A DNA stretch of 43,451 nucleotides from Bacilli bacterium (lineage in GTDB: Bacteria; Bacillota_I; Bacilli_A; RF39; UBA660), in the NCBI GenBank assembly GCA_017511375.1, contig JAFWKJ010000010.1:1-43451 (forward strand), written 5' to 3'. The notes under the pieces were generated by a model. The model saw only the letters and a program-made list of their open reading frames with translations. It was not told where the DNA came from and did no database searches. A program made the translations under genes and the position numbers. Positions 1 through 43,451 of this stretch are shown piece by piece. Within the stretch, counting starts at the first letter, position 1, and the number at the start of each line of letters is the position of its first letter.

Positions 1-419
1 TTACTTTGGCTAGTTATGCAGCGCTTGATTTAGTTTTAATTATTCCAAATGCTAATCCGCCCGTATGTAAAGTAATGGATTACAACAAATTCCGTTATGA
101 AAAACAGAAAAAGCAAAAGGAAGCTTTAAAAAGACAAAAAGCTAATATGTCAGAACTTAAAGAGTATCGTTTATCACCTGTAATTGATGTGGGAGACTTT
201 GAAACAAAGTTAAGAAATGCGACAAAATATCTTGAAAAAGGAGATCGTATTAAACTTACGGTTCGTTTTAAAGGACGCCAAATGGCTCATACGGAATTAG
301 GTAAAGAAGTCTTAGACAAATTTGCTGCCCGTGTAGAAGATTTAGCAGATATAGAACAAAAGCCTAAATTAGAAGGTAGAACAATGACTATGTTATTAAT
401 ACCAAAGAAAGACAAATAG
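1..419 (+). CDS. infC: Translation initiation factor IF-3, 5' end missing
   Basis: IF-3 binds the 30S subunit, keeps it apart from 50S and proofreads start-codon pairing. The window opens inside the gene: the frame is open from base 3, and the TTG at base 6 is only an internal codon. What is visible is the end of the N-domain (ALDLVLI), the linker motif PPVCKVMDYNKFRYEKQKKQ, and the whole C-domain, with the family motifs RIKLTVRFKGRQMAH and the ending RTMTMLLIPKKDK. About 40 N-terminal residues are missing. The gene leads the classic infC-rpmI-rplT operon; rpmI starts 17 bases after the stop. The autoregulatory leader expected before infC lies outside the window. Confidence 0.96.
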   Translation, partial: TLASYAALDLVLIIPNANPPVCKVMDYNKFRYEKQKKQKEALKRQKANMSELKEYRLSPVIDVGDFETKLRNATKYLEKGDRIKLTVRFKGRQMAHTELGKEVLDKFAARVEDLADIEQKPKLEGRTMTMLLIPKKDK

Positions 420-436
420 AAGTAGGAGGAATTAAT

Positions 437-622
437 ATGCCAAAAATTAAAACACATAAGGGAACTGCCAAAGTTATCAGAAAAAGAAAAAATGATATCG
501 TAATTGGTAAACCAGGAAGTAGACATAATACTGGTTGTAAAAGCGCAAGCTTTAATAGAAGTTGTAGAAAGGGATCTAACCTTAGTAAGGCAGATCAAAA
601 TAGATTAAAAAATATTATTTAA
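437..622 (+). CDS. rpmI: 50S ribosomal protein L35
   Basis: A small basic protein of the large ribosomal subunit, 61 residues against a usual 64-66. The start MPKIKTHKGTAK is the family signature, followed by the Lys/Arg/Ser-rich middle and a Ser-Lys-Ala-Asp-Gln ending. A strong AGGAGG site lies 8 bases before the ATG. It sits between infC and rplT with short gaps, so it is cotranscribed with them. Confidence 0.96.
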   Translation: MPKIKTHKGTAKVIRKRKNDIVIGKPGSRHNTGCKSASFNRSCRKGSNLSKADQNRLKNII

Positions 623-648
623 TCTACACATAAGAAGGAGGAAGAAAC

Positions 649-1248
649 ATGGCAAGAGTTAAAAATGGAGCAGTAACAAAAGCTCGTCATAAGAAAGTTT
701 TAAAAGAAGCTAAAGGTTACTTTGGAAGTAAACATAGATTATATAAATCTGCCAAAGAACAATTAATGCATTCTGGACAATATGCTTTTAGAGATAGAAA
801 GCAAAAGAAAAGAGATTTCAGAAAGTTATGGATTACAAGAATCAATGCTGCTTGTAGACAAAATGATATTTCTTATTCAAGATTTATTGAAGGTCTTACT
901 AAGGCTGGAGTTGAAATCAATCGTAAAATGTTAAGTGAGATTGCTATTAACGATCCAAAAATGTTTACGGAATTAGTTAAAACAGCAAAAGAAGGAAAAA
1001 CTGGTAAGATTAAACCTGCTACAGAAGTAGCTGGTAAAGAAGTTACTGTAAAAGCAGCTTCAGCAAAAAAAGAAACTAAGAAGGAAACAGTAAAAGAAGA
1101 AAAACCTGTTAAGAAATCAACTACAACAAAGAAAGCACCTGCTAAGAAAGAAGAAACAGCAACAAAAGCAACTGCAACTAAGAAAACAACTACAACAAAG
1201 AAAACACCTGCAAAGAAAACTACAAAAACTGCAAAGGCAGAAAAATAA
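649..1248 (+). CDS. rplT: 50S ribosomal protein L20 with a Lys/Thr/Ala-rich C-terminal tail
   Basis: L20 binds 23S rRNA early in 50S assembly and in Firmicutes represses the infC operon. Residues 1 to about 117 are a normal L20: the start [16 protein letters not shown], then the [17 protein letters not shown] region, then a C-domain ending near LVKTAKEGK. The protein continues for about 80 more residues (199 against a usual 117-120). This tail is low complexity, built from repeats such as [13 protein letters not shown] and KEEKPVKK, with no hydrophobic core. It is strongly basic and likely disordered, like histone H1 tails. The reading frame is continuous, so the tail is genuine coding sequence here. 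Its function is unknown; contact with rRNA or DNA is a guess. Confidence 0.95.
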
Positions 1249-1251
1249 ACA

Positions 1252-1306
1252 TATTAGTGAATTGATTAATCTAGTGCCTAAGGGTGGTTAATTTTAGAAA
1301 CTAATA
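1252..1306 (+). promoter_or_regulatory. Candidate structured leader of rpsB
   Basis: In the rplT-rpsB gap two nested helices can form: TATTAGT (1252-1258) with ACTAATA (1300-1306), and inside it ATTAA (1265-1269) with TTAAT (1288-1292). They present an apical loop around CTAGTGCCTAAGGGTGG. No U-run follows, so it is not a terminator. A position 30 bases before rpsB suggests an autoregulatory S2-binding leader, but I cannot match it to a known family. Confidence 0.35.
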
Positions 1307-1336
1307 GAAGATGAAAACGAAAAGGAGAATTATTAA

Positions 1337-2347
1337 ATGACTGTAGTATCAATGAATTATTTATTAGAAGCTGGTGTTCAATTTGGACATCAAAAGAGAA
1401 GATGGAATCCTAAGATGAAGGAATATATCTTCACAACAAGAGATGATATTTATATTATCGATTTACAAAAAACTGTTAAGAAACTTGAAGAAGCTTATGA
1501 TGCAATGAAAGAAATTGCACAAAATGAAGGAAAAATATTATTTGTAGGAACTAAAAAGCAAGCACAAGAAGCTGCTGAAGAGTGTGCTGTTAGAACTAAC
1601 ATGTATTTCGTAAATGAAAGATGGTTAGGTGGAACTTTAACAAACTTCAAGACGATTCGTTCTAGAATTCGTAGAATGGAAGAAATTGAAAAGATGGAAA
1701 CAGATGGTACATTTGATGCTTTACCAAAGAAAGAAGTTATTGGTCTTCGTAAAGAGTATGATAAGTTAAATAAAAACTTAAGAGGAATTCGTGAAATGAA
1801 AAGAATGCCTCAAGCTATGGTAATAGTAGATCCTCGTAAAGAAGAAATTGCTATTAAAGAAGCTCATATCTTAGGAATTCCTGTATTTGGTGTAGTAGAT
1901 ACAAACTGTGATCCGGATGTAGTTGATTATGTTATTCCAGGAAATGATGATGCTGTTCGTTCTGTTAAACTTTTAATTGGAGTTTTAACTAACGCAATTG
2001 CAGAAGTAAATGGTAATGAAGTAATTGATTATATTAGTGAAGATGATAAATCAGGAAAAGATATTAAAGAAGAGTTAGCTGAAAAGGTTGAAGAAGCAAT
2101 TGAAGAAGTAAAAGAAGAAGTAAAAGAAGTTAAGAAAGCTAAAAAAGAGAAAAAAGAAGAAATCAAAGAAGAAATAACTGAAAAAGTTGAAAAAGTAAAA
2201 GAAAAAGTAGAAAAGAAAGTTGAAAAAGTAAAAGAAGACTTAGATAGTTTAAGTTTAGCTGATTTAAAAGCAAAGGCTAAAGAGGCTGGATTAAAAGGAT
2301 ATTCTACTTTGAAAAAAGCTGATTTAATTGAATTATTAAAAAAATAG
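1337..2347 (+). CDS. rpsB: 30S ribosomal protein S2 with a coiled-coil and SAP/Rho_N-like tail
   Basis: S2 is a late-assembling protein of the 30S body and a docking point for S1 and initiation. Residues 1 to about 228 are typical: [56 protein letters not shown] and [12 protein letters not shown]. The protein is 336 residues rather than 230-260. The extra part is a highly charged Glu/Lys stretch (about 236-296), probably a single helix or coiled coil. It is followed by a compact motif at about 298-336, [20 protein letters not shown] followed by [10 protein letters not shown], which resembles SAP or Rho_N/HeH nucleic-acid-binding folds. Ribosome binding site AAGGAG. It is followed by tsf, the usual order. 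Confidence 0.96.
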
Positions 2348-2358
2348 AAAAGAAGGGG

Positions 2359-2403
2359 AAGGAATGAATATAATTGAATTTTAATTATGATCATTCCTTT
2401 TAT
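2359..2403 (+). terminator. Hairpin between rpsB and tsf (attenuator-like)
   Basis: The arms AAGGAATGA (2359-2367) and TCATTCCTT (2391-2399) enclose a second helix, ATAATT with AATTAT. A short, broken U-rich stretch follows. It probably lowers rather than stops transcription into tsf, since no clear promoter precedes tsf. Confidence 0.5.
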
Positions 2404-2430
2404 CTTTATAATAAAAAGAGGAGGATATAT

Positions 2431-3324
2431 ATGTTTAGTGCAAGTGATGTAAAAGAATTAAGAGAAAAAACAGGTGCTGGAATGATGGATTGTAAGAAAG
2501 CGCTTGAAGCATGTGAAGGAAATCAAGATAAAGCAGTTGATTGGTTAAGAGAAAAAGGAATTGCAAAGGCTGCAAAAAAAGAATCAAGAATTGCTGCTGA
2601 GGGAGTTACAGAAGCAGCATCAAATGATAATGAAGCAATTATCTTTGAAGTTAACTGTGAAACAGATTTCGTAACAAAGAATGAAAAATTTCATGACTTA
2701 GTAAAAGAATTATGAGAAACATTAATGTTTGATAAATGTGTAACTGAAGAAGAAGCAAATGAAGTAAAATTAAAAGATGGAAAAACAGTTGCTGAAAGAA
2801 TTGTAGAAGAAACTGCAACAATTGGAGAAAAAATTAGTTTTAGAAGATTCCAAAGAATTACTAAAAATGATGATGAAGTATTTGGAATTTACTCTCATAT
2901 GGGAGGAAAGATTACGACAATTGTTGTATTAAAGGGATCAGATGGAGACGTTGCAAGAGATGTTGCTATGCAAGCTGCTGCTATGAGTCCTATCGCTGTT
3001 AATCGTGACAGTGTTCCTGCAGATGTTGTAGAACATGAAAAAGAAATGATTAAGGCTGAAATGAAGAATGATCCAAAGACTGCTGGTAAGTCAGATGATA
3101 TTTTAGATAAAATGGCTACTGGTAAACTTGGAAAGTTCTTTAAAGAGAACTGTTTGGTAGAGCAAGACTTTATCAAGGATTCTTCTATGACAGTAGAAAA
3201 ATATGCTAAAGAAAATGGCTGCGAAGTATTATCTATGGTAAGATATGCTGTTGGTGAAGGAATTGAAAAAAGACAAGAAAACTTTGCTGAAGAAGTAGCT
3301 GCTCAAATGAGTGCTGCCAACTAG
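2431..3324 (+). CDS. tsf: Elongation factor Ts, interrupted by an in-frame UGA
   Basis: EF-Ts exchanges GDP for GTP on EF-Tu. The ATG at 2431 follows AGAGGAGG. Codons 1-94 give the UBA-like N-domain ([20 protein letters not shown]) and the start of the core ([13 protein letters not shown]). Codon 95 is TGA (2713-2715). The same frame then continues without a shift through [16 protein letters not shown] and the C-terminal [19 protein letters not shown] to TAG at 3324. At the TGA position Bacillus EF-Ts has Ala; one base change from GGA (Gly), AGA or CGA would give TGA. An ATG at 2725 could restart translation but has no good binding site. All other core genes here use UGA only as stop. This is either an assembly error, a split or read-through EF-Ts, or a recent mutation; the gene should be essential. 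Confidence 0.9.
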
Positions 3325-3330
3325 ATTGTA

Positions 3331-3357
3331 AAAGAGAGTTTTACTCTCTTTTTTTTA
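3331..3357 (+). terminator. Intrinsic terminator after tsf
   Basis: Stem AAAGAGAG (3331-3338) with CTCTCTTT (3344-3351), a 5-base loop and a run of nine T. It ends the rpsB-tsf unit. Confidence 0.9.
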
Positions 3358-3426
3358 TTTCTTTTTTCGTGTTTTTCTATTATACTAGTAGTAGAGCGCT
3401 TTCTTTAAAAAAAATGTGATTTATAC

Positions 3427-3454
3427 TTGTTTTTTTTGAAAAATTTGGTATAAT
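3427..3454 (+). promoter_or_regulatory. SigA promoter, extended -10
   Basis: TTGTTT (3427-3432), 16-base spacer, then TGG-TATAAT (TATAAT 3449-3454), 28 bases before the start codon at 3482. A further -10-like TATTATACT lies upstream, near 3378. Confidence 0.65.
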
Positions 3455-3481
3455 AGGCAAATAAATAAAGGGGATGATTTG

Positions 3482-4678
3482 ATGGCTAAAAAGACTTCTT
3501 CGAATGCGATAAAAAAAGTTAACGATCAAATTAAAGATTTAGAATCAAAAAGTAAAAAAGTGGATACACGTTCTGTTAAGACATCTCCAGTTAAAAAAAG
3601 CACTACAAAGAGCAGTACTGTTTCTAGAAAAACTACAAAAACAAAGCGCGAAACTGTTATTGTAGCACCTACTAAAAAGAGTAGAACTACAACTGCTAAA
3701 AAGACAACGACCTCTAAAAATGTTAGAGGAGGAGTTGTTGTACCTAAAAAGACAGTTACCAAAACAATTGAAAAAGAAAATATTAAAAATGAAATTAATT
3801 CTTTAAATACTAAAAAAGAAAAAATTGAAATTGTTGCACCTAGAACTAAAAAGAAAAAGGACTTAGCGAAAGAAGTTAATAAGATTTTAGATGTTGATGC
3901 TTCTAAAGAAGAAAAATCAACTGTTCGCACACCAAAGTTTATTCAAGATGAAAAACCAAAAGAAGATGAAGCTCTTAAGAAGAAAGAACAACAATTGAAA
4001 GATTTCTTTGTTGTAGAAGAAAAAGAAACTCCTAAATCAGATATCACACTGGATGAAGTAGATGTTATCAAGTTTGATTCCAAGAAGAAAGATACATCTT
4101 CTAAAAAAGGTAGTTTAAAGAAAAGAGACAATCTTTCTGATACGAAAATTTTAAAAATTGATAAATCAGCTCAATTAGATCAAATTGATAAAATAGATGA
4201 ATTTAATATTGTAGAAGATTTTAAACAAGATATTCCTAAGAGAAAGAAAACAGAATCTAAAAAACAAGATTATAGTAGGAAACGTAAGGGAAAAGGTTTT
4301 ATTGTTAAACTTCCTAAAAAGCCAACGTTTAAAGAGTTAGAAAATGATTTAAGAAATCTATATGATAAAGTAAATGATGTTGTTGGGGATATTGATGAAA
4401 ATGTTGTAAAAGATGAAACACTTATTCCTAAAAAGAAATCTAGAAAGAAATTAGATTTATCTTCTTTGTTTAAGAAAAAACCAAAAGAAAAAAGTGTTGT
4501 AAAGACAAAGAAAGTTAAAGTTAAACCTACTGAAGAATTACTTCCTGGTGAAAAATCTAGTTTATTAGATTATATTAGTCAAAAAGTATTGAATGTATTC
4601 TTAGCTATTTTATTTGTTATTTTCATTATTATGACAATTGTCTTTATCTGTTTTGTTATTTATGTAACTACATTTTAG
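3482..4678 (+). CDS. Lys/Ser/Thr-rich tail-anchored membrane protein, unknown function
   Basis: Not recognised. The ATG at 3482 lies 8 bases after AAGGGG and is preferred over the TTG just before it. The 398-residue product begins MAKKTSSN and is mostly a basic, low-complexity chain of Lys, Ser and Thr. Its middle holds more mixed Asp/Glu/Lys stretches, with a possible small ordered part around FKELENDLRNLYDKVNDVV. The only hydrophobic segment is at the very end, about 370-398 (VFLAILFVIFIIMTIVFICF), so it is probably a cytoplasmic protein anchored by its tail. It has its own promoter and sits between tsf and frr, where pyrH is usually found. The N-terminal composition recalls the L20 tail upstream. 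Confidence 0.7.
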   Translation: MAKKTSSNAIKKVNDQIKDLESKSKKVDTRSVKTSPVKKSTTKSSTVSRKTTKTKRETVIVAPTKKSRTTTAKKTTTSKNVRGGVVVPKKTVTKTIEKENIKNEINSLNTKKEKIEIVAPRTKKKKDLAKEVNKILDVDASKEEKSTVRTPKFIQDEKPKEDEALKKKEQQLKDFFVVEEKETPKSDITLDEVDVIKFDSKKKDTSSKKGSLKKRDNLSDTKILKIDKSAQLDQIDKIDEFNIVEDFKQDIPKRKKTESKKQDYSRKRKGKGFIVKLPKKPTFKELENDLRNLYDKVNDVVGDIDENVVKDETLIPKKKSRKKLDLSSLFKKKPKEKSVVKTKKVKVKPTEELLPGEKSSLLDYISQKVLNVFLAILFVIFIIMTIVFICFVIYVTTF

Positions 4679-4732
4679 TACTTTTATTTGATTTGTTTAT
4701 ATACTATAATGATTTATAAGGAGAGATAATTT

Positions 4733-5281
4733 ATGGATAGTGATATGATACTTTTGGAATTAACGGATAAGATGGATAAAACCATTGAAAATTTACAAAA
4801 AAGATTTGCTTCAGTAAGAGCAGGAAGGGCTAATCCTTCTAGTTTGGATGGAATAATGGTAGAGTATTATGGGGCTATGACTCCTTTGAAACAATTAGCT
4901 ACTATTTCTGTTCCAGAAGCTAGACAATTGCTTATTAAACCATTTGATAAGAGTTGTTTAAGTGCTATAGAGAAGGCTATATTAGCTTCTAATTTAGGAT
5001 ATACTCCAGGAAATGATGGAGAAACGATTCGTATTGTGATTCCTGAACTTACGGAGGAAAGAAGACGTGAACTTGCTAAACAAGTAAAAGCGATTGCGGA
5101 AGAAGCGAAAGTTTCTATTCGTAATATAAGACATGAAGGTATGGAAGATATAGAAAAGGCAGATCTTCCAGAAGATGAAGAAAAAGGAATGGAAAAAGAA
5201 ATCCAAGACCTAGTAAATGCATATAATAAAAAGGTTGAGGATGCTTTGAAAGAAAAAGAGCAAGAATTACTAACTGTCTAG
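4733..5281 (+). CDS. frr: Ribosome recycling factor
   Basis: With EF-G, RRF splits post-termination ribosomes so that subunits can be reused. At 182 residues it matches the family (about 185). Seen motifs: FASVRAGRANPSSLDGIMVEYYG, written here in two parts as FASVRAGRANPSS and LDGIMVEYYG; then TPLKQLATISVPEARQL, IRIVIPELTEERRRELAKQ and the helical end near KKVEDALKEKEQELL. The ATG at 4733 follows AAGGAGAG. A TATAAT at about 4705-4710 may be its -10, but I see no good -35. The 3' end of the gene forms one arm of a terminator. Confidence 0.96.
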   Translation: MDSDMILLELTDKMDKTIENLQKRFASVRAGRANPSSLDGIMVEYYGAMTPLKQLATISVPEARQLLIKPFDKSCLSAIEKAILASNLGYTPGNDGETIRIVIPELTEERRRELAKQVKAIAEEAKVSIRNIRHEGMEDIEKADLPEDEEKGMEKEIQDLVNAYNKKVEDALKEKEQELLTV

Positions 5282-5293
5282 TAATTCTTTTTT
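5263..5293 (+). terminator. Terminator overlapping the frr stop codon
   Basis: Stem AGAATTACTA (5263-5272) with TAGTAATTCT (5279-5288) and six T. The folD ribosome binding site follows at once, so folD may depend on read-through. Confidence 0.85.
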
Positions 5294-5308
5294 GGAGGTG
5301 AGGTTCTT

Positions 5309-6145
5309 ATGTTATTTGATGGTAAATTAGTAAGAGAAGAAAACTTAAAACAATTAAGAGGGCAATATCAAAATATCCATGCAGGACTTGCTGTTGTACA
5401 AGTAGGGGATGATTTTGCAAGTAATAAGTATATTGCACAAAAAAGAAAAGTGGCAGAAGAATTAGGCGTTTCTTTTGATTTAATAAAACTTGAAACAGCT
5501 ACTACGAAAGAGTTGTGCACCCTTATTGAAGATTTAAATGGAAATCAAGATATTCATGGAATTATTGTTCAGTTGCCTATTCCTGAGGATATCGATTATG
5601 AAGAAGTTAGAAATACAATTGATCCCAATAAGGATATAGATGGTGTGAATGATGTAAATATTTTAAGAGTCTTTCATAATGATCCTAAAGCATTAGTTCC
5701 TTGTACAGCTTTAGGAATTATGAAGATGCTTGATTATTATCAAATTCCTCTTGAAGGTATGGATGTTACGATTATTGGACGTAGTATTCATATTGGAAAG
5801 GCCTTATACAGTTTGTTGTTAAATCGTAATTGTACGGTAACGATTTGTCATTCCAAAACGAAAGATTTAAAAAAACATACCAAGAATGCAGATATGGTTA
5901 TTACGAGTGTTGGGAAAGCAGATTTTATTCATCAAGATATGATAAGAGATGATGCCATTTTAATTGATGTTGGATTCAATTATAAAGATGGTAAGATTTG
6001 TGGAGATGTTTCTAAAGATGTAGAACGTTATAAGTATCTTACACCCGTTCCTGGTGGGGTAGGACAAATGACTGTTTATTCTATTTATGAAAATTTGATG
6101 AAAGCTTATGAGATGAGTAAAACTCATAAGATAAAACATAAATAA
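5309..6145 (+). CDS. folD: Bifunctional methylenetetrahydrofolate dehydrogenase/cyclohydrolase
   Basis: FolD interconverts 5,10-methylene-, 5,10-methenyl- and 10-formyl-tetrahydrofolate using NADP, supplying one-carbon units for purines and formyl-Met-tRNA. The 278 residues match the usual 280-290. Motifs: SNKYIAQKRK with the catalytic Lys, GIIVQLPIPEDID, DIDGVNDVN, ALVPCTALGIMKML, the nucleotide-binding GRSIHIGKAL, and TPVPGGVGQMT. The ATG at 5309 follows GGAGGTGAGG. The gene lies directly after the frr terminator and before the pheST T-box leader. Confidence 0.95.
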   Translation: MLFDGKLVREENLKQLRGQYQNIHAGLAVVQVGDDFASNKYIAQKRKVAEELGVSFDLIKLETATTKELCTLIEDLNGNQDIHGIIVQLPIPEDIDYEEVRNTIDPNKDIDGVNDVNILRVFHNDPKALVPCTALGIMKMLDYYQIPLEGMDVTIIGRSIHIGKALYSLLLNRNCTVTICHSKTKDLKKHTKNADMVITSVGKADFIHQDMIRDDAILIDVGFNYKDGKICGDVSKDVERYKYLTPVPGGVGQMTVYSIYENLMKAYEMSKTHKIKHK

Positions 6146-6147
6146 TC

Positions 6148-6177
6148 TTGTAAAAGATTTAATTTTTGTGATATAAT
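6148..6177 (+). promoter_or_regulatory. Promoter of the T-box/pheST unit
   Basis: TTGTAA (6148-6153), 18-base spacer, TGA-TATAAT (TATAAT 6172-6177). The leader starts just downstream. Confidence 0.65.
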
Positions 6178-6184
6178 AAGCCTA

Positions 6185-6399
6185 TCAATGTTGATCAAGA
6201 AGTAGTAGTAAAATGATGATTTGTAGAGAGTCTATGGTTGGTGAAAATAGATAATATAGTTTTATGAATTCGTCTTGGGAGTTCTTATGAAAAATAAGCG
6301 TATTTCTTGCGTTAAAAGATTAGAGTGTATAGTAAAATAACTATAAAGTAAGGTGGTACCGCGATGATTCGTCCTTATATTTATAGTTATTTTTTTTTA
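6185..6399 (+). ncRNA. T-box leader, Phe (UUC) specifier
   Basis: T-box leaders read uncharged tRNA and switch between terminator and antiterminator. The invariant T-box AAGGTGGTACCGCG is at 6350-6363. Stem I elements include GAGAGTC and GGTTGGTGAAAA. The specifier context GAA-TTC-GTCTTGGGAG places UUC (Phe) at 6269-6271. The terminator is AATAACTATAAA (6336-6347) with TTTATAGTTATT (6380-6391) followed by T's. The alternative pairing uses the T-box and CGTCCTT. The Phe specifier agrees with the downstream pheS and pheT. Confidence 0.95.
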
Positions 6400-6412
6400 G
6401 GAGGGTTGGTTT

Positions 6413-7042
6413 ATGAAAACTCGTTATGTATTTGACTTAGATGGAACCTTACTAAGAGGAGATTTTCAAATAGAAAAAGAATTCTTTACTGGTAAGTTTG
6501 GAGAAGAGGCCATTCCTTTTCTTCAATCTATTCCTAGTTTGTTATGTTGTTATGAAAGAGGATTTACTCGATATGATTATGCATCATTAAGTAGATATTT
6601 AAAAAATAAAACAGGGTTAGATTTTGATTCTCAAATTATTCGAGAATGGGTTGCAATTACGGCAGAGATTCCTAGTCAAGAAGAAGAATTTGCGAGAGAG
6701 ACATTAGAATTTTTAAAACAAAAAGGATGTAGTTTAGTGGTTCTTACCAATTGGTTTGGAAATAGTCAAACAGAAAGATTGAAAAGAGCGGATTTACTAT
6801 CTTATTTTGATGAAGTGTATGGAGGAGATATTTCCACAAAACCACATAAAGAAGCCTATTTTAATGCAACATTTTCTTATGACCCACAGGAATGTGTCTT
6901 TATAGGAGATGATGTGGTTATGGATTATATTGGACCTAAGTCTTGTGCTATGGATTCTATTTTGTATGATAAAGAAAATCAACATCATAAATCGTTGATA
7001 AAAATAAAAAGATTAAATGAATTAAAAGAAAGATATAAATAG
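6413..7042 (+). CDS. HAD-family hydrolase, first gene of the pheST operon
   Basis: A HAD-superfamily phosphatase of 209 residues with all four motifs: FDLDGTLL near residue 8 (nucleophile Asp), VVLTNW with the motif II Thr, the Lys of STKPHKEAY, and CVFIGDDVVMDY with the acidic pair. A helical cap lies between motifs I and II. The substrate cannot be read from the sequence. It is the first gene after the Phe T-box and ends 12 bases before pheS, so its expression should rise when Phe-tRNA is uncharged; that link may be functional or only positional. Good AGGAGG site before the ATG. Confidence 0.85.
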   Translation: MKTRYVFDLDGTLLRGDFQIEKEFFTGKFGEEAIPFLQSIPSLLCCYERGFTRYDYASLSRYLKNKTGLDFDSQIIREWVAITAEIPSQEEEFARETLEFLKQKGCSLVVLTNWFGNSQTERLKRADLLSYFDEVYGGDISTKPHKEAYFNATFSYDPQECVFIGDDVVMDYIGPKSCAMDSILYDKENQHHKSLIKIKRLNELKERYK

Positions 7043-7054
7043 GAGGAGATATTT

Positions 7055-8104
7055 ATGGATAATAAGAGATTTGATGAAATTAAAAAATCTTTAGAGGAAG
7101 ATCTAAAGGATGGTTTGGATTTAAAAGTATTAGAAGACCTACGTGTAAAATATTTGGGGAAGAAAGGTTTTATTACAGAGTTAAATAGTGAAATTAAAAA
7201 TGTTCCAAATGAAGAAAAGAAAGAATTTGGAATGAAGGTTAATGAACTTAGAAATAGATTTAATGATTTCTATGAATCTGTAAAAGAAAAATTAGATCAA
7301 GAAGCTTTAAATAAAAGATTAGAAAAAGAAGCTATTGATATTAGTTTACCTGCAACTGTTGTTCCTGTAGGAGCTCCTCATATTTTAGAAAAAGTCATTG
7401 AAGAGGTAGAAGAAGTTTTCCTATCTATGGGCTACGATGTAGTAGATGGACCTGAAATAGAAGAAGATAAATATAATTTTGAAATGTTAAATATTCCAAA
7501 GGGACATCCTGCAAGAGACGCACAAGATACGTTCTATATAGAAGGAGAAGAAATCTTACTTCGTAGTCAAACTTCTCCTGTACAAGTACGTACGATGTTA
7601 AAGGGAGAGGGAAAAGTTCCTATTCGTATGATTTGTCCAGGAAAGACTTATAGAAGAGATGATGATGATGCAAGTCATTCTCATCAATTTATGCAAATTG
7701 AAGGATTGCTTGTTGATAAAAATATTAGTTTAAGTGATTTAAAAGGGACTATGGATGTTTTATTCAAACGTCTATTTGGAAAAGATGTAGAAACTCGTTT
7801 TAGACCTAGTTATTATCAATTTACAGAACCTTCTGTTGAAGTAGATATTACTTGTGTGAACTGTCACGGAAAAGGGTGTAACGTATGTAAGCATACAGGA
7901 TGGGTTACGGTTGTAGGTGCAGGAGTCGTTCATCCTAATGTACTTCGTATGAGTGGATATGATCCAGAAGTATGGAGTGGATTTGCTTTCGGTTTTGGAG
8001 CTGAAAGACTTGCGATGATGAAATATGACATCAATGATATTAGAACTTTCTATAATGCAGATTTAAGAGAGGCAAAAGTATTTGATAGGGAGGATGAGGA
8101 ATAA
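7055..8104 (+). CDS. pheS: Phenylalanine-tRNA ligase alpha subunit
   Basis: The catalytic subunit of the heterotetrameric class II enzyme that charges tRNA-Phe. 349 residues, full length. Order: an N-terminal coiled coil that binds tRNA (1-90), motif 2 (IRMICPGKTYRRDDDDASHSH, shown here as GKTYRRDDDDASHSHQF), the Phe-pocket region FRPSYYQFTEPSVEVDI, a CxxC...CxxC set (CVNCHGKGCNVCKHTGW) present in many PheS, and motif 3 FGFGAERLAMMKYDINDIR. Its TAA shares one base with the pheT start, so the two subunits are translationally coupled. Confidence 0.97.
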   Translation: MDNKRFDEIKKSLEEDLKDGLDLKVLEDLRVKYLGKKGFITELNSEIKNVPNEEKKEFGMKVNELRNRFNDFYESVKEKLDQEALNKRLEKEAIDISLPATVVPVGAPHILEKVIEEVEEVFLSMGYDVVDGPEIEEDKYNFEMLNIPKGHPARDAQDTFYIEGEEILLRSQTSPVQVRTMLKGEGKVPIRMICPGKTYRRDDDDASHSHQFMQIEGLLVDKNISLSDLKGTMDVLFKRLFGKDVETRFRPSYYQFTEPSVEVDITCVNCHGKGCNVCKHTGWVTVVGAGVVHPNVLRMSGYDPEVWSGFAFGFGAERLAMMKYDINDIRTFYNADLREAKVFDREDEE

Positions 8105-10467
8105 TGATTAGTTTAAATTGGGTAGGAGACTACATTGATATAAAAGATCAAGATGTTCATGAATTGGCGGCTAAGATTACCAAAGCAGGTATCAATATAG
8201 AGGCCGTTGTTTCTCATCAAATCAAAGGATTGGTTATTGGTGAGATTGAAAAGGTTGAAGATCATCCAGATAGTGATCATTTACATGTTTGTAGAGTTAA
8301 TATAGGAAAGGAAGTTTTACAAATTGTTTGTGGAGCTCCTAATGTTCGTGATGGATTAAAAGTTATTGTCGCAACAGTAGGTACCATTCTTCCTGGAGAC
8401 TTTGAAATTAAAAAGAGTAAAATTCGTGGAGTAGATTCTTGTGGTATGATTTGTGCTTTATTTGAATTAGGACTTGAAGAAAAAAATGATGAGACTTATG
8501 CAAAAGGAATTGCTGAATTAGATGATGAGGCACCTATCGGAGAAGAGCCACTTGCTTATCTAGGACTTGATGACACTTTATATGATTTAGATGTTCATAA
8601 ACATCGTAATAATGATTGTTATTATCATATTGGATTTGCTTATGAAATTGCATGTATATTAAATAGAAAAGTTACTTTACCAGACTTAGAGTTTAAGACT
8701 AGTAAAGATAAAATTCAATTTGATTTAAAGATTGATACTCCTAAATGTAGTTATTATGCCGCAAGAGAAGTAAGAAATGTAAAGATAGGAGAAAGCCCTG
8801 ATTTTATCAAGAAGAGATTACTTGCTGCAGGAATGAGACCTATAAATAATGTGGTAGATATTTCCAATTATGTTATGTTAGAGTTTGGACAACCACTTCA
8901 TTTCTTTGATAAAGATAAATTAGGAGACAAAATTGTCGTTCGTGATGCGAAAGATAAAGAAGAAATTACTACCTTGGATGGAAAGGTTCGTAAACTTGAT
9001 TCAAAAGATATCGTTATTACAGATGGAGAAAAAAGTGTTTGTATTGCGGGAGTTATGGGAGGAGAAAATACAGAAGTTGATGAAAATACGAAAAATATTT
9101 TAATTGAATCTGCTATTTTTGATCCTGTATCTATTCGTTATACTTCTCGTAAGTTAGAACTTCCAAGTGAAGCTTCTATTCGCTATGGAAAAGGACTATC
9201 TTATGAATATACCGAAATGGCTAGTAAAAGAGCTTGTCATTTGCTTGAAAAGTATGCAGGAGCTGAAGTATTAGATGGTGTTGTGGTAGTAGACCACGAA
9301 GATCATACGGAAAAAGTATTAACATTTAAACCAGAAGAAGTGGATTCTATTTTAGGAATTACAATTTCAGAAGAAGATATGAAACATGAACTTGAACGAT
9401 TAGATTTCCCATATGAAATAAATAAGGGAGAGTTCAAAGTAACGGTTCCAAGAAGAAGATTAGATATTGATCCTAATGTCAATGATATTGCAGAAGAAAT
9501 TGGTAGACTTTATGGATATAATAATTTGGTGTCTTCTCTTCCTTCTATTCCTGTGCGTAGAGGAGAATATATTGGAGATGTTAAATATCGTAAGATTGTT
9601 TCTAAGAGACTTCGTAGTTTAGGTTTAACAGAAGTAAAAACTTATACATTAGTAAGTCCTGAAATGGCTTCTAAATTCCAATATGAAGAGAAAAAACAAG
9701 TTGTTTTACCTAATCCTATGAGTTTGGATAAGAGTGTTGTAAGAACGACTTTAATTCCATCTTTATATAATGTGTATGAATACAATGCAGCACGTGGAAT
9801 TAAGGATGTATCTATCTATGAAATTGCGAAAACTTATGATAGTGAGTATCAAGAAGTAAGTAAAATTTGTGGTTTAATGACTGGAAATTATGTCTTGAAT
9901 GATTGGAAAGGAAATCAAACCATTGATTTCTATGTGGTAAAAGGCGTTGTAGAAAATGTTCTTCAATACATGGGTTATGAAAATAGATACTCTTTTGTAC
10001 GTAGTAGTTGTAGTGATCTACATCCTGGAGTACAAGCTTATATTGTATTAGATGGAAAAAATATAGGAATTATTGGTAAAGTTCATCCCTCTATTACGAA
10101 AAAGGATATCTTCGTATTTGAGATGGATTTGAATCGTATTTTTGGTAGAACTAATAAACTAAAATATAAAGAAGCTTATAAATATCCAAGTATTCAAAAA
10201 GATATGGCTTTCCTTATGGATAAGAATATTGATGTTTCTGAAATCATTAGAACGATTAAGAAGACAGCTAATAATACCTTACAAGATGTTCGTGTGTTTG
10301 ATGTTTATGAAGGAGATAATATTTCTAAAGATCAAAAGAGTGTAGCCTTTAATCTATTATTTAATGGAATTGATCATACTTTAACAGATGAAGAAGTTAT
10401 GATTGTCTTTAACAAGGTAATTGACAAAGTTGTGTCAACTCACCATGCAGAATTAAGAGATAAGTAG
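8104..10467 (+). CDS. pheT: Phenylalanine-tRNA ligase beta subunit
   Basis: The structural and editing subunit that partners PheS. 787 residues, as expected. Visible domains: EMAP-II/OB-fold tRNA-binding domain (about 40-150, with VEDHPDSDHLHVCRVNIG), the B3/B4 editing domain (MRPINNVVDISNYVMLEFGQ, then VCIAGVMGGENTEV), B5 (KVTVPRRRLDIDPNVNDIAE), a catalytic-like core, and the C-terminal FDX-ACB domain (YPSIQKDMAFLMD to the end). It overlaps pheS by one base. The stop codon sits in the loop of a terminator. Confidence 0.97.
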   Translation: MISLNWVGDYIDIKDQDVHELAAKITKAGINIEAVVSHQIKGLVIGEIEKVEDHPDSDHLHVCRVNIGKEVLQIVCGAPNVRDGLKVIVATVGTILPGDFEIKKSKIRGVDSCGMICALFELGLEEKNDETYAKGIAELDDEAPIGEEPLAYLGLDDTLYDLDVHKHRNNDCYYHIGFAYEIACILNRKVTLPDLEFKTSKDKIQFDLKIDTPKCSYYAAREVRNVKIGESPDFIKKRLLAAGMRPINNVVDISNYVMLEFGQPLHFFDKDKLGDKIVVRDAKDKEEITTLDGKVRKLDSKDIVITDGEKSVCIAGVMGGENTEVDENTKNILIESAIFDPVSIRYTSRKLELPSEASIRYGKGLSYEYTEMASKRACHLLEKYAGAEVLDGVVVVDHEDHTEKVLTFKPEEVDSILGITISEEDMKHELERLDFPYEINKGEFKVTVPRRRLDIDPNVNDIAEEIGRLYGYNNLVSSLPSIPVRRGEYIGDVKYRKIVSKRLRSLGLTEVKTYTLVSPEMASKFQYEEKKQVVLPNPMSLDKSVVRTTLIPSLYNVYEYNAARGIKDVSIYEIAKTYDSEYQEVSKICGLMTGNYVLNDWKGNQTIDFYVVKGVVENVLQYMGYENRYSFVRSSCSDLHPGVQAYIVLDGKNIGIIGKVHPSITKKDIFVFEMDLNRIFGRTNKLKYKEAYKYPSIQKDMAFLMDKNIDVSEIIRTIKKTANNTLQDVRVFDVYEGDNISKDQKSVAFNLLFNGIDHTLTDEEVMIVFNKVIDKVVSTHHAELRDK

Positions 10468-10483
10468 AATTATCTCTTTTTTT
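10456..10483 (+). terminator. Terminator of the pheST operon
   Basis: Stem AGAGATAA (10456-10463) with TTATCTCT (10470-10477), then seven T. The pheT stop lies in the loop. Confidence 0.9.
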
Positions 10484-10523
10484 ATGTTACTCTTTTGATA
10501 GAAATAAAATAGGAGTGTGAATT

Positions 10524-12248
10524 ATGGAGAATTCAGAAAACAAAGAAATTGAAACAAATAACGTTCAGGAAACTCTGTCAGAAGTTTCCAATGAAGATGT
10601 AACCAATCAAGAAAATCCTTCTGAAGTTGTTTCTGAGAGTGTTGAACAACCGGCAACAACACCAGTAGAGAACAGCACAAATGAAACAAAACCTCAAAAG
10701 AAAAAAGGAAAAGGCGGACTTGTTGTTCTTGTACTGCTTTTGTTTGTTGCCTTATTGGTAGCTATCTTTGTTCCTTCTTTCTTAAATAAAGAGGGACAAC
10801 CACAAACAATTGAAACTGATGCTAATGAGGTAAAATCAGCATATCGTTTGAGTGGGAATGGTTTAGAAGACTTTGACCTATATTTTTTACAATTAGAAAA
10901 TAAAGAGGTTAACAAGGTGTATAGTCCTTTATCTATTAAGTATGTATTAGCTATGCTTAATGAAGGTACAGCTGGAACTTCTCATGCACAAATCAAAGGG
11001 GTTATTGGAGATTATAAAGCTAAAAAATATAACAACAATGATCATATGAGTTTTGCGAATGCTATGTATATTAAAGATATTTATAAAAATGCTATTAAAG
11101 AAGAATATACAAAACAGTTAAAAGAAAAATATGGGGCAGAAGTAACAGTAGATCCATTTACTAGTCCTGATCCAATTAATAACTGGATTAGTGATAAAAC
11201 ATTTCATTTAATTACTAATATGTTAACAGAACCAATTAATGAATATGATTTCTTCCTAGTAAATGCTTTAGCAATTGATATGAACTGGGTTAATCAATTG
11301 CAATGTGAACAAACTGAATCACGTAGTCAAGGTAAAGTAAGTTGTAAAGATTATAGTGTTAAATATATTCATGAAAACTATTCGGATTATGTAAGAGAAT
11401 TAATGTCTAACGATGAATATGATGAAATAGATTTTAATGGTGGTAAGGTAAAATCGTTAGCAATTGGAGCAAGTATTAATAATTATGATATTATTAAGGA
11501 TCTTGGAGAAGAGAATATTCGTAAAACAGTAGGTGAAAAGTTACAAGAATACATCGATGCTGGTGGAGAAATGTGCGGAAATACTTATGATGAATATATG
11601 GATAATTATATTAAAACGCTAGGAGAAAACTATAAGCAAGTTGATTATTCTACGGATTTCTCTCTATATGATGGTTCAGATGTAAAAGCATTTGCTAAAG
11701 ATCTTCAAACGTATGATGGGGTTACTTTACAATATGTAGCAATCATGCCAAAAGAAGCATCATTAGAATCTTATATCAAAGAATTAGATGTTAAGAGTGT
11801 TAATAATGTAATTAAAGAATTAAAGGATATTAAGTTAGAAAACTTTAAAGAAGGTGTAGTTACAAAGATTAAAGGACATATACCTGTATTTAATTATGAT
11901 TACGAATTAGATTTGATGAATGATTTGAAAAAATTGGGTATAAAGGATGTATTTAGTGCAGAAGATGCAAATTTATCTAATATGATTAAAACCAAAGGTG
12001 GAGAATTCATTGCAAAAGCTGATCATAAAGCAGTAATTGAATTTTCAAATGATGGAATTAAAGCTGCGGCTGTCACATTAGGTGGAGGAAAAGGTGCTGC
12101 CGGTTGTCCTATATTTGATTATGAATATGATGTTCCGGTAGAAACAATTGATATTACGTTTGATAAGCCATATCTATATTTAATTAGAGATAAAGACACA
12201 GGAGAGGTATGGTTTGTTGGAACGGTTTATGAACCTACAAAAAAATAA
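10524..12248 (+). CDS. Membrane-anchored serpin
   Basis: A serine-protease-inhibitor fold protein of 574 residues, larger than typical serpins (about 380-420). An acidic cytoplasmic tail (1-54), a basic patch (KPQKKKGKGG) and one membrane helix (about 65-88, LVVLVLLLFVALLVAIFVPS) precede an extracytoplasmic serpin domain (about 105-574). Family marks: NKVYSPLSIKYVLAMLNEGTAG, here within residues 128-150; NNWISDKT; FLVNALAIDMNW; the hinge NDGIKAAAVT with small residues at P12-P9; and the C-terminal FDKPYLYLIRDKDTGEVWFVG. The Ala-rich hinge favours an inhibitory serpin, which traps proteases by loop insertion. The reactive loop is long and Gly-rich (GGGKGAAGC), and its target cannot be predicted. 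Single-gene unit with AGGAG site; it converges on sspI. Confidence 0.88.
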   Translation: MENSENKEIETNNVQETLSEVSNEDVTNQENPSEVVSESVEQPATTPVENSTNETKPQKKKGKGGLVVLVLLLFVALLVAIFVPSFLNKEGQPQTIETDANEVKSAYRLSGNGLEDFDLYFLQLENKEVNKVYSPLSIKYVLAMLNEGTAGTSHAQIKGVIGDYKAKKYNNNDHMSFANAMYIKDIYKNAIKEEYTKQLKEKYGAEVTVDPFTSPDPINNWISDKTFHLITNMLTEPINEYDFFLVNALAIDMNWVNQLQCEQTESRSQGKVSCKDYSVKYIHENYSDYVRELMSNDEYDEIDFNGGKVKSLAIGASINNYDIIKDLGEENIRKTVGEKLQEYIDAGGEMCGNTYDEYMDNYIKTLGENYKQVDYSTDFSLYDGSDVKAFAKDLQTYDGVTLQYVAIMPKEASLESYIKELDVKSVNNVIKELKDIKLENFKEGVVTKIKGHIPVFNYDYELDLMNDLKKLGIKDVFSAEDANLSNMIKTKGGEFIAKADHKAVIEFSNDGIKAAAVTLGGGKGAAGCPIFDYEYDVPVETIDITFDKPYLYLIRDKDTGEVWFVGTVYEPTKK

Positions 12249-12260
12249 TCTAATAAAAAA

Positions 12261-12290
12261 GACTAGATCGTTTGATCTAGTCCTTTTTTT
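12261..12290. terminator. Bidirectional terminator between the serpin gene and sspI
   Basis: Perfect stem GACTAGATC (12261-12269) with GATCTAGTC (12274-12282), T's on the right and A's on the left, so it works for both converging genes. The sspI stop codon is inside the stem. Confidence 0.9.
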
Positions 12291-12490
12291 ACTCTTTTTC
12301 TTATAATTTCAATCATTTCATTTTTAAATTCTTGATTTGCATTTTCCCAGACAAGTTCAAAAAATACTCCCAATCCTGGTAGGGTATATTCATCTTGTTC
12401 TTTTACTGCTTCATCGATGGCTCTTTTTAAAGTATGAAAATCATCTCCTTGAAAGTTATTGATAATATGATGTCTAATATTTGTATCCAT
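12263..12490 (-). CDS. sspI: Small acid-soluble spore protein, SspI family
   Basis: A minor SASP of the forespore core, made late in sporulation in Bacillus. The 75 residues match the family in size and key motifs: the start MDTNIRHHIINNFQG (Bacillus MDLNLRHAVI-type), then the hallmark TLPGLGVFFELVWENAN, then a charged helical end. The gene lies alone on the minus strand with a perfect AGGAGG site and a sporulation-type promoter candidate. It is one of two signs in the window that the lineage makes endospores. Confidence 0.85.
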   Translation of the reverse strand: MDTNIRHHIINNFQGDDFHTLKRAIDEAVKEQDEYTLPGLGVFFELVWENANQEFKNEMIEIIRKRVKKGLDQTI

Positions 12491-12506
12491 AGAATCCTCC
12501 TATCTT

Positions 12507-12536
12507 TATTATGATAAATCCTGTCAAATCTATACA
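12507..12536 (-). promoter_or_regulatory. Candidate SigG-type promoter of sspI
   Basis: On the minus strand TGTATA (12536-12531), a 17-base spacer and CATAATA (12513-12507) resemble the forespore SigG pattern TGnATA-N17/18-CATnnTA. Caution: the -10 is so close to the AGGAGG (12501-12496) that the transcript would start at or just before the ribosome binding site. Confidence 0.45.
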
Positions 12537-12604
12537 TTTCATTTTTCAATTTCTTGAGAAATGTCATTTTTTGTGGTAAATTTATACTAGAAGAGGTGTT
12601 GGTT

Positions 12605-13474
12605 ATGAAGAAAAGAGTTAAGAAAAGTGAAATTGAAATCGCAAAAAAATCCTCTAGGATTATGTTCTTATTGTCTTTTATCTTACTAGTTTTCTTATTT
12701 GTGGGATTTGGACTTATTTATGTTTTAGAAATTGATGTATCTCCTTATGTTTCTTTTTCTAAAGAAAAAAGTACATCCTCTAAGACCCAAAAGATAATTA
12801 AAAAAGGTGTGATTCTTGATCCTACTCCTATTTCAGTTGAGGTAGATATCACGGATAGTAATGTGCAAAAGTACTACAATATTGTGAAAGTAACAAATCA
12901 AGATGTTTGCGTGGAAGGAACTTATCGTGAAAAGAAACATGTCGATGTAAAAGATTTATCTGAAAAGTGCAAATTTTCTTTAGCCAGCAAAATATATGAA
13001 AAAAATATTGAACAAGGTTTAGATGGTAGACTTTTTGTTTCAGAAGAAGATGTAAAGAGTGCTTATGATGGACTTTTTGGTCATAATACCTATGAACCGC
13101 AAGATTCTATTCCTTGCTTATATAATACAAGTTTTATTTATCATGGGGATTATTATTTTACTGATAAAGTTGCGACAGAAGAAGGGACTTCCCTACAATC
13201 TTTTGAGAAGATTCTTAACGCCAGACGTGTGGGGGATCAATTAGATATTACAACTGCCGTGGTTTTTTATGAACGCGTTATATCTATTTTGTGTAAAGAT
13301 AGTCGATGTGAAAGTACTTTGGAAACAGTAAAACAGGGTACGGATTATGATGATGATTATTATAATTTATATGTTGATTATCACAAAGATTCTTTATATC
13401 AATATACTTATCATTTTGAAATGGATGATGCAGGTTTTTACCGCTATATAGGATATGATAGGACTAATGAATAA
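12605..13474 (+). CDS. Single-pass membrane protein, unknown function
   Basis: Not recognised. The ATG at 12605 follows AGAGGTGT and is preferred over an upstream in-frame ATG at 12554 that lacks a site. 289 residues: a basic cytoplasmic start (KKRVKKSEIEIAKK), one membrane helix (about 19-44) and an extracytoplasmic domain of about 240 residues. The domain holds several Cys (in VCVEGTY, EKCKF, SIPCLYN and LCKDSRCES) that could form disulfides. It is rich in Tyr/Asp/His near the end. A promoter-like TTGAGA-N17-TAAATT lies upstream. It has the same layout as the product at 24757-25656 but no clear sequence match. Confidence 0.65.
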   Translation: MKKRVKKSEIEIAKKSSRIMFLLSFILLVFLFVGFGLIYVLEIDVSPYVSFSKEKSTSSKTQKIIKKGVILDPTPISVEVDITDSNVQKYYNIVKVTNQDVCVEGTYREKKHVDVKDLSEKCKFSLASKIYEKNIEQGLDGRLFVSEEDVKSAYDGLFGHNTYEPQDSIPCLYNTSFIYHGDYYFTDKVATEEGTSLQSFEKILNARRVGDQLDITTAVVFYERVISILCKDSRCESTLETVKQGTDYDDDYYNLYVDYHKDSLYQYTYHFEMDDAGFYRYIGYDRTNE

Positions 13475-13487
13475 TTAGTCTTTTTTT
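13462..13487 (+). terminator. Terminator overlapping the previous gene's end
   Basis: Stem GACTAAT (13462-13468) with ATTAGTC (13474-13480), then seven T. Confidence 0.85.
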
Positions 13488-13520
13488 CATATTTGTGATA
13501 AAATAAGCTTGGTGAGACGG

Positions 13521-14159
13521 ATGAAATTTACTTATAATGATAAAACTTATGATATTGTGATTCTCAAGAAAAGGGGAAATCGTAATACTTATATCCGTGT
13601 AAAAAAAGATTTAAAGATTTATGTAACGACCAATTGGCTTACTCCTATGTTTAGTATTGAGAAACTCATTCATGATCATTATGATCGTATATGCGATATG
13701 ATTGATATGCAGGAAGTAAAGGTACGTAATAATAGTGGTTTCTTTTATATGGGGAAAAAGTATACGATTATTTATTGTGATCAAAAAGATCTTTCTTTTT
13801 CAGAGGATAAAGTCTATGTTCCTCATGATTTTGATGTAGATAAATGGTATAAGAAGCAAGCTAAAACTATATTTTTAGAAAGGTTTTGTTATAATTATGA
13901 ACATTATTCAAGAGCGATTCCTAAACCTAGTCTTCGTATTCGTAAGATGACTAGTAGGTGGGGTGTTTGTAATATTAAGACACATGTTATTACACTTAAT
14001 CTTGAATTGATCAAAAGAGATATGTGTTATTTGGATTATGTGATTGTGCATGAGATGGCTCATTTAATTTATGGAGATCATTCTACTGCTTTTTGGAAAT
14101 TAGTAGGAGAAAATATTCCGGATTATAAAAAATTTAGAGATGAAATGAAGGAGTTTTAA
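13521..14159 (+). CDS. YgjP/DUF45-family zinc metallopeptidase
   Basis: 212 residues from the ATG at 13521, which follows GGTGAG; the upstream TTG and GTG lie in or before that site. The C-terminal half has the YgjP (DUF45) signature: RKMTSRWGVCN followed by the zinc motif VHEMAHLIYGDHSTAFW, where the HExxH His residues bind zinc and Glu is catalytic. The N-terminal half is the beta-rich YgjP domain. The cellular substrate is unknown. Its stop overlaps the start of the next gene by one base, so it heads a unit with the SpoU methyltransferase, rimM and trmD. Confidence 0.85.
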   Translation: MKFTYNDKTYDIVILKKRGNRNTYIRVKKDLKIYVTTNWLTPMFSIEKLIHDHYDRICDMIDMQEVKVRNNSGFFYMGKKYTIIYCDQKDLSFSEDKVYVPHDFDVDKWYKKQAKTIFLERFCYNYEHYSRAIPKPSLRIRKMTSRWGVCNIKTHVITLNLELIKRDMCYLDYVIVHEMAHLIYGDHSTAFWKLVGENIPDYKKFRDEMKEF

Positions 14160-14893
14160 TGGTTATTACGAGTTTAGAAAATGAAAAAGTAAAAGAATTA
14201 ACAAAATTACAACAAAAAAAATATCGTGATTTAACAAATACATATTTGATAGAGGGAGAACACTTAGTAGAAGAAGCTTATAAAAATGGTTCTATCAATC
14301 AAGTCATAGTTTTAGAGGGGACTTTTGTTGGATATGATGTCCCTTCTATGGAAGTCACGGAAGAAGTAATGAAAAAGATTAGTTCTTTAGATACGCCTCC
14401 TACGATGATGGCTGTTTGTCAAAAAAAACGAGATCATGAGATTGTGGGAGATCGGGTTGTTTTATTAGATGGAATTCAAGATCCAGGTAATTTAGGAACG
14501 ATTATTCGTAGTAGTTTAGCTTTTGGAGCAAGTTGTATTGTCTTATCAAAAGATTGTGTAGATTTGTATAATCCTAAAGTATTAAGAGGCACACAAGGAA
14601 TGTTATTTCATATTCCCATTGTTTCCATGGATTTAAAGGAAGCCATTTCTCTATTAAAAAAAAGAAATATTCCTGTTTATGGAACGAGTGTTTTGGATGG
14701 AGTGGATGTTTCTACTTTGAATTCAGAACAAAAGAGGAAATATGCTTTGGTGATGGGAAATGAAGGTAATGGTATTTCTCAAGATATTTTTGATTTGTGT
14801 GATAAAAATTTATATATTCCTATGAATTCAAAAGTTGAAAGTTTAAATGTGGCAGTTGCTTGTAGTATTTTATTATATGAATTAGGAGAATAA
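14159..14893 (+). CDS. SpoU/TrmH-family RNA 2'-O-methyltransferase
   Basis: 244 residues. An N-terminal L30e-like substrate-binding domain (about 1-90, with YLIEGEHLVEEAY) is followed by the SPOUT knot domain. The three family motifs are visible: DGIQDPGNLGTIIRSS (motif 1), ALVMGNEGNGIS (motif 2) and IPMNSKVESLNVAVACSILL (motif 3). It is closest to the TrmH/RlmB-like rRNA methyltransferases of Firmicutes; the target nucleotide cannot be read. It overlaps the metallopeptidase gene by one base and ends one base before rimM. Confidence 0.92.
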   Translation: MVITSLENEKVKELTKLQQKKYRDLTNTYLIEGEHLVEEAYKNGSINQVIVLEGTFVGYDVPSMEVTEEVMKKISSLDTPPTMMAVCQKKRDHEIVGDRVVLLDGIQDPGNLGTIIRSSLAFGASCIVLSKDCVDLYNPKVLRGTQGMLFHIPIVSMDLKEAISLLKKRNIPVYGTSVLDGVDVSTLNSEQKRKYALVMGNEGNGISQDIFDLCDKNLYIPMNSKVESLNVAVACSILLYELGE

Positions 14894-14894
14894 T

Positions 14895-15377
14895 ATGAAG
14901 AAAGTATTGATTGGTAAAATTGTAAATACACATGGTATCAAAGGAGAAATTCGTATTTTAAGTCATTTTCCTTTTAAAGAAAAAGTTTTTCAAGTGGGAA
15001 ACAAACTTTTGGTGGATGATCAAGAGTATACCATTATGAGTTATCGTGTTCATAAAGGATTTGATATGGTTACGTTTGATGGATATTCTAATATCAATGA
15101 TGTTTTAATCTTCATGAAAAAAGATGTGTTTGTATTAGAAGAAGATTTACATTTAGATGAGAATGAAGTGTTAGATGAAGATTTGATTCATTATACTGTC
15201 TTGACAAAAGAGGGTAAAAGAGGAATAATAAAAGAAATTTTTTATGCGAGTGAAGACAATAAAATTCTTAGAGTGGAATTAGATCATGAAGTATTAGTTC
15301 CCATGAACTCGCCTATGATTTTAGAGATAAATAAAAAAGATAAAGTAGTTCTTATAGAACTCATTGAGGGTATGTGA
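14895..15377 (+). CDS. rimM: 16S rRNA processing protein RimM
   Basis: An assembly factor that binds S19 and matures the 30S head. 160 residues with the N-terminal RimM barrel (LIGKIVNTHGIKGEIRILSH) and a PRC-barrel C-domain ending LVPMNSPMILEINKKDK. The stop is TGA, followed at once by TAA. It is directly upstream of trmD as in most Firmicutes. rpsP, usually before it, is absent here and is replaced by the methyltransferase gene. Confidence 0.93.
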   Translation: MKKVLIGKIVNTHGIKGEIRILSHFPFKEKVFQVGNKLLVDDQEYTIMSYRVHKGFDMVTFDGYSNINDVLIFMKKDVFVLEEDLHLDENEVLDEDLIHYTVLTKEGKRGIIKEIFYASEDNKILRVELDHEVLVPMNSPMILEINKKDKVVLIELIEGM

Positions 15378-15381
15378 TAAG

Positions 15382-16050
15382 ATGAAAATAGATATTCTAA
15401 CTTTATTTCCTAATATGTTTGATGGTGTTTTTCAAGAGTCTATTTTGAAAAGGGCACTTGATGAGAAGAAGGTAGAAATCAATTTAATTAATTTTAGAGA
15501 TTATACGGAAGATCCTCATCATAAAGTAGATGATACTCCTTTTGGAGGGGGAGCAGGAATGCTTCTCATGTGTCAGCCTATTTTTGATTGTGTAGAAGCT
15601 ATTAAAACAGAAGATAGTGTTGTGATTCTTCTTACACCAGATGGGGTTCCTTATCAACAAAAAACGGCCTTTGAATTAAGCCATAAGAAACATATTATCC
15701 TTATTTGTGGTCATTATGAAGGGTTTGATGAGAGAATTCGTAGTATTTGTGATAGGGAAATAAGTATTGGAGATTATGTTTTAACAGGAGGAGAAGTTCC
15801 TGCGATGGTACTTGTTGATTCTATTACTAGATTGTTACCGGGTGTTATTAAGGAAGAAAGTTATTTAGAGGATTCTTTTAATGAAAATTATTTATTAGAT
15901 TATCCAAATTATACAAAGCCTAGAGTTTTTCGGGGTATGGAAGTTCCTGAAGTATTAGTTTCTGGAGATCATGAAAAAATTGAGGCTTGGAGAAGAGAAG
16001 AAAGTATTAAAAAGACACAAGAGAGAAGACCAGATTTGCTATCAAAATAG
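15382..16050 (+). CDS. trmD: tRNA (guanine-37-N1)-methyltransferase
   Basis: TrmD methylates G37 next to the anticodon and prevents +1 frameshifting. The start at 15382 gives MKIDILTLFPNMFDGVF, the canonical N-terminus; an upstream in-frame ATG inside rimM is not used. 222 residues. SPOUT trefoil-knot motifs: DDTPFGGGAGMLLMCQP, ILICGHYEGFDERI and ISIGDYVLTGGEVPAMVLVD. Four bases separate it from the rimM stop. Confidence 0.95.
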   Translation: MKIDILTLFPNMFDGVFQESILKRALDEKKVEINLINFRDYTEDPHHKVDDTPFGGGAGMLLMCQPIFDCVEAIKTEDSVVILLTPDGVPYQQKTAFELSHKKHIILICGHYEGFDERIRSICDREISIGDYVLTGGEVPAMVLVDSITRLLPGVIKEESYLEDSFNENYLLDYPNYTKPRVFRGMEVPEVLVSGDHEKIEAWRREESIKKTQERRPDLLSK

Positions 16051-16064
16051 AAGTAGGTGATTCG

Positions 16065-16502
16065 ATGTATTCTATTCATAGTGAAAAGAAAATAAAAGGA
16101 AAAATAGAAGATATTATTATACATAATACTTTTCCTTTAGGAAGTAGTCAGAAGGTATATAAAATAGAGGATTGTGATATTCGAAGTATCAGCCTTGCAG
16201 GAGCAGCTTTAGCGTCTCCTATGGTTATGGATTTAGTACAAAAAAAATACCAGAGACTTATTAGTCGTTTAACGGATCTTTTGACGGATGATGATGATTC
16301 GGGAGATTCGATTAGGGAAGCATTGAATCAAATAGAAAAATTCCGTTTAGAAGTAAAAAATAAGTATCGAGATTTTCTAAAAAAGAAGGAAATGGAACTT
16401 ATGTCTACACAGTTAATGATTCTGCAAAAAGAGGCTATGGAGAGATACTTAGAAATGAGAAATAGTTTTCTAAAAAAAGAGGAAAATAAAAGGAGTAAGT
16501 AA
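16065..16502 (+). CDS. Small helical protein of the trmD operon, unknown function
   Basis: Not recognised. 145 residues with no signal peptide or membrane segment. A short beta-type start (SIHSEKKIKGKIEDIIIHN) is followed by a Gly/Ala-rich turn (SLAGAALASPMVMD) and then long charged helices up to the end, likely a coiled coil. It follows trmD by 14 bases with a GTAGGTGA site and stops before a terminator, so it is the last gene of the trmD unit. Confidence 0.65.
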   Translation: MYSIHSEKKIKGKIEDIIIHNTFPLGSSQKVYKIEDCDIRSISLAGAALASPMVMDLVQKKYQRLISRLTDLLTDDDDSGDSIREALNQIEKFRLEVKNKYRDFLKKKEMELMSTQLMILQKEAMERYLEMRNSFLKKEENKRSK

Positions 16503-16512
16503 CTCTTTTTTT
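16488..16512 (+). terminator. Terminator of the rimM-trmD unit
   Basis: Stem AAAAGGAGT (16488-16496) with ACTCTTTTT (16502-16510), one G-U pair, then T's. It overlaps the end of the preceding gene. Confidence 0.75.
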
Positions 16513-16614
16513 CATGGAAAAGTATTTTTTTTTACAAAATGATATGTTATAATTTTTAATAGAATAGTGTGTTCTAAAAAAGATAAAAAGGTACGTTAGG
16601 TGGTGAGTTACTGC

Positions 16615-18204
16615 ATGAATGATGAGAATAATTTAATTCAAAATGTTCCTACTGATATCCATCAAGATGGTGCAGTAACGGAGAACCCTAGTGATGTAGG
16701 TTTTGTTAAACGTAAGAAGAAAAAAGATTACAATAATAGAGCAAAATGGAAAATTCGTAAAGAGATGAAACAACAAGAAAAAATGCTTGCTTCTCAAACG
16801 GAAGAAATAATAAATGAAAATCCTGAAACAAACCCTTATGAAGAGAACCAGTTACAGCCAGAAGTGACTCAAGTTATGGTGGCAGAGAATACAGTTCCTG
16901 TTGAGGAGTATTGTGAAGAACCTGTGATTATAGAAGAACAGGATATTGTGAAAGAATATATAGAACCTGTTGCTAATGCTTCGGAAGTTGTTGTAGAAGA
17001 GCCTGTGATTGTTTCTACACAACCAGAGACTGTACCCGTAGAAACTCCTGCTTCTGTTCCATCAGAAGTGCCTGCTTCTACGCAACCAGAGACGGTACCT
17101 GTTTCAGCTGAAGTAGAAGTGCAACCTGTTGTGGCTCCGTTAGAAGGAGAACTTCCAGAGAAGGTTGTTCAGTCTAATACAAGTACTTATGATATTCGTA
17201 GAATCTATATTAATTTTGAGACACGTGTTGCTGTACTTGTTACGGGAATCCTCATATTGTTTGGAGTTGCTTGTTATCTTATTATTTCAACGCTTCAACA
17301 GTATGAAACTCGTAAAGTTAAATATTATGAAAATTCTAATATACATTATGATGTTTGTCAGGAGTCTAACTCTAATTGTTTAAAAGAAGATGCAGTGTAT
17401 CTTGCTGATAAAATATCTAAAGTTAAAATACATTATCATTATGATGCTCAGTTTGAAGAAGATGTTAATTATAAAATATCTTACTATATATTAGCAACCC
17501 ATAAGATATATGGTCAGTATGAAAATAGTAAACCATCTTATGAAAGTGAAGATTATCTTACGAAAAAGGAAAAAATTCAATCTTCTGGAAATTATGCTAA
17601 GATTGATGTAGATGCTGAAGTTGATTTTGCTAAGTATTATACATTTGTAGAAGATTATAAGAAAAAGTATTCTGAAATTTCTAGTTCTTCTATTGATGTT
17701 AAATTATTTGTAGATGATGGTACTGCTTCTCATAATGTGGCGACCTTGTCTATCCCACTTTCTAGTAAGAAATTTAGTATTTCTGCTGAAAACTCAGATA
17801 ACGTTATACAAAAGTTTAATTATACAAGCGCTAATTGGACTAAAAACAGCGCCATTAATGTTATTGTTGGTAGTGTTCTAGTATTAGTATCCTTATTCTT
17901 GTTGATTCATTTAACAAGGCTTGTCATGGCTCTTGCTGGTAGAAAGTCTAGATATCATGAATTGTTATCATTCCTCTTAAAGGAATATGATCGTTCCATT
18001 GTTAATGCGAAAGATGGTTTTGAAGTGAGCCCTAATAAAAAAATAGTGAAATTATATAACTTTAATGAGTTGTTGGGAATTCATAATGTTTTAAATAAAC
18101 CAATTGTTTTTTCTAGAATAAATAGTGTAAAAAGTGAATTTGTTATAGAAGATGAAGAAGTTGTTTATAAATGTATTATAAAAGAAGCTGATATGGGGGA
18201 ATAA
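16615..18204 (+). CDS. DUF5305-like two-pass membrane protein
   Basis: The ATG at 16615 (MNDENN) fits the TAGGTGG site better than a GTG at 16600 that overlaps it. 529 residues: a long cytoplasmic tail with a basic patch (KRKKKKDYNNRAKWKIRKE) and acidic, Pro-rich near-repeats (VEEPVIVSTQPETVPV, STQPETVPVSAEV); a first membrane helix near 205-228; an extracytoplasmic beta-type domain with a Cys pair (VCQESNSNC); a second helix near 415-440; and a cytoplasmic end with KIVKLYNFNELLGIHNVLNK and a YKCIIKE ending. The topology and ending resemble DUF5305 proteins. Function unknown. An extended -10 TGT-TATAAT lies about 65 bases upstream. Confidence 0.7.
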   Translation: MNDENNLIQNVPTDIHQDGAVTENPSDVGFVKRKKKKDYNNRAKWKIRKEMKQQEKMLASQTEEIINENPETNPYEENQLQPEVTQVMVAENTVPVEEYCEEPVIIEEQDIVKEYIEPVANASEVVVEEPVIVSTQPETVPVETPASVPSEVPASTQPETVPVSAEVEVQPVVAPLEGELPEKVVQSNTSTYDIRRIYINFETRVAVLVTGILILFGVACYLIISTLQQYETRKVKYYENSNIHYDVCQESNSNCLKEDAVYLADKISKVKIHYHYDAQFEEDVNYKISYYILATHKIYGQYENSKPSYESEDYLTKKEKIQSSGNYAKIDVDAEVDFAKYYTFVEDYKKKYSEISSSSIDVKLFVDDGTASHNVATLSIPLSSKKFSISAENSDNVIQKFNYTSANWTKNSAINVIVGSVLVLVSLFLLIHLTRLVMALAGRKSRYHELLSFLLKEYDRSIVNAKDGFEVSPNKKIVKLYNFNELLGIHNVLNKPIVFSRINSVKSEFVIEDEEVVYKCIIKEADMGE

Positions 18205-18205
18205 C

Positions 18206-18349
18206 ATGAGTTCTGTTAATTTTAAAAATGTGAGTTTTATTATTCTATTATTAGTTGTATTAGGTTTAGTATTTGGAGTAGTTAGTGTTATAGGCTTATT
18301 TGAGCCGTCTTCTATGTATACGAGACTTATATATGGAGAAAATGAATAA
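18206..18349 (+). CDS. 47-residue single-pass membrane peptide
   Basis: A small gene starting one base after the stop of the DUF5305-like gene, so probably translationally coupled to it. It encodes MSSVNFKNV, one membrane helix (about 10-31, FIILLLVVLGLVFGVVSVIG) and a short polar end LFEPSSMYTRLIYGENE. It ends at a terminator. No family recognised; it may be a small partner of the upstream membrane protein. Confidence 0.6.
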   Translation: MSSVNFKNVSFIILLLVVLGLVFGVVSVIGLFEPSSMYTRLIYGENE

Positions 18350-18371
18350 AAGTAGAGAAATCTACTTTTTT
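18348..18371 (+). terminator. Terminator after the small membrane gene
   Basis: Stem AAAAGTAGA with TCTACTTTT, GAAA loop, then T's. Confidence 0.85.
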
Positions 18372-18383
18372 CTTATATTTTTG

Positions 18384-18412
18384 TTGTATTTCTTTTGTTT
18401 TTATGATATTAT
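18384..18412 (+). promoter_or_regulatory. Promoter of rplS, extended -10
   Basis: TTGTAT (18384-18389), 17-base spacer, TGA-TATTAT (TATTAT 18407-18412). rplS therefore has its own promoter here. Confidence 0.65.
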
Positions 18413-18423
18413 TGTTTTCGTCT

Positions 18424-18459
18424 AGTGGAATGATCCGCTGATTTTGTATTAAGATCATT
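18424..18459 (+). promoter_or_regulatory. Candidate L19 leader with competing hairpins
   Basis: AGTGGA (18424-18429) can pair with TCCGCT (18434-18439) across a 4-base loop, or AATGATC (18429-18435) can pair with GATCATT (18453-18459). The two are mutually exclusive, as expected of a switch. Low-GC Firmicutes are known to carry an L19 leader before rplS; whether this one matches it is not verified. Confidence 0.45.
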
Positions 18460-18489
18460 TGTTAATATATATAGAGAGGAGCTTTGAAT

Positions 18490-18834
18490 ATGAATGTTAT
18501 AGACAAAATTAATGAAAAACAAATTAAAACCGATGTTCCTGAATTCCGTGTTGGAGATACTGTAAAAGTAGATGTTAAGATTATAGAAGGAAACAGAGAA
18601 CGTATCCAAACATTTGAAGGTGTTGTAGTTGCTCGTCGTGGTGGAAGTGTTAGTGAAACTTTCACTGTACGTAAAATGTCTAGTGGTGTAGGAGTTGAGA
18701 GAACTTTCCCAATTCATTCACCAAAAGTTGCTGGTATTACAGTTGTTCGTAAAGGTAAAGTTAGACGTGCAAAACTTACATTCCTTAAAGGTATGGTTGG
18801 CGGATATCGTATTAAAGAAAGAGGACAACAATAA
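18490..18834 (+). CDS. rplS: 50S ribosomal protein L19
   Basis: L19 sits at the 30S-50S interface. 114 residues from the ATG at 18490, which follows GAGAGGAGC; the upstream TTG is less likely. The core is typical: [40 protein letters not shown] and [15 protein letters not shown]. The end, [20 protein letters not shown], departs from the common YYLRxxxGKAARIKE. It is separated from trmD by about 2.4 kb and has its own promoter. Confidence 0.96.
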
Positions 18835-18835
18835 G

Positions 18836-18860
18836 AATAAGGCCAAGGCCTTATTTTTTG
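18836..18860 (+). terminator. Terminator of rplS
   Basis: Stem AATAAGGC (18836-18843) with GCCTTATT (18848-18855), then T's. Confidence 0.88.
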
Positions 18861-18875
18861 TTGTAGGGTGATACT

Positions 18876-19391
18876 ATGGAAAAAGAAAAAGAAGAAGAAA
18901 AAACTGGTTTTCAAAAGTTTTTGAAGGAATATGTTCCTTATATTGTCTTTTTAATTGCTATCATATTATTTAAGACATTTTGTTATGCCCCTGTATATGT
19001 AAGTGGGGATAGTATGTTAACAACTTTAAAAGATGGCGATATTATGATTTTAGATATTATTGGCTCTCATAAAGATTATAAGAGATTTGATATTGTAGTA
19101 GTTAATAATGGAAAAGAATTAATTATAAAAAGGGTCATTGGACTTCCAGGAGAAACGATTGAATATAAATCTAATCAATTATATGTGAATGGGAAAAAGG
19201 TAAAAGATCCTTATGGTAGTACCAAAACAGATGATTTTTCAACCAAGGTTCCCCAAGGAAAATATTATGTTTTAGGAGATAATAGACAAAATTCTATGGA
19301 CAGTCGTTTTTATGGAGCTTTTTCAAAAAAACAACTGAGAGGAAAAACAAAGTTTGTTATTTTTCCTTTTAATCGGTTTGGAAGTAAATAA
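18876..19391 (+). CDS. lepB: Signal peptidase I
   Basis: Cleaves signal peptides of exported proteins at the outer face of the membrane. 171 residues: a charged cytoplasmic start, one membrane helix (about 20-38, VPYIVFLIAIILFKTFC), then the catalytic domain. Nucleophile Ser in VSGDSML, general-base Lys in IIKRVIGLPGE, and the conserved YYVLGDNRQNSMDSR. The ATG follows AGGGTGAT. It is probably reached by read-through from rplS, 41 bases upstream. Confidence 0.95.
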   Translation: MEKEKEEEKTGFQKFLKEYVPYIVFLIAIILFKTFCYAPVYVSGDSMLTTLKDGDIMILDIIGSHKDYKRFDIVVVNNGKELIIKRVIGLPGETIEYKSNQLYVNGKKVKDPYGSTKTDDFSTKVPQGKYYVLGDNRQNSMDSRFYGAFSKKQLRGKTKFVIFPFNRFGSK

Positions 19392-19401
19392 AAAGTTTAT
19401 G

Positions 19402-19432
19402 AAAAAAGTAGGGATTTGTTCCTACTTTTTTG
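19402..19432 (+). terminator. Terminator of lepB
   Basis: Stem AAAAAAGTAGG (19402-19412) with CCTACTTTTTT (19421-19431). Confidence 0.88.
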
Positions 19433-19537
19433 TATAATAAATATTATTCATAGAATTATCATGATTGGTTTTTATTATACATATTGTTATTATGGTAGAC
19501 CTGTACAGTTTTAGACATATTTCTAGAATTTATGTAA

Positions 19538-19571
19538 TTGTACTTGGTTCTATACAAAATAATGATATAAT
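19538..19571 (+). promoter_or_regulatory. Promoter of the ABC transporter with an overlapping inverted repeat
   Basis: TTGGTT (19544-19549), 16-base spacer, TGA-TATAAT (TATAAT 19566-19571). An inverted repeat TTGTA (19538-19542) and TACAA (19553-19557) flanks the -35 and could be an operator. Confidence 0.45.
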
Positions 19572-19599
19572 GTTATTATAGGTAATTGGGTGTGATGAT

Positions 19600-22500
19600 A
19601 TGCTTGAAATTAAAAAAATAAGTAAAACTTATATTACGGGTGATTTAAAACAAGTAGCACTAAATCGTGTTAGCTTGAATTTTCGCGATTGTGAGTTTGT
19701 CTCTATTTTAGGACCTAGTGGTTCAGGAAAAACGACTTTATTAAATATTATTGGTGGATTAGATCATTATGATGAAGGAGATTTAGTTATCAATAGTATT
19801 TCTACTAAAAAATATAAGAGTAAAGATTGGGATAGTTATCGTAATCACACCATCGGATTTGTTTTTCAAAACTATAATCTTATTCCTCATCAAACCATTT
19901 TATCTAATGTGGAACTTGCTTTAACCATTAGTGGTATCTCTAAAAAAGAAAGAAGAAAAAGAGCATTATCGGCTTTAAAAGAAGTAGGATTAAAAGAACA
20001 AGCTCATAAAAGACCTAACCAGATGAGTGGAGGTCAAATGCAGAGAGTGGCAGTTGCGAGAGCCCTTGTGAATAATCCGGATATATTACTTGCGGATGAA
20101 CCAACAGGAGCCCTTGATTCGGCTACTAGTAAGCAAGTCATGGAGTTGCTTGCTAAGATTGCAAAGGATCGTCTAGTCATTATGGTTACCCATAATCCTG
20201 AAATTGCAGAAGAATATTCAACTCGTATTGTCAAATTAAAAGATGGAAAAGTAATTGATGATTCCAATCCATTTAAAATCAATCGAAAGCAAACAGTAGT
20301 ATTCTATAAGAACTTAGGAAAGTCTTCTATGTCTCTTCCTACGGCTTTTGGTTTGAGTTTGAATAATTTATTAACAAAAAAAGGAAGAACGATTTTAACT
20401 TCTTTCGCAGGAAGTATTGGTATTATAGGAATTGCTTTGATTCTTTCTTTATCGAATGGATTCCAAAAATATATCGATAAGGTACAGGAAGATACTTTGA
20501 CTTCTTATCCTTTAACAATTCAATCAGAAACAGCCGATACAACTAGTTTATTACTATCTACCGTTACAGATAAGGATAGTAAAAAAACAAAGAAAAAGAA
20601 TACAGTAGTAGAAGTTAAGAACTTGGAAAAGATGTTTTCTTCGATTGGAAAGAATGATATGAAAAGTTTTAAAAGCTATTTAGACGATCATTCTAAAGAA
20701 GTAAATGATATGACAACGCACGTTCGTTACGAATATAGTGTAGCACCTAATATTTATACAGAAGATGTCAATCATAATATTACTCGTATTAATCCTAGTG
20801 ATATTATGAATACTTTAATGGGTGGAATGTATGGAGCCTCTACTCCTATGGGATTTAATATGAATATTTTTGCAGAGTTAGGTGCCGATAAAAAAGCATT
20901 GAAAAAGAATTATTCTATTATTGCAGGAAAATTTCCAGAAAATTACAATGAGATTGTTTTACTTTTACCAGATGATAGTCATATTTCGGATTTGTTATTA
21001 TATAGTTTAGGATTAAAAGATTCATCTAATTTAGATGATATGATTAAAAAAACAATGAATGGTGAAAAAGTAGAAACCAACGATGATGATAATCAAGAAT
21101 TTACTTATGATGATTTATTAAAACTTGAGTTCAAGTTGGTTTATAATGCAGATACTTATCGTTATAATGCTAATTATAATATCTATGAAGATATGTCTGA
21201 AGATAAAGACTTTATGAAAAACTTGTATGAAAATGCGGAAACATTGAAAGTTGTGGGTATTATTAAACCAAAAGATTCAAATGGAATGAGTGCTCTTATG
21301 TCTGGAGTAGGTTATACAGAAGCTCTTACAAAACATGTCATAGAAGAATCTTCCACAAGAGAAATCGTTCAAAAACAAATTGCGGATAAAGATATCAATG
21401 TTTTTAGTGGAAAAAGATTTGATGATAAAGGAAATGATACAGGACTTAACTTTGAAGAATTAATTACGGTTGATACCGATATGTTATCCAGTGCTTTTGA
21501 TATTCATATTGATGAAAACTATATAGGAAACATGTCACAGAATTATATGCAAGAAATAGAGGCTGCTATTACAGCCGATACGGCGAATGCAAAAGAAATG
21601 TTTCATAATAGTTTTGTTACACTTAATACAAATTTACTTAATCAATATATTAATCAAAATCCAATGATGGGAATGGATGGAGTGGCTTCTATTCGTCTGG
21701 AGGATATTAATTCTATCGTAGATGATTATTATAATTCTTCCGAGGCACAACAAAAATTGGGAGAGATGGAAGAAGCTTATGTGATTCCAGCAGATGTGTA
21801 TCGTAATATTTTTACAGAGGTTGTGAAAGGTTTCTTGAACGGATATGTTATGATGCTTAGTCCTGATGCAGAGGAGCATTCTGCAGTGATTGCGAGTGAG
21901 GCTGTGGATGGATTACTGGAGGCTGTAGTTTCTAATGAAGAGTTTGCTACTATGGAAGACACCTTTGCCAAAAATATGACTGAAGCAAATATGAAAAAGA
22001 CGATTCTCACTAAAGTAGGGGAATTGATGGGGGATTTGACTGGCGCTATGGCAAACGCTTTCAACGTAGATCAAGAAAAAATTGCTGGAGCCTTCCGCTT
22101 TAATTTAGGAGAAGATGATATTCGTAGAATCTTTTCGGCTATGACGGGATCTTCTGTTACGAGTGATGCGAATAGTAACTTAGTGACCCTTGGCTATCAA
22201 GATTTTGAAAATCCAACTAATATTTATTTCTATTTTAAAAACTTTGAAGCCAAAGAAAAATTTATTGAGTTTATGAACACATATAACAAGAAGATGAAAA
22301 AACAAGATGAGAAAAAAGTGATAGAATTTACAGATCTTACAGGTGTTTTAATCTCTTCTGTAAAAGTGATTGTGGATAGTGTAAGTTATGTATTAATTGC
22401 TTTTGTAAGTATTTCTTTAATCGTTTCTTCTATTATGATTGGTATTATTACTTATATATCTGTTTTGGAGAGAACCAAAGAGATTGGTATATTAAGAGCC

Positions 22501-22785
22501 ATTGGAGCTTCAAAAAGAAATATTTCTAATATCTTTAATGCAGAGACGTGTATTATTGGATTCTTATCAGGATTGTTTGGTGTTGGTATTTCTTTATTGT
22601 TATTGATTCCAATCAATGCGATTATTCATTTTGTAACCAACAATCCGAACGTTACGGCTGTTTTACCACCAATTGCTAGTGTTATCCTCATACTATTAAG
22701 TACGTTCTTAACGCTTATTGGAGGATTAATTCCTTCTAGTAAGGCAGCAAAACAGGATCCTGTCCTTGCTTTACGATCTGAATAA
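19600..22785 (+). CDS. MacB-type ABC transporter, ATPase fused to FtsX-like permease
   Basis: 1061 residues. Residues 1-225 are a LolD/MacB-class ATPase: Walker A GPSGSGKT (38-45), Q-loop FVFQNYNL, signature MSGGQMQRVAVARAL, Walker B ILLADEPTGALDS and the switch His in MVTHN. A first membrane helix (about 265-285, SFAGSIGIIGIALILSLSNG) is followed by a very large extracytoplasmic domain (about 285-915). Three C-terminal helices carry the FtsX motif (ERTKEIGILRAIGASKRNIS) and the ending PSSKAAKQDPVLALRSE. The order and topology fit mechanotransmission transporters that export peptides or lipids or act on the envelope. The substrate is unknown. Single-gene unit with its own promoter and terminator. 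Confidence 0.9.
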   Translation: MLEIKKISKTYITGDLKQVALNRVSLNFRDCEFVSILGPSGSGKTTLLNIIGGLDHYDEGDLVINSISTKKYKSKDWDSYRNHTIGFVFQNYNLIPHQTILSNVELALTISGISKKERRKRALSALKEVGLKEQAHKRPNQMSGGQMQRVAVARALVNNPDILLADEPTGALDSATSKQVMELLAKIAKDRLVIMVTHNPEIAEEYSTRIVKLKDGKVIDDSNPFKINRKQTVVFYKNLGKSSMSLPTAFGLSLNNLLTKKGRTILTSFAGSIGIIGIALILSLSNGFQKYIDKVQEDTLTSYPLTIQSETADTTSLLLSTVTDKDSKKTKKKNTVVEVKNLEKMFSSIGKNDMKSFKSYLDDHSKEVNDMTTHVRYEYSVAPNIYTEDVNHNITRINPSDIMNTLMGGMYGASTPMGFNMNIFAELGADKKALKKNYSIIAGKFPENYNEIVLLLPDDSHISDLLLYSLGLKDSSNLDDMIKKTMNGEKVETNDDDNQEFTYDDLLKLEFKLVYNADTYRYNANYNIYEDMSEDKDFMKNLYENAETLKVVGIIKPKDSNGMSALMSGVGYTEALTKHVIEESSTREIVQKQIADKDINVFSGKRFDDKGNDTGLNFEELITVDTDMLSSAFDIHIDENYIGNMSQNYMQEIEAAITADTANAKEMFHNSFVTLNTNLLNQYINQNPMMGMDGVASIRLEDINSIVDDYYNSSEAQQKLGEMEEAYVIPADVYRNIFTEVVKGFLNGYVMMLSPDAEEHSAVIASEAVDGLLEAVVSNEEFATMEDTFAKNMTEANMKKTILTKVGELMGDLTGAMANAFNVDQEKIAGAFRFNLGEDDIRRIFSAMTGSSVTSDANSNLVTLGYQDFENPTNIYFYFKNFEAKEKFIEFMNTYNKKMKKQDEKKVIEFTDLTGVLISSVKVIVDSVSYVLIAFVSISLIVSSIMIGIITYISVLERTKEIGILRAIGASKRNISNIFNAETCIIGFLSGLFGVGISLLLLIPINAIIHFVTNNPNVTAVLPPIASVILILLSTFLTLIGGLIPSSKAAKQDPVLALRSE

Positions 22786-22811
22786 AACTAATCATTCGAT
22801 TAGTTTTTTTG
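22784..22811 (+). terminator. Terminator of the ABC transporter gene
   Basis: Stem AAAACTAATC (22784-22793) with GATTAGTTTT (22798-22807), then T's. Confidence 0.88.
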
Positions 22812-22815
22812 TTAT

Positions 22816-22843
22816 TTGTATTTCTTACTTTTCATGATACAAT
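22816..22843 (+). promoter_or_regulatory. SigA promoter
   Basis: TTGTAT (22816-22821), 16-base spacer, TGA-TACAAT (TACAAT 22838-22843), 19 bases before the next start codon. Confidence 0.6.
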
Positions 22844-22861
22844 TTTAATATAGGAGGATGT

Positions 22862-23536
22862 ATGAAAAAGAAAAAATATTATTTGTTTGAAATGAATATG
22901 ACTGTATTAAATATCGTTTCTTTGATTTTGTTTTTTGTAATGATAGCTATTACAGTATTATTTCACAAAATGGGAATTATTCATAATTGGAATTATTCGT
23001 TGGGAATTGTTTTTATTCTCCTGATTCCTTATTTAATACTTCATGAGTTATTACATAGTTTGGCTTATGTACTTCATGGTGCAGATTTTAAGAAAGTTAC
23101 GTATGGTGCTCATCTTGAAAAAGGTGTTTTGTGCTGTTTATGCAAACAAAACGTTAATAAAAGATGTATTATGACTTCTTTATTATATCCCTTTATCATC
23201 ATTGGAGTTATTACTTATATTTTGGGTATTTTGTTTGACTTTCCGATTTTGACAGCTTTATCCATTATTAATATTTCAGGCTGTGCAGGAGACTTGGTTA
23301 TGTTTATGGGATTTTTACCTTTAAAGAATTTTGAGTATTCTGAATTTGATGATCCTACTTCTTTTGGATTATACTCTAATGAAGATCTAAGTAAGAAAAA
23401 ACTATTTGGTTTAAAATATGTGGATTCTACTACTAAATTAGATATTAGAGATTTTAAAAAAGTTACGATTAGTAAGTCAAGTATTATTTACTTTGTTGTT
23501 ATTATTTTAGTAGGGTTATTATATACTTTTTTATGA
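22862..23536 (+). CDS. DUF3267-type integral membrane zinc protease
   Basis: 224 residues with membrane helices near 15-35, 45-65, 100-125, 130-150 and at the C-terminus. The second helix carries the zinc motif ILHELLHSLAYVLHG (HExxH) typical of the DUF3267 family of putative membrane metalloproteases. A later conserved segment, NISGCAGDLVMFMGFLPL, resembles the family's SGxGD motif that may supply a further ligand. Substrate unknown. AGGAGG site 5 bases before the ATG. The TGA stop is followed by a G-U-rich hairpin, so it is a true stop. Confidence 0.8.
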   Translation: MKKKKYYLFEMNMTVLNIVSLILFFVMIAITVLFHKMGIIHNWNYSLGIVFILLIPYLILHELLHSLAYVLHGADFKKVTYGAHLEKGVLCCLCKQNVNKRCIMTSLLYPFIIIGVITYILGILFDFPILTALSIINISGCAGDLVMFMGFLPLKNFEYSEFDDPTSFGLYSNEDLSKKKLFGLKYVDSTTKLDIRDFKKVTISKSSIIYFVVIILVGLLYTFL

Positions 23537-23567
23537 AATCAGTTAAAATTTTCATTTTTAGTTGATT
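23537..23567 (+). terminator. Weak hairpin after the DUF3267 gene
   Basis: AATCAGTTAAAA (23537-23548) with TTTTAGTTGATT (23556-23567) pairs fully if two G-U pairs are allowed, but only a short T stretch follows. Confidence 0.4.
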
Positions 23568-23596
23568 TTGTCGGATTAAGATGGCATAATTATATT
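23568..23596 (+). promoter_or_regulatory. Candidate SigA promoter
   Basis: TTGTCG (23568-23573), 17-base spacer, TATATT (23591-23596), 18 bases before the next start codon. Confidence 0.5.
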
Positions 23597-23614
23597 ATAG
23601 AAAGGAAGATGTAA

Positions 23615-24205
23615 ATGAGTAGTAAGGGAAAAGGTGTATTATCTTACTTATTAGGCTGGGTTGGTGGTTTAATCACATTATTTGCTTTTAAAGACAATAA
23701 TAGAAAGGATGTATTCCATGCTTGCCAAGCTATCACAATTTCTGTGGCTCAGTTGGCTGCCACTATTGTGATTGCTGTTATAAGTGCTGTTTTGGCTACT
23801 GTGACAGGTGTTAGTCTTGGCTTTGTTGGATGGATTATTGATATTTTATATTGTATCCTAGTTATTTTAGGATTAGTTAAAGTATTAAATGATGAAGCAG
23901 ATCCAAAATTACCTGTTGTGGGAGATATTACTGAAAAGATATTTGAGAAGAAGATTAACGAAACTCCAGAAGCTGCACCAGCAGCTCCAACTGCAAATTT
24001 TGATCCTAATACAGGACAACCAATCAATCAACCACAAGCAAACTTTGATCCTAATACAGGACAACCAATCAATCAACCAACTCCAGAATCTAATATGGGA
24101 CCAGACCCAGACGCAGCTCCAGAAGAGCCTGCTCAAGAAGAGGCACCAGCAGATGCTGCTGAACCTGCTGAAGAATTAAAAGATGATTCTGATCAAACAA
24201 TTTAA
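23615..24205 (+). CDS. DUF4870/Tic20-like membrane protein with a repeat tail
   Basis: 196 residues. The first 105 form a small membrane domain with three hydrophobic segments and the start LSYLLGWVGGLITLFAFKDN followed by a His in VFHACQA, as in DUF4870/Tic20-like proteins. The remainder is a soluble, Pro/Glu/Ala-rich tail with two perfect-length copies of ANFDPNTGQPINQP and an acidic end. The family's role is unclear; such tails may be unstructured spacers or interaction arms. GAAAGGAAG site before the ATG. Confidence 0.7.
   Translation: MSSKGKGVLSYLLGWVGGLITLFAFKDNNRKDVFHACQAITISVAQLAATIVIAVISAVLATVTGVSLGFVGWIIDILYCILVILGLVKVLNDEADPKLPVVGDITEKIFEKKINETPEAAPAAPTANFDPNTGQPINQPQANFDPNTGQPINQPTPESNMGPDPDAAPEEPAQEEAPADAAEPAEELKDDSDQTI
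23993..24082 (+). repeat. Two 45-bp tandem coding repeats
   Basis: Units 23993-24037 and 24038-24082 differ by only a few bases and encode 15 residues each. Such repeats change copy number by slippage. Confidence 0.85.
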
Positions 24206-24224
24206 TTAAACAGATGAATTTATT

Positions 24225-24257
24225 CCTCTTTAAGTTAAAAGCTTAAAGAGGTTTTTT
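24225..24257 (+). terminator. Terminator of the DUF4870-like gene
   Basis: Stem CCTCTTTAAG (24225-24234) with CTTAAAGAGG (24242-24251), then six T. A TGC-TATAAT -10 for the next gene follows about 20 bases later. Confidence 0.9.
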
Positions 24258-24295
24258 ATTGGAAAAATATGCTATAATGATTTTAGGAGGATGTT

Positions 24296-24688
24296 ATGGA
24301 AGAAGTATATCAATTTTTAAGAACAAGTGGTTGTTTTTATTTTGCTACTTGTGATGGAGATAAGCCAAGAGTTCGACCTTTTGGTGTGATTGAAATTTAT
24401 GAAGGACGTCTTTATTTTTTAACGGGAAAAAAGAAAAAAGTCATGGATCAAATTCGTATGAATCCTAATGTTGAAATATGTGCTACCCAAAATGAACGTT
24501 GGATTCGTGTAGAAGGAAGCGTATTAGAAGATGATAGAAGAGAGGCTAAAAAGTTTTTCTTAGATAAAAATCCACAACTAAGAACCATGTATAATGAGGA
24601 TGATGATAATACGCAGTTATTATATCTTGAACATGCAACCGCTACGATTTCTTCATTTGTAGAAGAACCACATACTATTACTTTTTAA
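24296..24688 (+). CDS. Pyridoxamine 5'-phosphate oxidase-like flavin-binding protein
   Basis: 130 residues forming a single split-barrel flavin-binding domain. Recognised by GCFYFATCDGDKPRVRPFGV near the start, LYFLTGKKKKVMDQIRMNPN in the middle and WIRVEGSV. Small members of this family bind FMN or F420-like cofactors and reduce varied substrates; the one here cannot be named. It is too short for PdxH itself. Single gene with AGGAGG site and terminator. Confidence 0.82.
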   Translation: MEEVYQFLRTSGCFYFATCDGDKPRVRPFGVIEIYEGRLYFLTGKKKKVMDQIRMNPNVEICATQNERWIRVEGSVLEDDRREAKKFFLDKNPQLRTMYNEDDDNTQLLYLEHATATISSFVEEPHTITF

Positions 24689-24716
24689 CAAGATTTTTTA
24701 GAAATCTTGTTTTTTA
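24688..24716 (+). terminator. Terminator of the flavin-binding protein gene
   Basis: Stem ACAAGATTT (24688-24696) with AAATCTTGT (24702-24710), then T's. Confidence 0.88.
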
Positions 24717-24735
24717 TTTCAAAAAACATTATACT
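24707..24735 (+). promoter_or_regulatory. SigA promoter
   Basis: TTGTTT (24707-24712), 17-base spacer, TATACT (24730-24735). The -35 overlaps the preceding terminator. Confidence 0.6.
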
Positions 24736-24756
24736 GGATATAGGAGGGTAGAGGTT

Positions 24757-25656
24757 ATGCCAAAAAAGAAGGAAGAAGATAAAAAGAAGTCGGTTATTGT
24801 TGATACAGATGCTATTACAAAGCAAGTTATGGCCTATGTGGATTCTGAATTAGATAAGAGACTTGAAAAGGCAGTAGATGATTCCGTTCGAAAAAATATT
24901 ATTGACGAAATAGAAAAAGCAAATAAAAAAGTAATTCGTATGAAGAATCGTAAGATTTTTGTAAAGAATGTTTTTTTAATTTTATTCTTTTTGATTATTG
25001 TGTTTTTAGTTTATTTATTATATTCAAATCATTATTTTGATTCTTCTTCAAAAGAAGTAAAAAATTTATTAGAAGAGAAAAAAATAGTTCAACAGGAAGA
25101 GGAAGTTTTACCTACACTAGATGAGTTAAAAGAAAAGTATTCTTCTTATTTAGATCCTTATGTTTTATCAGAAAAATCTATGTATACAGAATCCTTTTAT
25201 GAAGGGAATCTTACAACGGAATTAAAGAATTACTTTGCTTTAATGCAAATAGATTTTAGTCAATTGCCTGTAGAAGATGATTATAATGTGATTGAAGCTT
25301 CTTCTTTGAAAGAAATCTGTTCTTCTTTATTTGAGAAATGTGATAATGGTAGTTTTGATTATAACGGAAATAAAGTTCGTCATTTTGAAAAATTAAAATC
25401 TTATATTACCAATAGTGTTTTAGAAAGAGAAGAATCTTCTGTTAGAAGAGAAATTATTGATATTCAAGAAGATAAAAAAGTGGTTCGTATTACGACACTT
25501 GAAGCTGTTGTAGAAGGAGAACAAATCTACTCAGTTTATCCATTTGAATTTGTTAGTGAATATTATGAAGAAGGATTGAGTCCTTATTCTGATTCTTTAA
25601 ATAAAGTCATATATACATTCAAAAATAAGAAATTAATCTCTGTAGAAAAGGGATAA
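24757..25656 (+). CDS. Single-pass membrane protein, unknown function
   Basis: Not recognised. 299 residues: a charged cytoplasmic N-terminus that is probably helical (1-66), one membrane helix (about 70-90, VFLILFFLIIVFLVYLLYS), then a mainly acidic extracytoplasmic domain with a Cys pair (EICSSLFEKC). The end YTFKNKKLISVEKG looks like the last strand of a beta fold, as in small lipoprotein-like domains. AGGAGGG site. The layout resembles the product at 12605-13474. Confidence 0.65.
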   Translation: MPKKKEEDKKKSVIVDTDAITKQVMAYVDSELDKRLEKAVDDSVRKNIIDEIEKANKKVIRMKNRKIFVKNVFLILFFLIIVFLVYLLYSNHYFDSSSKEVKNLLEEKKIVQQEEEVLPTLDELKEKYSSYLDPYVLSEKSMYTESFYEGNLTTELKNYFALMQIDFSQLPVEDDYNVIEASSLKEICSSLFEKCDNGSFDYNGNKVRHFEKLKSYITNSVLEREESSVRREIIDIQEDKKVVRITTLEAVVEGEQIYSVYPFEFVSEYYEEGLSPYSDSLNKVIYTFKNKKLISVEKG

Positions 25657-25707
25657 TTTCTTTTTTTATAGGAAGAAATCATTTATAATAACAAAGTGGT
25701 GAGATGT

Positions 25708-26367
25708 GTGAAAAAGAAATGCTCTATGATGATGAATGGGATTTTATTTGTTTTGGTATTGATTGCTTTTATTATTATGTTTACAGGATTTGAGTTTATG
25801 GGACATGGGGTTCCTTTTACGACAACTAAGTTATCTGTTTTTAAGTTCTTTACGGTGGATTCAAATTTATTATTAGGAATTTCGTCCCTTTTACTTTTAC
25901 TGGAAGAAAGAAAGAAGGAAGAAGTAAAGGAAGGTTTTTATGTGCTTAAATTTGCGGCTACTACCAGTGTGTTTCTTACTTTTATGGTAACGGCTGTCTT
26001 TTTAGCTCCTTTTTCTCCTTATCGTTTTATAGACTTTTATATGAATAGTAATCTACTTTTTCACTTTTTAATTCCCGTTTTAAGTATTATTTCTTTTTTG
26101 TTTTTTGATTCTAAAACCTTTCCTTTTCGCTATACTTTTTATGGACTTATGCCGATGATATTATATGCGATTGGTTACGTGATTTATATCTTACCTCATG
26201 TTCAGGGAAATCGTGTTTCTTTAAAATATGATTTTTATGGTTTTTTTAGAGGAGGGGTATCTACTGTTTTTTACGTCGTACCTGTTATGCTTATCACTAC
26301 TTATGTTTTAGGATTTCTCCTTTGGTTTTTCCAAAAACAAATTAATCAAAAAAAAGATAACCATTGA
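25708..26367 (+). CDS. Multi-pass membrane protein, Pr6Pr-like
   Basis: About 219 residues from a GTG at 25708 that follows GTGGTGAG; an ATG triplet at 25723 is an alternative start. About six membrane helices. The segment FFTVDSNLLLGISSLLLLLE and a later helix with HFLIPVLSIISFLFFD match the pattern of the Pr6Pr/AIG1-like membrane family (YFTxQSN and H-in-helix marks), some of which are hydrolases with Thr/His residues. Biochemical role unknown. The TGA stop sits in the loop of a bidirectional terminator. Confidence 0.65.
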   Translation: MKKKCSMMMNGILFVLVLIAFIIMFTGFEFMGHGVPFTTTKLSVFKFFTVDSNLLLGISSLLLLLEERKKEEVKEGFYVLKFAATTSVFLTFMVTAVFLAPFSPYRFIDFYMNSNLLFHFLIPVLSIISFLFFDSKTFPFRYTFYGLMPMILYAIGYVIYILPHVQGNRVSLKYDFYGFFRGGVSTVFYVVPVMLITTYVLGFLLWFFQKQINQKKDNH

Positions 26368-26380
26368 TTATCTTTTTTAT
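26349..26380. terminator. Bidirectional terminator between converging genes
   Basis: Stem AAAAAGATAA (26351-26360) with TTATCTTTTT (26368-26377); A's on the left and T's on the right serve both strands. It contains the TGA stop of the plus gene and touches the stop of the minus gene. Confidence 0.88.
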
Positions 26381-27804
26381 TTTATAAATATTTCTTTATA
26401 TCCTTCAAACATACTTGGATCTAATTTATTATGCATTTCTTTGTCTTTATCTTCTACAATTTTATGTACGACTTCTCTTAATTTTTCTTTGTTTTCTGGA
26501 TCAAAATATTCAAATGGAATGATAAAGCCTTGTGTTTCATCTACCTTTAATTCGTCATAACATTCAAGAGGAGTTACAATTACTTTTGTATTGAGAGAAA
26601 GGGCTTCCGCCACAGAATAACAATAAGCTTCACTATCACTTAATTGTACATAATAATCGGCATCTTCGACGTAGGATAGTGGATTTTGAACTGAACGTCT
26701 ATATACAACGCCTCCGTATACTGGAGATTCAAAAGGAAGGGTATCAATAAACACATTCCAGGTGTATGGGATTACTTCCTCATCCAATATTTCTGAGATA
26801 CGATGAATTCTTCCTATTTTTTTAATAGGGTCATTTCTCATAGCAGAAACAAACTTAAGATGTGGTTTAATTTCAGAACGATCTAACTTGATGGGATTTA
26901 AAATATAATCAAAGTGATCTGTTGGGAAAAAACCTTCTGCTTTTTTGGCACTGATTTTAGAAACGCCAATGTATTTGGTGTAGTTATCATATTTATACTT
27001 TCTAGCACTTTTATAATCTGTCATATTACCATGAATAAACATATAGTTTTCATCCATTACTAAAATGTTTTTTGGATAATAGTAAGTAGAATATGTTACG
27101 GATAATCGATCACAAATATAGTTTTTATTTTCTTCTCTTTTAATCGTTTCAAAATGTTTTTCAAATACTTCTCTTGTTGGTTCATAAATCTTATCATAAA
27201 GAATGGTTATTTTATAATCGTCTCCAAAACATCTTCCTAAATTGTTTAACCAAGTAATGTAGCCATTAAATTGTCCATTACAATAAGTTCCTACATAGAT
27301 GACATTTTTTCTTCTTACTTCTTCTTTTTCATCTACATAAATAAAATCTTTAATGATTGGTTCACTAGGTATATGATGATAAAGAGGTTTTTCAATATAA
27401 TTAACTGCTTGGAAAAGAGAATCTACAAAATCATTTGATTGATCTTCTGATTTTAAAAATTCAATTAATTTTTCTTTTCTCCACATGTAACACCATATAT
27501 AATCTCCTGCATATGGTTTTTTTTGTATCTCTGGTGCTTCTAATTGTTCTGTAGAGACTGTTTTTCCATCTACTTCGATTGTGTAATTTATAAAACAAAC
27601 ATCAAATTCTAATGTACTACGTTCTATAAGGGTCTTAAAATAATCATCAGCTGTATAGTCAACATCTTTAATAAAGTTGATATATTTTCCTTCTGCATTT
27701 ATGATGTCTTCTAGAAGGGTATCTTGGTTAAATTTTTTGAATTCTATAATGTTTTTAAAATCTTCTAATTCGTCTTTTAATAAGAATGATGTAATGTTTT
27801 TCAT
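26377..27804 (-). CDS. Glycosyltransferase, GT4-like C-terminal domain
   Basis: 475 residues, cytoplasmic. The N-terminal 130 residues recall a GT2-like segment (DTLLEDIINAEGKYINFIKD). From about 165 the fold turns to a GT-B type: NVIYVGTYCNGQFNGYITWL, then a donor-site region YYVQLSDSEAYCYSVAEALS, which matches the GT4 pattern of a Glu-rich sugar-nucleotide pocket before EAL. The donor and acceptor are unknown; cell-surface glycan or glycolipid is likely. Site GAGAGG before the ATG. A GtrA-like gene stands nearby on the other strand. Confidence 0.72.
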   Translation of the reverse strand: MKNITSFLLKDELEDFKNIIEFKKFNQDTLLEDIINAEGKYINFIKDVDYTADDYFKTLIERSTLEFDVCFINYTIEVDGKTVSTEQLEAPEIQKKPYAGDYIWCYMWRKEKLIEFLKSEDQSNDFVDSLFQAVNYIEKPLYHHIPSEPIIKDFIYVDEKEEVRRKNVIYVGTYCNGQFNGYITWLNNLGRCFGDDYKITILYDKIYEPTREVFEKHFETIKREENKNYICDRLSVTYSTYYYPKNILVMDENYMFIHGNMTDYKSARKYKYDNYTKYIGVSKISAKKAEGFFPTDHFDYILNPIKLDRSEIKPHLKFVSAMRNDPIKKIGRIHRISEILDEEVIPYTWNVFIDTLPFESPVYGGVVYRRSVQNPLSYVEDADYYVQLSDSEAYCYSVAEALSLNTKVIVTPLECYDELKVDETQGFIIPFEYFDPENKEKLREVVHKIVEDKDKEMHNKLDPSMFEGYKEIFIK

Positions 27805-27827
27805 ACTACCAACCTCTCTATTATTAC

Positions 27828-27873
27828 ATTATACATTATTTTTCGTGTAAAAAAAACTATTTTTTGATATAAT
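27828..27873. promoter_or_regulatory. Divergent promoter region
   Basis: Minus strand: TG-TATAAT at 27833-27828 for the glycosyltransferase gene. Plus strand: TGA-TATAAT at 27868-27873 for the Sel1 gene. Both -35 boxes are poor. Confidence 0.45.
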
Positions 27874-27898
27874 AAATTTAGTAATAGGAGGATTGTGT

Positions 27899-28531
27899 AT
27901 GAAGCTTACAAAAGCAGATAAAGCTGCGATACAAAACGGGGATTCCAATTATTTATTAAATAAGGGTTTGCATCATTTTTATGATCAAGATTACGAAGAG
28001 GCATTAGAATACTTTCAATTATCTTCCGCTATGGGGAGTGCAAGAGCTGTTGGATTGATTGGACAATGTTATTTGTATGGAAAAGGTGTTCCAGAAGAGA
28101 CAGATATTGCATTTTCTTATTTTCGTATTGCGATGGATTTAGGAGATGTTGATTCTTTCTATCAAATAGGAAAAGTGTATTGTGATGGAGAAGGCGTTGA
28201 ACAAGATCGTGAATTAGGAGTTTATTACTATGAAAATGGTTTGGCAGTCTTATTGGAAAACGAATCATTACAAGAACACTTTAAACATCCAGATTTGTTC
28301 TATGAATTGGCTGTTCAAAAATTATTAGATGGTAATACTAGAAGTAATTTAACGGCTTCTTATAAATATTTATTAATTGCGAATATGGGATATACTTTGG
28401 CTTTAAAAGAAGGGGCTTATTATTTAGAGACTGCCTTTGAAGCTGTAAAAGATAAGATGAGTGATTCTGTTTATGATGATGTACGTTCTTCTGTTAAAAA
28501 ACAATTTAAAGAAGAATATATGATTAGGTGA
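27899..28531 (+). CDS. Sel1-repeat protein
   Basis: 210 residues from the ATG at 27899, 7 bases after TAGGAGGA. Two clear Sel1/TPR-like repeats: ARAVGLIGQCYLYGKGVPEE and VDSFYQIGKVYCDGEGVEQD, flanked by weaker helices before and after. Such solenoids act as adaptors for protein complexes. No signal peptide, so it is cytoplasmic. The TGA stop lies 4 bases before the next start, with the ribosome binding site inside the end of the gene. Confidence 0.8.
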   Translation: MKLTKADKAAIQNGDSNYLLNKGLHHFYDQDYEEALEYFQLSSAMGSARAVGLIGQCYLYGKGVPEETDIAFSYFRIAMDLGDVDSFYQIGKVYCDGEGVEQDRELGVYYYENGLAVLLENESLQEHFKHPDLFYELAVQKLLDGNTRSNLTASYKYLLIANMGYTLALKEGAYYLETAFEAVKDKMSDSVYDDVRSSVKKQFKEEYMIR

Positions 28532-28535
28532 GGAT

Positions 28536-29030
28536 ATGAGTAATACAAAAAAGATTAAAACAAAGAAGAAAAAAGAGGTTGAAAAGGTTGATACTCTTAC
28601 ACAGACAGTTAGAGATTCTTTGGCAAGCATGGGGAGAAAAGTAAATCCTTATCAAGAACAATTGTTAGTACAAGTATTAAAATCCTTTTTGGTAGGAGGA
28701 CTTGCGACCATTGTTGATATAATTATCTACTGTATTTTGTGTCATTTTATCAATCCACTCCTTGCGAATGTTATCTCTATGGGAGTTACTATTGTACTTG
28801 GATTATTGATTGGTATCAAATATGTATATGATGAGAAATATAAAAAAACAAGTATTAGGCAATATCTTATATTAAATGGAATTGGTTTTCTAGTTACCGA
28901 AGGAATGTTATTTGGACTTACTTCCATAAGATGGAATGCTATTCTTATAAAAGTACTTGCCATTATCCTTGTACTAGTAATAAAAATACTAATCAGAAGG
29001 TTTATCTTCTCTAAACAAAAAATATCATAA
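28536..29030 (+). CDS. GtrA-like membrane protein
   Basis: 164 residues: a basic cytoplasmic start of about 45 residues, then four membrane helices beginning LKSFLVGGLATIVDIIIYCI, the usual GtrA opening, and ending KILIRRFIFSKQ. GtrA proteins are thought to flip or carry lipid-linked sugars for surface glycosylation. Coupled to the Sel1 gene upstream; the glycosyltransferase gene is divergent. The family assignment rests on topology and the first helix. Confidence 0.7.
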   Translation: MSNTKKIKTKKKKEVEKVDTLTQTVRDSLASMGRKVNPYQEQLLVQVLKSFLVGGLATIVDIIIYCILCHFINPLLANVISMGVTIVLGLLIGIKYVYDEKYKKTSIRQYLILNGIGFLVTEGMLFGLTSIRWNAILIKVLAIILVLVIKILIRRFIFSKQKIS

Positions 29031-29045
29031 ATTGATATTTTTTTT
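29017..29045 (+). terminator. Terminator of the GtrA-like gene
   Basis: Stem AAAAAATATCA with TGATATTTTTT, 5-base loop, T-run. Confidence 0.85.
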
Positions 29046-29075
29046 GTCAAATTAATTATTATTACCTCTGTTTTA

Positions 29076-29104
29076 TTGAAATATATTTATATTTTTACTA
29101 TACT
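29076..29104 (+). promoter_or_regulatory. SigA promoter of the BspA-like gene
   Basis: TTGAAA (29076-29081), 17-base spacer, TATACT (29099-29104), 20 bases before the ATG. Confidence 0.65.
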
Positions 29105-29124
29105 AAAAGAGAATAGGGAATAGA

Positions 29125-30993
29125 ATGAGAATTAGAAATAGAAGGAAAATTGTTAGAATTGGCCATGAGAAACGTAATCTATTTATTTTTCTTCTTTTTG
29201 TGTTCTTCATGGGAATTGGTTATTCTATCATTGGAACGGATGTAGAAATTGGGGGAAGTATAATTGTTAAAAAACCAAAAGAGCCAACGATTAGATACTC
29301 TTATTCTTCTGATAAAAGAGCCTTTAAAAGTGATACTTATAGGGAATATATCAAAATAATCAATTTAAGTGATCGGATTAGTCCTCCGACTGGTTCTATT
29401 GCTAGTTGGGATATTAGTTCATCTCAAGATGGTAGTGTTATGGCCTATATTAAAAAAAATGCAACTAATAGCAGTTATTATGACTTATATATTCAAGGAG
29501 ATGGGCATCTTTATGCCAATCAGTATTGTGATTATATGTTTGCTAATTTAAAAGGTTTGGATGCTATCAATAATCTTGATGTATTAGATACTTCTAAAGT
29601 TACCAGAATGAAGTATATGTTTTCTCAAACTGGTTATGATAGTTCATCTTTTAAATTAGATTTAGGAAATAATTTTGACACAAAGAATGTAACTGATATG
29701 TCTTATATGTTTTTTCAAACTGGTGAAAATAGTACTTCCTTTACTCTAAACTTGGGAAGCAAATTTAATACAATTAAAGTTACGGATATGAGTGATATGT
29801 TTGCTTATGCTGGATATCAAAGTCCCATTTTCACCTTAGATTTAGGAAACCTTTTTGATACGCGTAACGTTACAAATATGGGATATATGTTTGCTTTTAC
29901 AGGGATGAATAGCACAAGATTTGAATTGAAATTAGGAAACAACTTTGATACTAGTAAAGTAACTAATATGAATACTATGTTTATCAATGTTGGTCGTAGT
30001 AATTCTAATTTTAAATTTGATTTGGGTGATAAGTTTAACACAAGCCTTGTTACTAATATGTCATTTATGTTTTCTTATATGGGTTATAATAATAATTCAT
30101 TTAAACTAGATATAGGAACACTTTCTTTTGATTCTGTTCAATACCGTGATACTGTTTTTGGTGGCTTTAAAACTACAAATAAGGTAATTGTTAAAGATAG
30201 TGCTGCAAAGAGTTGGGTGTTAAATAATGGTGGAAATAGTAATCTGACAAATTCTAATGTATTTCTGAAAACGGATTATTATATGCTGGATGCAAGTTAT
30301 GAATATGATGATTCTTATTTTAGAGATAACTATCGTTTAGAAATCAAAACGATTACTTTTAACAATTCTATTAATCCCCCAAGTGGATATATTGATTCAT
30401 GGGATATTAGTGTTGGGCATTGTGGTGGTGTAATGGCTTATGTTGTTCCAAATTCATTGACTCCTTCGATGTATGATTTACATATACAGGGAGACGGACG
30501 TATTTATGCAAATACGGATAGTAGTTATTGGTTTTCAAGACTTTATTATGTTGAGGCTATAAATAATATAAACGTGTTGAATACTTCACTAACGGTGAAT
30601 ATGTCTCATATGTTTGATGGTATTGGTTCGGCAGGAGACGCGACCTCGTTTTCTATGGATATTAATTTTGATACAAGTCATGTGACGGACATGTCTTATA
30701 TGTTCCAAGATTTTGAAACGGGAGAGATAAGTTTTACGTTTGGAGACAAGTTTGATACTAGTAATGTAACGGATATGGAAGGAATGTTCTGTTATGCTGC
30801 ATATATTATTGGTACACGAATTGAGGCAGATTTATCATCCTTTACTTTCAATGCCACATCATATTACAATATGTTTGGAGGATGGCAAGCAAATTATAAA
30901 ATCTATGTAAATGATAGCACTGCAAGGGATTGGATCCTTAACAATAGTGACAATAGCGATTTGACAACATCTAATGTATTAATTAAAACTTAA
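29125..30993 (+). CDS. BspA-type (DUF285) repeat surface protein
   Basis: 622 residues: a basic start, one membrane anchor or signal segment (about 17-33, LFIFLLFVFFMGIGYSIIG), then a large exported part. Motifs of the type FDTxxVTDMSYMF recur every 30 residues (LDTSKVTRMKYMF, FDTKNVTDMSYMF, FDTRNVTNMGYMF, FNTSLVTNMSFMF), which is the DUF285/BspA leucine-rich-like repeat. The protein is a duplication: each half starts with a SWDIS...YDL-IQGDG module, runs into repeats and closes with a WxLNN...SNxxxKT element. No LPxTG or other C-terminal anchor is seen. Such proteins bind host or bacterial partners or form surface scaffolds. The start site has only a weak GGGAA site. Confidence 0.85.
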   Translation: MRIRNRRKIVRIGHEKRNLFIFLLFVFFMGIGYSIIGTDVEIGGSIIVKKPKEPTIRYSYSSDKRAFKSDTYREYIKIINLSDRISPPTGSIASWDISSSQDGSVMAYIKKNATNSSYYDLYIQGDGHLYANQYCDYMFANLKGLDAINNLDVLDTSKVTRMKYMFSQTGYDSSSFKLDLGNNFDTKNVTDMSYMFFQTGENSTSFTLNLGSKFNTIKVTDMSDMFAYAGYQSPIFTLDLGNLFDTRNVTNMGYMFAFTGMNSTRFELKLGNNFDTSKVTNMNTMFINVGRSNSNFKFDLGDKFNTSLVTNMSFMFSYMGYNNNSFKLDIGTLSFDSVQYRDTVFGGFKTTNKVIVKDSAAKSWVLNNGGNSNLTNSNVFLKTDYYMLDASYEYDDSYFRDNYRLEIKTITFNNSINPPSGYIDSWDISVGHCGGVMAYVVPNSLTPSMYDLHIQGDGRIYANTDSSYWFSRLYYVEAINNINVLNTSLTVNMSHMFDGIGSAGDATSFSMDINFDTSHVTDMSYMFQDFETGEISFTFGDKFDTSNVTDMEGMFCYAAYIIGTRIEADLSSFTFNATSYYNMFGGWQANYKIYVNDSTARDWILNNSDNSDLTTSNVLIKT

Positions 30994-31016
30994 AAAAGAA
31001 GCATAGGCTTCTTTTT
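30993..31016 (+). terminator. Terminator of the BspA-like gene
   Basis: Stem AAAAAGAAGC (30993-31002) with GCTTCTTTTT (31007-31016). Confidence 0.85.
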
Positions 31017-31021
31017 ATTTG

Positions 31022-31050
31022 TTGTTTATTGTCTTTTTTTATAGTATAAT
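31022..31050 (+). promoter_or_regulatory. SigA promoter of smc
   Basis: TTGTTT (31022-31027), 17-base spacer, TATAAT (31045-31050), 19 bases before the ATG. Confidence 0.72.
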
Positions 31051-31069
31051 CTTCTATAGGGTGAAGAGT

Positions 31070-34024
31070 ATGTACTTAAAAGGAATAATGGCAAGTGGAT
31101 TTAAATCTTTCGCAGATAAAATTGAATTAAATTTAGATGGTAAAATTACTTGTATTGTAGGACCTAATGGATCTGGTAAAAGTAATGTTGTAGATGCAGT
31201 ACGTTGGGTACTTGGAGAACAATCTGTGAAGTCTCTTCGTGGAGAGGGGTCTATGACAGATGTTATATTTTCTGGTTCTAAATCTAGAAACCCTTTAAAT
31301 GTTGCGAGTGTAGAGTTACTTTTTGATAATACGGATCATTATTTAAATGTTCCTTATACGGAAATTTCTATCAAAAGAAGAGTTTATCGTAGTGGAGAAA
31401 ATGAATATTATTTAAATAATGAGAGATGTCGTTTAAAAGATATTAGTAATTTATTATTAGATACTGGGATGGGAAAAGAATCTTTTAATATTATTTCACA
31501 AGGTGAAGTAGATAAAATTCTTTCCAACTCTTCCCAAGATAGAAGAATTATTTTTGAAGAAGCTTCTGGAATCCTAAAGTATAAAAAGAGAAAAGAGGAA
31601 GCCTTAAGAAAACTTGATAGAACGCATAATAATATCGATCGTGTTAATGATATTATTGGAGAGTTAGAAAACCAAGTAGGACCATTAAAATCTCAAAGTA
31701 AAAAAGCGCAAGAGTATTTAGATAATAAAAAAGGTCTTGATCAATATGAAGTAGCTTTACTTGCTTATGACATTGAAAATCTTCATAGTGAATTAGAAAA
31801 CAATAAAAGAAGAAAAGAAAAAGTGGATAATGAAATTCTTACTATTTCTAATGAGACTACAAAACAGGATGCTTCTTTCTTAGAAGATAATAATACGTTA
31901 GAAAAGTTGGAAGAAGAAAAAGCAAACTATCACCGACAATTAATACAAATTATTGAAGAGAGAACGAGAATTGATGGAGAGAAGAACTTATTAAAAGAAA
32001 AGAGTAAGACAACGAAAAAAGAAAATCTTGTGAAAGAAGAAATTAGAAGTGTATTAGAAAATAAAGAAAAGCTTCATTCTTCTATCGTTATTTTAGATAC
32101 AGAACTAGCAGAAATCCAAAAGGATGCTCAAAGAGTAGAAGAGGAAATGATTAATTTAGATAAAGGAATGCAGACCTTAAAATCTAAAAAGAATTTATTG
32201 ATGAATGAGTTCTCTAGACATAATCAAGAACTTATTTCTACCAATCACAAGATGGATAATTTGCGTTCTGAAATTGAACAAGGGGCTGATATGCCAAACA
32301 GTGTTCGTAAGGTGCTTAAGAATTCTTCATTAACAGGAATTTATAATACCATTGGAAATGTTCTTGATTGTGAAGATCAATATACGAAGGCATTAAATAC
32401 AGCCATTAGTTCCTGTCGTAACTTTATTATTACCAAGGATGAAGAATCTGCTAAAAGAGCTATTAATTATTTAAAGGATGAGAAATTAGGACGTGCTACT
32501 TTCTTTCCATTATCTGTGATTAAAGAAAGAACGGTAGATCATGAATCTTTGAATGTATTAAAAAACAGTGTGGACTATTTAGGGATTATGTCTGATTTGA
32601 TTCGTTATAAAGAAGAATATGATTCTGTGATTAAAAATCAATTAGGAAATGTTGTGGTTGCCAAAGATATGGATAGTGCTACCCGTCTTTCTCATATGAT
32701 TAAGGCAAAATATAAGATTGTTACACTAGAGGGGGATGTAGTCAATGTAGGAGGCTCTCTAACAGGAGGATCTGCCAACATTACTAAGAGTGTTGTCGTA
32801 TTAAATCAAGAGTTAAGACATTTAGAAGAAACTAGTAATTTGTTGAAGAAAGAGGAGTCTGAAATTGAATTAGAGTTACAGGATAATAGTCGTGAAGTTA
32901 GTGAATTAGAAGAAAAACTTTTTGCTGTTTCAAAAGAGAGAGTAACGATTCGTGAGAAATTAGAGACAAAACAATCTGAAAAAAGAGAACTAGAAGAAAA
33001 AATGGCTAGTGTTTCAAAAGAACAGGAATCATTAGAATCTATTCAAAATAACTCTATTAGCGAAAAAGAACAAGAACTTATTAGACTATATCATGAAAAA
33101 ACAGCTCAAAAAGAAGAAATTGAGATTCACTTAAAATCTTTAGAAAAAGAAATTGATCGTTTGAAATCAAAAGTAGAAGAAATGCAAGCAACGGATAAAG
33201 TACAAAGAGAACGTTTAAGATCTTTAGAAAAAGAATCCCGTGAATTAGAAGTAAATATTAATCGTTTGGATGTAAAACTTGATACAATGCTTGAGGTTTT
33301 ATCAACTGAATATGAATTGACCTTTGAGCATGCGAAGGAGAAATATGTTTTAGATATTGATCCTGAAGATGCTAGAAGTAAGGTAAATGTTTATCGTGCT
33401 AATATTAAAAGGATTGGTATGGTAAATTTGGATGCAATTGAAGAATATGAACGAGTAAATAGTAGATATGAGTTCTTGACGAAACAGAGAGAAGATTTAT
33501 TGAATGCAGAAAATACTCTTCTTGATATTATGAATGAGATGGATGATGTCATGAAAGAAGAGTTTGCTGTTACTTTTGAACAAATCCGTGTGGAATTTCA
33601 AAAAGTATTTAAAGAATTATTTAGTGGTGGACATGCAGATTTAAAATTAACAAATCCAGAAGATATGCTAAATACGGGTGTTGATATTGTGGCTTCTCCT
33701 CCTGGTAAAAAACTAACAACTATTAGTTTATTGTCTGGTGGAGAAAAAACCCTTACAGCCATTAGTTTATTATTTGCCATTTTGAATGTAAGAACGGTTC
33801 CATTCTGTTTATTTGATGAGGTGGAAGCTGCTCTTGATGAGGCCAATGTTCAACATTTTGGAAAGTATCTTTCTCATTATAAAGATAAAACACAATTCTT
33901 GATTATTACCCATAAGAAGAAAACAATGGAGTATGCTAATACTTTATATGGTATTACTATGCAAGAATCAGGTGTTTCTAAATTTGTTAGTGTTAAATTA
34001 GAAGATGCTCATGAAGTTATATAA
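31070..34024 (+). CDS. smc: Chromosome segregation ATPase SMC, short arms
   Basis: SMC, with ScpA and ScpB, loads at parS and extrudes DNA loops to separate chromosomes. The ATG at 31070 gives MYLKGIMASGFKSFADK, the family start; the frame extends upstream without a start site. Head: Walker A GPNGSGKS (31-38). Coiled coil about 165-415; hinge about 415-570 (GIYNTIGNVLDCEDQYTKAL and GGSLTGGS); returning coil about 570-830; C-head signature LLSGGEKTLTAISLLFAI (near 886) and Walker B FCLFDEVEAALDEAN. Length is 984 residues against about 1186 in Bacillus subtilis. Each arm appears about 85-110 residues shorter, by a matching amount on both sides of the hinge. Own promoter and terminator. Confidence 0.96.
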   Translation: MYLKGIMASGFKSFADKIELNLDGKITCIVGPNGSGKSNVVDAVRWVLGEQSVKSLRGEGSMTDVIFSGSKSRNPLNVASVELLFDNTDHYLNVPYTEISIKRRVYRSGENEYYLNNERCRLKDISNLLLDTGMGKESFNIISQGEVDKILSNSSQDRRIIFEEASGILKYKKRKEEALRKLDRTHNNIDRVNDIIGELENQVGPLKSQSKKAQEYLDNKKGLDQYEVALLAYDIENLHSELENNKRRKEKVDNEILTISNETTKQDASFLEDNNTLEKLEEEKANYHRQLIQIIEERTRIDGEKNLLKEKSKTTKKENLVKEEIRSVLENKEKLHSSIVILDTELAEIQKDAQRVEEEMINLDKGMQTLKSKKNLLMNEFSRHNQELISTNHKMDNLRSEIEQGADMPNSVRKVLKNSSLTGIYNTIGNVLDCEDQYTKALNTAISSCRNFIITKDEESAKRAINYLKDEKLGRATFFPLSVIKERTVDHESLNVLKNSVDYLGIMSDLIRYKEEYDSVIKNQLGNVVVAKDMDSATRLSHMIKAKYKIVTLEGDVVNVGGSLTGGSANITKSVVVLNQELRHLEETSNLLKKEESEIELELQDNSREVSELEEKLFAVSKERVTIREKLETKQSEKRELEEKMASVSKEQESLESIQNNSISEKEQELIRLYHEKTAQKEEIEIHLKSLEKEIDRLKSKVEEMQATDKVQRERLRSLEKESRELEVNINRLDVKLDTMLEVLSTEYELTFEHAKEKYVLDIDPEDARSKVNVYRANIKRIGMVNLDAIEEYERVNSRYEFLTKQREDLLNAENTLLDIMNEMDDVMKEEFAVTFEQIRVEFQKVFKELFSGGHADLKLTNPEDMLNTGVDIVASPPGKKLTTISLLSGGEKTLTAISLLFAILNVRTVPFCLFDEVEAALDEANVQHFGKYLSHYKDKTQFLIITHKKKTMEYANTLYGITMQESGVSKFVSVKLEDAHEVI

Positions 34025-34026
34025 AG

Positions 34027-34050
34027 AGACTAATGGTTATTAGTCTTTTT
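34027..34050 (+). terminator. Terminator of smc
   Basis: Stem AGACTAAT (34027-34034) with ATTAGTCT (34039-34046), then T's. Confidence 0.88.
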
Positions 34051-34051
34051 C

Positions 34052-34080
34052 TTGTTTTTTAGAAGTTGTGTTGTTATAAT
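34052..34080 (+). promoter_or_regulatory. SigA promoter of rpoD, extended -10
   Basis: TTGTTT (34052-34057), 17-base spacer, TGT-TATAAT (TATAAT 34075-34080). rpoD is not behind dnaG here and has its own promoter. Confidence 0.7.
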
Positions 34081-34112
34081 ATAAGCGATCAATTGTTATA
34101 GGAGGTGGTAAT

Positions 34113-35864
34113 GTGGATGGTCTAGAAAATCTAAAAGAAATCATGCCTTTATTAAATCAGATTAATGATGCTTATAGTTTTCTAAATATTCCAGGATATG
34201 AATTTGAACAACTTGTTTTTGACGTTGTAAGTCATATGGATAATAAAAAATATAAGTTTATTGTCCATGAAATAAAAAATAGATTAGATCAAATCACATT
34301 ACAACGTCTTTCTGATTCTAAAGAGGCTATCTCTGTTATCAATGGCTTTATCAGTGATTGTTTGGAAAAAGATGAGTCTATCGATGAAATGGAATTGTTT
34401 AATCGATTAAATTCATTTTTTAAGAAGTATGATTATATACCTAGTGAAGAAGTGTTAACGTCTATTCTTGATCAAAATAAATCCTTCTTACGCTTAATAG
34501 AACGATTGGATAAAAAATATAATGATCCTGTATCAGAAAATGATTTTCAAGATGTTTTAAATAATCCTACTTTGATGCAAGCTTTAGAAAATTATGATAA
34601 GGTTTCCTTTGGAAAGCAAAAGGATTTATCTTTCGATGATGATGCTTTTTCTAGTGATAGTACTAGGGCTTATTTAAATGAAATTGGAAGGATAGATTTA
34701 CTTTCTGCTGAGGAAGAAAAAGAATTATTTCAAAAAGTAAAAGCAGGAGATCCTAAGGCGCGAGAAGATTTTATTAAAAGTAACTTACGATGGGTAGTAT
34801 CTGTTGCGAAGAGATATTTAAAACGAGGCCTTTCTTTAGATGATTTAATTGAAGAGGGAAATTTAGGCTTGTTGAGAGCCGTAAATGATTTTGACGTTGA
34901 TAAAGGTTATAAGTTTTCTACTTACTCTTATTTCTGGATTCGTCAATATATTTTGAGAGCTATTGGGAATACAGGAAAAAGTGTTAGAATTCCTATTCAT
35001 ACTTTAAGGGAAATAGATTTATTTAAAAAGGCAAGATCTTATTTATTTAATCATTTGGGGAAAGATCCCACTTTAGGAGAAATTGCGGAGAAAATGAATT
35101 GTTCTTTGGAAAAAGTAGCTTACTTAGAGGCAATGGAAAGAAAAACGGAAATTGTCAGTATTAATGAATTGATTCCTTCTGATGAAGCTGATACGGAACT
35201 TGAAAGTTTTATTCCAAGTGATGCTTTGACTCCAGAAGAAGTTGTTATTAATGCTTCTTTAAGAGAACAACTTTTACTTGCTTTTAAGGATGCCAAACTA
35301 ACTCCTAAAGAACAAGATGTTTTGATTTTACGATTTGGGTTAGATCGCGGTGTTGGTCGGAGACTAGAAGAGGTTGGAAAGATTGTTGGAGTAACACGAG
35401 AAAGAATTAGACAAATAGAGTATAAGGCTCTTAGAAAATTAAAAAAGCCTGCTTCTGCTAGAAGATTATTGCCATTTGCAGTTAATGAAAAAACGGCTGC
35501 TAAGAATGTGGGATTGGATATAAATAATGGTCTAAAATTTGTGGGACCTCTTGAAGATAAGAAAAGTCAAAGAAAAAAGACCATATATGATCATTTCTAT
35601 CATTCTAGAGAAGATGTTGATCTTATAGTATCTAGCCTTTCTGAAGAGGATCAATCTGTATTTCGTTTTGTAGAAGATCAGTATGAAAAGGGAGATAAAT
35701 TTGATAAAGATCAATATAATAAATTTTATAAGATAATTCGTCTTAGAATTCAAAAGAAATTAGAGTTCCTTGATGAGGAGAGAGAAAGACTAAAACTTGC
35801 AGAAGAAAATTCAGAAGATAGTAATAAAACACTTATGAAATTACCTGATAATAAAAAAGACTAG
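34113..35864 (+). CDS. rpoD: RNA polymerase primary sigma factor with a C-terminal extension
   Basis: Directs core polymerase to housekeeping promoters. The GTG at 34113 lies 7 bases after AGGAGG; an ATG two bases upstream is out of frame. 583 residues. A region 1.1-like helical N-domain (1-180) is followed by region 1.2 (STRAYLNEIGRIDLLSAEEE), regions 2.1-2.4 (NLRWVVSVAKRYLKRGLSLD and YKFSTYSYFWIRQYILRA), region 3 and region 4 (LTPKEQDVLILRFGL, EEVGKIVGVTRERIRQIEYK). Normal family members end just after KALRKLKK; here about 125 more residues follow (about 456-583). They include a helical module, SSLSEEDQSVFRFVEDQYEK then YNKFYKIIRLRIQKKLEFL, reminiscent of degenerate region 4 repeats. The last codons form a terminator with def. 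Confidence 0.95.
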   Translation: MDGLENLKEIMPLLNQINDAYSFLNIPGYEFEQLVFDVVSHMDNKKYKFIVHEIKNRLDQITLQRLSDSKEAISVINGFISDCLEKDESIDEMELFNRLNSFFKKYDYIPSEEVLTSILDQNKSFLRLIERLDKKYNDPVSENDFQDVLNNPTLMQALENYDKVSFGKQKDLSFDDDAFSSDSTRAYLNEIGRIDLLSAEEEKELFQKVKAGDPKAREDFIKSNLRWVVSVAKRYLKRGLSLDDLIEEGNLGLLRAVNDFDVDKGYKFSTYSYFWIRQYILRAIGNTGKSVRIPIHTLREIDLFKKARSYLFNHLGKDPTLGEIAEKMNCSLEKVAYLEAMERKTEIVSINELIPSDEADTELESFIPSDALTPEEVVINASLREQLLLAFKDAKLTPKEQDVLILRFGLDRGVGRRLEEVGKIVGVTRERIRQIEYKALRKLKKPASARRLLPFAVNEKTAAKNVGLDINNGLKFVGPLEDKKSQRKKTIYDHFYHSREDVDLIVSSLSEEDQSVFRFVEDQYEKGDKFDKDQYNKFYKIIRLRIQKKLEFLDEERERLKLAEENSEDSNKTLMKLPDNKKD

Positions 35865-35886
35865 ATGCCTCGCATCTGGTCTTTTC
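35855..35886. terminator. Bidirectional terminator over the rpoD and def stop codons
   Basis: GACTAGATGC (35859-35868) pairs with GCATCTGGTC (35872-35881), with one G-U pair. Flanking A's and T's let it act on both strands. The stop codons of both genes, which overlap by two bases, lie in the stem. Confidence 0.85.
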
Positions 35887-36424
35887 CTTTGAATGGATCT
35901 TTTGGATCAATATGATCTACAAATAAAATTCCGTCTAAATGATCATATTCATGCTGAAAACAAATCGCTAAATCTTCTCTAGCACGGACATGTATTTTTT
36001 TTCCATCTCTATCATATGCTTCCATTGTGACTCTTGCATATCTTGGAACAATTCCTTCTACTGGTCGATTTACAGATAAGCAACCTTCTCCTTCATCCAC
36101 ATAGATTTGTTCTACGGAATTACTAATGATTTTAGGATTAATCATCACATAAGTTTCAAATTCTTTCTCTTCATCATCAGGCCCTGTTAATTCGTTTACT
36201 ACAACGAAATATCTTTTAGGAACACCTAATTGAATAGCAGACATTCCCCATCCTGGACGAAGATTATATTTTTCAGATATTTCTGGAATTTGACTATCAC
36301 GTAAATACTCTATCATCGTATCGATTGTTTTTTTATCTTCTTTTGATAGAGGAAATTTTACTTCTTCACTTTTTTTTCTTAATACTGGGTCTTTTTCGTC
36401 TAAAATATCTGTTGTTAATAACAT
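35861..36424 (-). CDS. def: Peptide deformylase
   Basis: Removes the formyl group from nascent N-terminal Met. 187 residues from the ATG at 36424, which follows GAGGTGGT; upstream in-frame GTG lies inside that site. The three metal-site motifs are present: GWGMSAIQLG (motif 1), EGCLSVN (motif 2, metal-binding Cys) and CFQHEYDHLDG (motif 3, HExxH). The insert between motifs and the length fit the type 2 (Gram-positive) deformylases. It converges on rpoD with overlapping stops. A TGT-TAAAAT -10 lies just upstream. Confidence 0.95.
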   Translation of the reverse strand: MLLTTDILDEKDPVLRKKSEEVKFPLSKEDKKTIDTMIEYLRDSQIPEISEKYNLRPGWGMSAIQLGVPKRYFVVVNELTGPDDEEKEFETYVMINPKIISNSVEQIYVDEGEGCLSVNRPVEGIVPRYARVTMEAYDRDGKKIHVRAREDLAICFQHEYDHLDGILFVDHIDPKDPFKGKDQMRGI

Positions 36425-36475
36425 AGGTACCACCTCAACACCAATATTTTAACAAAAAATGCTTCATTTGAAAAG

Positions 36476-36498
36476 AAAAAGAACAAATTTGTTCTTTT
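36476..36498 (-). terminator. Terminator of the YjcZ-like gene
   Basis: On the minus strand AAAAGAAC (36498-36491) pairs with GTTCTTTT (36484-36477) around an AAATTT loop, followed by T-rich sequence. It overlaps the stop codon. Confidence 0.75.
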
Positions 36499-36634
36499 AG
36501 TTTACTCTTGATCCTAAAATAATTACTAATAAAATAAATAATACTAAAACAATGGCATAATTATTTTGATTTCCTGTAGTAGGGTAATAGCAACTTGTAG
36601 TTGTATTAGGACAACCAGATCCATAATAATACAT
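36497..36634 (-). CDS. YjcZ-like spore-associated membrane peptide
   Basis: A 45-residue gene. The product begins MYYYGSGCPNTTTSCYYP and ends with a membrane helix, NYAIVLVLFILLVIILGSRV. A Tyr/Gly/Cys-rich start and a C-terminal helix with the pattern FxxIVVLFILLIIVG are the marks of YjcZ-family sporulation peptides in Bacilli. The AAAGGAGG site is perfect and spaced 6 bases from the ATG. It has its own terminator and a sporulation-like promoter candidate. It is the second spore-linked gene in the window. The family call rests on the helix and composition. Confidence 0.72.
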   Translation of the reverse strand: MYYYGSGCPNTTTSCYYPTTGNQNNYAIVLVLFILLVIILGSRVN

Positions 36635-36650
36635 AGTAATCCTCCTTTAC

Positions 36651-36679
36651 TACTATATGCTATGTTACTTTACATATTT
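36651..36679 (-). promoter_or_regulatory. Candidate SigE/SigK promoter of the YjcZ-like gene
   Basis: On the minus strand AAATATG (36679-36673), a 13-base spacer and CATATAGTA (36659-36651) fit the mother-cell pattern: SigE -10 CATAnAnT and SigK CATAnnnTA. As with sspI, it lies very close to the ribosome binding site. Confidence 0.4.
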
Positions 36680-36754
36680 TGTGAGTAAAACCATGACTTT
36701 ATTTTGGGGGTTTATAGGAAGATATGATATATTTATTATAGAAGGGAGAATGTT

Positions 36755-37894
36755 ATGAGAAGACGATTTAAGTATCTGGATAAGCCTTTATTAATTGTAA
36801 CAGTTTTCTTGTTCATAATCGGTTTGGTTATGATTTTTTCGGCATCCAATGTTACCGCTTATATGTCTCATGCAGTAAACCCTTATTATTATTTTTTGCG
36901 TCAAGCTAGGTTTTTAGGTGTTGGCCTTGTTTTGTTTTTTATTATGATTGGTTTTAATACGAAAACATATGGAAAAATGTCCAATCTTTTATTAGTAGGA
37001 AATATTGCGGCTTTGGTAATTTTGCTTATTTATGGTAGTGCTAAAAATAATGCGGTGTCATGGTTTGAGTTTGGCTTTGGTTCTTCTAAAGTCATGATTC
37101 AACCTTCTGAATTTGTGAAAGTTATATCGATTGTTTTTTTAGCGGATTATTATGAGAATAATAAAGGAAAATTAAATGGTTGGATTAAATGTTTGTTTCC
37201 GATTGGGGTTTGTGGAGGAATTGCTTTACTTATTGCTGCTCAACCAGACTTAGGAACTATGATCATTTATTCTTTAATTGTTTTTATTATTTTTGTTTCT
37301 ATTCCTATGTCAAAAGAAATAAAATATAAAACGGTATTTATTGGACTGGCGGTAGCCGGATTAGGGGCTTTTGCTATTCTCGGAATGGGAAAAAGTCTTT
37401 TGCGTGAAACCCAAATGGAGCGTTTCAACTTTAAAAGACCGTGTGATAGAATTCTAGAAGATGGAAATCAAGTTTGTAATTGTTATATTGCTATTAATAA
37501 TGGAGGATTGACAGGAGTAGGACTTGGAAATTCCACTCAAAAATATTTGTATCTTCCTGAACCTTATACTGATTTTATTTTCGCAATTATTGTGGAAGAG
37601 TTAGGTGTGATTATGGGGATTATAATTCTTCTTGCTTATCTATATGTTATCTATCGAATATTAGTGATTGGTAGAAGGTCCTATACTAATCGAGGGGCTA
37701 TTCTTTGTTATGGAGTTGCTTTTTATATTTTTCTACATATCGCGGTCAATCTTTTAGGAATTATGGGATTGATGCCGATGACAGGAGTACCTCTTCCTTT
37801 TATGAGTTATGGTGGAAGTTATACGATTTGTTTAGTTGCTGCTTTAACAATTGTTCAAAGAGTTAGTATAGATAATGGATTACATAGAGAGTGA
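36755..37894 (+). CDS. ftsW: SEDS peptidoglycan glycosyltransferase FtsW (or SpoVE)
   Basis: Polymerises lipid II into glycan strands, with a partner PBP, at the septum. 379 residues with about ten membrane helices. SEDS marks: FSASNVTAY near the start, IQPSEFVKV, AAQPDLGTM, NNGGLTGVGLGNSTQKYLYL, LPEPYTDFIFAIIVEELG with the catalytic Asp in YTDF, and GVPLPFMSYGGSY. These are FtsW/SpoVE-like rather than RodA-like; no divisome or spore genes adjoin to decide between the two. GAAGGGAGA site before the ATG. TGA stop; the next gene starts 9 bases later in the same frame. Confidence 0.9.
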   Translation: MRRRFKYLDKPLLIVTVFLFIIGLVMIFSASNVTAYMSHAVNPYYYFLRQARFLGVGLVLFFIMIGFNTKTYGKMSNLLLVGNIAALVILLIYGSAKNNAVSWFEFGFGSSKVMIQPSEFVKVISIVFLADYYENNKGKLNGWIKCLFPIGVCGGIALLIAAQPDLGTMIIYSLIVFIIFVSIPMSKEIKYKTVFIGLAVAGLGAFAILGMGKSLLRETQMERFNFKRPCDRILEDGNQVCNCYIAINNGGLTGVGLGNSTQKYLYLPEPYTDFIFAIIVEELGVIMGIIILLAYLYVIYRILVIGRRSYTNRGAILCYGVAFYIFLHIAVNLLGIMGLMPMTGVPLPFMSYGGSYTICLVAALTIVQRVSIDNGLHRE

Positions 37895-37903
37895 GTTGAT
37901 AAT

Positions 37904-38491
37904 ATGCCAACTATAAATATTCATGAAAAGGTAGGATATGAAATTGGTAAAAAAGTGAATCTACATTCCTATGATTATTATTTGGGATTGTTAGCTCCAG
38001 ATGCTCCCAATTTAAAGGGCTTTGCTCCGAAAGAAGAGAGATGGATGGCGCATCAAAGAAGAGAAGATTATGATGATTGGAGGGACGCCCTTCATCGTTT
38101 TTATCAACAAGAAAAAGATCACTATCCAAGAGAATTTCTATTAGGATATTTTATTCATATTTTAACGGATATTGTTTATGATGATTTTTTCTATTTAAAA
38201 GTTAGAGAGAAAATATTAAATGATTACTCTTTAGAGGAATCTCATCAAGTGATGAGAAATGATATGGAAAAGTATCGTTTTTTAGAAATGTCGATGATTC
38301 AAGACTTATTAAAGAAGAATCATACCTCTTATGATATTTTAAATATTTCGAGTAAGGAATTATCGTTATGGAAAGAAAAACAAATTAGTTTGTTTCAGAA
38401 AGAAACATCTTGTGATTATATAACAGAAGACATCATTAATGCTTTGGTAGATGAGGTGTATAAAGAATTATTAATGAGAATAGAACCATGA
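37904..38491 (+). CDS. Zinc-dependent phospholipase C-like protein
   Basis: 195 residues, helical, no signal peptide. The His/Asp pattern, with NIHEKVGYEIGKKV at the start, LLAPDAPNLKGF, a His in ERWMAHQRREDYDDWRDAL and GYFIHILTDIVYDDFF, resembles the compact zinc-dependent phospholipase C/P1-nuclease-like family of Firmicutes. Three such sites usually bind Zn. The substrate is unknown and the assignment is tentative. It is nine bases behind ftsW, with a poor ribosome binding site, so coupling to ftsW is likely. Confidence 0.6.
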   Translation: MPTINIHEKVGYEIGKKVNLHSYDYYLGLLAPDAPNLKGFAPKEERWMAHQRREDYDDWRDALHRFYQQEKDHYPREFLLGYFIHILTDIVYDDFFYLKVREKILNDYSLEESHQVMRNDMEKYRFLEMSMIQDLLKKNHTSYDILNISSKELSLWKEKQISLFQKETSCDYITEDIINALVDEVYKELLMRIEP

Positions 38492-38505
38492 GTTCTATTC
38501 TTTTT
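38477..38505 (+). terminator. Terminator of the ftsW unit
   Basis: Stem AGAATAGAAC (38477-38486) with GTTCTATTCT (38492-38501). The TGA stop is in the loop region. Confidence 0.88.
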
Positions 38506-38507
38506 AG

Positions 38508-38536
38508 TTGAAAAAAACGGGAAAATATGGTATCAT
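38508..38536 (+). promoter_or_regulatory. SigA promoter of the DHH gene
   Basis: TTGAAA (38508-38513), 17-base spacer, TGG-TATCAT (TATCAT 38531-38536). Confidence 0.65.
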
Positions 38537-38563
38537 ATTGAAGCAAAGAAAAAGGTGATAGGT

Positions 38564-39646
38564 GTGTTGGCAAACAGCAAACAATTAAAGGAAAAATTGG
38601 AATCTGAAATTAGTAAGAGTTCTCAGGTTTTTATTATTGGTCACAACGGTCCCGATTTTGATTCTATTGGATCTGGTATAGGAATATATGTCATGGCACA
38701 GGCTTTGGGGAAAGAAGCTCATATTATTTTGGAAGATGATGAATCTAAGTTTGAGTCTGGTGTTAAAAGAATTATTGATAGTAAGAGGCAAACAGTCTCT
38801 TTTATCAAAAAAGATGAGTTTCTAGAAAGAGTGGATTCAGATTCTTTGTTGGTCGTAACGGATGTTAATAAAAAACCGTTTATTGCTGTGGGAGATTCTT
38901 TAGATTGTTTTGGAAACATTATTGTTATCGATCATCATTCAGAAGATGAAACAACGATTCCTACAGAGGATAAATATATTTCTTTAGAGGCATCTAGTGC
39001 ATGTGAGATGGTTGCAAAAGTATTATCTTTAGCTAAGATTCCTTATGATCAGGATGTTGCTAATTATCTTTTAGCAGGAATATGTTTAGATACTAAAAGA
39101 TTTAAACAAAATACTACGGATAAAACACATGATATTGCAGAAAAACTTATTAAAAAAGGGGCAGACATCGATTTTGTTAATAATTTGTTTTTGGAAGAGT
39201 TTGAAAGTTTTTGCCGTATTAGTAATTTAATTATCAATGGAACTACGATAAAAAAAATAAGTGATTCGGCGTTAACGCCTATTCAAGTATCCTTTACTTT
39301 GAATCGAAATCAACCAAATCAAATTTATCATAGAGAAGACTATGCGAAAGCAGCAGATCGTATGATGAAATTTCATGGAATAGATGCGGCTTTTGCTTTA
39401 GGATTTATTGAACCGGGTATTGTTCATATTTCTGCTAGAAGTGGTAAACGTGTAAATGTTGGAAAGATAATGAGCGCTATGGGTGGCGGTGGAAATGCAC
39501 AATCTGCTGGTGGAAGAATAGAAACGGTTGACCTTTTTCAAGTAGAGAAAATTTTAATGGAATATGTTTTGCTTGGATTATCTGATGAAGAAGATATTAT
39601 TAAAGAGCCAACAGTTATCAAAAGAAAACAAATCAAAAAAATATAA
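38564..39646 (+). CDS. DHH/DHHA1 phosphodiesterase, GdpP-like catalytic half
   Basis: About 360 residues. The start is uncertain: GTG 38564 or TTG 38567 fit the AAGGTGAT site, which a GTG at 38555 overlaps. The DHH core has GHNGPDFDSIGSGIGI, VVTDVNKKP, NIIVIDHHSEDET with the DHH triad, SSACEMVAKVL and LLAGICLDTKRFKQNT. DHHA1 ends with ISARSGKRVNVGKIMSAMGG, GGGNAQSAGGRIE. These marks are those of GdpP, which hydrolyses c-di-AMP, but the usual N-terminal membrane helices, PAS and GGDEF domains are absent. Activity on c-di-AMP or pApA is inferred. It lies after the ftsW unit with its own promoter. Confidence 0.85.
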   Translation: MLANSKQLKEKLESEISKSSQVFIIGHNGPDFDSIGSGIGIYVMAQALGKEAHIILEDDESKFESGVKRIIDSKRQTVSFIKKDEFLERVDSDSLLVVTDVNKKPFIAVGDSLDCFGNIIVIDHHSEDETTIPTEDKYISLEASSACEMVAKVLSLAKIPYDQDVANYLLAGICLDTKRFKQNTTDKTHDIAEKLIKKGADIDFVNNLFLEEFESFCRISNLIINGTTIKKISDSALTPIQVSFTLNRNQPNQIYHREDYAKAADRMMKFHGIDAAFALGFIEPGIVHISARSGKRVNVGKIMSAMGGGGNAQSAGGRIETVDLFQVEKILMEYVLLGLSDEEDIIKEPTVIKRKQIKKI

Positions 39647-39648
39647 AT

Positions 39649-39670
39649 AAGAGAGGGAACTCTCTTTTTT
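39649..39670 (+). terminator. Terminator of the DHH gene
   Basis: Stem AAGAGAG (39649-39655) with CTCTCTT (39660-39666), then T's. Confidence 0.85.
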
Positions 39671-39697
39671 TTTGAATAATATGAATGGGGTGATTCT

Positions 39698-40369
39698 ATC
39701 ACATTTCATTATCGGTATCGAAAACAAATTATAGGAATTCTTTTAGGGCTTGTTCTCTTATCAGGGGGGATTGGTTTTTATTTTTATCAAGGAAAGAATG
39801 AAAAAGAAGAGGTTGTCGAAACAACTAATTTAGAGAAGAAAAAAAAGACAATTGAAAAAGAGAAACAGGAAGATCTTGTTTCCGTGGATATTAAAGGGGA
39901 AGTTAATATACCGGGGATGTATTCCATTCCTTCTAGTATGAGAGTTTTAGATGTGATTGATAAGGCTGGGGGATTAACGGAGAATGCAGATACTTCTGTC
40001 ATTAATTTGAGTAAAAAAGTAGTGGATGAAATGGTCATCGTTATTTATAGTAGAGAACAAGTTCAAAATTTTGAGGAAACTAAAAGGCAAGAGGAATATC
40101 TCCAAGAAAAGTGTAAGAAGCCTGAAGAGAATGCTATTCAAAATGATGCATGTTATGGAACCAATTCATCAGATTCCACAAAGATAAATATTAATACAGC
40201 TACTTTGGAAGAACTAATGTCTTTAAATGGAATTGGAGAAAGTAAAGCGAAAGATATCCTTACTTATCGTGAACAAAATGGAGGATTTCAATCTATTGAT
40301 GATATTAAAAATGTTCCAGGAATAGGAGAAAAGCTATTTGCTCAGATTCAGGAAGCTATTACTGTGTGA
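39698..40369 (+). CDS. comEA: Competence protein ComEA, probable AUC start
   Basis: ComEA binds incoming double-stranded DNA outside the membrane and feeds it to ComEC. The frame reads a full protein only if it starts at ATC 39698, 3 bases after GGGGTGAT; the first standard start, GTG at 39884, has no site and would remove the anchor. From 39698: a basic start (TFHYRYRKQ), one membrane helix (GILLGLVLLSGGIGFYFY), a charged linker, an SLBB-type domain (about 60-120, VDIKGEVNIPGMYSIP and GGLTENAD), a linker with two Cys, and a helix-hairpin-helix pair (about 165-223, INTATLEELMSLNGIGESKA and NVPGIGEKLFAQI). 223 residues, as expected. TGA stop, overlapped by comEC. Confidence 0.85.
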   Translation: MTFHYRYRKQIIGILLGLVLLSGGIGFYFYQGKNEKEEVVETTNLEKKKKTIEKEKQEDLVSVDIKGEVNIPGMYSIPSSMRVLDVIDKAGGLTENADTSVINLSKKVVDEMVIVIYSREQVQNFEETKRQEEYLQEKCKKPEENAIQNDACYGTNSSDSTKININTATLEELMSLNGIGESKAKDILTYREQNGGFQSIDDIKNVPGIGEKLFAQIQEAITV

Positions 40370-42359
40370 TTTTTTATATTATGGATTCTTTTCTTTGGCC
40401 ATTCTTTTTACAATATTTCAAATTCATATTCAAAGAACTTCTTATTATTCTTTCAAAACAAAAGAAGTTGTAGGAACCATTACTTCTATTCAAGAAAAAG
40501 AAGGAAGGATCATTTATCAAATCAAGGCAGAAGAGTTATTACTTGTTTATACGAATCAACCAAATTCTTTTGTTCTTGGTGATGTAGTAAAAGTATATGG
40601 AGATTTTCAAAAACCTGAATCATATACTGATAAAAATCTATGGAATTATGAAGAGTATTTACTGCATAAAAAAATATATTTTACTGTTCAAGCAAAATCT
40701 ATTATGCCAGTAAAACACAATAGAAATATTTATTATAGAATGAAACAGGCTGTTATTAATAGGATCCATAAAAATCCTTATTTATCTACTTTTATCTTAG
40801 GGGATAAATCCTTTTTATCTTCTCGTGTAATTAGAAGTTATCAAGAAAACGGAATTAGTCATTTATTTGCGATTAGTGGGATGCATATTTCTTTACTGGC
40901 AAGTTTATTGGAAAAACTATTAAAAAAGAGATTTAATGAATATAAAAGATATTCTATTATTATTCTTTTTCTATTGTTTTATTTATGTCTAGTTGGTTTT
41001 TCTCCTTCTATTGTGAGAGGGGTATCCTTCTATATTGTTTTTCAAGGAAATCGTCTCTATTATTTTTATATAAAAAAAGAAAATCTATTTTTATTTGTTT
41101 TATCTATTTCATTATTTCTTAATCCTTTTTATGTTTATGATGTTGGCTTTCAGTATTCTTATTTTATTAGTTATGCTCTTCTTAAAATGTCATCTGTTTT
41201 AAATAGTCAATCTAAATGGATGTCTCTTTTAAAAGTCTCTTCTCTTTCTTTTTTAGTGAGTATTCCGATTACTTTAAAAAACTATAATCAATTGAATTTT
41301 TTTAGTGTGATATACAACTTGTTTTATGTTCCATACGTTAGCTATATTGTATTTCCTCTTTCTCTTATTACTATCTTGTTTCCTCCTATAGAGTTTCTCT
41401 ATAACTTTTTAACTAGTATCTTGGAAATAACATCTTTCCTTCTTCTAAAAAATGAATTTGGAAAACTTATTTGGAAACAAGTACCTAATTATGTATATGG
41501 TTTCTATTTTGTTTTGTTGTTGTTTTATTTATCTTTTAAAAACAAAAAATTATTATTTGGTTTCTTTCTTCTATTATTTGTTCATTTTCTTATTCCTTAT
41601 TTTAATCATACTGAGTATGTGAAAGTATTAAATGTTGGACAGGGAGATTCTACTTTAATTCACATAAGTCAAAAAACCATTCTAATAGATACTGGAGGGA
41701 AAGGTAAGAATGGGACTTTGTTTTATAATGTGTTAAATCCTTTATTAAAAAAAGAGGGGGTTTCCCATATTAATTATTTGGTTCTTTCCCACGGCGACTT
41801 TGATCATATGGGAGAAGCTATTAACTTAGTTAATAATTTTAAGGTTGAGAAAGTAATATTTAATTGTGGATCTTATAATGATTTAGAAAAGGAATTAATC
41901 AAAGTATTAGATAAGAAGAAAATCAAATATTATTCATGTATTAAAGAGTTAAATATAGACAAGAATAAATTATATTTCCTTCAGACAAAAGAATATGATA
42001 ATGAAAATGATAACTCAAATGTTATTTATACTGAACTTGATGGTTATAAATTTATGTTTATGGGGGATGCATCTACAACTACCGAAAAAGAAATATTAAA
42101 TAATTATAATTTACCTGATATTGATATATTAAAAGTAGGACATCATGGAAGTAGGACAAGTAGTGGTAAAGAATTTATAAATGAAATAAATCCTAAATAT
42201 TCTATTATTAGTGTTGGAAAGAATAATCGCTATGGACATCCAAACAAAGAGGTATTAGAAAATTTAGAAAATTCTAAAATATATAGAACAGACCAGGATG
42301 GAAGTATAATGTTTAAAATTAAAAATAATAAACTAAGAATAGAAACATGTAGTCCTTAG
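40338..42359 (+). CDS. comEC: DNA uptake channel ComEC
   Basis: Forms the membrane channel that takes in one DNA strand. The TTG at 40338 lies 8 bases after an AGGAG inside comEA, giving a 32-base overlap with comEA and likely coupling. 673 residues. N-terminal membrane segment and small soluble domain; competence domain with many helices starting at GISHLFAISGMHISLLASLL; C-terminal metallo-beta-lactamase-like domain (about 430-673) with LNVGQGDSTLIH, LIDTGG, LSHGDFDHMGE, FMGDAS and LKVGHHGSRTSS. The nuclease motif is complete, as in Bacillus, so the protein could degrade the other strand. The C-terminal part is more A/T-rich than the rest. Confidence 0.94.
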   Translation: MLRFRKLLLCDFLYYGFFSLAILFTIFQIHIQRTSYYSFKTKEVVGTITSIQEKEGRIIYQIKAEELLLVYTNQPNSFVLGDVVKVYGDFQKPESYTDKNLWNYEEYLLHKKIYFTVQAKSIMPVKHNRNIYYRMKQAVINRIHKNPYLSTFILGDKSFLSSRVIRSYQENGISHLFAISGMHISLLASLLEKLLKKRFNEYKRYSIIILFLLFYLCLVGFSPSIVRGVSFYIVFQGNRLYYFYIKKENLFLFVLSISLFLNPFYVYDVGFQYSYFISYALLKMSSVLNSQSKWMSLLKVSSLSFLVSIPITLKNYNQLNFFSVIYNLFYVPYVSYIVFPLSLITILFPPIEFLYNFLTSILEITSFLLLKNEFGKLIWKQVPNYVYGFYFVLLLFYLSFKNKKLLFGFFLLLFVHFLIPYFNHTEYVKVLNVGQGDSTLIHISQKTILIDTGGKGKNGTLFYNVLNPLLKKEGVSHINYLVLSHGDFDHMGEAINLVNNFKVEKVIFNCGSYNDLEKELIKVLDKKKIKYYSCIKELNIDKNKLYFLQTKEYDNENDNSNVIYTELDGYKFMFMGDASTTTEKEILNNYNLPDIDILKVGHHGSRTSSGKEFINEINPKYSIISVGKNNRYGHPNKEVLENLENSKIYRTDQDGSIMFKIKNNKLRIETCSP

Positions 42360-42371
42360 AAAGGAGTAAAT

Positions 42372-43262
42372 ATGAATTATTATTATGAAATAAAAAATGA
42401 ATTAATAAACAATGAAATTAATAGAAAAGTTAAGAATTATTCAATTAACAAAAGTGATTTAAATTCTTACTATAATGTTGGGAAAATATTAAATGAGGCA
42501 GGTAAGCATTATGGCGAAGGAATAATAAAAGAGTATTCACAAAAACTAAAATATGATTTAAATAAAAATTATAGTGTTAGATTATTATATAGGATGTTGA
42601 AATATTATAATTTTGTATCAGAAGAAAAATTGCCGACACTGTCGGCAAAATTATCATGGAGTCACTACGACGAAATTTTAAGATTTGATGATATTAATAA
42701 AATTGCATTTTATATTAAAATTAGTGAGCAGCAAAATTTATCAGTTAGGCAACTAAGAGAAAGAATAAAGTCTAATGTATATGAAAGATTACCAGAATCT
42801 ACTAAGAATAAATTGATAAATCAAGACGAATCTAATGTGGTTGACTTTGTAAAAAGTCCTATTCAAATCAAAAATAATTGGAATAATGAAATAATATCAG
42901 AAAAATTATTGCAGAAATTAATATTAGAAGATATATCTTATTTTTTAGAAGAATTAGGTGAAGGTTTTACTTTTATTAAAAATGAATATAAAATAAAGAT
43001 TAATGATAGATATAATTATATAGATTTACTTCTTTACAACATTAAATACAAGTGCTATGTAGTAGTAGAATTAAAAGTAACAGAATTAAAGAAAGAACAT
43101 ACAGGCCAAATTATGACATATATGAATTACATTGATAAAAATATTAAGACTATAGAAGAAAATGAAACAGTAGGAATAATAATTTGCAAACAAGATAATG
43201 AGTATGTTATTAAATATTGCTCTGATGATAGAATAATTTCTAGAGAATATGAATTAGTATGA
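42372..43262 (+). CDS. YhcG/DUF1016-family PD-(D/E)XK nuclease
   Basis: 296 residues. N-terminal DUF1016_N helical domain: YYNVGKILNEAGKHYGEGII, then KLSWSHYDEILRF and IKISEQQNLSVRQLRERIKS. The C-terminal domain is the nuclease: FLEELGEGFTFIKNEYKI, then YIDLLLYN (Asp near 217) and CYVVVELKV (Glu-x-Lys near 232), the PD-(D/E)XK active site, then HTGQIMTYMNYIDK and VGIIICK. Members are often found with restriction-modification or other defence genes or as orphans. It follows comEC by 12 bases with AAAGGAG, and its codon use looks more A/T-rich (many ATA, AGA). The target is unknown. Confidence 0.88.
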   Translation: MNYYYEIKNELINNEINRKVKNYSINKSDLNSYYNVGKILNEAGKHYGEGIIKEYSQKLKYDLNKNYSVRLLYRMLKYYNFVSEEKLPTLSAKLSWSHYDEILRFDDINKIAFYIKISEQQNLSVRQLRERIKSNVYERLPESTKNKLINQDESNVVDFVKSPIQIKNNWNNEIISEKLLQKLILEDISYFLEELGEGFTFIKNEYKIKINDRYNYIDLLLYNIKYKCYVVVELKVTELKKEHTGQIMTYMNYIDKNIKTIEENETVGIIICKQDNEYVIKYCSDDRIISREYELV

Positions 43263-43285
43263 TATAATATCATTGGAGGTATTAT

Positions 43286-43451
43286 ATGAAAAATGAAGAA
43301 TTTAAAGTGTTAAAAGAAAAATATGAAGAATTAAAATCAAAGAGAAATGAAGTACTAGATATTCAAAAAGAAATAGCAATATTAATTGAATCTGAAGAAG
43401 TAAAAAAATATTTGAATTTATTAGATTTGTTAAAAGGTAAGACGACTGGAA
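43286..43451 (+). CDS. Start of a small coiled-coil protein, cut by the window end
   Basis: A new frame begins at ATG 43286, 7 bases after TTGGAGGT and 23 bases after the nuclease gene. The 55 visible codons are charged and helical (LKEKYEELKSKRNEVLDIQK, then LIESEEVKKYLNLLDLLKG) and stay open to the end. Not recognised. The tight gap suggests it forms a unit with the nuclease. Confidence 0.65.
   Translation, partial: MKNEEFKVLKEKYEELKSKRNEVLDIQKEIAILIESEEVKKYLNLLDLLKGKTTG

Follow-up and report, generated by a model that had tools for sequence, protein, structure and literature searches.

Does the long serpin gene carried by this Bacilli bacterium encode a working protease trap, and if so, what does the trap guard the cell against? 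The gene lies in a stretch of 43,451 nucleotides (positions 1 to 43,451 of contig JAFWKJ010000010.1, assembly GCA_017511375.1), and this whole stretch is called the window here. The features that bear on the answer are listed below, with residues numbered along the 574-aa protein.

10511 to 10515, forward strand: AGGAG, a ribosome-binding-site-like motif before the ATG, read from the sequence
10524 to 12248, forward strand: open reading frame of the predicted membrane-anchored serpin, 574 aa, ATG start (PF00079, E 1.3e-44)
10524 to 10688, forward strand: acidic tail, predicted cytoplasmic, residues 1-55 (14 Asp/Glu versus 1 Lys/Arg; disordered in the structure model)
10716 to 10781, forward strand: predicted single transmembrane helix, about residues 65-86, after a Lys cluster, type II topology
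11304 to 11306, forward strand: Cys261, which co-occurs with Cys274
11343 to 11345, forward strand: Cys274, which co-occurs with Cys261
11400 to 11639, forward strand: inserted subdomain, about residues 293-372 (from the alignment; model pLDDT mostly 86-98)
11574 to 11576, forward strand: Cys351, in the insert, predicted partner of Cys528 (from co-occurrence and joint changes)
12048 to 12077, forward strand: reactive-loop hinge NDGIKAAAVT, residues 509-518, P17-P8 by counting
12084 to 12095, forward strand: GG-x-G bait motif, residues 521-524, with hypervariable Lys523 (entropy 3.22 bits)
12105 to 12107, forward strand: Cys528, in the reactive loop, P3' by counting, predicted partner of Cys351 (from co-occurrence and joint changes)
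12114 to 12158, forward strand: conserved P'-side extension, residues 531-545 (FDYEYDVPVETIDIT; from the alignment of relatives)
12261 to 12282, forward strand: intrinsic-terminator-like stem-loop followed by a T run, past the serpin stop

The Pfam match to Serpin scores 153 bits (cut-off 27) and falls into two stretches split by the insert; the scan of the 574-aa ORF found no domain besides the serpin, hence no dockerin in the chain. With the same protein, phmmer matched 140 solved serpin sequences (e.g., neuroserpin, conserpin, and tengpin), and by sequence comparison the assignment is far above chance. A structure model built from an alignment of 82 ectodomains (A2) has a pLDDT of 90.7 and a pTM of 0.88. 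Structure comparison pairs it with serpins (Z up to 36.1, 324 residues at 2.0 Å), with miropin second best in Foldseek. The core is mostly above a pLDDT of 90 and the reactive loop below 50, residues 515-528 being disordered. The shutter and breach residues Ser134, Ser137, Asn247, Trp255, and His501, the equivalents of Ser53, Ser56, Asn186, Trp194, and His334, are kept in 81 to 83 of the 83 relatives. A sequence-only reading had called the gene a serpin and proposed structure prediction as a check on its sheet A fold and mobile loop; the Pfam match and the modelled fold bear out the assignment, and the check was passed in both respects. By domain match and model the protein is a genuine serpin, and protease inhibition is likely.

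The Lys cluster precedes the helix, and under the positive-inside rule the side of a helix that bears such a cluster is cytoplasmic. The tail would thus lie in the cytoplasm, and the serpin domain should be extracellular (type II, N-in/C-out). The one-helix tether and acidic cytoplasmic tail described earlier both hold: the helix spans residues 65-82 in the model, and a helix-like hydrophobic stretch occurs in 83 of 83 non-redundant relatives. The refinement is that the tail is N-terminal.

The window's genome is 1.2 Mb in size, 70% complete, and contains three serpins: the window's own, a long paralogue 56% identical to it (G000:C15), and a short form in two frames (G000:C4). This short serpin (L001, 1357-2618) is seen as two overlapping ORFs in different frames where its relatives have one ORF; the split is a frameshift or an assembly error. 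Roughly two thirds of the genus has long-form serpins; class-wide they were found in 6 of 247 genomes, all from one bacterial family. A scan of one genome per species gave 167 relatives. The 80 whose records were examined are uncultured metagenome-assembled genomes, mostly labelled Bacilli and including Candidatus Onthousia faecavium; the Saccharibacteria and Clostridiales labels on some relatives are probably wrong assignments. Wherever a source is stated, it is the rumen, jejunum, ileum, rabbit, or another gut sample, which supports the gut setting proposed earlier.

The gene order pheT-serpin-DUF45-rlmB is retained in several species of the genus and in only 6 of 80 contigs of the wider set of relatives. 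Since it is rarely kept beyond the genus, the serpin's neighbors give no functional lead. Several of them have features of their own. Just behind the serpin, a 75-aa ORF on the reverse strand (12263-12490) matches small acid-soluble spore protein I (PF14098, E 6.2e-20); sporulation, in this organism or in an ancestor, is therefore possible. Upstream, PheT (8104-10467) exists in divergent versions within the genus, identity being 67-86% in most species and 47% and 29-31% in others; the divergence suggests replacement by a foreign copy, and in G011 the divergent pheT still adjoins the serpin. PheT was dropped as a species marker for this reason. In relatives (L151-L154), single-helix proteins of about 265 aa, fast-evolving, with paired cysteines and in some cases duplicated, sit between pheT and the serpin. 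A 289-aa membrane protein with cysteines of its own lies downstream of the serpin in the window (12605-13474) and has no detectable similarity to them. Further along, a 622-aa surface-type protein (29125-30993) consists in part of DUF285 repeats (PF03382, E 6.9e-34), a family named from mycoplasmas.

The insert, of about 80 residues, is placed between s3C and s1B and is modelled as a beta hairpin (residues 300-319) followed by two helices (329-345 and 355-368). Across relatives, the span corresponding to residues 285-375 is 89-117 residues long, with a median of 97. The insert has no match in Pfam, and comparison with solved structures returned weak matches only (best E 0.015).

In the reactive loop, counting from P15 at Gly511 places P1 at Ala525, the variable residue x (Lys523) at P3, and Cys528 at P3'. 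If P1 is Ala525, the 14 residues from Gly511 give the same P15-P1 length as in SERPINA1. Measured against the hinge pattern ExGTEAAAA (P17-P9), P15 Gly and the Ala-rich P12-P9 segment are kept, whereas the residues at P17 (Asn), P14 (Ile), and P13 (Lys) differ. Ala514 is present in 83 and Ala516 in 81 of the 83 relatives, which supports the Ala-rich, inhibitory-type hinge of the earlier reading apart from those three positions. An inhibitory hinge requires an uncharged P14 (PMC6379291), and the Ile found here is uncharged and invariant.

The segment GGGKGAAGC (residues 520-528) had been singled out as a long and unusual loop. It is unusual compared with serpins in general, but GG-x-G-[AS]-[AT] is the rule within its own subfamily, whose signature is shared by 83 non-redundant proteins of gut-associated Bacilli. 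The loop is indeed extended, but its extra length is on the P' side and not in the Gly-rich part. The segment that starts at P1' and stops just short of the DKPY motif is 21 residues long, against 7-12 for the same span in human inhibitory serpins (PMC6379291, table). The extension has the consensus FDYxYDVPVExIDxTF, with Pro538, Ile542, and Phe546 invariant, and is absent from the short serpins of the genus. Within the subfamily, Gly522 and Gly524 are near-invariant, with 1 and 2 changes on the tree, but position 523 between them is hypervariable, with 48 changes (rank 12 of 446 columns). A reading of AAGC in the loop as a lipobox was rejected, as there is no adjacent signal helix and the Cys is absent in over half of the relatives.

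Which proteases would such a bait meet? Two readings stand about equal, and each is tentative. In the first, the serpin protects the cell against large secreted proteases, papain-like (C1) or subtilisin-like (S8), made by the bacterium itself or its kin; several of these bear a dockerin and adjoin a cadherin-like membrane protein. The window's own genome encodes three such enzymes of about 975-1491 aa, two S8 (one of them with a dockerin) and one C1, and cellulosome bacteria that have both serpins and proteases provide a precedent (PMC3573020). In four genomes (G004, G005, G025, and G028), the serpin's neighborhood includes a C1 gene with a dockerin at a distance of 9-13 kb, but pheST and frr intervene and the proximity may be no more than inherited gene order. 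By raw counts, a C1 or S8 gene occurs in 20 of 23 serpin-positive and 4 of 12 serpin-negative genomes (p 0.002). However, the association is unsupported under phylogenetic control (sigma-factor tree, three informative pairs); the earlier suggestion that the serpin acts on its own secreted proteases stays tentative. Two serpin-positive genomes, G018 and G030, have neither C1 nor S8. HtrA-type Trypsin_2 proteases occur in 35 of 35 genomes and so do not discriminate.

Two side observations belong here. At five loci (L151-L154 and L157), the gene for a cadherin-like or Ig-like protein comes after that of a large secreted C1 or S8 protease, in several cases one with a dockerin, and a surface protease module resembling the cohesin-dockerin type is possible. 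As for sigma factors, the window's RpoD-like protein (34113-35861) belongs to a set of divergent paralogues, several of them across the genus, with 8 matches in its own genome; a 367-aa sigma factor elsewhere, about 41% identical to it, looks like the primary one.

The second reading faces the host: the serpin could possibly trap digestive or inflammatory proteases of the gut (elastase-like ones, to judge by the small P1, Ala or Ser), as siropins and the Bifidobacterium serpin do. All relatives with a stated source come from animal guts, the counted P1 is Ala or Ser in 66 of 83, and x takes elastase-, chymotrypsin-, and trypsin-like side chains among them. Siropins inhibit neutrophil elastase and proteinase 3 (PMC5127057). 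On the other hand, many members come from the rumen, which lies upstream of pancreatic secretion, and most of the loop is strongly conserved across species from different hosts.

One pair of cysteines is predicted to connect the loop with the insert. Among the 83 non-redundant proteins, 39 have both Cys351 and Cys528, 43 have neither, and the 1 mismatch has a second Cys within its insert. When the tree is computed with the insert and loop columns removed, Cys351 and Cys528 change 22 and 21 times singly and their joint state 22 times, whereas in 100 shuffles of the labels the joint changes average 40.7 and never fall below 36. The two residues are thus gained and lost together, which predicts a disulfide stapling the loop to the insert. 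Cys261 and Cys274 form a second pair (33 both, 45 neither, 4 single) that is independent of the first. Two disulfides would explain these patterns most simply, with one of them fastening the loop to the insert. Extracytoplasmic neighbor proteins in the genus also carry paired cysteines. Just over half of the relatives are without the Cys351/Cys528 pair, so the staple would be inessential to the basic function. Two long serpins from other genera of the family (L223 and L224), which lie outside the alignment, have neither cysteine and thus neither support nor break the pairing.

It is unlikely that the co-occurrence reflects shared ancestry or a metal site instead of a disulfide between loop and insert. 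Many branches of the tree are weakly supported and only 4 pairs fall on well-supported (starred) branches; a search of 35 genomes of the genus for the disulfide catalysts Thioredoxin_4 (BdbD-like) and VKOR found neither. Yet all 4 of those pairs agree, the joint changes match the single ones and fall far under the shuffles, and the one mismatched sequence carries a second Cys in its insert.

Taking these lines together, the protein is probably a type II anchored, inhibitory-type serpin acting as a suicide trap at the cell surface, with a Cys351-Cys528 staple and with x setting its specificity. An extracellular protease would cut the exposed loop near GG-x-G/AA, the hinge side would then enter sheet A as a strand, leaving the acyl-enzyme trapped at the cell surface. 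The conserved shutter and breach, the Ala-rich hinge, the uncharged P14, and the correct P15-P1 length all point to this standard mechanism. In members with the Cys pair, the window's protein included, the predicted disulfide would tie the insert to the loop's P' side, fixing how the loop is presented and retaining the P' part after cleavage; the P side should still be able to insert, since cleavage separates the two halves. The hypervariable x, P3 by counting, may set specificity in one of two ways: P1 may be shifted to it, or it may be a subsite. If x were the true P1, the inserting segment would be two residues short. Serpins with loops shortened by one or two residues are less efficient, but their complexes stay stable and even doubled in stability (PMC6379291), and siropin 1 is cut at P3-P2 (PMC5127057); a short segment would therefore be tolerable in principle. 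The role is most likely protection of the cell surface against extracellular proteases. Against this explanation stand the departures of the hinge at P17, P14, and P13 and, for the staple, the disordered loop of the model, the failure to find the two catalysts in 35 genomes, and an anoxic habitat.

A competitor to the trap is a non-inhibitory protein whose loop, held by the insert, is structural or binds a ligand, so that the serpin would be a surface receptor, chaperone, or substrate. This is improbable. The unusually conserved loop flanks, the invariant P14 Ile, the long conserved P' side, and the probable staple would all suit it, but the shutter and breach residues and the Ala hinge are kept, while non-inhibitory serpins have less conserved hinges (PMC6379291), and the hypervariable position in the loop is bait-like. 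More doubtful still is a lineage-specific, disulfide-stapled lid subdomain that gates the trap through redox change or lid opening, with the one hypervariable bait residue evolving fast under pressure from extracellular proteases.

The bait loop of known serpins must move freely; a natural covalent link between loop and subdomain would mean that the P' side can be tied without loss of the trap, and would offer a simple control of serpin reactivity. A search of open-license papers found no natural disulfide between loop and insert and no helix-anchored bacterial serpin. The subfamily amounts to about 80 natural variants of one bait residue in an otherwise almost constant loop, some with the staple and some lacking it, so that the targets of bacterial serpin protection are directly testable. 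The insert, the P' extension, the co-evolving Cys pair, the hypervariable x, and the hinge departures are points that go beyond the sequence-only reading. A superfamily tree of 6,000 sequences left out sequences more than 25% longer than the median as well as all loop and insertion columns (PMC8233489), and this length filter would probably have excluded the long subfamily from the reference phylogeny.

Among known systems, the siropins of Eubacterium siraeum share the gut bacterial origin, the serpin fold, an Ala/Gly-rich hinge, and cleavage shifted from the counted P1 (P3-P2 and P6-P5), but they are proteins of 44-46 kDa, and the available part of their description mentions no anchor, insert, P' extension, or loop Cys. 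Clostridium thermocellum also makes dockerin proteases alongside its cellulosomal serpins; those serpins carry a dockerin, whereas the window's serpin is without one and is predicted to be anchored by its own helix. Miropin and the Bifidobacterium serpins (Group T) are likewise serpins of commensal or oral bacteria, and we know of none with an acidic tail and membrane helix, the insertion, or a loop staple. The long insertion of PAI-2 (SERPINB2) sits elsewhere, in the CD loop, and to our knowledge no disulfide joins its loop to an insert. PAI-2 does share a Gly-rich loop, GTEAAAGTGGVMTGRTGHGG (PMC6379291, table 1), but its P' length is ordinary. Closest to home, the short-form serpins of the genus (e.g., L123-L132) have a similar hinge, GTKAAAVT, but are 410-434 aa long, with Thr at P14, an ordinary P' length, and neither GG-x-G nor the extension. 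From the alignments, then, the features that distinguish the subfamily are the insert of about 80 residues, the longer P' side, and the GG-x-G bait with its hypervariable x.
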